The position numbers and the translations under genes are program-made. A stretch of DNA of 64,000 bases, taken from NCBI GenBank assembly GCA_009843915.1, contig VYCM01000037.1:1-64000 (forward strand). The letters run 5' to 3'. Below the pieces are notes generated by a model that worked only from the letters and a program-made list of their open reading frames with translations, was not told the DNA's origin and did not search any database. The DNA comes from Acidimicrobiaceae bacterium. Its GTDB lineage: Bacteria; Actinomycetota; Acidimicrobiia; Acidimicrobiales; Aldehydirespiratoraceae. Within the stretch, counting starts at the first letter, position 1. Every line of letters begins with the position of its first letter. This document shows positions 1-64,000 of the stretch, piece by piece.

Positions 1-1341
1 GGCCGTGTAGGAATCGGCCAGCCAGTAGCCGCAGTACTCGCTGAAGCTGCGGGTCAACCCAGAGGTGCGGGGATGGAACCCCGTCTCCTTGGTCAGCTGT
101 GCCTCGGAGTCTGCGGTCATGCGGATCGCCGTCGCTTTCTTGAACCGGTTGGCAGAGGGATAGACCCGCACCGCGATGTCGGTGGGGTTCCAGGCGTTGG
201 CCGCGTCGATGTCGTCGGGGCATGAGGTGGACACGCACACCAGGTCCTCCAGAGCCCGCAGCAGGACGTAGTCGCCCGGCCGGGACCACGGCTCGTCGAG
301 GTGGATCTGGTTGTGGTCGTCGAGGTTGGTGTTGTAGAAGAAGTTGATGGCCTCCCAGCCCCGGCGGCGGGCCACTCCGTAGGGGCCGAGTTCGTTGTTG
401 ATGTTCTCGGTGCAGTTGACGTGGCCGGGGTAGCCCATCTCCTCGTAGTAGCGGGCGTTGCAGGCCGTGTTGAACGTGTCGTGGCGACCGACGGTGTCCT
501 GGACCACCTCGACCAGGGGCTGCATCCTGGCGTTGAAGAACTTGGAGTAGAGGCCGGGCGCAGGACAGCTCGCGCCCATGAGGGTGCGGGTGATGGTGGC
601 GTCCAGGCAGAGATCGGCGCCCGCTTCGAGGTCGGCGACCGCGAAGCACTGGAAGTCCGAGCACTGCCGGCCCTCCACGTCGACGACCTGGAACCAGTCG
701 CCCTTGGCGACCTCGTAGGCCCTCGCCGTGCTGTTCCTGATGATGAAGTCCTGGCTGGGATCGGCCAGCGGCGCGGGCAGCAGCGGCTCGGTGGAGGAGC
801 GGGTCACGTCGCGGCGGTGCACGTAGGCGATCAGGTCGGTGGCGGGAGCACCGCCGTGGGCCGACATCGGCTCGCCCGGTGCGACGATCACGCAGGCGAC
901 GTCGTCATGGGCCACCACCCTGGTCCGGGCGCCGGGCGCGGTGTCGTCGCCCAGGACCCTCAACGGAGTCGCGGCCCGCAGCGCGGCCAGGTCCACGCCG
1001 GCGCGTTCCAGCCCGACCCGCACCCGGCGGGCGTCCTGAAGCTCGGCGGAGAGAATGCCTACTGCGGCCGGTTCCTCGGTAGAGCGGGCCCGGCTGCCGT
1101 TGCCGCTACCGGGGGCATCGGCGGAGCCGAGCAGGTTGGGATCGGATCGACCGTTGGCGTCGAATGCCACCAGCTCGCAAGGCTGGCGACCCTCGGGATC
1201 GACGATCTCCAGCTCGTCACCAGCGTCGAGGGCCAGGACGGTGGCGCCGCCGCCGGTCACCCGGTAGCGCTCGACTCCCGGTCCGAGCATCAACAGCCCC
1301 GGCACCAGGACCCTGGGCTGGTCCGGTGCGGTCGTGGTCAT
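1..1341 (-). CDS. DUF1989 domain protein leading into a GcvT-type aminomethyltransferase (C-terminal part beyond window)
   Basis: Reading leftwards from the ATG at 1341, the frame is open for 447 codons to the window edge, so the ORF track missed it for lack of a stop. GGGAGG lies five bases before the ATG. Two DUF1989-like halves are visible, each with a 'VD.EGRQ' motif (about residues 45-55 and 220-230); the second has 'NCTENINNELGPYGV' and 'DDHNQIHLDEPWSRPGDY'. The last 35 residues ('FHPRTSGLTRSFSEYCGYW') match the linker that joins DUF1989 (urea-carboxylase-associated) domains to a GcvT folate-binding aminomethyltransferase in known fusion proteins. By family this suggests cytosolic breakdown of a methylated or ureido amine, but the substrate is unknown. 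The GcvT half lies outside the window and is inferred. Confidence 0.8.
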   Translation of the reverse strand, partial: MTTTAPDQPRVLVPGLLMLGPGVERYRVTGGGATVLALDAGDELEIVDPEGRQPCELVAFDANGRSDPNLLGSADAPGSGNGSRARSTEEPAAVGILSAELQDARRVRVGLERAGVDLAALRAATPLRVLGDDTAPGARTRVVAHDDVACVIVAPGEPMSAHGGAPATDLIAYVHRRDVTRSSTEPLLPAPLADPSQDFIIRNSTARAYEVAKGDWFQVVDVEGRQCSDFQCFAVADLEAGADLCLDATITRTLMGASCPAPGLYSKFFNARMQPLVEVVQDTVGRHDTFNTACNARYYEEMGYPGHVNCTENINNELGPYGVARRRGWEAINFFYNTNLDDHNQIHLDEPWSRPGDYVLLRALEDLVCVSTSCPDDIDAANAWNPTDIAVRVYPSANRFKKATAIRMTADSEAQLTKETGFHPRTSGLTRSFSEYCGYWLADSYTA

Positions 1342-1410
1342 GATCGCCTCCCTCGAGGTGATGATCTTCGTGGCCAGTCTCGCGGTGCGCGCCTGAGCAC
1401 GCAACCGGCA

Positions 1411-1821
1411 TTAGCGCCTCCGCCTGCCCAATGGCCCAGACAGTCCGTGCCCCGGTGGCTTGTCGTCGGTGCCGGATGCGGAGACACCAGCGAACATCTC
1501 CCAGATCAGTAGGACGGCGGCCACGACACAGACCGCGGCCGCTATCCAGAGCCCCACGGCGGGGTCGGTCCCGCCGTCAAGAATCCTTCGGATCGCGATA
1601 GCACCGGCGAAGCCGGCGCCGATCCAAGCCGGTCGCCAGCCCACCTGGACGAGCCCGGCGGTGACCAGGCTCACGACCAGGACCAGTTGGCCGTCATTGA
1701 CGGCGACCCCCTGCACCGACTCCGTGCCGTTCGCTGATGCAGTCGTGTGCCACGGCAAGAACATCGCCGCGGCGGCTACGACCGCGCAAGCCTGCGCGAT
1801 CCGCTTACGAGGGATCCTCAC
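1411..1821 (-). CDS. hypothetical integral membrane protein
   Basis: This 136-aa protein starts with GTG. It shows about four hydrophobic segments: residues 8-25, 45-62, 66-82 and 88-110. 'FLPWHT' followed by a polar Asn/Ser/Gly loop resembles small actinobacterial membrane proteins of unknown function. The C-terminus is Arg-rich and probably cytosolic. It lies between the DUF1989-GcvT gene and the amt microprotein group on the same strand, separated from the latter by a strong hairpin, so it probably belongs to a different transcript. No function can be assigned. Confidence 0.6.
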   Translation of the reverse strand: MRIPRKRIAQACAVVAAAAMFLPWHTTASANGTESVQGVAVNDGQLVLVVSLVTAGLVQVGWRPAWIGAGFAGAIAIRRILDGGTDPAVGLWIAAAVCVVAAVLLIWEMFAGVSASGTDDKPPGHGLSGPLGRRRR

Positions 1822-1846
1822 GGCGTCAGGCTAGGGGCCAGATGCA

Positions 1847-1889
1847 GGGGCTGGCGCCGCACCGCTCAGTGCGGCACGGCGCCAGCCTC
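1847..1889. terminator. long GC-rich hairpin, probable terminator of the amt operon
   Basis: A perfect 11-bp inverted repeat (GGCTGGCGCCG / CGGCGCCAGCC), extendable to 13 pairs with one G-U, flanks an inner CCGC/GCGG stem. It lies just after the stop of the last amt-linked microprotein. There is no T-run on either side, as is common for hairpin terminators in GC-rich actinobacteria. Confidence 0.5.
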
Positions 1890-1911
1890 CTTGAATGGGG
1901 TGAGTCAGGTG

Positions 1912-2037
1912 TCAGAAAGCCTGGATGGCGATAATCGTGAAGACGATGCAGGCGATCGTGAAGACGATGAACGCCATCTCGATGCCCTTGTCGTGGCCCT
2001 GCTTTCCCTGGAACTCGATTTGCTTACGACGTGCCAT
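1912..2037 (-). CDS. 41-aa single-pass membrane microprotein, amt operon
   Basis: This gene is too short for the ORF track. It starts with ATG at 2037, preceded by GGAGG inside the end of the upstream gene, and ends with TGA at 1912-1914. The protein has a basic N-terminus ('MARRKQIEFQGKQGHDKG') and one hydrophobic helix of about 20 residues rich in Ile, Phe and Val. Its start is one base from the stop of the 74-aa gene, whose Shine-Dalgarno sequence (GGAGGACTGA) is the same, so the two are probably translated together. It may be a small subunit or regulator of the ammonium transporter. That role is inferred from position only. Confidence 0.6.
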   Translation of the reverse strand: MARRKQIEFQGKQGHDKGIEMAFIVFTIACIVFTIIAIQAF

Positions 2038-2038
2038 G

Positions 2039-2263
2039 TCAGTCCTCCGAGCCGTACTTGTCGGCGAGCCGGTCGGCCGCGTGGTTCAGTAGCTTGTCCT
2101 CGCGGGTCGTCACCAGTATCGCGGAGATCACGGAGACCGCGATCCCGATAATGGCGAGGACGACCGAGGGGCCGGCGCCGAAGACGGGGCCTTCAGCCCA
2201 CGTGAAATACGGGCCGGCCAGCTCTACGCCTTGTTCCCAACTGTCGAAGGGGAAGCTGTTCAT
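2039..2263 (-). CDS. 74-aa membrane microprotein, amt operon
   Basis: An ATG start preceded by AAGGAGG supports this 74-aa protein. It has an amphipathic, aromatic-rich N-terminus (about residues 1-28), one transmembrane helix (about residues 30-52, 'SVVLAIIGIAVSVISAILV') and a charged cytosolic-looking tail ('TTREDKLLNHAADRLADKY'). It sits between two other microprotein genes downstream of amt on the same strand. I do not recognise the family. The conserved-looking gene order suggests a partner of the transporter, but this is inference. Confidence 0.65.
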   Translation of the reverse strand: MNSFPFDSWEQGVELAGPYFTWAEGPVFGAGPSVVLAIIGIAVSVISAILVTTREDKLLNHAADRLADKYGSED

Positions 2264-2289
2264 TCAGTCCTCCTTAGTTCTGAACGTTG

Positions 2290-2418
2290 TTAGTTGTCGT
2301 GTCGATGACCGTGCGCCTCCAGCTGCGCTCGCCTGCGCTTGCCCCAGTACCCGGCGGCTGCGACCACCAAGTACATGACGGCAAGTGCTCCGACGAGCTG
2401 CAGCCATGAGGCGGACAC
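2290..2418 (-). CDS. 42-aa membrane microprotein immediately downstream of amt
   Basis: A GTG start at 2418 lies only three bases after the amt stop (2422-2424), and the frame runs to TAA at 2290-2292. The 42-aa product has one hydrophobic helix ('WLQLVGALAVMYLVVAAAGY') followed by a strongly basic tail (KRRR) and a His-rich end (HGHRHDN). The tiny gap to amt implies translational coupling. The ORF track shows only a shadow frame here. The function is unknown; a transporter-associated microprotein is the simplest reading. Confidence 0.55.
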   Translation of the reverse strand: MSASWLQLVGALAVMYLVVAAAGYWGKRRRAQLEAHGHRHDN

Positions 2419-2421
2419 CGG

Positions 2422-3810
2422 CTAGCGGTTGGCGGCGAGATCCGCCCGCAGCGTGGCTGCGGCCGACTCCCGTGAGCCGTCGGCGTGGGTGATGGGCTCG
2501 TCGGCCCGGCCGAACTCCGGATAGAAGTCCGTCTCGAACTCGGCCATGTCGAGGCCCTCGACCTCCACCTCGGGCGGAACCCTCAGCAGGTTCAGCTTCT
2601 TGAGGATCCACGATGCGACGTAGCCGGTCACGAAGGACAGCGCGAAGATCGCGGTCACGCCCACGAGCTGGCCCAGGAAGCTGGTCTCCACACCGGCGGG
2701 GCCCGTCGGGTACCCGGCGGCGAAGATGCCAACGGCCAGCGCGCCCCACATTCCCATGAAGCCGTGGACTGACACTGCGCCGACGGCGTCGTCGACGCGG
2801 GCCTTGCTCTCCAGCCAGCCGCCGATGTAGTAGCAGGCTCCGGCCGAGAAGAAGGCCAGAATCAGCACCAGGTTGGGGCTGTAGATGTCGGCGCCCGCCG
2901 ATACCGCCACCACGCCGGCCAGGCCTCCGGAGATGGTCCAGAACGGATCACCCTTGGAGAAGATGTAGCCGCCGGCGAAACCGCCCGCGAAGCCCATCGT
3001 GATGGTGTAGGTGATGGCCGACAGCGTGGCCGGGTTGAAGTAGATGTTGGCCCAACCCGGAGTGGTGTCGGCTGTGATGGCAAGGCACGCCGCGTAGAAG
3101 GCGTAGAAGGCCGTGAAGATGATCATCAACCCCATCAGCGTGAGGTGCAGGTTGTGGGGCTGGAAGGCTCTCGTGCCGCCGTTGCTGTCGTACCTCCCGA
3201 TCCTCGGACCGAGGTTGTACAGCACGCCCAGGGCGAAGATGCCGGCCACACCGTGGACCACCATCGAAGCCGCGAAGTCGTGGTAGCCGAAGTGCACGCC
3301 CAGCCAGCCTCCGTAGCTCCATCCCCAAGCCGCAGCGACGACCCAGACCAAGCCGCCCATCAGGGCGGTCAGCCACAGGTAGGCCGAGATGCGGATGCGC
3401 TCGATCACCGCGCCGGACATGATCGATCCCGTCGTCCAGGAGAACAGCACGAAGGCCGCCCAGAAGACGCCCGTGATGTTGTCGCCGAGGTGTGGTCCCG
3501 CGGAGCCGTCCCACGCGAGGCCGTAGCCGTCGCCGCAGAAGTAAAGCCCCGTCAGACCTGCGGGGCTTGCTCCATCGGCTGAAACTGTGAACTTCAAACC
3601 TTCCTGCATGCAGAAGTACACGTACCAGCCGAGGTAGTAGAACGTCGGCGTCACCACGGCAATCGTCATGATGTTCTTCATCGCCGTCGACATGATGTTC
3701 TTGCGGCGGCTGACGCCGGCCTCGTAGGTCATGAACCCCACGTGCAGCAGCCACATGATTGCGACGGTGAAGAAGTAGTAAGCCTCGGTGAACACTATGG
3801 CAGTGCTCAT
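2422..3810 (-). CDS. amt: ammonium transporter (Amt/MEP/Rh family)
   Basis: The product is a polytopic inner-membrane ammonium channel of 462 aa. The ORF is open from 3894, but I place the start at the ATG at 3810 because GGGGGTGA precedes it and the Amt-like N-terminal segment begins just after it ('TEAYYFFTVAIMWLLHVGF'). Both pore histidines are present, in 'SMVVHGVAG' and 'VSVHGFMGMWG', each in its usual family context. About 11 hydrophobic segments are seen. The cytosolic C-terminal tail ('PPEVEVEGLDMAEFETDFYP') is the type that normally responds to the PII protein GlnK, but no glnK is present nearby. Three microprotein genes follow. A 156-bp upstream region carries tandem repeats and a -10-like box. 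Confidence 0.92.
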   Translation of the reverse strand: MSTAIVFTEAYYFFTVAIMWLLHVGFMTYEAGVSRRKNIMSTAMKNIMTIAVVTPTFYYLGWYVYFCMQEGLKFTVSADGASPAGLTGLYFCGDGYGLAWDGSAGPHLGDNITGVFWAAFVLFSWTTGSIMSGAVIERIRISAYLWLTALMGGLVWVVAAAWGWSYGGWLGVHFGYHDFAASMVVHGVAGIFALGVLYNLGPRIGRYDSNGGTRAFQPHNLHLTLMGLMIIFTAFYAFYAACLAITADTTPGWANIYFNPATLSAITYTITMGFAGGFAGGYIFSKGDPFWTISGGLAGVVAVSAGADIYSPNLVLILAFFSAGACYYIGGWLESKARVDDAVGAVSVHGFMGMWGALAVGIFAAGYPTGPAGVETSFLGQLVGVTAIFALSFVTGYVASWILKKLNLLRVPPEVEVEGLDMAEFETDFYPEFGRADEPITHADGSRESAAATLRADLAANR

Positions 3811-3863
3811 TGACTCACCCCCAATTCTTCTTGTCCGCTCCGACCGTTCGGCCGGACCTGCCG

Positions 3864-3869
3864 ACAATA
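3864..3869 (-). promoter_or_regulatory. -10-like box for amt (TATTGT)
   Basis: TATTGT on the minus strand lies 54 bp before the amt ATG. The hexamer 17 bp further upstream (GGGAAC) is a poor -35 box, which fits a promoter that needs an activator. The three 20-bp repeats begin about 8 bp beyond that hexamer, the usual place for activator sites. This is inference from sequence only. Confidence 0.35.
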
Positions 3870-3900
3870 GCACAGACCGCGCCGCCGTTCCCATCGGACG

Positions 3901-3960
3901 TTTTCCCAGGGGTCGCGAACCTTTCCCAGGGTTCGCGAATCTTTCCCAGGGTTCGCGCCT
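3901..3960. repeat. three tandem 20-bp repeats upstream of amt
   Basis: Three head-to-tail copies of a 20-bp unit (consensus CTTTCCCAGGGTTCGCGAAT) fill the space between the stop of the upstream gene and the amt promoter region. Each copy holds a full or partial TTCGCGAA palindrome. The 20-bp period is close to two helical turns, so bound proteins would sit on one DNA face. This is a good candidate operator for nitrogen control. It does not obviously match the GlnR or AmtR consensus sequences I know. Confidence 0.7.
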
Positions 3961-3966
3961 CGGCCT

Positions 3967-4365
3967 CTACTCCTCGTCCGGCTTGTGGACTATGACTTGC
4001 TCGAGGTCCCCGGTGTTGGCGTTGACCCAGATGTCGGCCTTGCGAAGGAAATCCTCGGGGCCGCCCTCGGGGTCGTCCACGGTGAAGACCACCACCCACA
4101 TCAACTTGGCCGGGAAGCCCTGGCGCAGCAGCTTGGCCTCTGTCTTGTCGGGTGCGAAGGCGCCGGGCTCGGCTGCCAGCGCAGCGCTGGCAGTGGCGAC
4201 GGCCTGCTCCTCCTCCACGTTCCTGCCCCCGCAGCTCTGCGGGGCGAACACGGAGACGAGCACCAGCGCCAGTCCGACCACGATCAGCAGCTTGGTGCGT
4301 CCCTGAATAGCCGTGATGCGGCCCAGCAGACCGGCGGGCTTCTCCTCGGGTGTCGGGTCGGTCAT
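3967..4365 (-). CDS. single-pass membrane-anchored hypothetical protein
   Basis: This 132-aa protein has a short cytosolic N-terminus (residues 1-23), one transmembrane helix (about 25-42, 'LLIVVGLALVLVSVFAP') and an extracytoplasmic domain of about 85 residues. The end of that domain ('KADIWVNANTGDLEQVIV') resembles the strand pattern of PepSY-like domains, though the match is weak. The start is the ATG at 4365. It follows a small membrane-protein gene by 30 bp and precedes the amt promoter repeats. Its function is unknown. Confidence 0.6.
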   Translation of the reverse strand: MTDPTPEEKPAGLLGRITAIQGRTKLLIVVGLALVLVSVFAPQSCGGRNVEEEQAVATASAALAAEPGAFAPDKTEAKLLRQGFPAKLMWVVVFTVDDPEGGPEDFLRKADIWVNANTGDLEQVIVHKPDEE

Positions 4366-4395
4366 CCTCGCGGTCCTGGCGTCGGTGAGGCTGGG

Positions 4396-4623
4396 TCAGG
4401 CCTTGTCGGGCGATCGCACGAAGAAGCGCAGAACTATGTACCCCAGCACGTGCGTGAGGGCCACGACGCTAACCCACCAGAGCAGAATGTGGACCCGGTA
4501 GCCGCGTTCGCGGCACTCCCAGACTGTGAGCCCGATCGCGGCGACCAGCAGGATCCAGAGCACGAGGCTCTGGCGGATGGCGTTGCCCTCGCTGAACCAG
4601 TCGAGAATGATCAGCAGGCCCAC
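4396..4623 (-). CDS. small two-helix membrane protein
   Basis: This 75-aa hydrophobic protein starts with GTG. It has an N-terminal amphipathic stretch and two clear transmembrane helices (about residues 18-34 and 44-66) separated by a basic loop ('ECRERGYRVH'). It lies 45 bp after the XRE-cupin regulator gene and 30 bp before the next membrane-protein gene, so the three probably share a transcript. I do not recognise the family. Confidence 0.5.
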   Translation of the reverse strand: MGLLIILDWFSEGNAIRQSLVLWILLVAAIGLTVWECRERGYRVHILLWWVSVVALTHVLGYIVLRFFVRSPDKA

Positions 4624-4668
4624 GGGACGGTCCTGGCCTTCTTGAAGGCGGTCAGCAGGCTCACAGAC

Positions 4669-5370
4669 TCATCCTCCCGCGCCGGTCCCCGGTTCGCTGG
4701 CCGGGTACACCTTGATGGAGATGAAACGTATCGGCAACTTGACGAGCTCGACCGGGCCGTGGGCCACCTCGCCGTGGATCTGCATGGTGTCGCCCGCATC
4801 GAGGCGGTAGGCCTTCCCGCCGTAGCCGTAGTCGATCGACCCCTCCAGCACATGGATGAACTCCACCCCGGGATGCTGGTAGAGGGGGAACACGCCGCCC
4901 GGCTCGGTGATGGTGGTGATCATCGGCTCGATCACGCGGTTGGGGCCGCGCAGGGTGCCTAGATCCTGGTAGAGGCGCCCCGGCCCACCTCCCTGGTGGT
5001 GGATCTCGTGACCCTCGCCCGCCTTGACGATCACCAGGTCGTGCTCCTCGTCCAGGCCTCGGAACAGGGCGGTGACCGGGACGCGGGCGGTGGCCGCCAG
5101 CCGCACGAGGGTCGACAGGCTCGGTGCGCTCTGGCCGTGCTCGATCTTGGAGAGCATTCCCAGGGAGATCTCGGCGCCGGCCGCGAACTCCGACATCGTC
5201 ATGTTCAGCGACCGGCGGAACTCCCGGACCCGGCTCCCCACCACGCGACACAACTCCTCGGTGGAGACCGAGGGGCCAAGCGCCTCGGTGAGTTCCGGAT
5301 CGACGCGGTCGCCGCCGGAGCCGGATTGAGAGGCATCCGCAAGTGCCATACCCGAGATGATGCCAGACAT
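4669..5370 (-). CDS. XRE-family transcriptional regulator with C-terminal cupin sensor domain
   Basis: This 233-aa one-component regulator has a helix-turn-helix at about residues 45-100 ('VREFRRSLNMTMSEFAAGAE', then 'LGMLSKIEHGQSAPSLSTL') and a cupin domain at about residues 120-228 ('HPGVEFIHVLEGSIDYGYGG', 'GDTMQIHGEVAHGP'). In this family the cupin usually binds a small ligand or metal and modulates DNA binding. It diverges from the TauD-like oxygenase gene across 64 bp, so that gene is its most likely target besides itself. An internal ATG at codon 8 is an alternative start. Confidence 0.88.
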   Translation of the reverse strand: MSGIISGMALADASQSGSGGDRVDPELTEALGPSVSTEELCRVVGSRVREFRRSLNMTMSEFAAGAEISLGMLSKIEHGQSAPSLSTLVRLAATARVPVTALFRGLDEEHDLVIVKAGEGHEIHHQGGGPGRLYQDLGTLRGPNRVIEPMITTITEPGGVFPLYQHPGVEFIHVLEGSIDYGYGGKAYRLDAGDTMQIHGEVAHGPVELVKLPIRFISIKVYPASEPGTGAGG

Positions 5371-5422
5371 AGGCGGGTTCGGAGGGTACTGGGGCCGGCC
5401 GACCTGGTGAACGTACCGCTAC

Positions 5423-5428
5423 TAGCAT
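5423..5428 (+). promoter_or_regulatory. -10-like box, leaderless start of the TauD-like gene
   Basis: TAGCAT is followed by six bases and then the GTG start at 5435. This is the spacing expected when transcription begins at the start codon itself. No Shine-Dalgarno sequence precedes the GTG. Confidence 0.45.
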
Positions 5429-5434
5429 TGTGCC

Positions 5435-6346
5435 GTGGGGGCGCTCAGCATCAGTCCCGCCGCATCCACCATCGGCGCCGAGGTATCGGGCGTGGACCTG
5501 TCGGAGGACATCGGCGACGGACTGGCCGCCGAGATCAGGACAGCGCTGGACGAGCGCGGGGTGCTTGTGTTCGTGGGCCAGGACGCCGTCGACGACGAGT
5601 CCCAGAAGCGGATCGCCTCCATCTGGGCCGCTCCGCAGCCACATCCGATAGTGGAGTTCCTCGGCAGCGACGAGGTGATCGGCGTGGTCTACAACGACGC
5701 CGATCACCCTCCGGCCGCGGGCGGTGACAGCTCGTTCCACACCGATTACTCGTTCAATCCCGAGATCCCTGATGTGGCCGTGCTGCGGCCGTTGGTGATA
5801 CCTCCCGTGGGCGGGGCAACGCTGTGGTCGGACGCGCGTGCCGCTCTGGAACGCCTCGACGGTGACCTGGTGGACGGGTTGCGGGGCCGGGTCGCCCATC
5901 ACGACATGGGACCGGGCTTCCGGCGTGAGATGGAGGCCCGGTTCGGTACCGAGGTGGCCGACAAGCTCGATGCACGTTTCGGAGCCGGCTACCGCCATCC
6001 CATTGTCGCTGTGCATCCACGCACCGGTGATGAGCTGCTGTTCGTGAATGCGGGCTTCACCCGTCATGTGATCGGGCTGCCCACAGGCCGCAGCGACGCC
6101 CTGCTCTCCCGATTGTTCGAGACCTTCACTGATCCGTCCATCACCTTCAGTCGCAGCTGGAGGCCGGGCGATGTCGCCGTGTGGGACGAGCACCGCACCG
6201 TCCACCGCGGCCCCAACGACTTCGCTCCTCACGAACGCCGGTTGCACCGTTGCACGGCAGGCAGCCGCCGCCCCATCGCGTCCGAGGCCAAGCCAGGTCG
6301 ACGGGGCGGGCCAGCCGGTGGTCGGTCTACCATCGGCGCATCCTGA
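5435..6346 (+). CDS. TauD/TfdA-family Fe(II)/2-oxoglutarate dioxygenase
   Basis: This 303-aa cytosolic enzyme has the TauD fold markers: an N-terminal 'IGAEVSGVDLSED' strand motif, the first two iron ligands in 'FHTDYSF' (about residues 108-114) and the distal histidine in 'VWDEHRTVHRGPND', followed by an Arg-rich 2-oxoglutarate-binding stretch. Family members hydroxylate sulfonates such as taurine, aryloxyacids or other small acids next to a heteroatom; the substrate cannot be read from sequence. The last 25 residues are low-complexity and beyond the fold. The start is GTG with a leaderless-type promoter, and the divergent XRE-cupin gene may regulate it. Confidence 0.85.
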   Translation: MGALSISPAASTIGAEVSGVDLSEDIGDGLAAEIRTALDERGVLVFVGQDAVDDESQKRIASIWAAPQPHPIVEFLGSDEVIGVVYNDADHPPAAGGDSSFHTDYSFNPEIPDVAVLRPLVIPPVGGATLWSDARAALERLDGDLVDGLRGRVAHHDMGPGFRREMEARFGTEVADKLDARFGAGYRHPIVAVHPRTGDELLFVNAGFTRHVIGLPTGRSDALLSRLFETFTDPSITFSRSWRPGDVAVWDEHRTVHRGPNDFAPHERRLHRCTAGSRRPIASEAKPGRRGGPAGGRSTIGAS

Positions 6347-6933
6347 TCCTCCTGCGGCACGGCCGCACTCCCAACAACGCCCAGGCCCGGCTTCAGGGCC
6401 AGATCGACTCGCCTCTCGACGAGGTCGGCTTCGAGCAGTCCGCAGTGGTCGGCAAGGCTCTTCGAGACCGCTGGCCCGTGGATCGCGTGGTGACGTCATC
6501 GCGCCGCCGCACCCGGCAGACGTCCAGGGCCGCTGGCCTCGGTGATGTCCCAACCATGATCGACGACCGGTGGATGGAGATCGACTTCGGTGCCTATGAC
6601 GACCGCCGCATCTCCGACGTCATGGCCGAACTCGGCGCGGCCTGGGCCTCAGACATCTCCTACGTGCCACCCGGAGGCGAGTCGATGGCCTGCCTGCATG
6701 AGCGGGTGGGCGAGGCGGTCGCCGAGATCGTGGAGGAGGCCGCGACCAGCAACATCGTGGTGGTGACCCATGCCACCCCCATCAAGTCGGCGGTGGCATG
6801 GTTGCTGGATGGCACCGCCGAGATGATCATGCGCCTACGGGTGAGCCTGGCATCCGTCACCGCCTTCGGTCCGGTGGGGCACGGGATGGTCCTTACCGAG
6901 TTCAATTGGCGACCGGCGCGCCACATTGGCTAA
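6343..6933 (+). CDS. histidine phosphatase (phosphoglycerate-mutase-like) family protein
   Basis: The phosphohistidine motif 'LRHGRTPNN' stands at the extreme N-terminus of the homologous region. 'TSSRRRTRQTS' and the second histidine in 'VVTHATPIKSA' complete the active site. The ORF is open from a GTG at 6181, but that part lies inside the oxygenase gene and looks like a shadow frame. No ATG or GTG occurs near the expected start; the nearest TTG (6250) would overlap the previous gene by 97 nt. I therefore begin at CTG 6343, which overlaps the previous TGA. Members remove phosphate from sugars, cofactors or small metabolites; the substrate is unknown. Confidence 0.75.
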   Translation: MILLRHGRTPNNAQARLQGQIDSPLDEVGFEQSAVVGKALRDRWPVDRVVTSSRRRTRQTSRAAGLGDVPTMIDDRWMEIDFGAYDDRRISDVMAELGAAWASDISYVPPGGESMACLHERVGEAVAEIVEEAATSNIVVVTHATPIKSAVAWLLDGTAEMIMRLRVSLASVTAFGPVGHGMVLTEFNWRPARHIG

Positions 6934-6950
6934 CGGCTGCAGTCCGGACC

Positions 6951-6956
6951 TATCGT
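6951..6956 (+). promoter_or_regulatory. -10-like box, leaderless start of the VOC gene
   Basis: TATCGT, then seven bases, then the ATG at 6964. The spacing predicts that the transcript begins at the start codon. This would be the promoter of the VOC-cupin-hyuA-hyuB-ligase operon. Confidence 0.4.
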
Positions 6957-6963
6957 CGAAGCG

Positions 6964-7437
6964 ATGATCTCGGGAATGAACCACGCCGTCCTGTATGTCC
7001 GCGACGCCCGGCGCCACCAGAAGTTCTACGCCGATGTGCTCGGCTTCAACACCGTGATCGACGGGCCGGGCGCCTACGTGTTCATGCGGGCTCCAGAATC
7101 GGCGAATCACCACGACATCGTCTTCTTCTCGATCGGCGAGAACGCGGCCCCCTCCCAGGCCGGCCGCAGCACGGTCGGCCTGTACCACATCGCGTGGGAG
7201 GTCGGCACCCTCGATGAGCTGGCCGAGATGCGCGAGCGGCTGATCGAGGCCGGAGCCCTGGTAGGCCAGAGCGACCACGGCCCCAACAAGAGCCTGTACG
7301 CCAAGGACCCAGACGGCCTGGAATTCGAGGTGATGTGGCTGGTGCCCCCGCAGTACTGGGGCGGCGAGGAGCATGAGGCCATCATCCGCCCGCTCGACCT
7401 CGACGCAGACCGGGAGCGGTTCGCCGCCCTCGGATGA
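6964..7437 (+). CDS. VOC-superfamily (glyoxalase/extradiol dioxygenase-like) protein
   Basis: This 157-aa protein has two beta-alpha-beta-beta-beta units: 'MNHAVLYVRDARRHQKFY' at the N-terminus and 'LYHIAWEVGTLDELAEM' in the middle. Candidate metal ligands are His6, His in 'YHIAWEV' and Glu in 'DPDGLEFEVMW'. That layout fits metal-dependent lyases, isomerases and ring-cleaving dioxygenases. The gene appears to lead an operon with a cupin, hydantoinase A/B-type subunits and a CoA ligase, so it probably acts in the same catabolic route. The precise reaction is not evident. Confidence 0.8.
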   Translation: MISGMNHAVLYVRDARRHQKFYADVLGFNTVIDGPGAYVFMRAPESANHHDIVFFSIGENAAPSQAGRSTVGLYHIAWEVGTLDELAEMRERLIEAGALVGQSDHGPNKSLYAKDPDGLEFEVMWLVPPQYWGGEEHEAIIRPLDLDADRERFAALG

Positions 7438-7471
7438 CTCCTCGCCCGGGGAATCTCAAGGAGCGCCCACC

Positions 7472-7870
7472 ATGAGCATCGCCGAGAGCCTCGGCAACCC
7501 CTACTGCTACTTCCTCGACGACGACGCCTTCGTCGAGACCGCTCGCGCCGGTTTCAGGCACCGGGTGATAACCGGTGAGCACCTGCAACTCTGCTTCTGG
7601 CGTATCGCCGGAGGGGCTCGGGGCTCCGTCCTGCACAACCACACCGAGAACGAGCAACTCGGCGTCATCATGCGGGGCAAGCTCGACTTCCGCATCGGCC
7701 CCGAAGGAGCCAACGACGAGCGCATCGTGCTCAGCGAGGGCGACTCGTACTTGGCCCCCCGCTCGGTGTGGCACGGCGACTCGGTGTTCATCGGTGATGA
7801 CCTCTACGGCGAGTGCTGGATCCTCGATGTGTTCGCCCCACCCCGCTCCGACCTCGCCGACACGGGCTGA
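7472..7870 (+). CDS. small cupin-domain protein
   Basis: The ATG at 7472 is chosen over the ORF-track start because AAGGAG precedes it and the earlier part overlaps the VOC gene. The 132-aa product is a single cupin: motif 1 is 'SVLHNHTENEQLGVIMRGKL' (two His and a Glu as metal ligands) and motif 2 is 'GDSYLAPRSVWHGDSV', which supplies the last His. Such proteins may be isomerases, lyases, dioxygenases or ligand sensors. It lies 34 bp after the VOC gene and 23 bp before hyuA, so it probably belongs to that pathway. Confidence 0.8.
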   Translation: MSIAESLGNPYCYFLDDDAFVETARAGFRHRVITGEHLQLCFWRIAGGARGSVLHNHTENEQLGVIMRGKLDFRIGPEGANDERIVLSEGDSYLAPRSVWHGDSVFIGDDLYGECWILDVFAPPRSDLADTG

Positions 7871-7893
7871 TCGCGGCTCGCGCGGCCTCTGAT

Positions 7894-9978
7894 ATGGCTG
7901 ATTGGCGGCTGGCCGTCGACATCGGCGGGACTTTCACCGACGTGGTGCTGCTCGACAGCCAGTCGGGCCGGGTGGTAGTGGACAAGACCCTCACCACTCC
8001 GGCCGCGCCCCTGGAGGGCGTGCGCGCCGGCGTCACCCAGCTCCTGTCGAAGGCGCAGGTCACCCCGGCGGAGATCACCGCGCCCATCGTGCATGCGACC
8101 ACCCTCATCACCAACGCCTTGATCGAGGGTCGAACCGGCCGGGCCGGACTGGTGACGACGATGGGTTTCGGAGACACGCTGCTGATCCGCGACGAGCACC
8201 GCTACGACATGTACGACCTCCAGATCGAGTTCCCCGATCCCCCCATCGGTCGGGATCTCACCTTCGAGATCGATGAGCGCACGTCGGCTACCGGCGCAGT
8301 GCTGGCTGAGCCGTCGGCCGCCGACCTGGACCGGCTGGGCTCGCAGTTGGCCGACGCGGCGGTGGAGTCGGTGGCCGTGTGCCTGCTCAACTCCTACGTC
8401 AACCCGGCCAACGAGCAGGCCGTAGCCGAGTATCTCCGCAACCGACTCGGAGTGCCGGTATGTGTCTCGGCCGAGATCTCGCCCCAGATCCGCGAATACC
8501 CCCGCATGATCACTGCGGCCTGCAACGCGGCCACCATGCCGGTGATCGGCCCCTACCTCGACGAGTTGCAGAGGTGGCTCTCGGCGGAGGGTTTCGGCGG
8601 GGCCGTGCTGATGATGCTGTCCAACGGCGGTGTGGTGTCGGCGGACGACGCGGCACGGGGTCCGATCCGCCTGGTCGAGTCGGGGCCGGCGGCCGGCGCC
8701 CTGGCCGGCACGTGGTACGCGAACCGCCTCGGTTCCGAGCGGCTGCTTTGCTTCGACATGGGCGGCACCACGGCCAAGGCCTGCCTGATCGAGGACGGTG
8801 AGCCTGCGCTCACCAACACCTTCGAGGTGGCCAGGATCTACCGGTTCAAGAAGGGGTCGGGCTTCCCGGTGTCGGTGCCGTCGGTCGACCTGGTCGAGAT
8901 CGGTGCGGGCGGGGGATCGCTGGCCCGCCTCGACCGCTTCGGCCTGCTCAAGGTGGGACCGGAGTCCGCCGGGGCCGATCCCGGTCCCGCCTCCTACGGC
9001 CGGGGCGGTACCGCGGCCGCGGTGACCGACGCCGACGTGGTGCTGGGACTGCTCGATCCCGATGCCTTCCTGGGCGGCGACATGCGCCTCGATGCGGCCG
9101 CGGCCTCGGCCGCCGCCGCTCGTCAGGCCGAGGGTCTGGGGCTGTCACCGGTGGACACGGCCGCGGGGATCCACGAGGTCGTCAACCAGAACATGGCGGC
9201 CGCCGCCCGCATGCACGGCGTGGAACAGGGGGTGGATCTTCGAGGGGTGACCATTCTGGCCTTCGGCGGTGCCGGACCGGTGCACGCTTGCGGTGTGGCC
9301 GATCTGTTGGAGAGCGACCGGGTGGTCTTCCCGGTCAACGCCAGCGTGCTCTCCGCGTTCGGGACGCTGGTGTCGCCGGTGCGCATCGATCTGGCCCGTT
9401 CCATGCCGCGCCTGCTCGAAAGCGTGGACATCGCCGAGCGGGACGGGCTTCTCGACGAACTGCGAGGCGAGGGTCGCAGGGTGCTCTCCGCCGCCGGGGT
9501 GCCCGCCGCTGACGTGCGCTTCCGCTACGGGCTCGATGCCCGGTACTCGGGCCAGGGCAACGAGATCACGGTCTGGGTGGGCACGGGCGAGGCCTGGCCC
9601 GCAAGCGAGGCCGACGTGCGGGCCGCCTTCGAGTCGGAATACCGGCGGATCTACGGCATGACCATTCCCGATGTGGCCGTCGAGGCAGTGACCTGGCGGC
9701 TGTCGGCCTACGCCGAGAAGGTCCAGGTGCGCCCGGACACTGGGGCCACTGGTGAGGCCGGTGCGGCTGAGCCGGTGTCGCGGCGTGCGGTGGTGTTCGC
9801 GCGGGGCACCGCCGCGGTTGATGTGCCCGTGTACCGGCGACAGGATCTTGGCGTGGGAGCGACGTTCGGGGGCCCGGCCATCGTGGAGGAGCGCGAGACC
9901 ACCACCGTGATCCGGCCGGGCTGGGAGGCCGAAGTGGCGCCGGACGGCAGTTTGGTGGCCACTAGGAGCCGGCGGTGA
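7894..9978 (+). CDS. hyuA: hydantoinase/oxoprolinase family protein, subunit A
   Basis: This 694-aa protein starts at the ATG at 7894 ('MADWRLAVDIGGTFTDVVLL'), where the actin-like ATPase phosphate loop of Hydantoinase_A_N begins; the longer ORF overlaps the cupin gene. 'VESGPAAGALAGTW', 'FDMGGTTAKACLI' and 'ILAFGGAGPVHACGVAD' are signature stretches of the family. HyuA couples ATP hydrolysis to opening of cyclic amides (hydantoins, 5-oxoproline) or, in relatives, to carboxylation of ketones such as acetone or acetophenone. It works with HyuB, whose start overlaps its stop by 4 nt. The adjacent CoA ligase would suit a ketone- or acid-producing route, but the substrate remains open. Confidence 0.88.
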   Translation: MADWRLAVDIGGTFTDVVLLDSQSGRVVVDKTLTTPAAPLEGVRAGVTQLLSKAQVTPAEITAPIVHATTLITNALIEGRTGRAGLVTTMGFGDTLLIRDEHRYDMYDLQIEFPDPPIGRDLTFEIDERTSATGAVLAEPSAADLDRLGSQLADAAVESVAVCLLNSYVNPANEQAVAEYLRNRLGVPVCVSAEISPQIREYPRMITAACNAATMPVIGPYLDELQRWLSAEGFGGAVLMMLSNGGVVSADDAARGPIRLVESGPAAGALAGTWYANRLGSERLLCFDMGGTTAKACLIEDGEPALTNTFEVARIYRFKKGSGFPVSVPSVDLVEIGAGGGSLARLDRFGLLKVGPESAGADPGPASYGRGGTAAAVTDADVVLGLLDPDAFLGGDMRLDAAAASAAAARQAEGLGLSPVDTAAGIHEVVNQNMAAAARMHGVEQGVDLRGVTILAFGGAGPVHACGVADLLESDRVVFPVNASVLSAFGTLVSPVRIDLARSMPRLLESVDIAERDGLLDELRGEGRRVLSAAGVPAADVRFRYGLDARYSGQGNEITVWVGTGEAWPASEADVRAAFESEYRRIYGMTIPDVAVEAVTWRLSAYAEKVQVRPDTGATGEAGAAEPVSRRAVVFARGTAAVDVPVYRRQDLGVGATFGGPAIVEERETTTVIRPGWEAEVAPDGSLVATRSRR

Positions 9979-11612
9979 CCGCGGCTCGCGCCTTCGATCC
10001 GGTGGAGCTGGAGATCCTGTGGCAGTCGCTGATCTCCACGGTGAACGAGCAGGCCCGGGCCCTCCAGCGGGCCGCGTTCAGCCCCATCGTGCGCGAGGCC
10101 GGAGACCTGGCCAACGCGGTGTTCGACCGGCGGGGTCGCATGGTGGCCCAGGCGGTGACGGGCACACCGGGCCACATCAACAGCCTGGCCCTGGGCGCAG
10201 CCGCCATGCTGGAGGAGTACCCGGTCGAGTCGCTGGCGCCCGGCGACGTGCTCATCACCAACGATCCCTACAAGACCGCGGGCCAGCTCCTCGACGTGAC
10301 CGTGCTCGTGCCGGCCTGGCGGGTGCCGGCGGGCGGGGGCGAGGCCCGGCTGATCGCCCTGTTCGGCTCCACAATCCACCACACCGACGTGGGCGGCTAC
10401 GGCATCGGTGCCGGGGGCCGGGACTGTTTCGAGGAAGGGCTCTGGATCCCGATCTGCAGGCTCATGACAGGCGACGGCGCCGGAGGCTCGGAGCGCAACT
10501 CCGACGTCTGGAAGTTCATCCTGTCGAATGTCCGCCAGCCGGATCACATGGCCGGCGACCTCCATGCCCAGATGGCCTCGGGCGAGGTGGGAGCGCAGCG
10601 GCTGGCCACACTGTGCGACACCCACGGCCTCGACGACATAGAGGATCTCGCCGACGAGATCATCGAGCGCTCCGAGGCTGCGACGAGGGCCACCATCCGT
10701 GAACTGGACGCAGGCAGCCATGGCGCGTCGGCGGTGCTCGACCTGGCCGATGGAAGCCGGGTGGACATCGTGTGCACCATGCATGTCGATCCCGAGGCCG
10801 GGGAGATCACGGTGGACTACGAGGGCTCCAGCGAGGCCAGCCCCTGGGGAATCAACGTGGTCCGCAACTACACCCACGCCTACACCACCTTCACGGTCCG
10901 GTCGGTCCTCAACCCCGACATACCCAACAATCACGGCAGCCTGGCGCCCATCAAGATGAGGGCCCCGGAGGGATCGGTCGTGCACGCGGTACCGCCGCAG
11001 CCGGGCACGGCCCGTCATGTGGTCGGGATGTTCCTGCCCAATGCGCTGCTCAAAGCTCTGGCCCGGGTCAAGCCCTCCGGTGCCATGGCCGAGGGCGCCG
11101 GTGCGGTATGGACCATGCAGGTCAACGGCCACCACGAGGACGGGTCGCCGTTCATCACCGCCATGTTCACCTACGCGGGCGGCGTGGGAGCCCGGGCCAC
11201 CAAGCCCGGTCTCGATGCTTGCTCGTACCCCACCGGAGTGTCGGCGGTACCCATCGAGGTGGTGGAGGCGTCGGCCCCGGTCCGGTTCCTGCGCAAGGCG
11301 CTGCGCCCGGACTCGGGCGGCGGCGGAGCCCAGCCCGGCGGGTTGGGCCAGGTAATCGAATTCGAGGTGGACACGGCCCGGCCCTGGCAGCTCAACGCGG
11401 TGACCAGCCGCCTGACCGAGCCGCCCCAGGGCATCTTCGGGGGAGAGCCGGGCGCGTCGGGGTCGTTCCAGGTGAACGGCGAGCCGGTGACCACCCAGAC
11501 CCGCATAACGCTCCAGCCCGGCGACACCGTGCGCCTGGAACTGCCCGGAGGCGGCGGATACGGCGCGCCGGCATCGAACCCGCCAGATCAGGATCAGCCG
11601 GTCGGGTCGTGA
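9975..11612 (+). CDS. hyuB: hydantoinase/oxoprolinase family protein, subunit B
   Basis: This 545-aa Hydantoinase_B protein has the typical N-terminus ('FDPVELEILWQSLISTVNEQ'), 'GDVLITNDPYKTAGQLLD', a 'HHTDVGGYGIGAGG' metal-site-like motif and the Gly-rich end 'LELPGGGGYGAP'. The GTG start overlaps the hyuA stop (GTGA), as expected for two subunits of one enzyme made in equal amounts. By family it is the partner that binds the cyclic amide or ketone substrate. Its stop in turn overlaps the GTG of the CoA-ligase gene. Confidence 0.88.
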   Translation: MTAARAFDPVELEILWQSLISTVNEQARALQRAAFSPIVREAGDLANAVFDRRGRMVAQAVTGTPGHINSLALGAAAMLEEYPVESLAPGDVLITNDPYKTAGQLLDVTVLVPAWRVPAGGGEARLIALFGSTIHHTDVGGYGIGAGGRDCFEEGLWIPICRLMTGDGAGGSERNSDVWKFILSNVRQPDHMAGDLHAQMASGEVGAQRLATLCDTHGLDDIEDLADEIIERSEAATRATIRELDAGSHGASAVLDLADGSRVDIVCTMHVDPEAGEITVDYEGSSEASPWGINVVRNYTHAYTTFTVRSVLNPDIPNNHGSLAPIKMRAPEGSVVHAVPPQPGTARHVVGMFLPNALLKALARVKPSGAMAEGAGAVWTMQVNGHHEDGSPFITAMFTYAGGVGARATKPGLDACSYPTGVSAVPIEVVEASAPVRFLRKALRPDSGGGGAQPGGLGQVIEFEVDTARPWQLNAVTSRLTEPPQGIFGGEPGASGSFQVNGEPVTTQTRITLQPGDTVRLELPGGGGYGAPASNPPDQDQPVGS

Positions 11613-13159
11613 GCACCTGGGCTGAGCCCGTGTCCTTCGCGTCGGTGTGGGATCGGGCCGTTTCCGGCCGCGCCGACGAGACGTTCCTGATCTTCGAGAC
11701 GCCGTCGGGAGACGTGTCCCGCTGGAGCTACGGAGACTTCGATGAGGCGGTGGACCGGGTGGCCGGGACTCTGGTCGCTCTGGGTGCTGAGCCGGGCGCG
11801 GCCGTCCATCTCGCCCTGACCAACTCGCCGACGTTCGTGGCCGCATGGCTGGCCGCGTCCCGCTTGGGTGCCTGGATCGTGCCATCGGACCCGATGGGCC
11901 GGGCGCCGGAGCTGGCCGGACACATCGAGCGCACCCGTCCCACTGTTGGGCTGTGCGCCGGAGACCGAGCCGACGTCTACCGGGCCGCGGTTGCGGCCGC
12001 GGGCCGGATGGATCTTCCCGTGATCGAGATCGACGAGGCCGACACCACGCTGGCGCCGTTCGACGCCACGCCTCTAGCCGCCGCTGAGCGACCGGAGGCC
12101 GGTCTGCGCGACAGGGCCGCGGTGATGTTCACGTCGGGCACCACGGGACGGCCCAAGGGTGTGGAGGTGACCCAGGCCAACTACGCGTTTGCCGGCAAGG
12201 TCATGGCCGAGGCGGCCGGGCTCGCTCCTGAGGACCGGCAGCTGGTGGTGCTGCCCCTGTTCCACGCCAACGCCCAGTACTACTCGTTCGCGTCGGCCAT
12301 CTGGACCGGGGCGAGCGTGGCCCTGATGCCGGCCTTCTCGGCGTCGGGGTTCCTGCCGGCGGCGGCCCGCCACTCGGCCACCTGTGCGAGCCTGTTCGCC
12401 GCCCCCATCCGCATGATCCTGGCCCGGGGCGGCCCCTCCGGCGGCCTGCGCCTGCGTCACTGCTGGTATGCGCAGAACATCGCCGCCGACCAGTACGAAA
12501 CCGTGGCTGGATGGTTCGGCTGCCGGCCCCGCCAGCTCTACGGCATGACCGAGACCATCCCCGCGGTCCTCACCGACGAAGCGGCCGACCCGCACCACGC
12601 CTCGATGGGCCGGGTCTCGGCGGGCTGCGCAGTGGACGTGCAGGACGCGGCCGGAAGCTCGGTGGAGCCGGGGGCCGTCGGCGAGGTGGTCGTGGGCGGC
12701 GAGCCGGGCATCACCCTGTTCGCGGGTTACCTCGACGCGCCCGACATCACCGCAGCCAGCTTCCGGGACGGCTGGTTCCTCACCGGCGACCGGGCGGTAC
12801 GTGACGACACCGGACGCCACTACTTTGACGGCCGTCGCTCTGACGTGCTCAAGGTGTCGGGCGAGAACGTCTCGATTGTCGAGGTCGAGTCCACCCTGGC
12901 CGAGCATCCCGCGGTGCTGGAGGCCGCGGTGGTGGGCCGCCCCGACGAGATCCGCGACGAGGTGCCGGTCGCCTTCGTGGTCGCGGCCGACCCGTCGGCA
13001 CCCCCCTCTGTCTCCGAACTCGACGCCTGGTGCGCCGAGCGCCTGGCCAAAGCCAAGCGCCCCGTGGTCATCGCCCTCATCGACGAACTGCCCCGAACCA
13101 GCGTCGGCAAGATCCGCAAGTTCCTGCTTACCGAGAAGGCCGCGGCCCGACCCGGTTAG
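11609..13159 (+). CDS. AMP-forming acyl-CoA ligase
   Basis: The GTG at 11609 overlaps the hyuB stop (GTGA); the longer ORF in the track is a read-through of a shadow frame. The 516-aa ANL enzyme shows the P-loop 'MFTSGTTGRPKGVE', the adenylate motif 'YGMTETIPAVL', the hinge 'GWFLTGDRAVRDD...KVSGENVS' and the catalytic lysine in 'PRTSVGKIRK'. It resembles crotonobetaine/carnitine-type CoA ligases (CaiC-like) more than long-chain fatty acyl ligases. It probably activates the carboxylic acid made by the upstream HyuAB step. Its end overlaps the convergent molybdenum-hydroxylase gene by 4 nt. Confidence 0.88.
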   Translation: MSTWAEPVSFASVWDRAVSGRADETFLIFETPSGDVSRWSYGDFDEAVDRVAGTLVALGAEPGAAVHLALTNSPTFVAAWLAASRLGAWIVPSDPMGRAPELAGHIERTRPTVGLCAGDRADVYRAAVAAAGRMDLPVIEIDEADTTLAPFDATPLAAAERPEAGLRDRAAVMFTSGTTGRPKGVEVTQANYAFAGKVMAEAAGLAPEDRQLVVLPLFHANAQYYSFASAIWTGASVALMPAFSASGFLPAAARHSATCASLFAAPIRMILARGGPSGGLRLRHCWYAQNIAADQYETVAGWFGCRPRQLYGMTETIPAVLTDEAADPHHASMGRVSAGCAVDVQDAAGSSVEPGAVGEVVVGGEPGITLFAGYLDAPDITAASFRDGWFLTGDRAVRDDTGRHYFDGRRSDVLKVSGENVSIVEVESTLAEHPAVLEAAVVGRPDEIRDEVPVAFVVAADPSAPPSVSELDAWCAERLAKAKRPVVIALIDELPRTSVGKIRKFLLTEKAAARPG

Positions 13160-16100
13160 GGGCCGGCCAGACGCTTCAGCGCTCGGAGCAGGAGGCCGCA
13201 GGTGGCCTCGACCTTCCATACATTGCCGGGCAGCGGCTGGGTGTCGTAGACCCACGCCCAGGAGGCCTCTCTGAGCGCTTCGGGGTCGTGGAGGCTGGCG
13301 CCGAGCAATCGCTCCTCAGAGCGCGTGGCACGGTACGGCTTGGGCGCCACCGCGCCGAGGGACACCCGTGCGTCGGCGATGGTGGCGCCGTCTTCGTCGA
13401 GTGCCAGAGACACTGCCGCCGAGCACACCGCGAAGTCACCCGCGTAGAGCCTCAGCTTCTCGAAGGCGGCGGGGCGGGCGCGGGCCGCGGCAGGCACGCT
13501 CACCTGTGTCAGCAGTTCGGCCTCGGCCAGGTCGGGCTCACCCGGCCCCGCGTAGAGCTTGTCGATCTCTCGCCGGCGGGGCGGCTTCGACCCGGACGGC
13601 ACACTCTCGGCGACGGCGTCGAGGGCCAGCAGGCCGGTGGCCAGGTCCGACGGGGTGACGGCTTGACAGCGATGCCCGCCGAGGACTGCGTGATGGAACC
13701 GGTGATCGCCTAGCACGGCGTAACAGGGGCTGGTCCATCCGCTGCGCTTGTAGCAGGGGAAGCCGTTGCGATAGAAGGCGCAGCGCTTCTCCTGCAGGAG
13801 GTTGCCGCCGACTGTGGCCAGCTCGCGGATCTGGTGGGTGGCGAGCTCTTCGAGCAGGTCGGACAGCATCGAGTCACCCGGCCGGGCATCCGGCGCCGAC
13901 ATCCGTCGGCGAAGATCCTCCAGGGTGACCGCGGCGCCGATCCTCAGGTCGCCGCTTGGCGTCTCATCGAGCCGTCGCAACTCGCTCACGGAGGTCGTGT
14001 CGATGAGGCGAACCGGCGCGGTCAGCCGCTGCTGCCGGGCCACCAGCAGGTCAGTGCCACCTGCCAGATAGTCAGAGCCATCAGGCCGGGTGGCACAGGC
14101 CTCGACGGCCGCGGCCACGGTGGCGGGCTGCTCGATGGCCTCGATCTCCGGAACAGGTGCCGCCGGGTCTCGCCTGCTTCGCCGTCGGCGGGCCCGCCGG
14201 TCGAGGAGCTTGAAGAGGCCGCGCCCGTAGAGACTGCGCATCAGGTCGGTCCAGATCATTTCCCAGCCCAGGGCGCCGGGCCTAGGCCTGCCGCGGCTGA
14301 CGCGGGCGGTCGAGGTGTGCGGATTCAGCAGCGGTAGGAGCTTCTCGGGGGTGAGGGGCAGCTCCCTTACTCGAACACCGGTGGCGTGGGCCACCGCATT
14401 GGCCACCGCGGCCGGCGTGGGCACCACGCCGATCTCGCCGATTCCCTTCGCTCCGTAGGGTCCGGCCGGGTCGTGCCCGTCGAGCAGGATGGCCCGGATC
14501 GGAGGCAGGTCCGAAGCCCGCGGCGCGCGGTAGTCCAGCAAGCTCGGGTTTATGAGGCGTCCCTGCTCGTAGACGAGCTCCTCGCCGAGGGCGGCCCCGA
14601 GCCCCATAGCCATGGCCCCCACCGCCTGGCCCTCGGCCGCGGCCGGGTTGAGGGCCGCGCCCGAGTCGTGCACCGTCACCGCGTCGACCACCTTGACCTG
14701 GCCGGTGGCGTGGTCCACCTCTACCTCCACCGCCTGAACGCAGAAGGAGTAGGCGGGCGAGAAGTGACCCAGCCCGTGTTCCTTGTCCATCTTGTCGACG
14801 TCGGTGAGGTAGCGGCCCTCCACGCGCAGGCAGCCGTCGGACTCGTTCTCGGCGAGAGCCACGAGGTCGCCAATCGGCACCGCGTCGGCCCCGGAACGGG
14901 CCTCACCCCCGACGAGCGTGACCTGGGCAGAACCGACACCGAACTTGGCCGCGGCGGTCTCCTTGAGGGCTCGGGCGGCGCCCCGGGCCGCGTCGGCGGT
15001 GGCGTGGCCGCTCCACATCGTGCCCCGCGAGGACCACGCCCCGAGGTCCTGGGGAGCGTCGTGGCTGTCCATCATGGTCACCGACACGTCGTCGAAGGTC
15101 AGGCCCAGCTCGTCGGCCGCGATCTGACGGAGCAGCGCAGCCTGGCCCGTTCCGGCGTCGGCCCCGGCGAAGCACACCCGAGCGGTACCGTCGTCGTGGA
15201 CCTCCACCGCGGCCTCGCTCAGCTCGGAGTGCTCGAAGGCGTTGGCTCCGGAGACGTGAACCGCCGCGGCCACGCCCACTCCGCGCCCGCCGCCGGCCAG
15301 CTCCCGCTTGGCCTCCCAGCCGATCTCATCCCGGGCCCGCCGGAGACACTCGTCGAGGCGAGCCGATCCGAGCCGCCAGCCGGTCAGGGTCACATCACCG
15401 CTGCGGGGAGTATTCAGAAGCCTCAGCTCGATCGGGTCGATGGCGAGCTTCTCGGCCAGCTCGTCGATCTGCGACTCCGTCGCGAAGGTCATCTGCGGAT
15501 TGCCGTAGCCCCGAAACGACGCCCCCGGTTGCTTGTTGGTGTAGACCAGTGACACCGCCGTCTCGCAGCCGCCGAGCCGGTACGGCCCGGCGGCCAGCAT
15601 GGTGGCGTAGATGGCCACCGACGGCCCGGCGTGGTTGTACGCGCCGTTGTCCACCGTGACGTAACCGTCGCGGTGGGTGAGAGTTCCGTCGCGCCGGGCG
15701 CCGGTGGCGAGTTGGACGCCGAAGGCATGACGCACGGCAGTGGCCGCGAACTCCTCGTCGCGGTCGAGCACCAGCCGCACCGGCCGCTTCGTTCTGATCG
15801 CCAGCGCGGCGGCGATCACCTCGTGGCAGCCGGCCTTGGCCTTGGCCCCGAAGCCGCCCCCGACGGCCACGGGGTGAGTGCGGACCTGGTCCATGTCCAG
15901 ATCGAGCAGGTGGGCGACCTCCTTGCGCACGAAATAGGGCGCCTGGGTGGACACCCAAAGATCCAGCTGCTGACGGGCCGCGTCCCATCTGGCGACCGTT
16001 GAGTGGGGCTCCAGGCACACATGGGCTGCGGGTTTGTAGGCGTAGTGTCCGCTGACCGTGACCTCAGCTTCGGAGCGCGCCGTGTCCGGGTCGCCGTAGC

Positions 16101-16569
16101 TGCGGACCACCTGCATGGCGAGGTTGCCGATGGCATCGTCATGGACGGTGGGGGCTTCGCCGACGCGGGCGAACTGGGCCGTGACGGCGCTGGCTCGAGG
16201 CTTGTAGGCGACATCGATCAGATCGAGGGCCGCGTCGGCATCGGCCCGGGTGCGGGCCGCCACCGCGGCCACCTCCTCGCCGATGAACCGGACCCGGCCC
16301 CGCGCCAACGCGAACCGGTCGCGGAACGGATCGCCCAAGTGCAGGTAGGTACGGTCCGGGAGGTCGTCGGCAGTGATCACCGCAGCTACGCCGCTGAGGG
16401 CTTCGGCCCGGGAGGTGTCGATGCTGCGGATGTCGGCGTGAGGGTGGGGACTGCGCAGGATTCGGGCCTCGAGCATCCCCGACAGCACCACATCGGTGGT
16501 GTAGACGGCTGCGCCCGAGGTCCGCTCGTTCCACTGGTTGGGCCGAACCCGCCGACCGAGAACGCTCAA
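13156..16569 (-). CDS. molybdenum hydroxylase, fused Mo-cofactor and FAD subunits (xanthine dehydrogenase family)
   Basis: This 1137-aa protein joins two subunits that are usually separate. Residues 1-790 form the Mo-binding large subunit ('SGAAVYTTDVVLSGMLEARI', 'AVGGGFGAKAKAG', 'GASFRGYGNPQMTFA', with the active-site Glu in 'GAKGIGEIGVVPTPAA'). After an Arg-rich linker, residues 815-1137 form the FAD-binding subunit ('DYLAGGTDLLVARQQ', 'ELATVGGNLLQEKRC'). The FAD part holds a four-Cys loop (first and third Cys in 'CAFYRNGFPC' and 'SPCYAVLGD') like that ligating an extra 4Fe-4S cluster in PaoB-type and 4-hydroxybenzoyl-CoA-reductase-type enzymes. The 2Fe-2S subunit gene lies immediately upstream. 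The likely role is hydroxylation or reduction of a heterocycle, aldehyde or aryl-CoA. Confidence 0.88.
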   Translation of the reverse strand: MSVLGRRVRPNQWNERTSGAAVYTTDVVLSGMLEARILRSPHPHADIRSIDTSRAEALSGVAAVITADDLPDRTYLHLGDPFRDRFALARGRVRFIGEEVAAVAARTRADADAALDLIDVAYKPRASAVTAQFARVGEAPTVHDDAIGNLAMQVVRSYGDPDTARSEAEVTVSGHYAYKPAAHVCLEPHSTVARWDAARQQLDLWVSTQAPYFVRKEVAHLLDLDMDQVRTHPVAVGGGFGAKAKAGCHEVIAAALAIRTKRPVRLVLDRDEEFAATAVRHAFGVQLATGARRDGTLTHRDGYVTVDNGAYNHAGPSVAIYATMLAAGPYRLGGCETAVSLVYTNKQPGASFRGYGNPQMTFATESQIDELAEKLAIDPIELRLLNTPRSGDVTLTGWRLGSARLDECLRRARDEIGWEAKRELAGGGRGVGVAAAVHVSGANAFEHSELSEAAVEVHDDGTARVCFAGADAGTGQAALLRQIAADELGLTFDDVSVTMMDSHDAPQDLGAWSSRGTMWSGHATADAARGAARALKETAAAKFGVGSAQVTLVGGEARSGADAVPIGDLVALAENESDGCLRVEGRYLTDVDKMDKEHGLGHFSPAYSFCVQAVEVEVDHATGQVKVVDAVTVHDSGAALNPAAAEGQAVGAMAMGLGAALGEELVYEQGRLINPSLLDYRAPRASDLPPIRAILLDGHDPAGPYGAKGIGEIGVVPTPAAVANAVAHATGVRVRELPLTPEKLLPLLNPHTSTARVSRGRPRPGALGWEMIWTDLMRSLYGRGLFKLLDRRARRRRSRRDPAAPVPEIEAIEQPATVAAAVEACATRPDGSDYLAGGTDLLVARQQRLTAPVRLIDTTSVSELRRLDETPSGDLRIGAAVTLEDLRRRMSAPDARPGDSMLSDLLEELATHQIRELATVGGNLLQEKRCAFYRNGFPCYKRSGWTSPCYAVLGDHRFHHAVLGGHRCQAVTPSDLATGLLALDAVAESVPSGSKPPRRREIDKLYAGPGEPDLAEAELLTQVSVPAAARARPAAFEKLRLYAGDFAVCSAAVSLALDEDGATIADARVSLGAVAPKPYRATRSEERLLGASLHDPEALREASWAWVYDTQPLPGNVWKVEATCGLLLRALKRLAGP

Positions 16570-16581
16570 GCTGGCCGCCTC

Positions 16582-17055
16582 TCAGGCTCCGTCCGGCGCG
16601 ACGCGACGGCTGGCGGCCTGCTGCACCGCCGCGACCACGCCGTTGTAGCCGGTGCAGCGGCAGAAGTTCCCTGCCAGGGCTTGCCGGACTTCGTCATCGG
16701 AGAAGGTGTCGCACTCACCGGATTCGATGAGCTGATAGGCCCGCACAACCAGTCCGGGTGTGCAATAGCCGCATTGCAGCCCGCTCCAGTCGGCAAACGA
16801 TTCCCGGAGAGCCGAGGCGTCGGCGGCCAAGCCCTCGACGGTTCGCACCGGCTCGTCCACCTGAGCGGCCAGCACCAGGCACGAGGGCACGGCCCGCTCG
16901 CCGACCAGCACGGTGCACGCTCCGCAGTCGCCCCGGCTGCAGGCTTCCTTGGTCCCGGTCAGGCCGAGGTGGCCGCGCAGAATGTCCAGCAGCGTGGCCG
17001 CCGAGGTCGTGTCGGCAGTCGTTTGGGATCCGTTGACAACCAGGCGGACGAGCAC
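16582..17055 (-). CDS. 2Fe-2S subunit of the molybdenum hydroxylase
   Basis: The GTG at 17055 gives 157 aa, the usual size for this subunit; the longer ORF runs into the divergent gene. The N-terminal plant-ferredoxin-type cluster is 'EACSRGDCGACTVLV' with a fourth Cys in 'PSCLVL'. The C-terminal helical-bundle cluster is 'GLQCGYCTPGLVV' plus 'NFCRCTGYNGVV'. All eight cysteines are present. It passes electrons from the Mo centre to FAD in the fused subunit encoded 12 bp downstream. It diverges from the ADP-forming acyl-CoA synthetase gene across 91 bp. Confidence 0.92.
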   Translation of the reverse strand: MLVRLVVNGSQTTADTTSAATLLDILRGHLGLTGTKEACSRGDCGACTVLVGERAVPSCLVLAAQVDEPVRTVEGLAADASALRESFADWSGLQCGYCTPGLVVRAYQLIESGECDTFSDDEVRQALAGNFCRCTGYNGVVAAVQQAASRRVAPDGA

Positions 17056-17132
17056 GACCCGCGACTGTAGGGGGGCTGCTCCGGCCGGTGGAAGCCGGTC
17101 TCGCCGCGTCGGCTGTCGCCGGTGCGGCCCAC

Positions 17133-17138
17133 TAGCGT
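17133..17138 (+). promoter_or_regulatory. -10-like box, leaderless start of the acyl-CoA synthetase gene
   Basis: TAGCGT, eight bases, then the GTG at 17147. No Shine-Dalgarno sequence is present, so leaderless initiation is likely. Confidence 0.4.
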
Positions 17139-17146
17139 CCGCGCCG

Positions 17147-19288
17147 GTGGACGTCGAGGCGCTGCTGAACCCATCGTCTGTGGCGGTGGTCGGCGCGTCC
17201 GAGAACCCGTCGATCGGCCGCTCGGTGGTGGAGAACCTCCGACACATCGGATTCGGCGGGACCATCGCCCCCGTCAACCCCAAGTACGCCGAAGTGCTCG
17301 GCCTGGAATGCCGGCCGTCCCTAACGGACCTGGACATCAGTCCCGACGTGGTGGTGTTCTGCGTGGGAGCCCGCCGGGTGCTGGAGTCCTACCGGCTCCT
17401 GCCGGGCATCGGCGCCGCCGGGGCGGTCATCTTCGATGGCGGTTTCGCCGAGGCGGGGCCGAGCGGTAGAGAACTCCAAGCCGAGATAGCGGCCATCAGC
17501 CGCAGTGCAGGCATCGTCCTGTGCGGGCCCAACTGCATGGGATACCTCAATCCGGCAGGGGCCACAGCCGCCTATGCGCAACTCGTCCACGACCCGGGCC
17601 AGTTGCACGGGAACGTTGGTCTCGTGTCCCAGAGCGGCTCGGTGTGCATCGGGCTGATGAGCGACACCCGCCGGTTCGGGTTCTCCACCATCGTCTCGTC
17701 GGGCAACGAGGCAGTGGTGACCACCGCCGACTACATCGATCATCTCGTCGACGACCGGAGCACTGGCGTGATCGCAGTGTTCAGCGAGTACATCGCCGAC
17801 CCGGAGCACTTTGTGGCCGCCCTTGATCGGGCCGCGGCGGCCGGCAAGCCGGTGGTCGTTCTCAAAGCAGGGCGCACCCCCCGGTCTCAGCGGGCCGTCA
17901 CCAGCCACACTGGAGCGCTCTGCGGCTCCGCGCCCGTCTTCTCGGCGCTGCTACGGGCCCACCGGGCCATAGAGGTAAAGGGTCTCGACGAGCTGACCGA
18001 GGTCCTGGCCGCCTGCCAGGCCGCACACCTGCCGGCCGGTCACCGGGCATCGGTGGTGACGGCCTCGGGAGGACTGGTGGAACTCATGCTCGACACCGCG
18101 CCCACCGTCGGGATCGAACTGCCTCCGCTGTCTGCGGCGGACCGCAATGCGGTGGAGAGCTTCATGGGGCCCGTGCCGGGGGAGGGCAACCCGCTGGACG
18201 CGTGGGGCAGCGGCCATTTCGAGACCAACCTTCCCAAGGTGCTGGAGGTGGCCCGAGCCAGCGACGACATCGATGTGGTGGTGTTTCCCAATGACGCGTT
18301 CGACGGTCAGCCGATGGGAGGCCGGGACTTCGGCCGGGCCTACACGCCCTGGCTGGCCGCGTCGGCGGCTGCCAGCGACAAGCCGCACTACCAGCTCAAC
18401 ACCCGTCCCGGACTCATGCACCGCACCCAGGTGGAGCTGCTGGCTTCCGGCGGCGGCGCCACGCTGGGGGGACTGCGTCAGGGCCTGTCGGCCATCGCGC
18501 GGCTGGCAGACTTCTCGCTCTGGAGGCCCCGGCCTGCGCTGGACGGTACGCCCAGCCAGCACCGGGTGGCCGCGTTGCTGGCAGGCGGCGACCGGCCGGC
18601 CATCCACGAGTACGACTCCAAGCGGGTTCTGCGGGGCTACGGCGTGCCCGTCGCCTCCGAACAGATGGTGACGAGCGTGGCCGAAGCCCGGAGAGCTGCG
18701 GCTGAGGTGGGGTTCCCCGTCGTATTGAAGGCGTTGGCGGACCGTGCCGCCCACAAGTGGGACCTCGGTCTGGTCAAGCTTGGGATCGTCGACTCCGAGT
18801 CCTTGGAGCAGGCCTGGGACGACCTGGCCGCCAGCGTCCAGGAGCAAGGTCTTGACACCGTCGGCATGCTGGTTCAGGAGATGGTCGCCGGTGGTGTCGA
18901 GGTGCTCGTCGGGGTGAGCCGGGACGCGGACTTCGGCTTAGCGCTGGCCCTCGGCCCCGGCGGCATCGCCGCTGACCTGTCCGAACCGGACGAGGTGGCC
19001 CGGCGTGTCCTTCCCCTCGGCGTCGGGGACGCGGCCGACATGGTCACGGAGTCGTCGCGGCTGCGCCGGATGCTCTCGGGGTTCAGAGGGCAGCCGCCAG
19101 CCGACGTCGACGCTCTCGTCGGGTGCATCGAGGCGCTGGCCGGCTTCGCCTGGGCCGAACGGGAACAGCTGGCCGAGGTCGACCTGAATCCGGTGGTTGT
19201 GCTATCCGACGGGCGGGGTTGCGCGGTGGTCGACGCCCTGATCGTGCCCAGATCTGCAGAACCCGAGGAGGAGAGCCATGGCCGCTGA
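17147..19288 (+). CDS. ADP-forming acyl-CoA synthetase (fused alpha-beta)
   Basis: This 713-aa protein has, in order, a CoA-binding Rossmann domain (residues 1-130, 'VAVVGASENPSIGRSVVENL'), succinyl-CoA-synthetase-like domains (about 140-450, 'GLVSQSGSVCIGLMSD', 'TSHTGALCGSAPV') and a C-terminal ATP-grasp domain (about 490-705, 'VGFPVVLKALADRAAHKWD'). The GTG start with a leaderless-type promoter is preferred over the track's upstream start, which lies in the divergent gene. Family members interconvert acyl-CoA, ADP and phosphate with acid, CoA and ATP, or activate carnitine-like and aromatic acids. The enoyl-CoA hydratase downstream overlaps by 11 nt, so the product probably enters beta-oxidation-like steps. 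Confidence 0.87.
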   Translation: MDVEALLNPSSVAVVGASENPSIGRSVVENLRHIGFGGTIAPVNPKYAEVLGLECRPSLTDLDISPDVVVFCVGARRVLESYRLLPGIGAAGAVIFDGGFAEAGPSGRELQAEIAAISRSAGIVLCGPNCMGYLNPAGATAAYAQLVHDPGQLHGNVGLVSQSGSVCIGLMSDTRRFGFSTIVSSGNEAVVTTADYIDHLVDDRSTGVIAVFSEYIADPEHFVAALDRAAAAGKPVVVLKAGRTPRSQRAVTSHTGALCGSAPVFSALLRAHRAIEVKGLDELTEVLAACQAAHLPAGHRASVVTASGGLVELMLDTAPTVGIELPPLSAADRNAVESFMGPVPGEGNPLDAWGSGHFETNLPKVLEVARASDDIDVVVFPNDAFDGQPMGGRDFGRAYTPWLAASAAASDKPHYQLNTRPGLMHRTQVELLASGGGATLGGLRQGLSAIARLADFSLWRPRPALDGTPSQHRVAALLAGGDRPAIHEYDSKRVLRGYGVPVASEQMVTSVAEARRAAAEVGFPVVLKALADRAAHKWDLGLVKLGIVDSESLEQAWDDLAASVQEQGLDTVGMLVQEMVAGGVEVLVGVSRDADFGLALALGPGGIAADLSEPDEVARRVLPLGVGDAADMVTESSRLRRMLSGFRGQPPADVDALVGCIEALAGFAWAEREQLAEVDLNPVVVLSDGRGCAVVDALIVPRSAEPEEESHGR

Positions 19289-20138
19289 CCCAGAAGGATC
19301 CGAGAGTCGGAAGGCGCCCTCCGAGCTGGTTCTCTATGAAACCGACGGTCCGGTGGGAATCATCACCGTCAACCGGCCCGACAAGCTCAATGCGATCAGC
19401 CCCCGGCTGATGCACACCTGGTGGGACGCGCTGCGGACTGCGGAAACCGACGAGTCGACCGGCGTCGTCGTGCTGCGATCGGAGGGCCGCAGCTTCTGTG
19501 TGGGGTTCGACATCTCCGGGGCGGAGCCGGAGCCGGGCCAGAGGGTCTATGGCCATGACGCCCTGTCGAGGCACGCCATGCTGGCCGAGGGGCTCGAGTT
19601 CATGCTGGCCCACTGGTACCTGCGAAAGCCGGTTATCGCGTCGGTCCAGGGCCATGCAGTGGGCGGGGGATGTGAGATCGCTCTGTTGTGCGACATCACC
19701 ATTGCGGCTGCCGACGCAGTGTTCGGGGAGCCTGAGGTCCGTTTCTCCGACCCCGGCCCCGGGCTAATCATGCCTTGGATCATCGGCTACAAGCGGGCCC
19801 GGGAGCTCCACTACCTGGGTGACTTGATCGATGCACCCACCGCGCTGGAGCTGGGCATGGTCAACCGGGTCGTCCCCACCGAGGAGTTGCGCACCGAGAC
19901 CCTCGCCTACGCGCATCGCATGGCGCTGATCGCCCCCGAGGCTCTGGCCGCGGCCAAGCTGGGCATCAACCGGGGCGCTGATGCCGCCGGGTTCCGATCG
20001 GCCATCCACGCGGGGCTCGACGTGGTGGCCCCGGTCTACGCGGCGGAGACCGGCGTCGGCAAGGAGTTCCGGGATCGGGCCGCCCGCGACGGCCTGAAGG
20101 CCGCGCTGGCCTGGCGCCGCGCCCAGTTCGACGACTAG
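19278..20138 (+). CDS. enoyl-CoA hydratase/isomerase family protein
   Basis: This 286-aa crotonase-fold enzyme has the oxyanion-hole stretches 'RSFCVGFDISGAE' and 'GHAVGGGCEIALLCDITIAA'. Both catalytic glutamates of classical hydratases are present: one in 'GGGCEIA' and one in 'FGEPEVRFSD'. The gene overlaps the acyl-CoA synthetase by 11 nt and probably acts on its product, adding water to a 2,3-double bond or isomerising or hydrolysing a related thioester. It ends 30 bp from the convergent Rieske oxygenase gene, with no obvious terminator between. Confidence 0.88.
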   Translation: MAADPEGSESRKAPSELVLYETDGPVGIITVNRPDKLNAISPRLMHTWWDALRTAETDESTGVVVLRSEGRSFCVGFDISGAEPEPGQRVYGHDALSRHAMLAEGLEFMLAHWYLRKPVIASVQGHAVGGGCEIALLCDITIAAADAVFGEPEVRFSDPGPGLIMPWIIGYKRARELHYLGDLIDAPTALELGMVNRVVPTEELRTETLAYAHRMALIAPEALAAAKLGINRGADAAGFRSAIHAGLDVVAPVYAAETGVGKEFRDRAARDGLKAALAWRRAQFDD

Positions 20139-20168
20139 AGGTGGCGCCCGAACGGCAAGCAGCCTGGT

Positions 20169-21413
20169 TCAGCCGTGTGAAGTCGCGGCCTCCTCGGCGA
20201 CCCGGTAGCGCTCGATGAGCCACTGCGCGAGCTGGGCGCGGAAGAAGTCCTGCTGGCTCAACGGCCCCTGGGGCGCGAAACGCGAGGCCATGCCGCGCTG
20301 GCTGGCCACTGCCACCGGCATGTCCTGATCGTAGAAGAGCTCGATGCCTCGGGTGTGCTGCTCGAGGAGCTGGTTGAAGAGCTTCAGCTTGGTGGTCGAC
20401 TCGGGGAACAGGAAGCCGGACGTCATGATGGACGAGCCCGCTCCGGCAGGCTGCACCGCCAGCCAGTGGACCGAGTCGCTGTGGCAGCCGATCAGCAGGC
20501 TGGGGGCCACGTACAGGTACACGACGTTCCAGCGGTCGTCCTCGCTGAGGGTCGCGATGGGCGGGAACAGCGCCGACTGGGTGGGATTCATGCCGCGGTC
20601 CTTGAAGCCGGTCCGACCCCTGCCGCCGATGCCGATCGAGCCCGGCTCCAACGGCGGGAACGTGCCGGCCAGCAGGGTCTCGTTGCTGGTGTCGGCCTCG
20701 GTGAAGTCGTAGAGGGAGGCGTGCAGCCGCAGCGAGTGGTATGCGTCCATGAAGTTCTCGGCGAAGACCTTCCAGTTGAACGGCATCGGAAGCATCTCGG
20801 GCTCGGTAGTGGCCATCTCCTCGATGCAGTAGTTGGCGAGCATCTCGTCGAACGCGTGCAGCCTCGGGCCCAGCGGCAGGGGATCCTCGGCGAAGGAGCA
20901 GAAGACGAAGCCCTGCCATTCCTCCACGGCTAGCTGGGGCAGAGAGATCTCCGAGCGCACGAAGCCGGGACGCTGATGCATCTCCGGCGCGCCGATGAGA
21001 CGACCGTCGAGGTCGTAGGTCCACCAGTGGTAGGGGCAGCGGAAGTTCCGGGTGGAGCCGCTGCACTCCGGCGGCGGATCGAACCACTCGTCCTTGGGCC
21101 GCTCGGCTGGAGCGGTGATGCACATGGCACGGTGCTGGCAGATCGAGGACATGACGTTGATCCGGCCGTCGCGGTTGCGAACCACGACGACCGGCTCGGT
21201 GCCCAGCAGCGTGGCGGTGAAGTAGTCGCCGGGCTCGGGTATCTGGCTGGAGCGGCCCACGCACAGCCATTCGGTGTCGAACACAGCAGCCTTCTCGAAG
21301 GCATAGAAGTCGGCGTCGGTGTAGCAGGCCGGCGGAAGGCCGACCGCGGTGTGCACCGGGCGGGCAGCCGGCTCCATCTCCTCCAGTGGGATCGGGCTGC
21401 GGATCGGTTCCAT
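20169..21413 (-). CDS. Rieske non-heme iron oxygenase, alpha subunit (first copy)
   Basis: This 414-aa oxygenase has an N-terminal Rieske domain ('SICQHRAM' and 'RCPYHWWTYDLDG') and a C-terminal catalytic domain with the iron-binding 'ENFMDAYHSLRLHASL'. The gap between the two Rieske half-motifs is 31 residues, against 16 in the second Rieske protein of this window, so it carries an acidic, Pro-rich insertion. Overall it resembles ring-hydroxylating and quaternary-amine-demethylating oxygenases. A dedicated reductase is not adjacent. GGAGG precedes the ATG. It diverges from the BMP transporter operon. Confidence 0.88.
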   Translation of the reverse strand: MEPIRSPIPLEEMEPAARPVHTAVGLPPACYTDADFYAFEKAAVFDTEWLCVGRSSQIPEPGDYFTATLLGTEPVVVVRNRDGRINVMSSICQHRAMCITAPAERPKDEWFDPPPECSGSTRNFRCPYHWWTYDLDGRLIGAPEMHQRPGFVRSEISLPQLAVEEWQGFVFCSFAEDPLPLGPRLHAFDEMLANYCIEEMATTEPEMLPMPFNWKVFAENFMDAYHSLRLHASLYDFTEADTSNETLLAGTFPPLEPGSIGIGGRGRTGFKDRGMNPTQSALFPPIATLSEDDRWNVVYLYVAPSLLIGCHSDSVHWLAVQPAGAGSSIMTSGFLFPESTTKLKLFNQLLEQHTRGIELFYDQDMPVAVASQRGMASRFAPQGPLSQQDFFRAQLAQWLIERYRVAEEAATSHG

Positions 21414-21512
21414 TCCGGTTACCTCCAGTCTCCGACATCGAGAAAGTACCCGCCGGCCCGGTGAGACAGTAAAGATGGGCTAGTGGTAACGTCCGCCCGT
21501 CGATGGGTCTGA

Positions 21513-21523
21513 TTGTCAGACAA
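21513..21523. promoter_or_regulatory. palindromic operator-like site TTGTCAGACAA
   Basis: A perfect 11-bp palindrome lies in the 145-bp region between the Rieske gene and the BMP-transporter operon, inside a wider GTCTGA-TTG-TCAGAC inverted repeat starting at 21507. It fits the TNGTNNNACNA pattern bound by FadR-type GntR regulators. No GntR gene is in the window. Confidence 0.45.
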
Positions 21524-21558
21524 CGGCACGAACCGCGGTTCCACACACTGGAGGAAAC

Positions 21559-22848
21559 ATGAAACGACACACGATTTTCTGGATCGCAGCCGTGACGGCG
21601 GTGTTCGGGCTGCTTGCCGCGTCCTGCGGCGGCGATGACGACGCCGCAGAAGACACGAGCGCGGTGACCGAGACCGCCCCTGCCCCAGAGGCCGAGGCGC
21701 CTACGGCCGCTGACGAAGACGAGCCCATGGCCGAAGAGGAGCCCATGGCCGAAGAAGAGCCCATGGCTGAAGAAGAGGCGATGACTGATGAAGAGGCGAT
21801 AACCGAGGCCATCGAGGAGACCGATATAACCGACATCGCGACCCTTGACATGGACACCAACGGTGACGGCAAGGTGATCCTCGGCGTGGCAGCGGCCGGC
21901 CCCCGTGACGACGGCGCCTACTACCAGGCCCTGGTAGACGCAGCCGAGGACATCTCGGCGGCGCAGGGCTGGGAGCCGCCGATCGTGGTCGACAACATCG
22001 AGCCGGCGGTGGCCGCCACCGAGTTGGAGAATCTGGCCGCGCAGGGCGTCGACATCATCGCGGTCGGAGCGGGCGAGATTTCCGATCCGCTGCCCGACCT
22101 GGTGGCGCAGTACCCCGACATCTTCTGGTACTGCAACTGCGGCACCGGGTTCCCGCAGATGGACGGGGTGGCTCTGAGCACCAACGACGGCGCCGAGATC
22201 GAGTATGTCGTCGGCGTGGCCGCCGGCCTGCTCCTCCAGGAGCACGGTGGCGACACCGCCTACATGATCGGCTGCTGCGACCTGGGCTTCGAGGTCGAGA
22301 CCGAGCTGGCGATGCGTCTGGGCCTCAAGGCGGTGGATCCCAGCTTCGACGTGGTCTACACGCCGACGGGCAACTTCCCCTTCGACTTCGACAACGTGGC
22401 CGGAGCCACCGAGGCGTTCAACGTCGCCCTAGACGCCGGGATGGACCTCGTCTACCCGTACCTGGGCGGGGCCCACGAGCCCCTGGTCCAGTTGGCCAAC
22501 GAGCATGGCATCCCGGTGACGAGCGCGGGTGCCTCCGACGTGTGCTCCCGGACCGATCTGCACTGGGACATGGCTGCACTGTTCGACGGCGGCGACTTCG
22601 CCCGGGCCGTGTTCCCGCTCATCGTGTCCGGAGCGTTCGTCGAGGGCGACATCTACAAGTTCGCGGTCGGCCGCGACGCGGAGGTCGGCGCGCTGATCTG
22701 CGATCCCACGCCGGAGCAGAAGCAGTTGCTGGACCAGGCCCACGCCGATGTCTGGAACGGCTTCTGCCTGGCCGAGTTCGACGCCATCAGGGCGATCGCC
22801 TACGGCGGCGTCGAGATGGAGGCCCCGCTGGCCTGCTCGGACGCCTGA
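21559..22848 (+). CDS. BMP-family ABC transporter substrate-binding lipoprotein
   Basis: This 429-aa secreted lipoprotein has a basic N-terminus, a hydrophobic core and the lipobox 'LLAASC', followed by an acidic linker of repeated EPMAEE units (about residues 54-80). The rest is a type I periplasmic-binding fold of the basic membrane protein (Bmp/Med) class: 'GAYYQALVDAAEDISAAQGW', 'LENLAAQGVDIIAVG' and 'DNVAGATEAFNVALDAGMDL'. Family members bind nucleosides, purines or other small amphiphiles. AGGAGG-like GGAGGAAAC precedes the ATG. The ATPase and two permease genes follow directly and complete the importer. Confidence 0.9.
   Translation: MKRHTIFWIAAVTAVFGLLAASCGGDDDAAEDTSAVTETAPAPEAEAPTAADEDEPMAEEEPMAEEEPMAEEEAMTDEEAITEAIEETDITDIATLDMDTNGDGKVILGVAAAGPRDDGAYYQALVDAAEDISAAQGWEPPIVVDNIEPAVAATELENLAAQGVDIIAVGAGEISDPLPDLVAQYPDIFWYCNCGTGFPQMDGVALSTNDGAEIEYVVGVAAGLLLQEHGGDTAYMIGCCDLGFEVETELAMRLGLKAVDPSFDVVYTPTGNFPFDFDNVAGATEAFNVALDAGMDLVYPYLGGAHEPLVQLANEHGIPVTSAGASDVCSRTDLHWDMAALFDGGDFARAVFPLIVSGAFVEGDIYKFAVGRDAEVGALICDPTPEQKQLLDQAHADVWNGFCLAEFDAIRAIAYGGVEMEAPLACSDA
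21721..21792 (+). repeat. 18-bp in-frame tandem repeat in the BMP lipoprotein gene
   Basis: Three nearly identical 18-bp units (GAGCCCATGGCCGAAGAA) and a diverged fourth encode EPMAEE-EPMAEE-EPMAEE-EAMTDE. They form an acidic spacer between the lipid anchor and the binding domain and could vary in copy number between strains. Confidence 0.8.
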
Positions 22849-22886
22849 TTGCTCCTTAAGGGCAGCCACACCCGCGAGGCCTCCAT

Positions 22887-24482
22887 ATGGCTGATCAACG
22901 GACGGCGGGAACGGAGGTTCCCGCCGTCCGCCTCGCCTCGATCTCCAAGTCGTTCGGCGCCATCGTGGCCTGCGACCACGTTGACCTGACTCTTTATCGC
23001 GGGCGGATACACGGCATCCTCGGAGAGAACGGCGCGGGCAAGTCCACGCTCATGAAGGTGCTCATAGGACTGGTGCTTCCCGACGGCGGCACCATCGAGG
23101 TAGACGGCGAGCGCTGCCAGATACGGGATCCCCACGACGCCGCGACCCGCGGCATCGGCATGGTCCACCAGCACTTCAGCCTGGTGGAGCCGCTCACGGT
23201 GTGGGAGAACGTGATGCTGGGCGACACCGGCCGGTTCGACGCGGGCGCGGCCCGCCAACGGGTGGCTGAGATCAGCGAGCGCTACGGCCTGGGGGTGGAC
23301 CCCGATGCCAAACTCGGTGATCTCTCAGCCGGGGTCCGCCAGCGCGTCGAGATCATCAAGTGCCTGCGCCGCGACCCGAGCATCCTGATCTTCGACGAGC
23401 CGACCTCAGTGCTCACGCCGGGCGAGTCCGAGCGGCTGTTCGATGTGCTGCGCCTGGCGGTACGGGAGGAGAACCGAGCTGTGGCTCTGGTGAGCCACAA
23501 GCTCGACGAGATCCTCCACGCCACCGACGAGGTGACCATCATGCGGGCCGGGTCCGTGGTGCAGCGGATGGAGACCTCCGAAGCGGATGCCCCGCTGCTG
23601 GCCAGAGCCATGGTCGGACGGGAGGTGTCGCTTCGCTCCGAGGCATCGGCTCTCGGCCTGATAGAGACGGTCGCGGCCGGCGCGGGAGACGGCGAGGCCT
23701 CTCGGGACGGTGACTCCCGGATCCGAGTGCCCGCACTCCGCCTTCGCGACGTCGTGGCCCGGGGTCCCGACGGCCGGGTCTCCCTCGACGGCCTGAGCGT
23801 CGACGTGTTCGACTCCGAGATCGTCGGAGTGGCCGGGGTGGAGGGCAACGGCCAGGCCGCGCTGACCGACCTGCTGTCGAGCCTCCTGGACGCTGACGCG
23901 GGCACCGTCGAGGTGGACGGCGTCAAGGTGGAGCCGGGAAAGCCCGGCGCCATGTCCGACGCGGGGGTGGCCGTCATCCCCGAGGACCGCCATTCCTCCG
24001 GCTGCGTGCTCGACATGACCGTGGCCGAGAACCTGTTCCTGGTGGACATCGAGCGGATCGCCAAGCGCGGGATCTACGACCCGGCGGTGATGCGGCGGGA
24101 CGCGGCCCGACTCATCGACGACTTCGACATCCACACCGCCGGTCCCGACGCCCCGTTCTGGTCGCTCTCGGGCGGCAACCAGCAGCGAGTGGTACTGGCC
24201 CGGGAGCTGAGCTACTCGCCCAAGGTGCTGGTCGCGTCCCAGCCCACCCGGGGCCTCGACGTCGGTGCCATCGAGTGGATGACCGACCGCCTCCGCCAGG
24301 TGGCCGACAGCGGCGTGGCGGTGATGCTCATCTCGAACGAGCTGGAGGAGATCCTGCAGTTGTCGGACCGCGTTGTCGTGCTGTTCCGGGGCCGCATCAT
24401 CGGCGAGATGGGCCGAGCCGACGTGGACCTCGAGGAGCTTGGCCTCCTGCTGGGCGGCGCCGACACTGAGGCGGCTGCCTAG
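22887..24482 (+). CDS. ABC transporter ATP-binding protein, duplicated nucleotide-binding domains (BMP importer)
   Basis: This 531-aa protein holds two ABC domains. The first has Walker A 'GENGAGKSTLMK', signature 'LSAGVRQRVEI' and Walker B 'ILIFDEPTSVL'. The second has a degenerate P-loop 'GVEGNGQAAL' and signature 'LSGGNQQRVVLAREL', with the Walker B position reading 'VLVASQPTRGLD' (no acidic Asp-Glu). Only the first site therefore looks catalytic, which is usual in the sugar/nucleoside (RbsA/BMP) group. It lies between the binding-protein and permease genes and energises the importer on the cytosolic face. Confidence 0.92.
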   Translation: MADQRTAGTEVPAVRLASISKSFGAIVACDHVDLTLYRGRIHGILGENGAGKSTLMKVLIGLVLPDGGTIEVDGERCQIRDPHDAATRGIGMVHQHFSLVEPLTVWENVMLGDTGRFDAGAARQRVAEISERYGLGVDPDAKLGDLSAGVRQRVEIIKCLRRDPSILIFDEPTSVLTPGESERLFDVLRLAVREENRAVALVSHKLDEILHATDEVTIMRAGSVVQRMETSEADAPLLARAMVGREVSLRSEASALGLIETVAAGAGDGEASRDGDSRIRVPALRLRDVVARGPDGRVSLDGLSVDVFDSEIVGVAGVEGNGQAALTDLLSSLLDADAGTVEVDGVKVEPGKPGAMSDAGVAVIPEDRHSSGCVLDMTVAENLFLVDIERIAKRGIYDPAVMRRDAARLIDDFDIHTAGPDAPFWSLSGGNQQRVVLARELSYSPKVLVASQPTRGLDVGAIEWMTDRLRQVADSGVAVMLISNELEEILQLSDRVVVLFRGRIIGEMGRADVDLEELGLLLGGADTEAAA

Positions 24483-24489
24483 TTCTGGC

Positions 24490-25626
24490 ATGAGTGACCA
24501 GCAAGCACAGTTGGCCGCCGAGGGGTCTGGGTCCGCGCCCTCGCAGCTGCGCGAGGCGGGCGTGGCGGCGGCGATGTACCTCGCCTGCATCATCGTTGCC
24601 CTGTTCGCGTCGGCTCTGATCGTGTGGGCTACCGGCGGGTCCTGGCAGGCCGTCTTCTCGGCCCTGCTGGACGGCAGCCTGCGGGCCCCGGGGCGGTGGG
24701 GCGAGACCATCGGCATCGCCATCCCGCTGGTGGTCGTGGCTCTGGGGACCGCCATCAACGGCCGGGCCGGTGTGGTCAACATCGGCCAGGAGGGCCAGGT
24801 GATGATGGGCACCGCCTTCGCCGCGTATGTCGGCGTGAACATGGGCGGTCCCGGACCGATCGTGGTGGTCTGCCTGCTCATCGTGGGTGCTCTCGCCGGG
24901 GCCATGTGGGCGGGCATCGCCAGCTGGCTCCTGTACTGGCGGCGGGTGCCCGAGGTGCTCACCACCTTGCTGCTGATCACGGTGGCCTCGCAGGCGACCG
25001 GCTACGCGCTGAAGGTCGACTGGCTGCTGCTGGCCCCCTTCCGGGCGGATCGATCGGTGCGCAACCAGGTGAGCGAGCAGCTCGCTGCCGACACCCGGCT
25101 GCCCCGCATCGACATCTTTGGCAATGACTTCCCGATCAGCTCCATCGCGGTGGTGCTGATGGCCGTGATCGTATTCCTGCTCTTCAAGCGCAGCGTGTGG
25201 GGCTTCCGCATGAGGATGCTGGGCCGCAACGCCCGCACCGCGCAGCGAGCTGGCGTGTCCACCGTCAAGTACGGGACCACGGCCATGCTCATTTCCGGCG
25301 CCTGCGCGGGCCTGGCCGGGGCGTTGATGCTCTCCGGCGGCGACTTCGGCAACTACCGGTTCACGCCGGGCTTCGCCAACAACATCGGGTGGGAGGGGCT
25401 GCTGGTGGCCCTGGTGGCCCGTTCGCACCCCGTCGGCATCGTGGTGGTGGCCTTCAGCTTCGCCGGACTGCGAGCCGGCTCCGGTTTCCTGGCCGCCACC
25501 GGAGTGGAGCGCGAGATCTCCCAGGTGGTGCTGGCCCTGCTGGTGCTGGCCCTGCTCGTGCCTCCGGCCATCCTCTTCATCAGGGAGCGCCGCCGGGCGC
25601 TGGCCGCGACCAGGGACAGGACCTGA
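24490..25626 (+). CDS. ABC transporter permease 1 (BMP importer)
   Basis: The ATG at 24490 (7 bp after the ATPase stop) is chosen over the track start inside the ATPase gene. The 378-aa product has about ten hydrophobic helices and the BPD_transp_2 signature regions 'INGRAGVVNIGQEGQVMMG' and 'GRNARTAQRAGVSTVKYG', the latter being the EAA-like loop that docks on the ATPase. It forms a heterodimeric inner-membrane channel with the next gene product and is typical of nucleoside or BMP-class importers. Confidence 0.9.
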   Translation: MSDQQAQLAAEGSGSAPSQLREAGVAAAMYLACIIVALFASALIVWATGGSWQAVFSALLDGSLRAPGRWGETIGIAIPLVVVALGTAINGRAGVVNIGQEGQVMMGTAFAAYVGVNMGGPGPIVVVCLLIVGALAGAMWAGIASWLLYWRRVPEVLTTLLLITVASQATGYALKVDWLLLAPFRADRSVRNQVSEQLAADTRLPRIDIFGNDFPISSIAVVLMAVIVFLLFKRSVWGFRMRMLGRNARTAQRAGVSTVKYGTTAMLISGACAGLAGALMLSGGDFGNYRFTPGFANNIGWEGLLVALVARSHPVGIVVVAFSFAGLRAGSGFLAATGVEREISQVVLALLVLALLVPPAILFIRERRRALAATRDRT

Positions 25627-25629
25627 GCC

Positions 25630-26565
25630 ATGGGCGACTTCTTCTCCGCCATCGGCGACGTGGTCACCAACGAAGTGACCTACTCGGGGGCGATGCGCTT
25701 CGCCGCGCTGCTGGCCTTCGCGGCCATCGGCGAGACGATCGCGGAGAAGGCCGGCACCCTCAACATCTCGCTGGAGGGCATGATCCTGGGCGGCGCCTTC
25801 GCGGGGGCGCTGGGCATGCACCTCACGGAGTCGGTGACGGTCGGTCTGCTGTTCGCATGCGCCATCGGCGTCGTCGTCGCGTCGGTGCAGGCCAACATGA
25901 GCCACCGGCTCACCGCCAACCAGTTCGTGGTCGGGCTGGCCCTCAACACCCTGGTGCTCGGTATTGCCAGCTTCCTCAACACCAGCATCCAGCCGGTGTC
26001 GAGGGCGGCCCACCGGTTCGAATTCCCGGGATTGTCGGAGATCCCCCTGATCGGCGACGCCCTCTTCAACCAGCCGTGGCCCCTGTACCTGGTGTACCCG
26101 ATGATCCCGGCCGCATGGTGGCTGCTGTACCGCACCCGGTGGGGCCTGGAGGTGCGGGCTGTCGGCGAGAACCCCCAGTCGGCCGACGTGTCGGGCATTG
26201 ACGTCAACAAGCGCCGCCGAGAGTCCATCTACATCGCGGGGCTCACGAGCGGACTGGGTGGCGGCTACTTGGTGCTGGGCCAGATCGGGCGGTTCGAGGA
26301 CGCCGTCGTCGGGGGCCAGGGATTCATCGCCATCGCAGCCGTCATCTTCGGCGGGTGGACCATGCGGGGCGTGATCGGCGGCTGCCTGCTGTTCGGCACG
26401 GTCAACTCGTTCCGTTTGACGCTGCCCACCGTGGGCCACGAGCTCAACTCCGAGCTGCTGTCGGCCGCCCCGTTCGTGGTGACCATCGTCACCGTGACCT
26501 TCTTCGCCCACCGCACCCGCGAGCCTCGGGCGCTGGCTCAGCCCTTCGTCCGCGGCCTGACCTGA
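25630..26565 (+). CDS. ABC transporter permease 2 (BMP importer)
   Basis: This 311-aa membrane protein has about eight helices. 'ETIAEKAGTLNISLEGMILG' is the family signature after the first helix, and 'GENPQSADVSGIDVNKRRRE' is the cytosolic coupling loop. It starts four bases after the first permease gene and completes the transporter. 'GHELNSELLSAAPFVVTIV' at the end is typical of nucleoside/BMP permeases. The product of the next gene, an oxygenase, may act on the imported compound. Confidence 0.9.
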   Translation: MGDFFSAIGDVVTNEVTYSGAMRFAALLAFAAIGETIAEKAGTLNISLEGMILGGAFAGALGMHLTESVTVGLLFACAIGVVVASVQANMSHRLTANQFVVGLALNTLVLGIASFLNTSIQPVSRAAHRFEFPGLSEIPLIGDALFNQPWPLYLVYPMIPAAWWLLYRTRWGLEVRAVGENPQSADVSGIDVNKRRRESIYIAGLTSGLGGGYLVLGQIGRFEDAVVGGQGFIAIAAVIFGGWTMRGVIGGCLLFGTVNSFRLTLPTVGHELNSELLSAAPFVVTIVTVTFFAHRTREPRALAQPFVRGLT

Positions 26566-26580
26566 GACACTTCCGGCACG

Positions 26581-27573
26581 GTGTCCTCGGTTCCGACGGT
26601 TGACATCTCCGGCGCGCTGGCCGGCGATCCGGGCGGGATGGAGGCCGCGGCCCTAGCGGTCGACGACGCCTGCGTGACCAGCGGCTTCTTCGTGGTCAGG
26701 GGGCATGGTGTGCCATCGGCCCTGGTGGACGAGACCATGGGCATGGCCCGAAAATTCTTCCGGCTTCCATACGAGGAGAAGCAGAGGGTGGCGCCGCCCG
26801 ACTTCGAGGATTATCGAGGCTTCCTGGGCCTCGACACCACCTCGCTGGCGGCTACCCTGGGCGACGACGAGACCCCACCCGATCTGTGCGAGTCGTTCAA
26901 TGTGGGTCGCTTCGACGATCTTGAGATCCGCGCTCGGGCCTACGTCCCCGGCGCCGAGGCCACGTTCTGCCCCAATCGATGGCCGGACGAGCCCTCGGGG
27001 CTTCGGCCGCTCTTCGAGCGCTACTACGCGGTCATGGAGCGGCTCTGCATGCGAATGCTGCCGATCTTCGCCCGGGCGCTCGACCTGCCCGATGAGTGGT
27101 TCGAAGACAAGGTACGGGACCACACCGCGCTGCTGCTGTTCAACTGGTACCCGCCGGTGGCGGGAGCGACCCGTCCGGGCCAGCTGCGCCGCGGCGCTCA
27201 CACCGACTACGGCGCCTTCACCGTTGTAGCGGCCGAGCAGATACCAGGCTTGCAGATCCGAGCCAATGGCGACTGGGCCGACGTGCCGATGGTCCCCGGC
27301 GGCTTCGTGGTGAATCTGGGCGATCTGATGGCTCGCTGGACGAACGACCGCTGGGTTTCGACACTGCACCGGGTGGTCATCCCCGACGGCGGCGACCGGG
27401 GCAGGGACCGGATGTCGGTGCCGTTCTTCTTCCAGCCGTCGTACCGGGCCGTCATCGAGACCATCCCGACCACCATCACGCCGGAGCGTCCCGCCCGCTA
27501 CGAGCCGGTTGTGTCCGGCGAGTGGATCGCGGCCAAGTCGGCGTCGATGCTGGAGGACGACCAGGATTCCTGA
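26581..27573 (+). CDS. isopenicillin-N-synthase-like 2-oxoglutarate/Fe(II) oxygenase
   Basis: This 330-aa enzyme starts with GTG. It has the DIOX_N region ('VPTVDISGALAG', 'SGFFVVRGHGVPSAL') and a 2OG-Fe(II) catalytic domain with iron ligands in 'GAHTDYGAF' and 'STLHRVVIP' and the co-substrate-binding Arg-x-Ser in 'DRMSVPFFFQP'. The family includes many hydroxylases of small molecules, such as purine- or pyrimidine-modifying and ethylene-forming types. It follows the BMP importer by 15 bp and probably processes what that system brings in. The exact substrate is unknown. Confidence 0.87.
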   Translation: MSSVPTVDISGALAGDPGGMEAAALAVDDACVTSGFFVVRGHGVPSALVDETMGMARKFFRLPYEEKQRVAPPDFEDYRGFLGLDTTSLAATLGDDETPPDLCESFNVGRFDDLEIRARAYVPGAEATFCPNRWPDEPSGLRPLFERYYAVMERLCMRMLPIFARALDLPDEWFEDKVRDHTALLLFNWYPPVAGATRPGQLRRGAHTDYGAFTVVAAEQIPGLQIRANGDWADVPMVPGGFVVNLGDLMARWTNDRWVSTLHRVVIPDGGDRGRDRMSVPFFFQPSYRAVIETIPTTITPERPARYEPVVSGEWIAAKSASMLEDDQDS

Positions 27574-27595
27574 GGGGCGCGGCCGTTGGGCCTTC

Positions 27596-28216
27596 GTGCT
27601 GCTCGCTGCCGTCATCATGGCTCTGGGCGCTCTCGGGGTCTTGGCCCTCGGGACCGCCGCCCTGCTGGATCTCGGTCCGTTCGCCCCCACCGATCCGGCG
27701 GGACTGGAGGTGGCTGACAAGCTCGGGGACTGCCGTGAGGCCCGCCTCGACAGGGGAGAGGGCTGCGACGAAGGCGCCGACGTCGCAGCAATCAACCTCT
27801 CGCTGTCGGGCGAAGACGCACTCGTTGTCGAACTGCAGCTCTCCGAGACACCGAGCCCCGGTCCTTCGCTGGCATGGACGGCGGAGTTCTACGCCGACGC
27901 CGCCAACGGCCACACGGAGGGCGGGGTCATCTGCCGGCTGTCCAATGTCACCGACGGCGGCCGAGCGGGTCCGGAGGTCGACTCCCGTGCTCTGGATCCG
28001 AACACCGTCCCCAGACAGCTCGTTGACGACCGCGCCTGCGAGGGTCGCCTCGACGGATCAGTGGCCCGGTTCTCCATCGACGTCTCCGGTCAGCCCGACG
28101 ATGCGCAGTTCCGGCTCATCGGGCTAGTCCGGGTCGAGCATCCCGGCGACGACACCCGGCCAGGCTCCGAGGACGACTTCCTGGTGCGGGCGTCCCTGGC
28201 CGATCTCCGAGGCTGA
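27596..28216 (+). CDS. membrane-anchored or secreted hypothetical protein
   Basis: The ORF is open from 27509 inside the oxygenase gene. I place the start at GTG 27596, giving 206 aa with an immediate hydrophobic N-terminal helix (residues 1-25, 'VLLAAVIMALGALGVLALG') that serves as signal anchor. The remainder is an acidic, beta-rich extracytoplasmic domain with three to four cysteines ('KLGDCREARLDRGEGCDEG', 'GGVICRLS', 'DRACEG'). No family is recognised and no ATG supports the start, so the N-terminus is uncertain. Confidence 0.55.
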   Translation: MLLAAVIMALGALGVLALGTAALLDLGPFAPTDPAGLEVADKLGDCREARLDRGEGCDEGADVAAINLSLSGEDALVVELQLSETPSPGPSLAWTAEFYADAANGHTEGGVICRLSNVTDGGRAGPEVDSRALDPNTVPRQLVDDRACEGRLDGSVARFSIDVSGQPDDAQFRLIGLVRVEHPGDDTRPGSEDDFLVRASLADLRG

Positions 28217-28238
28217 GAAGCGGGCGCCGGACGGTCGG

Positions 28239-28244
28239 TAGGGT
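28239..28244 (+). promoter_or_regulatory. -10-like box, leaderless start of the HSL-type hydrolase
   Basis: TAGGGT, seven bases, then ATG at 28252. This spacing favours ATG 28252 over the in-frame GTG at 28243, which overlaps the box. Confidence 0.4.
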
Positions 28245-28251
28245 GCGAGCC

Positions 28252-29205
28252 ATGGGTCTGATCGAGCCGGCCTCTCACCTGAGCGAAGAGGCCCAGCAGT
28301 TCCTGGCCGACTTCGTGGCGCTGCCGCCGCTCGATCCGACCGACCTGGAAGCGGTCGAGACTGCCCGCCGGATGTCCCTCGCCAACTGGGTCTCCCTCAA
28401 CGAGGGACTCGAGGGGCCGTGGATCAGCCGGCCCTCGACAATCGCCGGCGTGCCGGTAGTGACCTTCGCGGCCGACGAGCAGGCTCTCGGTGCCGAGCAG
28501 GTCATGGTGCACCTGCACGGCGGTGCGTTCGTCCTCGGCTCGCCGACCGCCAGCGCCGCGCTAGCTGTGGGCGTGGCCCAGCGCACCGGCGTGCCCGTCG
28601 TGTCGGTGGACTACCGCCTAGCTCCCGAGCACCGGTGCCCGGCCGGGCTCACCGACATCGTGAACGTCTGCCTCGAGGTGCTGGCTTCGCGCCGGCTCGC
28701 GGCCATCTACGGCGAGTCAGCCGGCGCGAACCTGAGCCTGGCCGCGGCCGTCTCTCTGCGTGACCGCGGCGCGATGCTGCCCGACCGGCTCGGCCTGCTG
28801 TCTCCGTGGGTCGATCTCACTTGCTCGGGCGACACGTACCGGACGCTGTCGTCGACCGATCCCGTCCTGGGAACCCTCGACCCGCCCGCGTTCGCGGCCG
28901 TGTATGCGGGCCGGGACGCGGCCAGCCCGGAGGCCTCTCCTTTGTTCGCCGACCTGGCCGGACTCCCGCCTGCTCTGATCCAGACGGGCAGTCGCGAGCT
29001 CCTGCTGTCGGACTCGTGTCGGCTCGAGGCCGTGTTGCGCCGCGCCGGGGTCCCGGTCGAGTTGTCGGTGTGGGACGGCCTGTGGCACGGCTGGCAACTG
29101 CGACACCACCTCGCTGAGGCGAGAGAGGCTCTGGACGAACTCGCTGTCTTCCTGACGGGGTCACGCTCGCAGTTGCCACCAAAGCGTGCGATTGATAGTC
29201 AATAG
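28252..29205 (+). CDS. alpha/beta hydrolase of the hormone-sensitive-lipase (BD-FAE/HSL) family
   Basis: This 317-aa esterase has the oxyanion-hole motif 'VHLHGGAFVLGSP', the nucleophile elbow 'YGESAGANLSLA', an acidic residue near 'GSRELLLSDS' and the catalytic histidine in 'GLWHGWQLRHH'. 'DYRLAPEHRCPAGL' is the second family signature. Members cleave short-chain esters or related acyl bonds in the cytosol. It stands alone between a hypothetical membrane-protein gene and the HisD/HpsN-like gene, with a leaderless-type promoter. Confidence 0.88.
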   Translation: MGLIEPASHLSEEAQQFLADFVALPPLDPTDLEAVETARRMSLANWVSLNEGLEGPWISRPSTIAGVPVVTFAADEQALGAEQVMVHLHGGAFVLGSPTASAALAVGVAQRTGVPVVSVDYRLAPEHRCPAGLTDIVNVCLEVLASRRLAAIYGESAGANLSLAAAVSLRDRGAMLPDRLGLLSPWVDLTCSGDTYRTLSSTDPVLGTLDPPAFAAVYAGRDAASPEASPLFADLAGLPPALIQTGSRELLLSDSCRLEAVLRRAGVPVELSVWDGLWHGWQLRHHLAEAREALDELAVFLTGSRSQLPPKRAIDSQ

Positions 29206-29295
29206 TCGCGTATTCATTCTTGCGCTCCGACCTACCGACGGGAGAGTCGTCATGCGGACTTCTCATCCGGGTGGTCAGGACGATATGGAGGGCCG

Positions 29296-30594
29296 ATGGC
29301 CGAGACACTGAAGGAAGCCGCCTCGAAGGGCGCCCACGGAGCGGACCCAGCGCTGGCGGAACGGGTCAATGCGCTGATCTCTGAGATCACCGAGCGGGGC
29401 GAGCAAGCCGTGCGGGAGATGTCGAGGACCTTCGACGACTGGGCGCCGGACGAGTTCCGCTTGAGCGCCGAGCAGGTCGACGACATCGTGGGCTCCGTCG
29501 ATGCCGGCACCCTGGAGGACATCCGCTTCGCGCAGGCCCAGATCCGCAACTTCGCCCAGGTGCAGCTCGACTCGCTGCACGGTGTCGAGGTGGAGACGCT
29601 GCCCGGCGTGACGCTGGGCCACAAGCACATCCCGGTCTCCTCGGTGGGCGCATACGTCCCGGGAGGCCGGTATCCGATGGTGGCGTCGGCCCACATGAGC
29701 GTGTTGACGGCCAAGGTCGCCGGTGTTCCGAGGGTGGCCGCCTGCACCCCGCCGATCAGCGGCAGGATCCCGGCTGAGACCGTCGCCGCGATGCATCTCG
29801 CGGGCGCGGACGAGATTTACCTGCTCGGCGGTGTGCAGGCGGTGGCGTCGCTGGCGCTGGGAACCGAGTTCGTCGACCGGGTGGATGTGCTGGTTGGGCC
29901 CGGCAACGCATTCGTGGCCGAGGCCAAGCGCCAGCTCTACGGCCGGGTGGGTATCGACCTGCTGGCCGGCCCGACCGAGACCCTCCTGCTGGCGGACGAC
30001 ACCGTCGACGGCGAGATGTGCGCCACCGACCTGCTGGGCCAGGCGGAGCACGGTCCGACCTCGCCCGCAGTCCTGCTCACTACGTCTCGCCGGCTCGGCC
30101 AGGACACCCTGGCGGAGGTGCACCGCCAGCTGGAGACCCTTCCGACCGCGGACGTGGCTTCGGTGGCGTGGGAGGACTACGGCCGGATCATCGTGTGCGA
30201 CGACAACGCCGAGATGCTTGCCCTCGCCAACGAGCTGGCGTTCGAGCATGTGCAAGTGATGACCGGCGACGACGACTTCTTCCTCGACGGCCTCACGAAC
30301 TACGGCGCGCTGTTCCTGGGGCCGATGACCAACGTCTCCTACGGCGACAAGGTCATCGGCACCAACCACACCCTTCCCACTCAGGGCGCGGCCCGCTACA
30401 CGGGCGGCCTGTGGGTCGGGAAGTTCCTCAAGACGGTGACCTACCAGCGCGTCACCGACCCGGCGTCGAGCGCCCTCATCGGGGAGTACTGCAGCCGGCT
30501 GTGTGCCATCGAGAACTTCGCGGGCCACAAGGCGCAGGCCGACATCCGGGTTCGCCGCTTCGGCGGAGCGCCGGTGCTCAGCGGCGCCAGCTAG
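29296..30594 (+). CDS. histidinol-dehydrogenase-fold enzyme, probably sulfopropanediol (HpsN-type) dehydrogenase
   Basis: This 432-aa NAD-dependent dehydrogenase keeps the HisD catalytic pair ('LAFEHVQV') and zinc ligands (Gln and His in '[11 protein letters not shown]', Asp in '[12 protein letters not shown]', His in 'ENFAGHKAQ'). No other histidine gene is near. Its text ('[20 protein letters not shown]', '[17 protein letters not shown]', '[12 protein letters not shown]') agrees with the HpsN group that oxidises 2,3-dihydroxypropane-1-sulfonate to sulfolactate, rather than with biosynthetic HisD. GGAGGG precedes the ATG. An SDR gene follows after 8 bp and could supply a companion oxidation. 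The HpsN assignment comes from memory of the family and should be read as likely, not proven. Confidence 0.78.
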
Positions 30595-30602
30595 GGGTCG
30601 AA

Positions 30603-31340
30603 GTGGGAACGGCTGTCGTTACGGGCGCCAGCGGCGGGATCGGTTCCGCGGTCGCCGGGCGCCTGGCATCCGACGGTCTGACCGTCGTCGCGGGCTACCA
30701 CTCAGCCCGCGAACGCGCCGAGAGTCTGGTAGCAGGCCTTGTGGGCGGCGGGCACCGCGCCATGAGGATCTCGGTGCTGGAACCCGACTCGCTCGAAGCG
30801 CTCGCCGACTACGTCTCCTCCCGGTGGGGCTGCCTCGACGTGCTCGTCAACTGTGCCGGCGTCACCGAGCCCGTGCCCCACGACGATCTCGACACCCTCT
30901 CCGACGATCTGATCGATCGCATCTTCGCAACCAACTGGCGAGGTCCCTTCGCGACCATACGAGCGCTGCGCAGCCTGCTCGAGGAGGCCGACCGTCCGGT
31001 TGTGGTCAACATCTCGTCGGTCTCGGCCGTGACCGGGCAGGGTTCCAATGTCGCCTATTGCGCGTCCAAGGCCGCGCTGGACAGCATGACCCGGTCGCTG
31101 GCCCGGGCTCTCGCCCCGCGGGTTCGGGTGGTCTCGGTGTCTCCGGGCTGGGTGCCCGGCGAGTACGCCGACCGCATGCCCGCAGCCGTGCTCGAGTCTC
31201 AGCGGGACGAAACCCCGCTGGCCCGGCTGGCGACACCCGACGACGTCGCAGCCGCGGTGAGTGCGGCTGTCGACCACCTGCTGTTCACGACCGGCTCGGT
31301 GATCGCGGTCGATGGCGGCCGGCCGCTGGGAACGGTCTGA
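30603..31340 (+). CDS. short-chain dehydrogenase/reductase
   Basis: The GTG at 30603 sits 8 bp after the HpsN/HisD-like stop; the track's start lies in a shadow frame. The 245-aa product has the nucleotide-binding 'VTGASGGIGSAVAG', 'NCAGVTE' and the catalytic Ser-Tyr-Lys set in 'NISSVSAV' and 'VAYCASKAALDSM'. It ends with 'GSVIAVDGGRPLG', typical of the classical FabG-like group. It probably acts on the same substrate series as the upstream dehydrogenase (an epimerising or 2-position oxidation is plausible). Confidence 0.85.
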   Translation: MGTAVVTGASGGIGSAVAGRLASDGLTVVAGYHSARERAESLVAGLVGGGHRAMRISVLEPDSLEALADYVSSRWGCLDVLVNCAGVTEPVPHDDLDTLSDDLIDRIFATNWRGPFATIRALRSLLEEADRPVVVNISSVSAVTGQGSNVAYCASKAALDSMTRSLARALAPRVRVVSVSPGWVPGEYADRMPAAVLESQRDETPLARLATPDDVAAAVSAAVDHLLFTTGSVIAVDGGRPLGTV

Positions 31341-31411
31341 GTAGAGCATCGGAAACGGCGATCCGGCCGCCGTTCCTGGCTGCCAGAGAGTTCGGAGTCA
31401 TCGGTGCGGGC

Positions 31412-31441
31412 TTGTACCCGTCTGCGAAAATCTGTATACAG
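31412..31441 (+). promoter_or_regulatory. promoter with overlapping palindrome CTGTATACAG, sugar operon
   Basis: TTGTAC, a 17-bp spacer and TATACA form a good vegetative promoter. The -10 box is embedded in a perfect 10-bp palindrome (CTGTATACAG, 31432-31441), so a bound repressor would block RNA polymerase. The palindrome resembles GntR-family sites of the TTGTATACAA type. It lies 80 bp before the SBP gene in a 181-bp intergenic region. Confidence 0.55.
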
Positions 31442-31521
31442 TCGCGGGTTGGTCCGAGCCTCCGGTCCGCATCCTGACGGGCCATGCCCGTCGCAAAACG
31501 ACAGTCCCAAGGAGGGCACAC

Positions 31522-32823
31522 ATGAGAATCGTTTCTCACTCTCGAACACTCGGGATCCTGGGGGTGATCCTGGCGTTCATGCTGGTCTCGGCCGCCTGCA
31601 GCGGCGACAGCGGCGACGGTGACACCACGGCCGGTCCGGTGGTTCTCGACGTGCTGGCCGAGGCCGGCGACGAGGCCACCCTTGAACTCGCCACGGCGCA
31701 GTTCACCGAGATGTATCCCCATGTGAGCTTCAACATCACGCTGCGCGCCTTCGACGACTACATGCAGATCGCGCCGGGGATACTCTCCAGCGACGATCCG
31801 CCCGACATCGCCCACGGCAATCAGGGCTACACGATCGACGGCCTGCTCGTGCAGGGCGGCTTGATCCTGCCGCTCGACGACTATGCGGCGCAGTACGGCT
31901 GGGTCGAGGCGTTCGGCGACGGCACGCTCGACCAGTACCGGTTCACCGAGGACGGCACCGACTTCGGCAACGGGATCCTCTGGGGCATCAACGGCGTCGC
32001 CGAGTTCGTGGGCGTCTACTACAACAAGGAGAAGCTGGCGGCTCTCGGCGGGTTGCCATCGACGTTCGAGGAGTTCGACGCCCTGCTCGCGGCCGCCAAG
32101 GCGGCAGGCGAGGTGCCGATCCAGCTCGGCAATGCCGAGGGCTGGCCCGCGCTTCACGTATACGGCATGGTCGAGGCCGCCTACCGGCCCGCGGCGGAGA
32201 TCCGCGACTGGGTCTTCGGCGAGCCGGGAGCGACCGTCGTGACCGACACAGAGCGGCAGGCCGCCGCCAAGTTCGAGGAGTGGCGCGACAACGGCTACTT
32301 CCCCGAAGGCGTCAACGGCATCGCCTACGACGACTCGGTGGCCAACTTCATCGCGGGCGAGGGCGTGTTCATGATCGCCGGCAACTGGAACACGGCCACC
32401 CTCGACGAGGGGATGGGCGCCAACGCCGGCTACTTCGCCATGCCGGTCGGCCCCAGCGGGATTGTCGGCGGCACTGCGGCGCTGGCCCTTCCGTGGCACA
32501 TCACCACCAGCGCCGAGGATCCCGACTTGGCGGCGGAGTTCATCAACCTGCTCGTCAGCGAGGAGTTCGCGGATGATCTGGCGTCGGTGGGCCGTGTCGC
32601 CGCGAGGTCGTCGGACACCGAGATCGAGGGCCTGCTAGCCGAGGTGACCGCGGGCGCCGCCGCCGTGATCGCGGACGAGGGCGTCACGCTGTACGCCGAC
32701 TGGGCCACGCCGACGATGTTCGACACGCTCACATCGAAGACCCAGGAGCTCCTCGGCGGCCAGATCGACGGCGAGCAGTTCCTCAACGACGTGCAAGCCG
32801 ACTGGGACGCCGCCAACGGCTAG
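31522..32823 (+). CDS. ABC transporter substrate-binding lipoprotein (family 1, carbohydrate)
   Basis: This 433-aa protein has a signal peptide with lipobox 'LVSAAC' at about residues 21-26, then a family-1 binding fold: 'ELATAQFTEMYPHVSFNI', 'GILSSDDPPDIAHGN', 'GVYYNKEKLAALGG' and 'PWHITTSAEDPDLAAEFINL'. AAGGAGG precedes the ATG. Two permease genes and several sugar-metabolism genes follow, so the ligand is probably an oligosaccharide, glycoside or amino sugar. No ATPase gene accompanies it. Confidence 0.9.
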   Translation: MRIVSHSRTLGILGVILAFMLVSAACSGDSGDGDTTAGPVVLDVLAEAGDEATLELATAQFTEMYPHVSFNITLRAFDDYMQIAPGILSSDDPPDIAHGNQGYTIDGLLVQGGLILPLDDYAAQYGWVEAFGDGTLDQYRFTEDGTDFGNGILWGINGVAEFVGVYYNKEKLAALGGLPSTFEEFDALLAAAKAAGEVPIQLGNAEGWPALHVYGMVEAAYRPAAEIRDWVFGEPGATVVTDTERQAAAKFEEWRDNGYFPEGVNGIAYDDSVANFIAGEGVFMIAGNWNTATLDEGMGANAGYFAMPVGPSGIVGGTAALALPWHITTSAEDPDLAAEFINLLVSEEFADDLASVGRVAARSSDTEIEGLLAEVTAGAAAVIADEGVTLYADWATPTMFDTLTSKTQELLGGQIDGEQFLNDVQADWDAANG

Positions 32824-32843
32824 CCCCTACTGACCCCGGCCGG

Positions 32844-32885
32844 GCCCCACTGCGTATCGCCTTGAAGGCGCGGAGCAGTCGGGGC
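32844..32885 (+). terminator. intercistronic stem-loop after the SBP gene
   Basis: GCCCCACTGC pairs with GCAGT-C-GGGGC (one bulged C), with an inner CGCC-TTGAA-GGCG hairpin. It sits in the 91-bp gap between the binding-protein and first permease genes and has no T-run. Hairpins at this place commonly protect the binding-protein mRNA and cut down downstream expression, giving excess binding protein. Confidence 0.5.
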
Positions 32886-32914
32886 TCGGCCAGCGGCCCC
32901 TGCGGCCACCTCAG

Positions 32915-33832
32915 TTGAGCCGTCCAGGCCGTCCGGCCCGACCAGCCCGTCGCGGTCCGTCGGGGCGCGTCCAGCCGGTGGCGTACCTGTACCTGCTGCC
33001 GGCGTTCGCCTTCTTCGCGGTGTTCGCGGTGGCGCCGCTGGCCCACGCGTTCAAGCTGTCGTTCTACGAGTGGAACGGCATCACCGATCAGGTGTGGGTG
33101 GGCCTCGACAACTACGTCACCGTGTTCACCGATCCGAAGGTGCGCGCCGCGCTGTGGAACTCCGTCCTCCTGATCGTCTTCTACGCGGTGCTGCCGATCT
33201 GCATTGCGCTGGTGGTGGTCGGGCTGATGGCGAGGGTCCGGATCCGGGGCCGAACGGCGTTCAGGGCGGTGCTGTTCGTGCCGACGATCCTGCCGCTGAC
33301 CGTGGTTGCTGTGGCGTGGCGCTGGGTGTACGCGCCCGATGGGCCGCTGAACTTCGGCCTCGACCTGATCGGCCTGGACTTCGTCAGCCGGGCCTGGCTG
33401 GGCGACTTCACCTTCGCGCTGCCGTCGCTGGGCATGGTCGGCACCTGGGTGACCTTCGGCCTGGTGTTCGTGCTGTTCGCTGCGGGCGTTCAGAAGATCC
33501 CGCCGGAGCTCTACGAGTCGGCCCGCCTCGACGGCGCCAATATGGTCCGCGAGTTTTTCGCGGTGACGCTGCCGGCGCTGCGCGGCGAGATCACCGTGGC
33601 GCTGATCCTCACCGTCACCGCGGCGTTGCGCAACTTCGACCTCGTATTCGTGATGACCCGCGGCGGCCCCGGCACCAACACCGAGGTCCCGTCGATGTTC
33701 ATCTACCGCTCGGTGTTCCAGATCCGCTCGATCGGCCTCGGGGCGGCCATCGGGGTGATCCTGATGCTGGAGCTGCTGGCGGTGAACCTGGCCGTACTGT
33801 GGTACCGCCGCCGCGGCGACCTCTCCGCATGA
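32915..33832 (+). CDS. sugar ABC transporter permease (MalF-type)
   Basis: This 305-aa protein starts with TTG. It has six hydrophobic helices after a basic N-terminus ('YLYLLPAFAFFAVFAVAPL') and the EAA coupling loop 'ELYESARLDGANMVREFF' that contacts the ATPase. 'YEWNGITDQVWVGLDNYVTV' is typical of the MalF/UgpA group. Its stop overlaps the ATG of a 23-codon ORF that leads into the second permease gene. Confidence 0.9.
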   Translation: MSRPGRPARPARRGPSGRVQPVAYLYLLPAFAFFAVFAVAPLAHAFKLSFYEWNGITDQVWVGLDNYVTVFTDPKVRAALWNSVLLIVFYAVLPICIALVVVGLMARVRIRGRTAFRAVLFVPTILPLTVVAVAWRWVYAPDGPLNFGLDLIGLDFVSRAWLGDFTFALPSLGMVGTWVTFGLVFVLFAAGVQKIPPELYESARLDGANMVREFFAVTLPALRGEITVALILTVTAALRNFDLVFVMTRGGPGTNTEVPSMFIYRSVFQIRSIGLGAAIGVILMLELLAVNLAVLWYRRRGDLSA

Positions 33833-33900
33833 GCCCGCTGGTCGCAGGCCGGGCGGCCGACGCGGGCCGGGGCAGGGCGGCCGAGGGGCGGCTGCTGTGA
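33829..33900 (+). CDS. 23-aa relay ORF linking the two permease genes
   Basis: An ATG at 33829 overlaps the first permease stop (ATGA), and the ORF's TGA at 33898-33900 overlaps the GTG of the second permease (GTGA). The peptide is Ala/Gly/Arg-rich and not recognisable. Its value may lie in passing terminating ribosomes across the gap so that the two permeases are made in balance. Whether the peptide itself has a role is unknown. Confidence 0.4.
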   Translation: MSPLVAGRAADAGRGRAAEGRLL

Positions 33901-34730
33901 TCGAGAGCCGCCACGAGCGCCGCTTCGTGCACCTGGTGCTGCTCGGCGCCAGCGTGATCGCGCTCTACCCGTTCGTGTCGATCCTGCTGCTGGCGCTGAA
34001 CCCGCCCGGCAAGCGCGTCAGCGGGTTCACCATCCCGAGCACGATCTCGTTCGAGAACTTCACGCTGGCGTGGCAGCGAGGCGGCTTCGCGCAGGCGCTG
34101 TTCTCGAGCGCGGTGGTCGCCATCACCGTCGTCACCGCGAGCGTGGCCTTCTCGATTCTGGCGGGCTACGCGTTCGCAACGATGCGCTTCCCGCTGCGCA
34201 ACACGCTGTTCGTGATCCTGCTCGCTGGGCTGATGCTGCCCTACGAGGCGCTGATCGTCCCGCTGTACTTCGACTTCAGGTCGCTCGGCCTGCTCGACTC
34301 GCGCTGGGCCGTGATCCTGCCGCAGATCGGCTTCAGCGTGTCGTTCGGCACGTTCTGGATGCGCACTGCGTTCTGGGCCCAGTCGGGCGGCTCGCTGGTG
34401 GAGGCAGCCGAACTTGACGGCGCCAACACCTGGGACATCCTGAGACGGGTGCTGCTGCCGGTCAGCGGCCCGGCAATCATGTCGCTGTCGGCGCTGCTGT
34501 TCCTGTTCGCGTGGAACGACTTCCTGCTCGCGCTGGTGCTGCTGCCCCAGAACGAGGCGGCGCAGACAGCCCCGCTGGCGCTGTCGTTCTTCGCGGGGCT
34601 GCGACGCGGCGGCGAGCCGTCGACGATCGCGGCGGCGGCGCTGCTGGTGGCGTTCCCGGTGCTGATCGTCTACATCGTGATGCAGCGGCGGTTCATCCAG
34701 GGCATCACAACGGGAGCCACCAAGGGATGA
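33897..34730 (+). CDS. sugar ABC transporter permease (MalG-type)
   Basis: This 277-aa protein has six helices, starts with GTG and is coupled to the relay ORF. The signature includes 'FAQALFSSAVVAITVVTASV', 'LAGYAFATMRFPLRNTLFVI', the EAA loop 'SLVEAAELDGANTWDILRRV' and 'FLFAWNDFLLALVLLP'. It pairs with the MalF-type protein in the inner membrane. Its stop overlaps the ATG of the NagB-like gene (ATGA). Confidence 0.9.
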   Translation: MIESRHERRFVHLVLLGASVIALYPFVSILLLALNPPGKRVSGFTIPSTISFENFTLAWQRGGFAQALFSSAVVAITVVTASVAFSILAGYAFATMRFPLRNTLFVILLAGLMLPYEALIVPLYFDFRSLGLLDSRWAVILPQIGFSVSFGTFWMRTAFWAQSGGSLVEAAELDGANTWDILRRVLLPVSGPAIMSLSALLFLFAWNDFLLALVLLPQNEAAQTAPLALSFFAGLRRGGEPSTIAAAALLVAFPVLIVYIVMQRRFIQGITTGATKG

Positions 34731-35524
34731 CGACCGGCCACAGACGCTTCGGCACGTCGCTAGAGCTCGGAGCGGCCGCGGCCGGCCAGATCGCGGCCGG
34801 GATCGTCGAGAGCCGAGCTGCGGGCCGCCCGTACCTGCTCGGGTGTCCCGGAGGGCGCACGCCCCAGCCCATCTACGCCGAACTGGGCCGGATCTGCGCC
34901 GCCGACGGCCTCGACTGCTCTGGGGTGGTGCTGGTGATGATGGACGACTACCTGGACCCCCACTCCGCGACGCCTGTGCCGGTCTCGAGCGATGTCCACA
35001 ACTCCTGCCGGCGCTTCGCGGAGCAGGAGATCCGCCTGGTGATCAACCAGGGCCTGGCGGCCTCACGTCGCGTGCCACCAGAGTCGGTGTGGTTCCCTGA
35101 TCCGCTCGACCCCCCGGCCTACGACCGGCGCATCGCGGACGCGGGAGGGGTCGAGGTGTTTATTGCGGCCAGTGGCGCGTCGGACGGCCACGTCGCCTTC
35201 TGCGGCCCGGGATCGGACCTCGACGGCGCCAGTGCCGTCGTGGAACTGGCCCCGACGACCCGGGCCGACAACGTCTTCACCTTCCCCGGCTTCGCCTCGG
35301 CGGACGAGGTCCCAACCCACGGCGTATCGGTCGGGTTGGGAACGATCCGCCGGCACTCGCGCTCGGTGTGGCTGGTGCTCCACGGAGCCGACAAGGCCGA
35401 GTCCCTGCTGCGGGTGCTGCGCACGGCAAGCCACGACCCGGCTTGGCCGGCGACGTTCATACACGAATGCCCGGGCGCGGTGATCTGGAGTGACGCGAGC
35501 GCCGAGAGGGGTGGGATGTCGTGA
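34727..35524 (+). CDS. glucosamine-6-phosphate deaminase/6-phosphogluconolactonase-like protein (NagB fold)
   Basis: The ATG at 34727 overlaps the permease stop (ATGA); the upstream ORF part is a shadow. The 265-aa protein shows 'YLLGCPGGRTPQPIYAELG' (sugar-phosphate-binding loop), 'VVLVMMDDYLDP' in place of the NagB LDEY motif and 'AASGASDGHVAFCGPGSD' in place of GIGxDGHIAFNEP. The fold and active-site His are thus kept, but the loops diverge from true NagB. It probably isomerises, deaminates or delactonises the phosphorylated sugar produced in this operon. Confidence 0.8.
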   Translation: MTTGHRRFGTSLELGAAAAGQIAAGIVESRAAGRPYLLGCPGGRTPQPIYAELGRICAADGLDCSGVVLVMMDDYLDPHSATPVPVSSDVHNSCRRFAEQEIRLVINQGLAASRRVPPESVWFPDPLDPPAYDRRIADAGGVEVFIAASGASDGHVAFCGPGSDLDGASAVVELAPTTRADNVFTFPGFASADEVPTHGVSVGLGTIRRHSRSVWLVLHGADKAESLLRVLRTASHDPAWPATFIHECPGAVIWSDASAERGGMS

Positions 35525-36681
35525 GCGGCCCGACCGCGGCGGGAACGGGGCCTTCGGTGAAGGTGCGACTGGGGATCGTCGGGCTGGGCAGCGTGTTCGA
35601 GCCGTATGCGGCTCTGATCCGCGACTTGAAGTACTCCGGACGCGTCGAGGTGGTCGCCGCGTGCGACATCGTCGCCGGCCGTGCCCGCCGGGTTCGCGAC
35701 TTCCTGCACCAGGACACGGCCTTCAGCACCGACTACGCCGATGTCACCGAACGCGACGACGTGGATGCGGTGCTGGTGCTGACCGCCATGCCGAGCCACG
35801 GCGAGATCGCCGCGGCCGCCCTGGCCGCGGGCAAGCATGTGCTGGTGGAGAAGCCGATGTCGATCCACCTCGACGAGGCCGCCGAGCTGGTGGCCCAGGC
35901 CCGGACCTCGCCGGGCTTGCTGGTGTGCGCCCCCCACGTGGTGCTGAGTCCCACCTACCAGGCGCTGTGGAAGCGAGTCGTCGACGACGATGAGATCGGG
36001 ACGGTGCTCACCGCCAGGGCCCGCTACGGATGGTCGGGACCGACCTGGGGGCGGTGGTACTACGACACCGGTGGCGGCCCGCTGTTCGACCTGGGCGTCT
36101 ACAACATCACCTCGCTCACCGGCCTGATGGGGCCCGTGAAGCGGGTGACGGCACTGGCCGGCACCGCCATACCGCAGCGCGAGGTTGACGGCGAGGTGAT
36201 CGAGGTCAGCGACTTCGACAACTACCAGGTGCTGCTCGACTTCGGCGACGCCCGCTCCGCGGTGGTGACCACCGGCTTCACCATGCACGAGTACCGCTCG
36301 CCGGCCATCGAGCTGTACGGCACTACAGGCGTGGCCCAGATGTTGGGCGACGACTGGGCCCCGCAGGGATACGAGATCGTGCGGGCGGACACGGCCGGCT
36401 GGACCACCTACGCCGAGGTCGATCCGGCGTGGCCGTGGACCGCGGGGCTGAGACACCTCGTCGACTGCGTCATCGACTCTGAGAGGCTGCTGATCCGCCC
36501 CGAGCACGCCTACCACTGCCTGGAAGTGATGGTCAAGGCGCGGCTGGCCGCGGTCTCGGGCGAGACTCAAGCAGTGTCGAGCACGGTCGACCCGGTGCCG
36601 TACGATCCCGAAGCGATCTACGTCCAGCGCGGCGGAAAGGTGGGCCACGACTACCGGATCCGCCGCCACCGCGACGACTAG
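35521..36681 (+). CDS. Gfo/Idh/MocA-family NAD(P)-dependent oxidoreductase
   Basis: This 386-aa cytosolic enzyme starts with GTG overlapping the previous stop (GTGA). The first 12 residues may be extra, since the Rossmann motif begins at 'VRLGIVGLGSVFEPYAALI'. 'DAVLVLTAMPSHGEIAAAAL' and the conserved 'GKHVLVEKPMSIHLDEAAEL' carry the catalytic lysine, and 'GGGPLFDLGVYNITSLTGLM' holds the Asp-x3-His-like site (here Asp-x3-Tyr-Asn). Family members oxidise or reduce sugars and glycosides, often at C3. The context is the sugar operon. Confidence 0.87.
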   Translation: MSGPTAAGTGPSVKVRLGIVGLGSVFEPYAALIRDLKYSGRVEVVAACDIVAGRARRVRDFLHQDTAFSTDYADVTERDDVDAVLVLTAMPSHGEIAAAALAAGKHVLVEKPMSIHLDEAAELVAQARTSPGLLVCAPHVVLSPTYQALWKRVVDDDEIGTVLTARARYGWSGPTWGRWYYDTGGGPLFDLGVYNITSLTGLMGPVKRVTALAGTAIPQREVDGEVIEVSDFDNYQVLLDFGDARSAVVTTGFTMHEYRSPAIELYGTTGVAQMLGDDWAPQGYEIVRADTAGWTTYAEVDPAWPWTAGLRHLVDCVIDSERLLIRPEHAYHCLEVMVKARLAAVSGETQAVSSTVDPVPYDPEAIYVQRGGKVGHDYRIRRHRDD

Positions 36682-36694
36682 GGGGCCGAGCGGA

Positions 36695-37744
36695 GTGGGC
36701 ACGGGCACCTACGTCATCGGGGTGGACGGGGGCAATACGAGTTCTACTGCGGTGGTGGTGGACGGCTCGGGCACCGTTGTCGGAGTGGGTGACGGCGGCT
36801 GCACGGACATCTACGGGGTGGCGTCGCCGCCGCAGGCGCTGGCCGAACTCGACCGGGTGGTGGCAACGGCCCTGGGGCAGGCGGGGCTCGGACCCACCCA
36901 ACTGCGGTCGGGGGTCTTCAGCCTGGCCGGGGCCGACTGGCCCGAAGATCACGACTATCTGCGCAGCCACTTGGGCGGCTGCTCGTTCGGCTTCGAGCCG
37001 CTCGTGGTCAACGACGCCATGGGCGGGCTCAGGCTGGGCTCACCGTTGTGGGAGGGGATCGCCGTCATCTGCGGCACCGGCAACGCGGTGGGCGCCCGCC
37101 GTCGCGACGGCACCTGCTTCCACCTCGGTTTCTGGCCCGACACGGTGGGAGCCGCCACCCTCAGCCAGGCGGCCCTCGACGCCGTGCTGCGCCATCACCT
37201 GGACCTCGGTCCGCCCACATCGCTCACGGATCGGGCGCTCGGGCTCTATGGTGCGACCGATCCGATCGAACTGCAGCACCGGTTCACCGGCCGGGACGGC
37301 CTCGGCCACACCGACCTCGTGCGGATGAGCCCGCTGCTGCTGGATGAAGCCGACCGGCATGACGCGGTGGCGCTGGAGATTGTGACCGCGGCCGGCCGGG
37401 CCATGGGCGGGCAGGCCCGGGCATCAGCGGCGCGGATCGAACTCGACATGGCCGGCGCGGTCACGGTGCTGGGCGGCGGGCTGTTCCAGCACCCCACCGC
37501 CGTCCTGGTCGACGCGGTGATGGCGGAGCTGCCCGGAGCAGTGGCTCACCGCACGACGCTGCCACCGGTCCTCGGCGCGGTCATGGCCGCACTCGACCAG
37601 ATCGGCCGCCCGTCCGATCCGCAGGAGTTGAACCGGTCGCTGCGGGATTTCAGAGGCCGAGCGAACAGGCGAGCGAATCCGCCCCATACGGGCGAGGCCG
37701 TGGCCCGAGCGGCCCGTGAGCGAAGCGAACAAGAGCGGGAGTGA
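36695..37744 (+). CDS. BadF/BadG/BcrA/BcrD-type ATPase, probable sugar or amino-sugar kinase
   Basis: This 349-aa actin-fold protein starts with GTG. The phosphate loop is 'VIGVDGGNTSSTAVVVDGSG', followed by 'VVNDAMGGLRLGSPLWEG', 'AVICGTGNAVGARRRDG' and 'VTVLGGGLFQHPTAVLVDAV'. This pattern fits N-acetylglucosamine-kinase-like members. The last 35 residues are low-complexity and Arg/Glu-rich. With the NagB-like gene two genes upstream, phosphorylation of an amino sugar is an attractive but unproven role. Confidence 0.82.
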   Translation: MGTGTYVIGVDGGNTSSTAVVVDGSGTVVGVGDGGCTDIYGVASPPQALAELDRVVATALGQAGLGPTQLRSGVFSLAGADWPEDHDYLRSHLGGCSFGFEPLVVNDAMGGLRLGSPLWEGIAVICGTGNAVGARRRDGTCFHLGFWPDTVGAATLSQAALDAVLRHHLDLGPPTSLTDRALGLYGATDPIELQHRFTGRDGLGHTDLVRMSPLLLDEADRHDAVALEIVTAAGRAMGGQARASAARIELDMAGAVTVLGGGLFQHPTAVLVDAVMAELPGAVAHRTTLPPVLGAVMAALDQIGRPSDPQELNRSLRDFRGRANRRANPPHTGEAVARAARERSEQERE

Positions 37745-37868
37745 GACCGCTGCGATACCACGCACTCCCACCTGCTCGCGTACGCTCCCAAGCCTCGGCT
37801 ACCAGCGGCGCGTAGGGTTTGGTTCCGGTGACCGCGACTCCGATGCTCCGGCAATCTGAAGGTGCGAG

Positions 37869-39173
37869 ATGGCGCGAATCAAGCTCGCCTACATAGGTGG
37901 CGGCTCCACCCGAGCCCCCGGCACGATGGCCAGCTTCGCCCATCAGGGCGAGAACTTCGACGGATCCGAGGTTGTGCTGATCGACCTCGACGCTGAGCGT
38001 CTCGCTCTCACCAGGGAGATAGCCCAGCGGCTGATGGCGGCCCGGGGCCTTGACATCTCGGTGGAAGCCACCACCGACCGTCTCGCCGGGCTGGACGGCT
38101 GCGACGCGGTGCTCACCAGCTACCGCCCGGGCGGTTTCGAGGCCCGTGTGGCGGACGAGCGCATCCCGTTGTCGCACAACATCATCGGCCAGGAGACCCA
38201 GGGTCCGGGCGGGTTCTTCATGGCGCTGCGATCGATCGCAGTGATGCAGGACATCCTGTCTGACATCGACAGGGCCTGCCCCGGCGCGGCCATCTTCAAC
38301 TACACCAATCCGGTGAACATCGTGTCGCAGGCGGTCTCAGACAACTCCGACGCCAACATCGTGTCGCTGTGCGAGGGACCGATCGTCTATCCCCGGATGC
38401 TGACCGAGGCGGTGGGCCTCGACCCCGACAAACTCGACGTGGCCAGCGTCGGACTCAACCACGGGTCGTGGTCGGTGACCCACACCTACGAGGGCGAATC
38501 GCTCATACCGCTGCTGCGCGAGAAGTGGGAGGAGGAGGCCGAGGTACCGAGGCTGGCCGGCCAGGAACGCAGGATGCTGCAGCTGGCGGCGGCGATGGAT
38601 TCGGTGCCGAGCGGCTATTTCCAGTACTACTACTTCGAGGAGGAGATCCTCGCCGAGTATCACGCCAAGGCCACCACCCGGGCCGAGGACATCCTGGCCG
38701 AGGTGCCGTCGTACTGGTCGCACTACCGCGAGCAGGCCCGGAGCCAGGATCCGCAGCTCGATCCCTCCCGCTCGCGTGGCGGAATCCATGAACTGGAGCT
38801 GGCCATCGACTGCATGGACGCGGTGTTCAACAACCGCGACGAGGTCATGACGGTCAACGTGGCCAACTCCGGCAGCATCGACGGGTTCGACGACTCGCTG
38901 GTGGTGGAGACCCTCGGCCGCTGCGATGCCGCTGGCGTGCGACCCGTCGAGATGCCGAGCCTGCCGTCACATGTGCGCGGCCTCGTTGAGGCTCTGGCCT
39001 ACTACCAGCAGGCCGCGGCCGACGCGGCGTGGAGCGGGACGAGCCATGAGGCCGTCCAGGCGCTGGCCTCGCATCCGCTGGTGAGATCGATCGACAAGGC
39101 CGAGCGGCTCTATGCCGAGATGGCCTTCGCCCATCGCGACTACCTGCCTGAGAGGCTGATCCCTACCGGCTGA
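37869..39173 (+). CDS. glycoside hydrolase family 4 enzyme (NAD- and metal-dependent)
   Basis: This 434-aa protein begins with the NAD-binding 'KLAYIGGGSTRAPGTMASF'. GH4 markers follow: 'IFNYTNPVNIVSQAV', the metal-ligand cysteine in 'IVSLCEGPIVYPRML' and the metal-ligand histidine in 'VGLNHGSWSVTHTY'. GH4 enzymes cleave phosphorylated or free glycosides by an oxidation-elimination mechanism. It is separated by 124 bp from the kinase gene; the gap shows no clear promoter or hairpin. The gene tail overlaps the convergent ROK gene by 11 nt. Confidence 0.88.
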   Translation: MARIKLAYIGGGSTRAPGTMASFAHQGENFDGSEVVLIDLDAERLALTREIAQRLMAARGLDISVEATTDRLAGLDGCDAVLTSYRPGGFEARVADERIPLSHNIIGQETQGPGGFFMALRSIAVMQDILSDIDRACPGAAIFNYTNPVNIVSQAVSDNSDANIVSLCEGPIVYPRMLTEAVGLDPDKLDVASVGLNHGSWSVTHTYEGESLIPLLREKWEEEAEVPRLAGQERRMLQLAAAMDSVPSGYFQYYYFEEEILAEYHAKATTRAEDILAEVPSYWSHYREQARSQDPQLDPSRSRGGIHELELAIDCMDAVFNNRDEVMTVNVANSGSIDGFDDSLVVETLGRCDAAGVRPVEMPSLPSHVRGLVEALAYYQQAAADAAWSGTSHEAVQALASHPLVRSIDKAERLYAEMAFAHRDYLPERLIPTG

Positions 39174-40053
39174 GCCGACCCGGCTCCTTGCCTTCGAGAG
39201 CCAGCAGGCCCGCGCCGATGACACCGGCTTGCGGTCCGAGATGGGCCTGCACCAGCGGCGGTGGCTGTGGCCGGCCACGGATGAGTTCGCCGTAGTGCCT
39301 GGAGAGCGACTGAGAGAAGTCGCCCTTACTGCTGCCGAGACCTCCGCCGACGATCACCGCCGCCGGGTCGAGCAGTTGCACTGCGCAGGTGAGGGCCGTG
39401 GCCACGATCTGTCCCGCCCGGGTCTCGATCGCGGCTCGGTGGCTGGCTGCCTTTCGCTGATCGTCGGAAGCGTCGGCGGCCTCGACCGCGTCGTTGATGG
39501 CTCGACCCGAGGCCTGCTCCTCCACGGTCAGTGGCCCTCCAGGATGCAGAGCGAGTGCAGGATCGGCCGGCAGTTCGCCCAGCGCTATCGCCTCGCCCCG
39601 GTGGCCGGGCCATAGCCGGCCGTCGATGACGAGGGTGGAGGAGATGCCCGTGCCGATGATCACGAACAAGAAGCTGGCGAGGGTCAGGCCGTGACCGAGC
39701 CGGGCCTCCGCCCGGGCCGCGCAGCGCACATCCGAGTCGATCAGGATGGGCAGACCGGATCCGGAGGTCGCCGGCAATGCCTGTAGCGAGGGCAGCACGA
39801 GAGCGCTGCTGATCCGCCCGTGGGGCGTGACGTACTCGGGGACACCTACTCCGGCCTGCTCTACGGCCCGGCCGCCTTCTGCTGCCCGTCGGGCCAGCCG
39901 GTCGATGAGCGCCAGTGCCTCGGGCGCGCTCTGATCGCCTTCCTGGGTCGGGGTGGCCACGGTCTCGGCGCTGCGGATCGCTCCGTCCTCGTCGACCACC
40001 GCGCCGGCGATCTTCGTGCCACCGACATCGATGCCCACCGCGGCCGGCGTCAT
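39163..40053 (-). CDS. ROK-family sugar kinase lacking the zinc motif
   Basis: The start is the ATG at 40053, where 'VGIDVGGTKIAGAVVDEDG' begins; the longer ORF runs into the bicupin gene. The 296-aa product has the ROK ATP-binding regions and 'VVIGTGISSTLVIDGRLWPG' / 'AAVIVGGGLGSSKGDF'. The usual CxCGxxGCxE zinc-binding signature is absent: that position reads 'PADPALALHPGGPLTVEEQ'. It starts three bases after the bicupin stop, so both are one operon. It could be a glucokinase-like enzyme or a regulator without DNA-binding domain. Confidence 0.8.
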   Translation of the reverse strand: MTPAAVGIDVGGTKIAGAVVDEDGAIRSAETVATPTQEGDQSAPEALALIDRLARRAAEGGRAVEQAGVGVPEYVTPHGRISSALVLPSLQALPATSGSGLPILIDSDVRCAARAEARLGHGLTLASFLFVIIGTGISSTLVIDGRLWPGHRGEAIALGELPADPALALHPGGPLTVEEQASGRAINDAVEAADASDDQRKAASHRAAIETRAGQIVATALTCAVQLLDPAAVIVGGGLGSSKGDFSQSLSRHYGELIRGRPQPPPLVQAHLGPQAGVIGAGLLALEGKEPGRLSR

Positions 40054-40057
40054 GCCG

Positions 40058-40930
40058 TCAACTGGACTCGGGGCCGATGTCGTCGGTGCTGGTCCATCCA
40101 GGCCCGATCCCGCACAGCCAGATCGCCTGCGTGCCGCCCGCCGACAGATACGAATGGGGGGTTCCTGGCGGCAGCACCGCGGCGTCGCCCGCATCGAGGT
40201 ACAGGCAGTTGGCGTCCTCAGCGGCGGGTGTGTTGATCACGAGACGTCCCGAGAGCAGCAGCACGAACTCCTCCCCGGGATGCTGCTCGTCACGGGACGC
40301 GGCCCCGGCTCGAAGGTGGCATCGCATCACGGTCAGGTGCTCGGTGGCGGCCAGGAGCGCGAGCTCGAGCGGTCCCCGGGTGCCCCAGGCGAGGTCGTGC
40401 TCCCGCACGGGCGTGAGCCGTTGCTCGAGCGCTCCTGCCGCCATGGGCCAGGAACCGAGCAGCCGGCCGTCGACCGTGGCCGTCCTCTCCAGGTAGGGCT
40501 GCCTTCGTGCGTAGGCGCTTGACGCCCCGGTGGCGGGGGTGGGCGAGAAGAACTCGAGCACCCGTACGCCCGTGTCCCCGGCGGCGCGGCCGTGGTGCCA
40601 GGTGTCCCGCCGGAAGAACACCGCCTCGCCGGCCTTTGCTCGCTGGGTCTCGCCGGTCGAGGGGTCGCTCAGCAACAGCGTGCCGTCGAGCACGTACAGC
40701 AGTTCGTCGGCCGCGAAGATCGTGGGGTTGTCCGGGGAGTGCCCGAACCGTCCCCCGGACGGCATCGAGAACTCCAGCACGTGCAGCAGCTGCGACGACA
40801 GGTAGACGCGGTCCAGCACGAAACCCGATTCGGTGTCGCCCCAGACATGGCGGGTCCGGTCCGACGCACCGATGACCGTGGGGCGGTCGAACGCCGGGCG
40901 CGGCGTCGGGCGTCGTGACGGGGTGCTCAT
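40058..40930 (-). CDS. bicupin protein
   Basis: This 290-aa protein consists of two cupin domains: residues 45-130 ('EFSMPSGGRFGHSPDNPTIF', 'GEAVFFRRDTWHHGRA') and 195-275 ('CHLRAGAASRDEQHPGEEFV', 'GDAAVLPPGTPHSYLSAGG'). The second has the His-x4-Glu and distal His expected of metal binding. Enzymatic bicupins include dioxygenases, isomerases and decarboxylases. It is co-transcribed with the ROK kinase and lies next to the sugar operon, suggesting sugar isomerisation or sensing. Confidence 0.8.
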   Translation of the reverse strand: MSTPSRRPTPRPAFDRPTVIGASDRTRHVWGDTESGFVLDRVYLSSQLLHVLEFSMPSGGRFGHSPDNPTIFAADELLYVLDGTLLLSDPSTGETQRAKAGEAVFFRRDTWHHGRAAGDTGVRVLEFFSPTPATGASSAYARRQPYLERTATVDGRLLGSWPMAAGALEQRLTPVREHDLAWGTRGPLELALLAATEHLTVMRCHLRAGAASRDEQHPGEEFVLLLSGRLVINTPAAEDANCLYLDAGDAAVLPPGTPHSYLSAGGTQAIWLCGIGPGWTSTDDIGPESS

Positions 40931-40993
40931 GGCCGGACAGCTTGCCGCTGAAGGGCTGTCGCTGTCACGTCGGCGGTGCCGCCACGGTCGCCG

Positions 40994-41971
40994 CTAGTGG
41001 CCGGTGGCGATGGCGACCACCTCGGACAGCAGGTCGCGGTTGGCGGCCGGGCCGGGCGAGATGATGTTCACGAAGAAGGCGTCGAGAAGGTGCGCGCCGA
41101 TCAAGTGCTCAAGCTGGCTGCGGCACTCCGCGGGCGTGCCTGCAATCTGGTAAGAGGCAACCAACTCGTCGGTCACGAGTTGGCCGACAGCTTCGGGGCC
41201 ACCTTCGGTGAACGCCTGCTTCAGGCCGGCGATCTCGGCATCGTTCAGGCCGAGGTTCTTGAGGACCCGGGGTGGGCTGTCCATGATGGCGTAGCCGTAG
41301 AGGTGCTTGGCCTCCTCGATCATCTCAGGCCTGTACGCCAGCCGGTCGAGGTAGATGCGAGTGAGTGGGGTGCCGACAGCCGTTCGGGCCCGATCGGCGA
41401 TGCCGAACGCGTCGGCCAGGTCGGACTTGACCATCAGCACCAGACCGTCGGCGTGGGTCCCGGCCACCGCCAGCATCCGCTCGCCGCGGGCCGCGACCCA
41501 GATCGGGATCGAGTGGGTGCCGGTCGTGAGATGGGCGCCCTCCAGCGAGAGTCTGCGTCCCTGCCAGGTGACCGGCTCGCCCCGCCACAGCAGCCGGAGA
41601 GCCTCGATAGTGTCGGCCATCATCGCCAGCGGGGCCGATCTCTCCAGGCCCATCGGATGCAGCACCATGGTGCCGCCGGCCACCAACGTAACGAAGGCCC
41701 GGCCCCCGCTCATCTCGTCGACGGTGGCGATGGCGGCCGCCGTGGCGGCCGGGTGGCGGGTGTAGGGGTTGGTGACCGCCCCCAGGCGGATGGTGCTGGT
41801 TGCCTGGGCCGCCGCGCCGAGCACGGCGTAGACGTCGAGCATCAGGCCCTCGTCGGCCACCATGCAGTAGGCGTAGCCGAGTTCCTCGGCCGTCACAATG
41901 GTGTCGATGAGTTCCGCCGAACCCATCGTCGGCACGATCTGGAGGCCGAGCTCAATCTTGCCGGCGGTCAC
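40994..41971 (-). CDS. LLM-class flavin/F420-dependent oxidoreductase (Mer-like)
   Basis: The GTG at 41971 overlaps the stop of the SDR gene (GTGA). The 325-aa TIM-barrel protein shows 'ELGLQIVPTMGSAELIDTIV', 'EELGYAYCMVADEG', 'IRLGAVTNPYTRHPAATAAA' and 'SIPIWVAARGERMLAVAGTH', typical of the luciferase-like group. That group includes F420-dependent methylene-tetrahydromethanopterin reductase (Mer) and many FMN monooxygenases. Mch is encoded two genes upstream in the same operon, which makes a one-carbon or pterin-related role worth considering. Cofactor and substrate are not proven by sequence. Confidence 0.82.
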   Translation of the reverse strand: MTAGKIELGLQIVPTMGSAELIDTIVTAEELGYAYCMVADEGLMLDVYAVLGAAAQATSTIRLGAVTNPYTRHPAATAAAIATVDEMSGGRAFVTLVAGGTMVLHPMGLERSAPLAMMADTIEALRLLWRGEPVTWQGRRLSLEGAHLTTGTHSIPIWVAARGERMLAVAGTHADGLVLMVKSDLADAFGIADRARTAVGTPLTRIYLDRLAYRPEMIEEAKHLYGYAIMDSPPRVLKNLGLNDAEIAGLKQAFTEGGPEAVGQLVTDELVASYQIAGTPAECRSQLEHLIGAHLLDAFFVNIISPGPAANRDLLSEVVAIATGH

Positions 41972-42690
41972 GGTTCGGGCTCGATCCAGGGGTCGTCGAC
42001 GGGCCTGATGACGACCGGCCCGATGTCGATTCGCCGGTCGGTGCCGACCAGGTCGGCAACCAGTTCGCCCACCCCGGCCGCGGGCATCATCCGGGCCCGA
42101 ACAGAATCGGGGGCCTTGCCATCCCATAGCTCGGTGTCGATCTGGGCGGGGGACAGTGTGATCACCCGAATGCCGTGGTCCCGACCCTCCAGCCGCAGCA
42201 CCTCACCCAGCGCGTTGAGTCCTCCCTTGGACGCGGCGTAGGCCGCATTGCCCTCGAATGCTTGCACGGCAGCGATGCTGCTAATGAGCACGATCTGACC
42301 CGCGGACTGGCTGAGGGCCTCCCAGCCCGCCCTGGTCAGGGCCATCACCGCGCTCAGGTTGACGTCCAGCACCCGGTGCCAATGGTCCGGGGTGACCTCG
42401 GGTGCCGGCGCCTTGTCGAACACGCCCGCGCTGTGAACCATCAAGTCGATCCGGCCGTGCTCGGCGAGGACCTCCGCGACGACCCGCTCGGGCTCGCCGG
42501 GCGCGGTCAGATCGGCCGCGATCGGTGTTGCGGGCCCGTCCAGCTCCGAAGCCGCGGCCTCGAGCCGGTCCCGCCGGCGACCCACCAGCACGCATCGGGT
42601 GCCGCGAGCCGACAGGGAGGCCGCGCAGGCTGATCCGATACCCGAGCCGCCGCCGGTCACGACGGCCACTGCGGACTCGATGGCGGTCAT
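41968..42690 (-). CDS. short-chain dehydrogenase/reductase (between mch and LLM gene)
   Basis: This 240-aa classical SDR has 'AVVTGGGSGIGSACAASL', 'VHSAGVFDKAPA', catalytic Ser in 'IVLISSIAAVQ' and Tyr-Lys in 'AAYAASKGGLNALGEVL'. Its stop overlaps the start of the LLM gene and its own start lies 7 bp after the mch stop, so it is part of the nine-gene operon. It may oxidise or reduce an intermediate of that pathway. In position it could stand in for a methylene-carrier dehydrogenase, but nothing in the sequence shows this. Confidence 0.85.
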   Translation of the reverse strand: MTAIESAVAVVTGGGSGIGSACAASLSARGTRCVLVGRRRDRLEAAASELDGPATPIAADLTAPGEPERVVAEVLAEHGRIDLMVHSAGVFDKAPAPEVTPDHWHRVLDVNLSAVMALTRAGWEALSQSAGQIVLISSIAAVQAFEGNAAYAASKGGLNALGEVLRLEGRDHGIRVITLSPAQIDTELWDGKAPDSVRARMMPAAGVGELVADLVGTDRRIDIGPVVIRPVDDPWIEPEP

Positions 42691-42697
42691 CGGCCGG

Positions 42698-43657
42698 TTA
42701 CCCGAAGAATGATGCGGTCAGCACTTCGTAGTTGATGCGTCCCGCGCTGAAGGTCCGGCCGCTGGCCAGGTTGGTGAGGTGGATCTCGGCCGGGGAGTGC
42801 AGCTCGATGGGGATCTCGTAGAAGTCCCGACCGGCGTCCTCGTAGATCTCGATGAAGGGTCGTCCATAGGCCTCGCAGGCGACCGACACCACCCGGTCCA
42901 CGATCTCGGCGCACTGGGCGTCTTCGGCTTCGACGGTGACGTTGGAGATGCCGCCGTACAGCAGGCTGTCGTTGATGCGCCCCATCGAGATCAAGTCGTC
43001 GTCCACCAGGGGTGGCACCACGCCCAGGCCGTAGGCGTAGCGCAGGCCGCGCAGGTCCATGCCCTCCTCGGCCAGGCGGTGAATCGACTGCTCCACGATG
43101 CGGGCCGCCACCTGCACCGCGGTCACCAGGCTGCGGTTGGGCGCGAACAGCACGTACAGGTCGCTGGGGGCGACCCGGCATGCGGAGGCGATCATGTCGG
43201 CCATGGCCTCCGGGATCGGCTCGGAGGTCTGGATGGCCACCACCGACTCGTGGTGGTCGTCGCGGTAGTCGATCCACTCGAAGTAGTGGTCGAGGCTGTC
43301 GCGGTTCAGGGCCCGCCCCGGCCCGGCCAGGATGGCGGCGTGCTCGGTGCCGGGGGCCTGGAGGCGCCAGCCGGCGATCTGCGACGCCACGCAGGCCTCG
43401 ATGGGGTGGTCGATCATCACCCGCACCGCGGCGAGCATGCGCCCGGCCAGTTCGAAGGGCTCGTAGCTGACGATGCCCAGTCCGCCCAGGCTGGCCACGG
43501 TGTAGAGCTGCGCGGCCCGCCAGCCGCCCTTGGCCTCCAGGCCCATGTCGATGACGGTCGTGCCGTTCCCGAGCCGGTCCACCGACACGCCCAGCGCGTC
43601 GGCCTCGTCGAGGACGACCCGCACCGTCTTCATTGCCTCACGGTTGACGCTGACCAT
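42698..43657 (-). CDS. mch: methenyltetrahydromethanopterin cyclohydrolase (Mch) family protein
   Basis: This 319-aa protein aligns by eye along its whole length with Mch: N-terminal 'SVNREAMKTVRVVLDEADAL', 'TVIDMGLEAKGGW', 'SLGGLGIVSYEPFELAGR', 'HPIEACVASQIAGWRLQAPG', 'GPGRALNRDS', 'SDLYVLFAPNRSLVTAVQVA', 'SMGRINDSLLYGG' and 'HSPAEIHLTNLASGRTFSAG'. Mch hydrolyses methenyl-tetrahydromethanopterin to formyl-tetrahydromethanopterin in the cytosol. No other pterin-pathway gene is recognisable here except the broadly Mer-like LLM protein. It lies one base after one SDR gene and 7 bp before another. A recruited function on a different carrier or substrate is possible. Confidence 0.85.
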   Translation of the reverse strand: MVSVNREAMKTVRVVLDEADALGVSVDRLGNGTTVIDMGLEAKGGWRAAQLYTVASLGGLGIVSYEPFELAGRMLAAVRVMIDHPIEACVASQIAGWRLQAPGTEHAAILAGPGRALNRDSLDHYFEWIDYRDDHHESVVAIQTSEPIPEAMADMIASACRVAPSDLYVLFAPNRSLVTAVQVAARIVEQSIHRLAEEGMDLRGLRYAYGLGVVPPLVDDDLISMGRINDSLLYGGISNVTVEAEDAQCAEIVDRVVSVACEAYGRPFIEIYEDAGRDFYEIPIELHSPAEIHLTNLASGRTFSAGRINYEVLTASFFG

Positions 43658-43658
43658 G

Positions 43659-44435
43659 TCAGGCGGGGGTGGACTCGCGGGCGCCCAGCGCGGCGTCGAC
43701 GGGGATGATGGCGCCGTTCAGGTAGCTGGCCTCCGGTGAGGCCGCGAACAGGATGGCAGCAGTGATCTCGGCGGGCCGTCCGAAGCGGCCCTCGGGGATG
43801 TGGCGCTGGATGGCGGCCTGAAGGTCGGGGTCCGGCATCCCGGCCAGCAGAGCCTCAGTGGCGATGAGACCGGGCGCCACCGCGTTGACCCTCACTCCCT
43901 TGGGGCCGAGTTCCAGGGCCATGGCCCGGGTCAGCCCCTCGACAGCGCCCTTGGAGGCGATGTAGGCGCAGCGGTTGACCACCCCCAGGCGAGCCAGGAT
44001 GGAGCTGACGTGGACGATGGCGCCCCGGCCCCGCTCCACCATGCCGGCCGCCGCCAGCTGGCTCAGCTGGAACAGCCCTCTCACGTTGGCCTGCCAGACC
44101 GTGTCGAAGGCCTCCAGGGACAGGTCGAACATCGAGGAGCGGTCGATGACCGCCGCGTTGTTGACCAGGATCGACACCGGCCCCAGCGAGGCCTCCACCT
44201 CCTGAGCGAGCCGGGCCACGTCGGCCTCGCGGCCGATGTCGGCCTGGAACACCTCGGCCGTGCCGCCTGCGTCGGCGATGGCCTCACGGGTGGTGACCGC
44301 ACCGTCGGCGTCGCTGCGGTAGTTGACCGCGACCCGGGCACCCTCGGCTGCGAACGCTCGGGCGGTTGCCGCGCCGATGCCCCTGGATGAGCCGGTGATC
44401 AGCACGGTGTCGCCGTCGAAGCGATCAGGTCTCAC
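43659..44435 (-). CDS. short-chain dehydrogenase/reductase (between lipoyl protein and mch)
   Basis: This 258-aa FabG-like SDR starts with GTG. 'DTVLITGSSRGIGAATARAF' binds NAD(P). The catalytic residues lie in 'IVHVSSILARLG' and 'CAYIASKGAVEGLTRAMALE', and 'YLNGAIIPVDAALGA' closes the fold. It starts two bases after the lipoyl-protein stop, and the mch start follows its stop by one base, indicating translational coupling within the nine-gene operon. Confidence 0.86.
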   Translation of the reverse strand: MRPDRFDGDTVLITGSSRGIGAATARAFAAEGARVAVNYRSDADGAVTTREAIADAGGTAEVFQADIGREADVARLAQEVEASLGPVSILVNNAAVIDRSSMFDLSLEAFDTVWQANVRGLFQLSQLAAAGMVERGRGAIVHVSSILARLGVVNRCAYIASKGAVEGLTRAMALELGPKGVRVNAVAPGLIATEALLAGMPDPDLQAAIQRHIPEGRFGRPAEITAAILFAASPEASYLNGAIIPVDAALGARESTPA

Positions 44436-44437
44436 GG

Positions 44438-44707
44438 CTAGCCCCCCGCAATGGTCGCCGCCTCGGCCTCGTCGTCGGCGATCACGGCCAGAACGGTGCC
44501 CACGTCCACGGTCTCGTCCTCGTCGACCAGGATCCGGGCCACCACACCGGCGCAGGGCGCCTCCAGGTCGTTCTCGACCTTCTCAGTCTCGACCTCGGCG
44601 ATCACCTCGCCCTCGACCACATGGTCGCCCTCGTCGACGTACCAGGCCACCACGGTGCCGTCCTCCATGGTCAGCCCCCACTTGGGCAGTATCACATTGG
44701 TCGCCAT
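44438..44707 (-). CDS. free-standing lipoyl (biotinyl-lipoyl attachment) domain protein
   Basis: This 89-aa protein is a single lipoyl domain: 'VILPKWGLTMEDGTVVAWYV' and 'EVETEKVENDLEAPCAG', with Lys43 in the beta-turn as the lipoylation site. No E1/E3-binding region or acyltransferase domain follows, unlike a normal E2. GAGGAGAA precedes the ATG. The E1-alpha and E1-beta genes lie just upstream in the same operon, so it should receive the decarboxylated acyl group from E1, but where it is passed on is unclear. Confidence 0.9.
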   Translation of the reverse strand: MATNVILPKWGLTMEDGTVVAWYVDEGDHVVEGEVIAEVETEKVENDLEAPCAGVVARILVDEDETVDVGTVLAVIADDEAEAATIAGG

Positions 44708-44733
44708 TCAGCTTCTCCTCGTGTTCCGTGCTG

Positions 44734-45773
44734 TCAGTACTGGGCGGCGCTGCTGATGGCGGCGGCGATGTCGTCGGTGCCGGGGAGCACGATGTCCTCC
44801 AGGGGCACCGAGAAGGGGATCGGGGCGTCGAGGCCGTCCACCCGCACCACCGGGCCCCGCAACTCGGCGAAGCACTCCTCGCTGATGCGGGCGCTCAGCT
44901 CGGCGCCGAGCCCGCCGATCCTGGGGGCCTCGTTGGCCACCACCACCCGGCCGGTCTTGGCTGCCGAAGCCAGCACGGTGGCCGCGTCGTAGGGCCGGAT
45001 CGTCCGCAGGTCGACCACCTCGACCGAGACGCCGTCGGCTGCGGCCCTCTCGGCCGCCTCCAGCGCCATCGGCACCATTCGCATGGCCGCCACCACGGTA
45101 ACGTCGGCACCCTCGCGGGCTACGGCGGCCGCCCCCAGCGGGGTGGTGTAGTACTCGGGGGGCACCTCGGCCCGGCTGCGGTACAGGGCCTTGTGCTCCA
45201 GGAACAGCACCGGGTCGTCGCTGTCGATCGACGCCAGCAGCAGGCCCTTGGCGTCGATCGGGTTGGACGGGGCCACGATCACGATGCCGGGCACGTTCAG
45301 GAACCAGCCCTCCACGCTCTGGGAGTGGTGCGGCCCGCCGCCGAACCCGCCCCCGCAGGCGGTGCGGATCACCAGGGGCGCCTTGAACTGGCCGTCGAAC
45401 ATGTAGTGGAGCTTGGCCACGTTGTTCACGACCTGGTCGTAGCACTCGGCGATGAAGTCGGCGAACATGATCTCGGCCACCGGGCGCATGCCGACCATGG
45501 CCGCGCCCGCGCAGGTGCCGATGATGGCCGCCTCCGACAGGGGCGTGTCACGCACCCGTTCCGGCCCGTACTTGGCCAGCAGCCCCTTGGTCACGCCGAA
45601 GTCGCCGCCCATCTCGGCGATGTCCTCGCCGATCAGGAACATCTCGGCATGTTTGTCCATGGCCAGGTCGAGGGCGTTGTTGAGGGCCTGGGTGAAGCTG
45701 GCCTTGCGGACCCGGTCCCTGGGCTTGCGGGGGGTGCGGGCCTTGCGTGCCGGGCGGGCAGTGTCGGCGGCGG

Positions 45774-45777
<4 letters not shown>
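44734..45777 (-). CDS. 2-oxoacid dehydrogenase E1 component, beta subunit
   Basis: The ATG at 45777 overlaps the E1-alpha stop (ATGA); the track's longer ORF is a shadow. The 347-aa transketolase-like subunit shows 'FLIGEDIAEMGGDFGVTKGL' and 'VRDTPLSEAAIIGTCAGAAM', 'IMFADFIAECYDQVVNNVAK', 'GPHHSQSVEGWFLNVPGIVI' and 'VEVVDLRTIRPYDAATVLAS'. It builds the active site with E1-alpha and resembles pyruvate/acetoin/branched-chain E1-beta. A basic 25-residue N-terminal extension precedes the fold. Confidence 0.9.
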
Positions 45778-46750
<973 letters not shown>

Positions 46751-46751
<1 letters not shown>

Positions 46752-47425
46752 TACGGCTCCTTGGGGTTGGCGATGAACTCCGACCACGGCGTGCGGGCCA
46801 GGAAGTAGGCGCCATCGTCCACTGTGCGGAGATAGGTCCGCAAACCGAGCCGGCCGATGGGTTCCAGCCGCAGCGGGTCGATGCGGCCATCGGGATCGCA
46901 GATGGCGGCGTCGTAGGCCACCCACACCACCTCGGCGATCACCAGATGGACCTCGCTGAAGATCTTTCCCGGTGTTCCGAGGTCGACCACCTTGCGCACC
47001 TCGCACTCGAGGCGGGCCAGAGCCTCGCCGATGGCAGGTGATGTGACCTTGGTGGCCGGCACCGGGGTCCAGCCGGCCAGCTCGTACTCGTCCACGTTGC
47101 TCGGCGCCTCCATGGCCACCGTCTCGATCCATTCGCGGAAGACCTCGGTGGTGACGTTCACCACGAAGTCGCCGCTGGCCATCGCGTTGTTGTAGGTGTC
47201 CTTGAGCTCCCCGGTCTCCCTGAGGCCCATGGTGATGCCGAGCAGCATCGGATCGCCGGTGAGGGGCAGGTAGTAGCTCATGGGCGCGATGTTGGCGACG
47301 CCCTCAGGACTGCGGGTGGACACCATGGCGATGGGGCGGGGCACCACCAGCTGCGACAGCATGAACTGCCGCTCCATCGGCGGGTGCTCGGCCGGGTCGA
47401 AGGTGACGGTCCGCTCTTGGTCCAC
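46751..47425 (-). CDS. flavin reductase-like, FMN-binding domain protein
   Basis: This 224-aa protein starts with GTG. 'LVVPRPIAMVSTRSPEGVAN', 'APMSYYLPLTGDPMLLGITM', 'DFVVNVTTEVFREWIETVAM' and 'LECEVRKVVDLG' are the marks of the flavin-reductase-like split-barrel family. It could supply reduced flavin to the LLM protein of the operon or electrons to the Rieske oxygenase encoded 37 bp upstream. Members may also be flavin-dependent decarboxylases or oxygenases in their own right. Confidence 0.85.
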
Positions 47426-47462
47426 GGTGCTGGTCCCGGCCGGGGTCGCGTGGGTCGCCCGC

Positions 47463-48632
47463 TCAGGCGCCGTTGGCGGGCCAGTGCTCGCGGTAGCGCC
47501 TCACCAGCCAGCGGTTGAACTGCACCAGGGTCTCCTCCTGCCACGAGTAGCGACCGCGGGGCGCGAGATGCGAGTTGAGGCCCTGCTGGGTCATGGCGTC
47601 TACGTAGATGTCCTGCTCGTTGAAGTTGTTGACGCCGTCCTCGGCCGCCTTGAACAGGTAGTCGAACAGGGGGTCCTCCAGCGCCGACGGCTCCAGGCAG
47701 TAGCCGATGTGGATGGTGATGTTGCCGGCGTCCTGCGGGCTGATGATGAAGTAGGCCACCTCGTCGGGGACGATGGCCAGCGCCAGCGTGGGCGGGATCA
47801 GCACGAAGCCGCCCCGCTTGCGCTGATCGGTGGTCAGGTTGGAGAACACGGGCAGGATGCAGCGCTGGGTGGGGTTGAATGAGCTGTCGATGTCGGTGAA
47901 GTGCTGGATCCGGCCGATGGCGCCGTCGTTGTCGTCCCAGGGCAGGAAGTCGTTCATGTGACTGGGAGCGAAGGTCTGGAGTGGGCCGTGCAGCCGGCTG
48001 GCGTGGTAGGGGTCGTTGAAGTTCTCCATCATGACCTTCCAGTTCCACGGAAGGTCCGGGATCGTCTTGCCTCCGAGGGTGGTCGTCGACTCCAGCCCGT
48101 AGTTGGTGAGCATGTCGTCGATCTTGGTCATGGTCGGCCCGAAGGGCGGGGCGTCGTGGTCGAAGTTGGCCATGATGAACCCCTGCCAGATCTCCACCTT
48201 CAACTCGGGCAGGTTGTGATCACTGCGGTCGAAGTCCACCGCGCGCTCCATAGCCGGGGTGCCGAGCAGCGCACCGTCGAGCCCGTAGGTCCAGTGGTGA
48301 TAAGGGCACGTGAAGCGGCGGCAGTTGCCCGATCCCTCCGCGATGACCATTCCCCGGTGGCGGCACACGGCCGACATCACCCGCAACTCGCTGTCGGAGT
48401 CCCGAGCCGCGATCAGCGGCTCGCCCGCGATGGTGATGCAGCGGAAGTCTCCCGGCTCCTTCAGCTGGTCGATCCGGCCCACGCACAGCCACTCCCGCCG
48501 GAAGATGGCCTGCCGTTCGAACTCGTAGAACTCCGGTGACGTGTACAGCACCGGCGGCAGCAGCCGGGCCTCGTCCACTGGCCCGACCGACTCGTCGAAG
48601 CTGGCCAGCAGGTCGTCGGTCAGCACTGTCAT
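47463..48632 (-). CDS. Rieske non-heme iron oxygenase, alpha subunit (second copy, leads the operon)
   Basis: This 389-aa oxygenase has Rieske half-motifs 'AVCRHRGM' and 'FTCPYHHWTYGLDGALLG' with the normal 16-residue gap, and the mononuclear iron site 'MENFNDPYHASRLHGPLQTF'. AAGGAG precedes the ATG. It is the first gene of the nine-gene minus-strand operon. Related enzymes hydroxylate rings or demethylate quaternary amines, releasing formaldehyde; the latter would link neatly to the one-carbon-type genes downstream, but this is inference. Confidence 0.9.
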   Translation of the reverse strand: MTVLTDDLLASFDESVGPVDEARLLPPVLYTSPEFYEFERQAIFRREWLCVGRIDQLKEPGDFRCITIAGEPLIAARDSDSELRVMSAVCRHRGMVIAEGSGNCRRFTCPYHHWTYGLDGALLGTPAMERAVDFDRSDHNLPELKVEIWQGFIMANFDHDAPPFGPTMTKIDDMLTNYGLESTTTLGGKTIPDLPWNWKVMMENFNDPYHASRLHGPLQTFAPSHMNDFLPWDDNDGAIGRIQHFTDIDSSFNPTQRCILPVFSNLTTDQRKRGGFVLIPPTLALAIVPDEVAYFIISPQDAGNITIHIGYCLEPSALEDPLFDYLFKAAEDGVNNFNEQDIYVDAMTQQGLNSHLAPRGRYSWQEETLVQFNRWLVRRYREHWPANGA

Positions 48633-48690
48633 GGATCGCTCCTTGCGGTGGCGACGCGCCTTCGGGGGCCGGTCAGCGCGCCGGTTGAAC

Positions 48691-50328
48691 CTAGTTGGCC
48701 GGATCGAGCGGCTTCACATCGGGAGAGGCGGGGACGCCGTCGCTTTGAAGCGCCCTACCGAGATGCAGGCAGAGGGCGTCGTTGTGGTGAGGGGCGACGA
48801 TCTGCACAGCTGCGGGACGGCCTTCGTCCGACCCGACGGGCACCACCAGCGCGGGATTGCCGGTGACGTTGAACGGCAGGAAGTTGCGGGCCACCTTGTC
48901 GAGCCACAGCCGGTCGCCGTCATCGAAGAACGTGGCCGGATTGGGCGCCGAGGTGGGCGTGGCCGCGGTGACCAGGACATCCACCCGCTCGAAGGCCGCG
49001 TCGAGGTCGCGCTGGACCAGCTCGCGGGCCCGCAGAGCCCTCAGGTAATCGGCGGCGCTGGTTCGGGCTCCGGCCGCGAGACGGCAAGCGGCCGAGGGCG
49101 TGAACTCGCCGATGCGGTGGAGGTTGCCGGCGTGGTGCGCGGCGAACTCCACCACCGTGATGACCCAGGCGATGATGCCGGCCAGCTCGGCGTGGGGGAA
49201 CGGCACCGTCTCGACCGTGCAGCCGGACTGCTCCAGTAGGGCGAGCGCAGCCGACAGGGCCTGGGCCACTCCCGGTGAGGAGCCCTCGGGTAGCCATCCG
49301 TCGGGAACCCCGACGCGCAGACCCTGCACCGATGCCCCGATCGCCCGGTAGTCACCGACGGTGCTCGTCGACGAGTACGGGTCGGCCTGGCTGCGGCCCG
49401 CGATGACGCTCAATACCAACTCCAGATCCTCGACGGTCCGGGCCATGGGGCCGACATGGTCCAGCGTCCATGACACCCCGAACACGCCGTCGCGGGGCAC
49501 CCGGCCGAACGTCGGCTTGAGGCCGCTCACGCCGCAGTACGACGACGGCACCCGGATGGACCCGCCGGTGTCGCTGCCGAGTGCCACCGGGAAGATCCCG
49601 GCGGCCAGACCGGCTGCCGAGCCCGAGGAGCTGCCCCCCGCCCACCGGCCCGGCGCGGCGGGATTGGTCACGCCGTCACCGGTCTCGTCGCCGAAGGCGA
49701 ACTCCGGGGTGGTCGTCTTGGCCAGGATCACCGCGCCGGCATCCCGCAGCCGGGCCACGACGGCGGCGTCGGCGGGAGGGACGCGGCCCGCGTACAGATT
49801 GGATCCCGCTGTCGTGGCCAGACCCGCCGTATCGATGATGTCCTTCACTCCGACAGGGACGCCTTCCAGCGGCCCGGCGTCACCTCTTCGCCACCGTTGG
49901 GCTGAGCGTGCCGCCTGTTCTCGGGCCGCGTCGTCGTCGCGGGTCACAGCCGCTCCGATGTCGGTGTCGTTGATGCGGGTGAGGCAGGCGTCGACCATTT
50001 CGACCGGGTTGAATGCTCCCGTCTGGTAGCCATCCAGTAGTGCTGCAGCACTGAGGTCGGTCAGGTCGCCTCCAACCTTGGCAGGTTCGCTCTCCGGCGA
50101 GGGACGGGGCTCCTCGACGGTCCCGGATGCAGTCCGGGCCTTTGGCGGCCCGGCTTCAGAGATCCAGCGATCGCCTGCCGCGGGACCGACGGTGTTGGGG
50201 AACGGCTCGCTCAGCGATCGCAGCGCGGCGAGCTTGTCGCCCAGCGTGGCCTGGGCATTGGCCGCCAGATTCAGAATGTCCTCGGGGATCGCGCTGCATC
50301 CCCTGGTGACCGCCCAATTGTCAACCAC
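48691..50328 (-). CDS. amidase-signature family hydrolase
   Basis: This 545-aa protein starts with GTG nine bases after the PhyH stop. The Ser-cisSer-Lys triad is visible: Lys in 'GVPVGVKDIIDTAG', cis-Ser in 'WAGGSSSGSAAGLAAGI' and nucleophile Ser in 'GSDTGGSIRVPSSYCG'. The first 65 residues and a Pro/Glu-rich linker (about 65-90) lie outside the usual domain. Amidase-signature enzymes cleave amides of many kinds, including fatty amides. Its place at the end of the ACP-PPTase-PhyH string suggests action on a product or precursor of the PKS locus, or it may simply be a neighbour. Confidence 0.88.
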   Translation of the reverse strand: MVDNWAVTRGCSAIPEDILNLAANAQATLGDKLAALRSLSEPFPNTVGPAAGDRWISEAGPPKARTASGTVEEPRPSPESEPAKVGGDLTDLSAAALLDGYQTGAFNPVEMVDACLTRINDTDIGAAVTRDDDAAREQAARSAQRWRRGDAGPLEGVPVGVKDIIDTAGLATTAGSNLYAGRVPPADAAVVARLRDAGAVILAKTTTPEFAFGDETGDGVTNPAAPGRWAGGSSSGSAAGLAAGIFPVALGSDTGGSIRVPSSYCGVSGLKPTFGRVPRDGVFGVSWTLDHVGPMARTVEDLELVLSVIAGRSQADPYSSTSTVGDYRAIGASVQGLRVGVPDGWLPEGSSPGVAQALSAALALLEQSGCTVETVPFPHAELAGIIAWVITVVEFAAHHAGNLHRIGEFTPSAACRLAAGARTSAADYLRALRARELVQRDLDAAFERVDVLVTAATPTSAPNPATFFDDGDRLWLDKVARNFLPFNVTGNPALVVPVGSDEGRPAAVQIVAPHHNDALCLHLGRALQSDGVPASPDVKPLDPAN

Positions 50329-50337
50329 GCCCGGTCT

Positions 50338-51264
50338 TTAGTTCCAGTCTCCCGGTGACCACACGAGCGGGAAGACTTCGCCGAAGGAATCGAGGGCCTG
50401 GCCCGTCTGGGGGTGTTGCTCGGCCAGGCCAGGAGGGTCGGGCACCATCTGCCCTGTTCGCTGGATGTACCGGGCCTCAGGGCCGGCAAAAAGCGCGGCA
50501 TAGGCCCGCCGGTCGTGTTCGAGGGTCACTCCCTCGGCCGTCCCGTGGAGCAGGTTGCCGTGGAAGAGGATCACGTCACCGGGCCGGTAATCCCAGCCCA
50601 TGATGTCGAACGATCCGCGATCGCGAGGCACGTCGGGGGTGGGAGGCATCGACTTGTCCATCACCACGCCGCGGTAGGCGAACCCCGAACCCCCCTTCTC
50701 GTAGACGCCGCGCTTGCGAGCCAGGGCCATCCGGAGAGCGTTCTCCTCGTCGGACATGTCGGGGTCCCGGCCCACCATCGGCCGGTATGTGACGTTCCAG
50801 CGGTGCGATCCGCGGACCACTTCGAGGCTGGCCGGGCGAGGCACCCGGTCCGGTGATGCCCAGGCTCGCACCAGGTGGTGGCCCTCCACGTTGTGATAGC
50901 TGGTGTCCTGGTGCCACGGGGTCGGGGCCATGAACCCTGCCCTCCGGAAGAACATCTGGTCCATGTAGAAGCGCACGGGAGCGCTGAGCACCGAGCCCAC
51001 GAGACCGCCGACGGGTGAGTCGTTGGCGAACCGGCGAAGGCTGACGGACCGGGCAGCCAGCAGCTGGTCGGCCCGCACGGTCGCCCCCTGGGCGACAACC
51101 TCGCTGGACATGTGGTCGCGCTGGGCGTAGCACTCCTCCAGGCCGTCGGCGATCAAGTCCACCCACTCAGGGGCCAGCACGCCTTCGAGCAGCACCGCTC
51201 CATCGCGGTGGAACGCCTCGCTCTCGGCGTCGGTGACGTCTCTCAGGGGCGGGGCCGAGGTCAT
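50338..51264 (-). CDS. phytanoyl-CoA dioxygenase (PhyH) family protein
   Basis: The ATG at 51264 overlaps the PPTase stop (ATGA). The 308-aa Fe(II)/2-oxoglutarate enzyme has the iron ligands His-x-Asp in 'TPWHQDTSYHNVEG' and the distal His in 'FHGNLLHGTAEGVT'. PhyH hydroxylates the alpha carbon of methyl-branched acyl-CoA; relatives act on many small molecules. Coupling to the PPTase gene and closeness to a C-methylating PKS make a branched acyl chain a natural candidate substrate. Confidence 0.86.
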   Translation of the reverse strand: MTSAPPLRDVTDAESEAFHRDGAVLLEGVLAPEWVDLIADGLEECYAQRDHMSSEVVAQGATVRADQLLAARSVSLRRFANDSPVGGLVGSVLSAPVRFYMDQMFFRRAGFMAPTPWHQDTSYHNVEGHHLVRAWASPDRVPRPASLEVVRGSHRWNVTYRPMVGRDPDMSDEENALRMALARKRGVYEKGGSGFAYRGVVMDKSMPPTPDVPRDRGSFDIMGWDYRPGDVILFHGNLLHGTAEGVTLEHDRRAYAALFAGPEARYIQRTGQMVPDPPGLAEQHPQTGQALDSFGEVFPLVWSPGDWN

Positions 51265-52007
51265 CGGCCGCCGCCTTCGTAGGCGACCGCGGCCGCGAAG
51301 CGGTCGGTGCTGATGTCCTCGAGTCTCCATCCCGGAATGCCAGCGAGCCGGACAGAGCCGCTGGTTGCGCCGGCCCTCACTTCCTGCGGGATCTCGAAGC
51401 GGGACACGTCCAGCGAAAGGCCCATGCCGTGGGCCTTGCTAAGTGCTTCCTTCATCGTCCAGAGCCTGAAGAACAGGTGGAGCCGATCCCGGTCGTTCGC
51501 CGCGGACAACTCATGCTTCTCGTTGGGGCCGAACACTGCGTCGATCAACTCGTCGAGGTTCCGGTGGGGAAGCCGCTCCTCGACATCGATCCCGACCTGC
51601 CGGCCGGACGCTAGGGCGATCAGGCCGTGGGCGCCGCTGTGGCTCACGTTGAAGCTGATCGGAGCGCGCCGCCTGCGCACGATGGCGTACGGCTTGCCGT
51701 GCTGTGAGGTCCGGAAGGCGAGATGCTCGTTGCGGCAACCGAGTTCCTGGCACAGCGCGGATCGGAGTGCAGCCCGGCACAGCGTGAACCGGTGCCTCGG
51801 ACTCTCGTACACGAACCGTTCACGCCGGCGCTGCTCGGTGCTGTCGAGCCACTGCAGGGCGCGTTGCTCGCGCCCATCGCCGGTCGACAGGTCTACATGC
51901 AGTACGCGGACATCATCGATGGCGCGGAACGCAGTGAACCAATGCTCTGACCCCTCAGCTGCCGGGGGGACCGGCGCGAGGAGCTTCCCGGACGGGAGAG
52001 GAGTCAG
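51261..52007 (-). CDS. Sfp-type 4'-phosphopantetheinyl transferase
   Basis: This enzyme activates ACPs by adding phosphopantetheine from CoA. Signatures are 'FNVSHSGAHGLIAL', 'QVGIDVEERLPHRN' and 'LFFRLWTMKEALSKAHGMGL'. The track begins at GTG 51812, but coding homology clearly continues upstream ('VRVLHVDLSTGDG', then 'LDSTEQRRRERFVYESPRHR'), and the frame is open to 52019. No ATG, GTG or TTG occurs in that extension, so I take CTG 52007, which has GGAGGT just before it, with reserve. The gene follows the ACP gene and overlaps the PhyH gene. Confidence 0.82.
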   Translation of the reverse strand: MTPLPSGKLLAPVPPAAEGSEHWFTAFRAIDDVRVLHVDLSTGDGREQRALQWLDSTEQRRRERFVYESPRHRFTLCRAALRSALCQELGCRNEHLAFRTSQHGKPYAIVRRRRAPISFNVSHSGAHGLIALASGRQVGIDVEERLPHRNLDELIDAVFGPNEKHELSAANDRDRLHLFFRLWTMKEALSKAHGMGLSLDVSRFEIPQEVRAGATSGSVRLAGIPGWRLEDISTDRFAAAVAYEGGGR

Positions 52008-52025
52008 GAGACCTCCGCGTCAGCC

Positions 52026-52265
52026 CTACTGGGCGTCCAGATACGCGATCAAGTCGCTCGGCGTCAAGAGCTCTGCGAACTCTTCGGCCGGAATGTCGAC
52101 GCCGAACTCCTCGCACACGAGCCTCCAGAACGCCACCACATCCGTGGAGCTGACTCCTGCGTCGACGATGTTGAGATCCGGGGTCAGCGGCGAGCCTGCC
52201 TCGCGGCCCTCGATCTGGAGGTTCGCGTCCACAAGTGCTCGAATCCGTTCTTCGGTGGATGACAT
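52026..52265 (-). CDS. free-standing acyl carrier protein
   Basis: This 79-aa acidic four-helix protein is an ACP. The phosphopantetheine site is Ser40 in 'DAGVSSTDVVAFWRL', where SST replaces the canonical DSL triplet. AAAGGA precedes the ATG. It lies directly after the PKS gene, with its own promoter, and before the PPTase that would activate it. It may accept the chain from the trailing KS of the PKS or serve as a delivery carrier for the PhyH oxygenase. Confidence 0.88.
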   Translation of the reverse strand: MSSTEERIRALVDANLQIEGREAGSPLTPDLNIVDAGVSSTDVVAFWRLVCEEFGVDIPAEEFAELLTPSDLIAYLDAQ

Positions 52266-52303
52266 CCTGGTTCCTTTCGTTGCTGTGAGGGAACGTCAGC
52301 GGG

Positions 52304-52327
52304 AGCCTAGTGACACCGCTGCTCATG

Positions 52328-52331
<4 letters not shown>
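52304..52331 (-). promoter_or_regulatory. promoter for acp-PPTase-phyH at the PKS stop codon
   Basis: On the minus strand TTGACA (52331-52326, a perfect -35), a 16-bp spacer and TAGGCT (52309-52304) stand before the ACP gene. The -35 box contains the PKS TGA. The AT-rich stretch TTCAAAAAAATTGAA just upstream is striking in this GC-rich DNA and could serve as an UP-like element. Confidence 0.6.
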
Positions 52332-62003
<9,672 letters not shown>

Positions 62004-62011
<8 letters not shown>

Positions 62012-62909
62012 GGCCGATCGGCTCCAGGAACTTGCGCATAATGGCCACACAGTTGTCCGGCTGCTCCAGCTGGAGGAAGTGCGTGGCGTCGGGCAGGAAG
62101 TCGTAGTCCACTGTCAGCATCTCGCCGAAGTCCAGCGTCGGAAGGTACGAGTAGGGCAGCGTCGGATCGGCGCCGATCACCTTGGTCGGGCATTGCAGAG
62201 CATCCAGATCGACCAGCACCGCGAAGATCCTGGCATGAGCCATGATCTGCGCCTCGTGCTCCCGGGGGAAGCGGAGTTCGAAGCCGGAGCCGTTCTCAGC
62301 CTCGCGCAGGGTGGTGCTCGCCATCAGGTGATGAACACCGGGGACCATTTGCCTGAACGGGGGCAGGAAGGCGAGCAGGTCGGCGTAGGCCTCCAGGGTC
62401 TTGAACTGATAGGTGCGCTGCTCGGCCATCTTGGCGGCGCGCTTGATGGCCTCGTCGAACTCGTTGCGGGTCTCCACCGGCTTGCGCAGGGGGGGATCGA
62501 ACAGGACGAGAGCCGAGAACCGGCGACCTTCGGTGGTGGACAGCAGGGGCGCCAGCGACGACACCGAATGGAATACGCCCACTTGCGGCTTGGCGCCGAA
62601 GTGGCTGTCGATGGCGTCGAGGACCCGGTCATGGTCGTCGACGAAGGTGGGGACGGTGTGGTCCGACAGTGGACTGGCCGCGTTCCAGCCGTGGCTCCTG
62701 AGGTCGTAGACGACGACGTCGAACTCGTCTGTCAGCAGCGACCAGAACGGGTAGTAGAGATCAATCGAGAGACCGATGCCGTGGCTCAGGACGAGCCTGG
62801 TTCCCTCCGGGTTCCCGTGCCGGCGCACGGCAATGGTGGAATCCCCCTCCACCGGTACCTCGTGGACCGACAGTGGCTCGGGAAGGATCCAGTCAGCTTC
62901 CGAGGCCAT
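62004..62909 (-). CDS. alpha/beta hydrolase, possible chain-release enzyme of the PKS
   Basis: This 301-aa protein has 'LVLSHGIGLSIDLYYPFWSL' (oxyanion-hole HG), 'VVVYDLRSHGWN', a nucleophile region 'VGVFHSVSSLAPLLS' in which Ser replaces the last Gly of the usual GxSxG elbow, an acid near 'KVIGADPTLPYS' and the catalytic His in 'DATHFLQLEQPDN'. Its stop overlaps the PKS start, so the two are made together. A thioesterase-like release or editing role is the natural guess. It carries a leaderless-type promoter. Confidence 0.83.
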
Positions 62910-62916
62910 CGGGTGG

Positions 62917-62922
62917 ATCGTA
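62917..62922 (-). promoter_or_regulatory. -10-like box, leaderless start of the hydrolase-PKS operon
   Basis: TACGAT on the minus strand is followed by seven bases and the ATG at 62909. No Shine-Dalgarno sequence precedes the ATG, so leaderless initiation at the first codon is likely. Confidence 0.45.
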
Positions 62923-62935
62923 CCGGGTGCCGGGG

Positions 62936-62952
62936 CCGGCCCCGAAGGCCGG
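62936..62952 (-). terminator. GC hairpin between the permease and the PKS operon
   Basis: CCGGCC and GGCCGG flank a five-base loop (UUCGG on the minus-strand RNA) just after the permease stop, within overlapping palindromes (CGGGGCCGGCCCCG; GGGCTAGCCC). It has no T-run. It would separate the permease transcript from the PKS operon, whose -10 box lies 14 bp further on. Confidence 0.4.
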
Positions 62953-62953
62953 G

Positions 62954-64000
62954 CTAGCCCGTCTCGCTGACTTGTACCGTCACGACATCGAGCCCATGGA
63001 ACTTCTGGTGGTGCACCGACGAGGCGTAGTGCTTCAGCAGCCTGAGTGAGATCTCGCCCTCCTCCATGCCCGCCGCGCTCTGAGACTCCTCGCCCAGGTG
63101 GGCCAGCCGATCCTCGAGGTTCTGCTCGTCGAACACGGCCAGGAACTCCATCTCCACAACCGTGCCGCTGTGACGGGCCACGACGATCAGGCTGGGCGCG
63201 CCGTCAACGGAGCGGTCGCCTCCCTGTTGCAGCAGGCTTGCCAGTGTCTCATCGCCCGCCGAGCGAAGTCGCTGTGCCGCAGGCTCGTCCCATCCGATGT
63301 CGGCCGCGAAGCCGCGGAGGAACTCGTCGATCTCGCGGACGGCCGATGGGTGCAGGTCGACCCGCAGGCGCGCCCGCCGGCCCCGGCTCGTCAGCTCCAC
63401 GAACTGGGTAATCAGCACCGCGACGAGAGCACCGGCCAGCATGCCGTTGTCGAGCAGCGGCCCCCATGTCTCGCCCATCAGGTCTGCGCCGATGGTCTGG
63501 TTGTCCAGGCCGACGCCCACCGAGAACGCGATTCCCACGGTGAGGGCCTTGCCCCGGTCGAGGCCGTCACTGACCACGGTCTGGATGCCGCTGACGAAGA
63601 GGATGCCGACGGCGGTGAGCAGGTAGGCGCCCATGACCGGGCTGGGGATGGCGAGGAGCACGGCCGTCACCTTGGGCAGCAGGGACAGCACCACCATGAG
63701 CGCCCCGACGGCATAGCCGACCCGGCGGGCGGCCACGCCAGTGAGGTTGATCAGTGACGGGCTCGACGACGAGTAGACGCTGGTCGGCGGCGTGCCGGCC
63801 AAGCCTGAGAGCAGGATGCCGATCCCGTTGGTGTTGAGCGAACCCTGCACCAGCCGGAAGTCGGTCACTCGGGGCCGGCGCCATGAGACCTGCTGGATGG
63901 CGATGGAATCGCCGATGTTCTTCACGCTGCCCACCAGGGCCACCACCACGAAGGCCGGCAGCAGCGCCCAGAAGTCGACGCCGGGAGTCAAGTCGAGTCC
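62954..64000 (-). CDS. NCS2-type (xanthine/uracil) permease with C-terminal cytosolic domain, 5' part beyond window
   Basis: The frame stays open to the window edge; the track's start at 63991 is an internal TTG, so the gene begins outside. The visible 349 codons hold the last membrane part of a nucleobase-cation symporter ('LNTNGIGILLSGLAGTPPTS', 'SPVMGAYLLTAVGILFVSGI') and then about 130 soluble residues ('DEFLRGFAADIGWDEPAAQR', 'LRLLKHYASSVHHQKFHG'). The soluble part recalls degenerate histidine-kinase-type ATPase or anti-sigma folds and is not part of ordinary permeases. The substrate is probably a purine or pyrimidine base. Confidence 0.82.
   Translation of the reverse strand, partial: GLDLTPGVDFWALLPAFVVVALVGSVKNIGDSIAIQQVSWRRPRVTDFRLVQGSLNTNGIGILLSGLAGTPPTSVYSSSSPSLINLTGVAARRVGYAVGALMVVLSLLPKVTAVLLAIPSPVMGAYLLTAVGILFVSGIQTVVSDGLDRGKALTVGIAFSVGVGLDNQTIGADLMGETWGPLLDNGMLAGALVAVLITQFVELTSRGRRARLRVDLHPSAVREIDEFLRGFAADIGWDEPAAQRLRSAGDETLASLLQQGGDRSVDGAPSLIVVARHSGTVVEMEFLAVFDEQNLEDRLAHLGEESQSAAGMEEGEISLRLLKHYASSVHHQKFHGLDVVTVQVSETG

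Follow-up and report, generated by a model that had tools for sequence, protein, structure and literature searches.

The 74-amino-acid membrane protein P74, encoded behind an ammonium transporter gene (amt) of an Acidimicrobiaceae bacterium, is specifically paired with one divergent clade of Amt-family channels, and this clade is linked to the genes of methylamine catabolism. Since the Amt-P74 pair usually lies among such genes, the set probably serves as a channel for methylammonium uptake, equipped with a small subunit of its own. The locus was found in a stretch of 64,000 nucleotides (contig VYCM01000037.1, positions 1 to 64,000), which is referred to below as the window.

The amt operon of the window and its small genes

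The operon is larger than first described, with P136 and tdm downstream and P132 and P75 upstream, all in one orientation. Read 5' to 3' on the minus strand, its genes follow one another in this order (occurrence is counted over 34 Actinomycetota-type loci that were collected by an amt search):

XRE-cupin transcription regulator, 4669..5370, minus strand: HTH_3 and Cupin_2 domains (Pfam), present in 21 of 34 loci; likely the regulator of the cluster
P75, 4396..4623, minus strand: small membrane protein, conserved upstream of amt (29 of 34 loci by profile)
P132, 3967..4365, minus strand: small membrane-anchored protein, conserved upstream of amt (30 of 34 loci by profile)
amt, 2422..3810, minus strand: divergent Amt/Mep/Rh-family channel of 462 aa, assigned by PF00909 (8.6e-65), residue mapping, tree and AF2 model
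P42, 2290..2418, minus strand: 42 aa, single helix, with a short N-terminus predicted outside and KRRR inside (30 of 34 loci)
P74, 2039..2263, minus strand: 74 aa, single-helix membrane protein, partner of the Amt clade across phyla (33 of 34 loci)
P41, 1912..2037, minus strand: 41 aa, single helix, with a basic N-terminus predicted inside and the pattern MA(G/RR)KQIEF..Q.H.K..E (31 of 34 loci)
P136, 1411..1821, minus strand: hydrophobic protein of 136 aa, the next operon gene, conserved (27 of 34 loci by profile)
tdm, 1..1341, minus strand: 5' part of a trimethylamine N-oxide demethylase gene (DUF1989 and GcvT), truncated by the start of contig C13

The original prediction had placed three ORFs of 42, 74 and 41 codons behind amt, each with one predicted helix and with good coupling or Shine-Dalgarno sites, two of them below a 60-aa limit. 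All of this holds: the ORFs lie on the minus strand, each encodes a single hydrophobic stretch, and two are indeed shorter than 60 aa (42 and 41 aa). P42 starts with GTG 3 nt past the amt stop, P74 is preceded by the Shine-Dalgarno sequence AAGGAGG, and P41 starts 1 nt past the P74 stop behind a GGAGG site. P42, P74, P41 and P136 have no fitting model in Pfam or NCBIfam, and P132 shows a weak likeness to PepSY (Pfam, E=0.22); in most actinobacterial loci P132 and P75 add two more conserved small membrane proteins on the upstream side. The cut tdm copy of the window reaches 539.9 bits against NCBIfam model NF053776, and a full-length orthologue in locus L004 scores 1191.8 bits, above the cut-off of 1100. 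No promoter-like site emerged from a promoter scan, a terminator scan returned one terminator-like site against 1.5 expected, and an Rfam search of window positions 1-6000 gave no match. At its other end the window holds a gene for a 3240-aa type I polyketide synthase (52328..62050, minus strand; KS-AT-DH-MT-ER-KR-ACP-KS by Pfam), and next to it a partial xanthine/uracil permease gene (62954..63991).

Conservation of the three ORFs beside amt in relatives, proposed at the outset as the check, was borne out. The only Actinomycetota locus without P74 (L030) is cut by the contig end, and in the Actinomycetota relatives the order after amt is invariant, with the same frame and stop. A tblastn search with P74 matched 23 of 149 relatives at one site each; amt adjoins P74 in 22 of these genomes, and the 23rd locus stops short of amt. 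Against eight relatives, dN/dS was 0.24-0.77 for P42, 0.20-0.41 for P74 and 0.04-0.38 for P41, compared with 0.12-0.34 for amt itself. It is true that two of the ORFs are very short and that one has a GTG start adjoining the amt stop, as might be expected of chance or non-functional frames preserved through overlap with regulatory DNA. But conservation of the protein sequence across phyla, dN/dS values under 1, the Shine-Dalgarno sites and the annotation of the small gene as a CDS of its own in plasmid records make that explanation very improbable, and for P74 it is already refuted. Sequence comparison thus confirms the three ORFs as real, conserved genes, far beyond what chance would give. 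The three proteins are not equal, because P74 pairs with Amt across phyla and P42 and P41 were found in Actinomycetota only (a related form of P41 occurs in a further actinobacterial family). P41 and P42 are best read as further single-helix partners in Actinomycetota.

P74 and a divergent clade of Amt channels

P74 homologues occupy the position immediately behind amt in Alphaproteobacteria, Cyanobacteria, Planctomycetes, other Actinomycetota and one Acidobacteria-labelled MAG. Profile-profile comparison joins the three P74 groups with probabilities of 95%, 93% and 92%, against 10%, 1% and 1% when the profiles of P41 and P42 served as controls; judged by these profiles, the P74 family spans at least four bacterial phyla and stands nearly always behind one unusual Amt branch. 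The pairing was counted in 40 regions around divergent Amts from Alphaproteobacteria, cyanobacteria and distant Actinomycetota, and in 20 regions around canonical Amts, all from Alphaproteobacteria and mostly from genomes that also hold the divergent Amt. A P74 gene lies directly downstream of 39 of the 40 divergent Amts, the 40th (L212) reaching a contig end, and follows 0 of the 20 canonical ones; these counts are not phylogenetically independent. The genomes are mostly metagenome bins, some of them incomplete, and are related to each other. About half of the 39 P74-type proteins had been used in profile training, and the remainder, which are independent, all match. Positives are rare, amounting to 1 of 246 Planctomycetota, 4 of 244 Cyanobacteria and 7 of 397 sampled Actinomycetota. 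Two further Actinomycetota (L230, L231) carry an Amt-P74 pair of the alphaproteobacterial type, a sign that the two genes may have moved together by horizontal transfer. In the cyanobacterial loci L206, L207 and L208 the P74-like protein is extended at its C-terminus (~137-168 aa as called). A natural fusion of amt and P74 was not seen among the loci examined.

The family is without a name in Pfam, NCBIfam and the PDB: neither P74 nor the other P74 types matched Pfam or NCBIfam significantly, and a PDB sequence search with P74 profiles gave weak helical matches only. AF2 modelled P74 alone as a helix (residues 31-71, pLDDT 74), with no fold to search with. Features shared among 51 aligned members are a Trp or Phe (in 46 of them) and an aromatic-Thr/Pro/Ser-aromatic triplet. 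Lys and Arg are scarce on the N-terminal side of the helix (mean 0.33) and Asp and Glu are frequent there (mean 3.45); the C-terminal side is richer in Lys and Arg in 48 of 51 members, and 45 of 51 have a Glu just past the helix. From this distribution of charges and motif the N-terminus is predicted outside and the C-terminus inside, which would place the motif W..[YF][TP][FW] outside the cell and the conserved Glu just inside.

The channel itself has the Amt domain (Pfam Ammonium_transp) and the 11-helix Amt fold, its AF2 model matching the five best Amt structures with TM-scores, normalised by target length, of 0.79-0.84. In a maximum-likelihood tree the 55 divergent Amts and the 23 canonical ones fall on opposite sides of a branch with support of 100/100. 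Two substitutions mark the clade, W212F and S219C (numbering of mature E. coli AmtB), present in 55 of 55 members and 0 of 23 canonical Amts, and likewise in 6 of 6 annotated plasmid copies; in the window Amt these are F235 and C242. Asp160, the Phe gate (F107/F215) and the twin histidines (H168/H318) are invariant in 55 of 55 members, being D178, F123/F238 and H186/H349 in the window protein, and the position of AmtB N216 is occupied by Tyr, Leu or Met. The ammonium-recruitment site S1 of AmtB is formed by F107, W148 and S219 (PMC10433425); the clade departs from its canonical form through Cys at position 219 in 55 of 55 members, with W148 and F107 retained. AmtB F103-Q104 corresponds to Ala-Phe in an ungapped helix alignment, a result that depends on the alignment, since a smaller one shifts position 103 and places Phe there; a firm claim of F103A was softened for this reason. 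In E. coli AmtB the exchange S219A raised methylammonium uptake and did not abolish it (PMC10433425), so S219C alone is no proof of a new substrate. The window Amt lies below the cut-offs of the NCBIfam models TIGR00836 (232.5 bits, cut-off 343.3) and TIGR03644 (170.4 bits, cut-off 514; alphaproteobacterial clade members score 151-190 bits) and is a member of neither. Of the Amts in the window genome, the remaining two (G000:C45:36172 and G000:C61:10832) are canonical at the hallmark positions, the latter with a long proline-rich C-terminal tail in open frame.

Methylamine catabolism and the proposed uptake unit

Genes of methylamine metabolism (gmaS, mgsABC, soxA/B, dmm and tdm homologues) occur within ~7 kb of 28 of the 40 divergent Amts but of only one of the 20 canonical Amts (Fisher p=1.1e-6, the sampled genomes being interrelated); gmaS was recognised as a type III glutamine-synthetase homologue with mgsABC as neighbours. 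No methylamine gene was found at the other 12 divergent loci, several of which lie on short contigs or among core genes. Of 71 relatives of the window genome, 19 have both P74 and MgsC (N-methylglutamate synthase), 1 has P74 alone, 2 have MgsC alone and 49 have neither (p=5e-14). The MgsC proteins of the relatives are 78-80% identical to alphaproteobacterial MgsC, and P74 and MgsC often share a contig, with 4-40 kb between them. Five genomes (G001, G018, G033, G036 and G041) have a complete gmaS-mgsA-mgsB-mgsC set near the amt-P74 cluster on the same contig, and tdm was seen there too in four of them (G001, G018, G036 and G041); the window genome has its gmaS-mgsABC set on contig C43. The tdm gene, which lies beyond P136, is present in 27 of 34 Actinomycetota loci. 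On a plasmid of Ruegeria conchae, dmmDABC stands on one side and amt, a gene for a 71-aa hypothetical protein, mgsABC and glnT on the other. Ponticoccus alexandrii has a plasmid with a like arrangement, and a Thioclava plasmid has the order FAD oxidoreductase, DUF1989 protein, FCD regulator, amt, 58-aa hypothetical protein and dmm genes. The plasmid-encoded small proteins match the merged P74 profile (3e-6 to 3e-27).

This tie to methylamine catabolism makes methylammonium a likelier substrate of the clade than ammonium alone. We therefore favour, with modest confidence, the reading of the locus as a methylated-amine uptake unit, in which P74 would be the dedicated subunit of an Amt-type channel for methylammonium and perhaps for ammonium too. 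The outer ammonium-recruitment site, altered by W212F, S219C and the replacement of Phe-Gln by Ala-Phe at 103-104, would most likely let methylammonium from the medium enter and, by way of the retained conduction machinery, pass to the cell interior, where gamma-glutamylmethylamide synthetase and N-methylglutamate synthase would use it up. The single helix of P74 may pack on the channel in a physical complex, and its acidic N-terminal segment, with the conserved Trp and the aromatic-Thr/Pro-aromatic motif, would then sit on the outer face by the pore entrance, where P74 could assist in capturing or choosing the cation or could lend the channel stability. Accessory proteins that draw substrate to the entrance of a transporter have a precedent (PMC9775063). 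A bolder extension, which we put forward tentatively and with less assurance, would make the Amt branch a methylated-amine importer across phyla, with the outer aromatic and acidic segment of P74 forming part of the entrance and selectivity shared by both proteins. The original prediction had proposed auxiliary subunits or regulators of an ammonium channel: for P74 an auxiliary subunit fits best, but the substrate is likelier to be methylammonium than ammonium alone, and the role does not fall equally to the three ORFs.

The divergent Amt might instead be an ammonium channel, general or serving the recovery or release of methylamine-derived ammonium, with P74 as a stability or assembly subunit that has no part in substrate selection. 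Several alphaproteobacteria with small genomes have this Amt alone: in 8 of 25 alphaproteobacterial genomes searched, some of them incomplete, it is the single Amt-family gene, and the channel may therefore carry ammonium too, or mainly. The intact twin histidines, Phe gate and Asp160 would suit such a function, and ammonium is the end product of methylamine breakdown (PMC7574528). On the other hand, genomes with canonical Amts keep an extra divergent one beside gmaS, mgs or dmm genes, the window genome has two other Amts, and the changes at and near the recruitment site are fixed; we regard a pure ammonium channel as possible but rather unlikely. Less probable still is that the microproteins open or close the channel in place of PII (GlnK), in a role like that of sP36 of Methanosarcina mazei. 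PII is a near-universal nitrogen regulator, and the absence of glnK beside the window amt, pointed out originally, proved true and extends to the whole genus. PF00543 has no match in the window genome (G000, 87.8% complete) nor in any of the 16 genomes of its genus, and does match 13 of 14 control genomes and 42 of 45 other members of the family and order searched. That a small protein is known to control an Amt also speaks for regulation (PMC10714827). Yet P74 occurs in relatives that have PII (G016, G027, G031, G033, G036 and G067); a mere replacement of PII was therefore rejected as the main reading. Furthermore, the most conserved part of P74 is predicted outside the cell, far from cytoplasmic nitrogen signals, and sP36 works jointly with GlnK1 (PMC10714827).

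Significance and relation to known systems

Methylamines are a widespread marine source of nitrogen and carbon, and no monomethylamine importer was found named in the literature consulted for bacteria with the N-methylglutamate pathway. The divergent Amt and P74 are a specific candidate that can be recognised by its residues and its small partner and that occurs in hosts available in culture for testing (Ruegeria, Thioclava and Ponticoccus), and they suggest that many marine genes named 'ammonium transporter' carry another substrate. We know of no single-helix subunit for the Amt family; if the proposal is true this would be, as far as found, the first case of a transmembrane subunit dedicated to an Amt-family channel.

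An amt gene in the methylamine clusters of Rhodobacteraceae is on record and is called an ammonium/ammonia transporter (PMC7574528; PMC5520151). It is very likely the same gene as the divergent Amt, since the plasmid copies of Ruegeria, Ponticoccus and Thioclava belong to the clade by their residues and lie inside such clusters. As far as consulted, both papers name amt simply as one of the genes present in such clusters and say nothing of the small gene behind it, of its characteristic residues or of a distribution that extends to Actinomycetota, Cyanobacteria and Planctomycetes; the open literature searched likewise gave no account of the P74-type partner, the residue pattern or the clade's broader occurrence. 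The NCBIfam subtype TIGR03644 ('probable ammonium transporter, marine subtype') has the Amt family and marine bacteria in common with the clade, which stays below its cut-off.

Among small proteins reported to act on an Amt, sP36 is the only one found in the literature; it has 61 aa, is spread through the cytoplasm when nitrogen is limiting, relocates to the membrane after an ammonium upshift and brings about the binding of GlnK1 (PMC10714827). P74 is proposed to act on an Amt likewise but is set apart from sP36, as described, by its predicted membrane span and a conserved end outside the cell. Very small proteins with one helix that belong to a transporter are familiar from the KdpF and AcrZ type. 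P74, P42 and P41 are likewise tiny one-helix proteins that accompany a transporter gene, but they match no sequence family. With the E. coli glnK-amtB system the window Amt shares the Amt/Mep/Rh fold, the Phe gate, Asp160 and the twin histidines; unlike that system it carries W212F and S219C, lacks an adjacent glnK in a genome without PII, and has small membrane partners downstream in a neighbourhood of methylamine genes.
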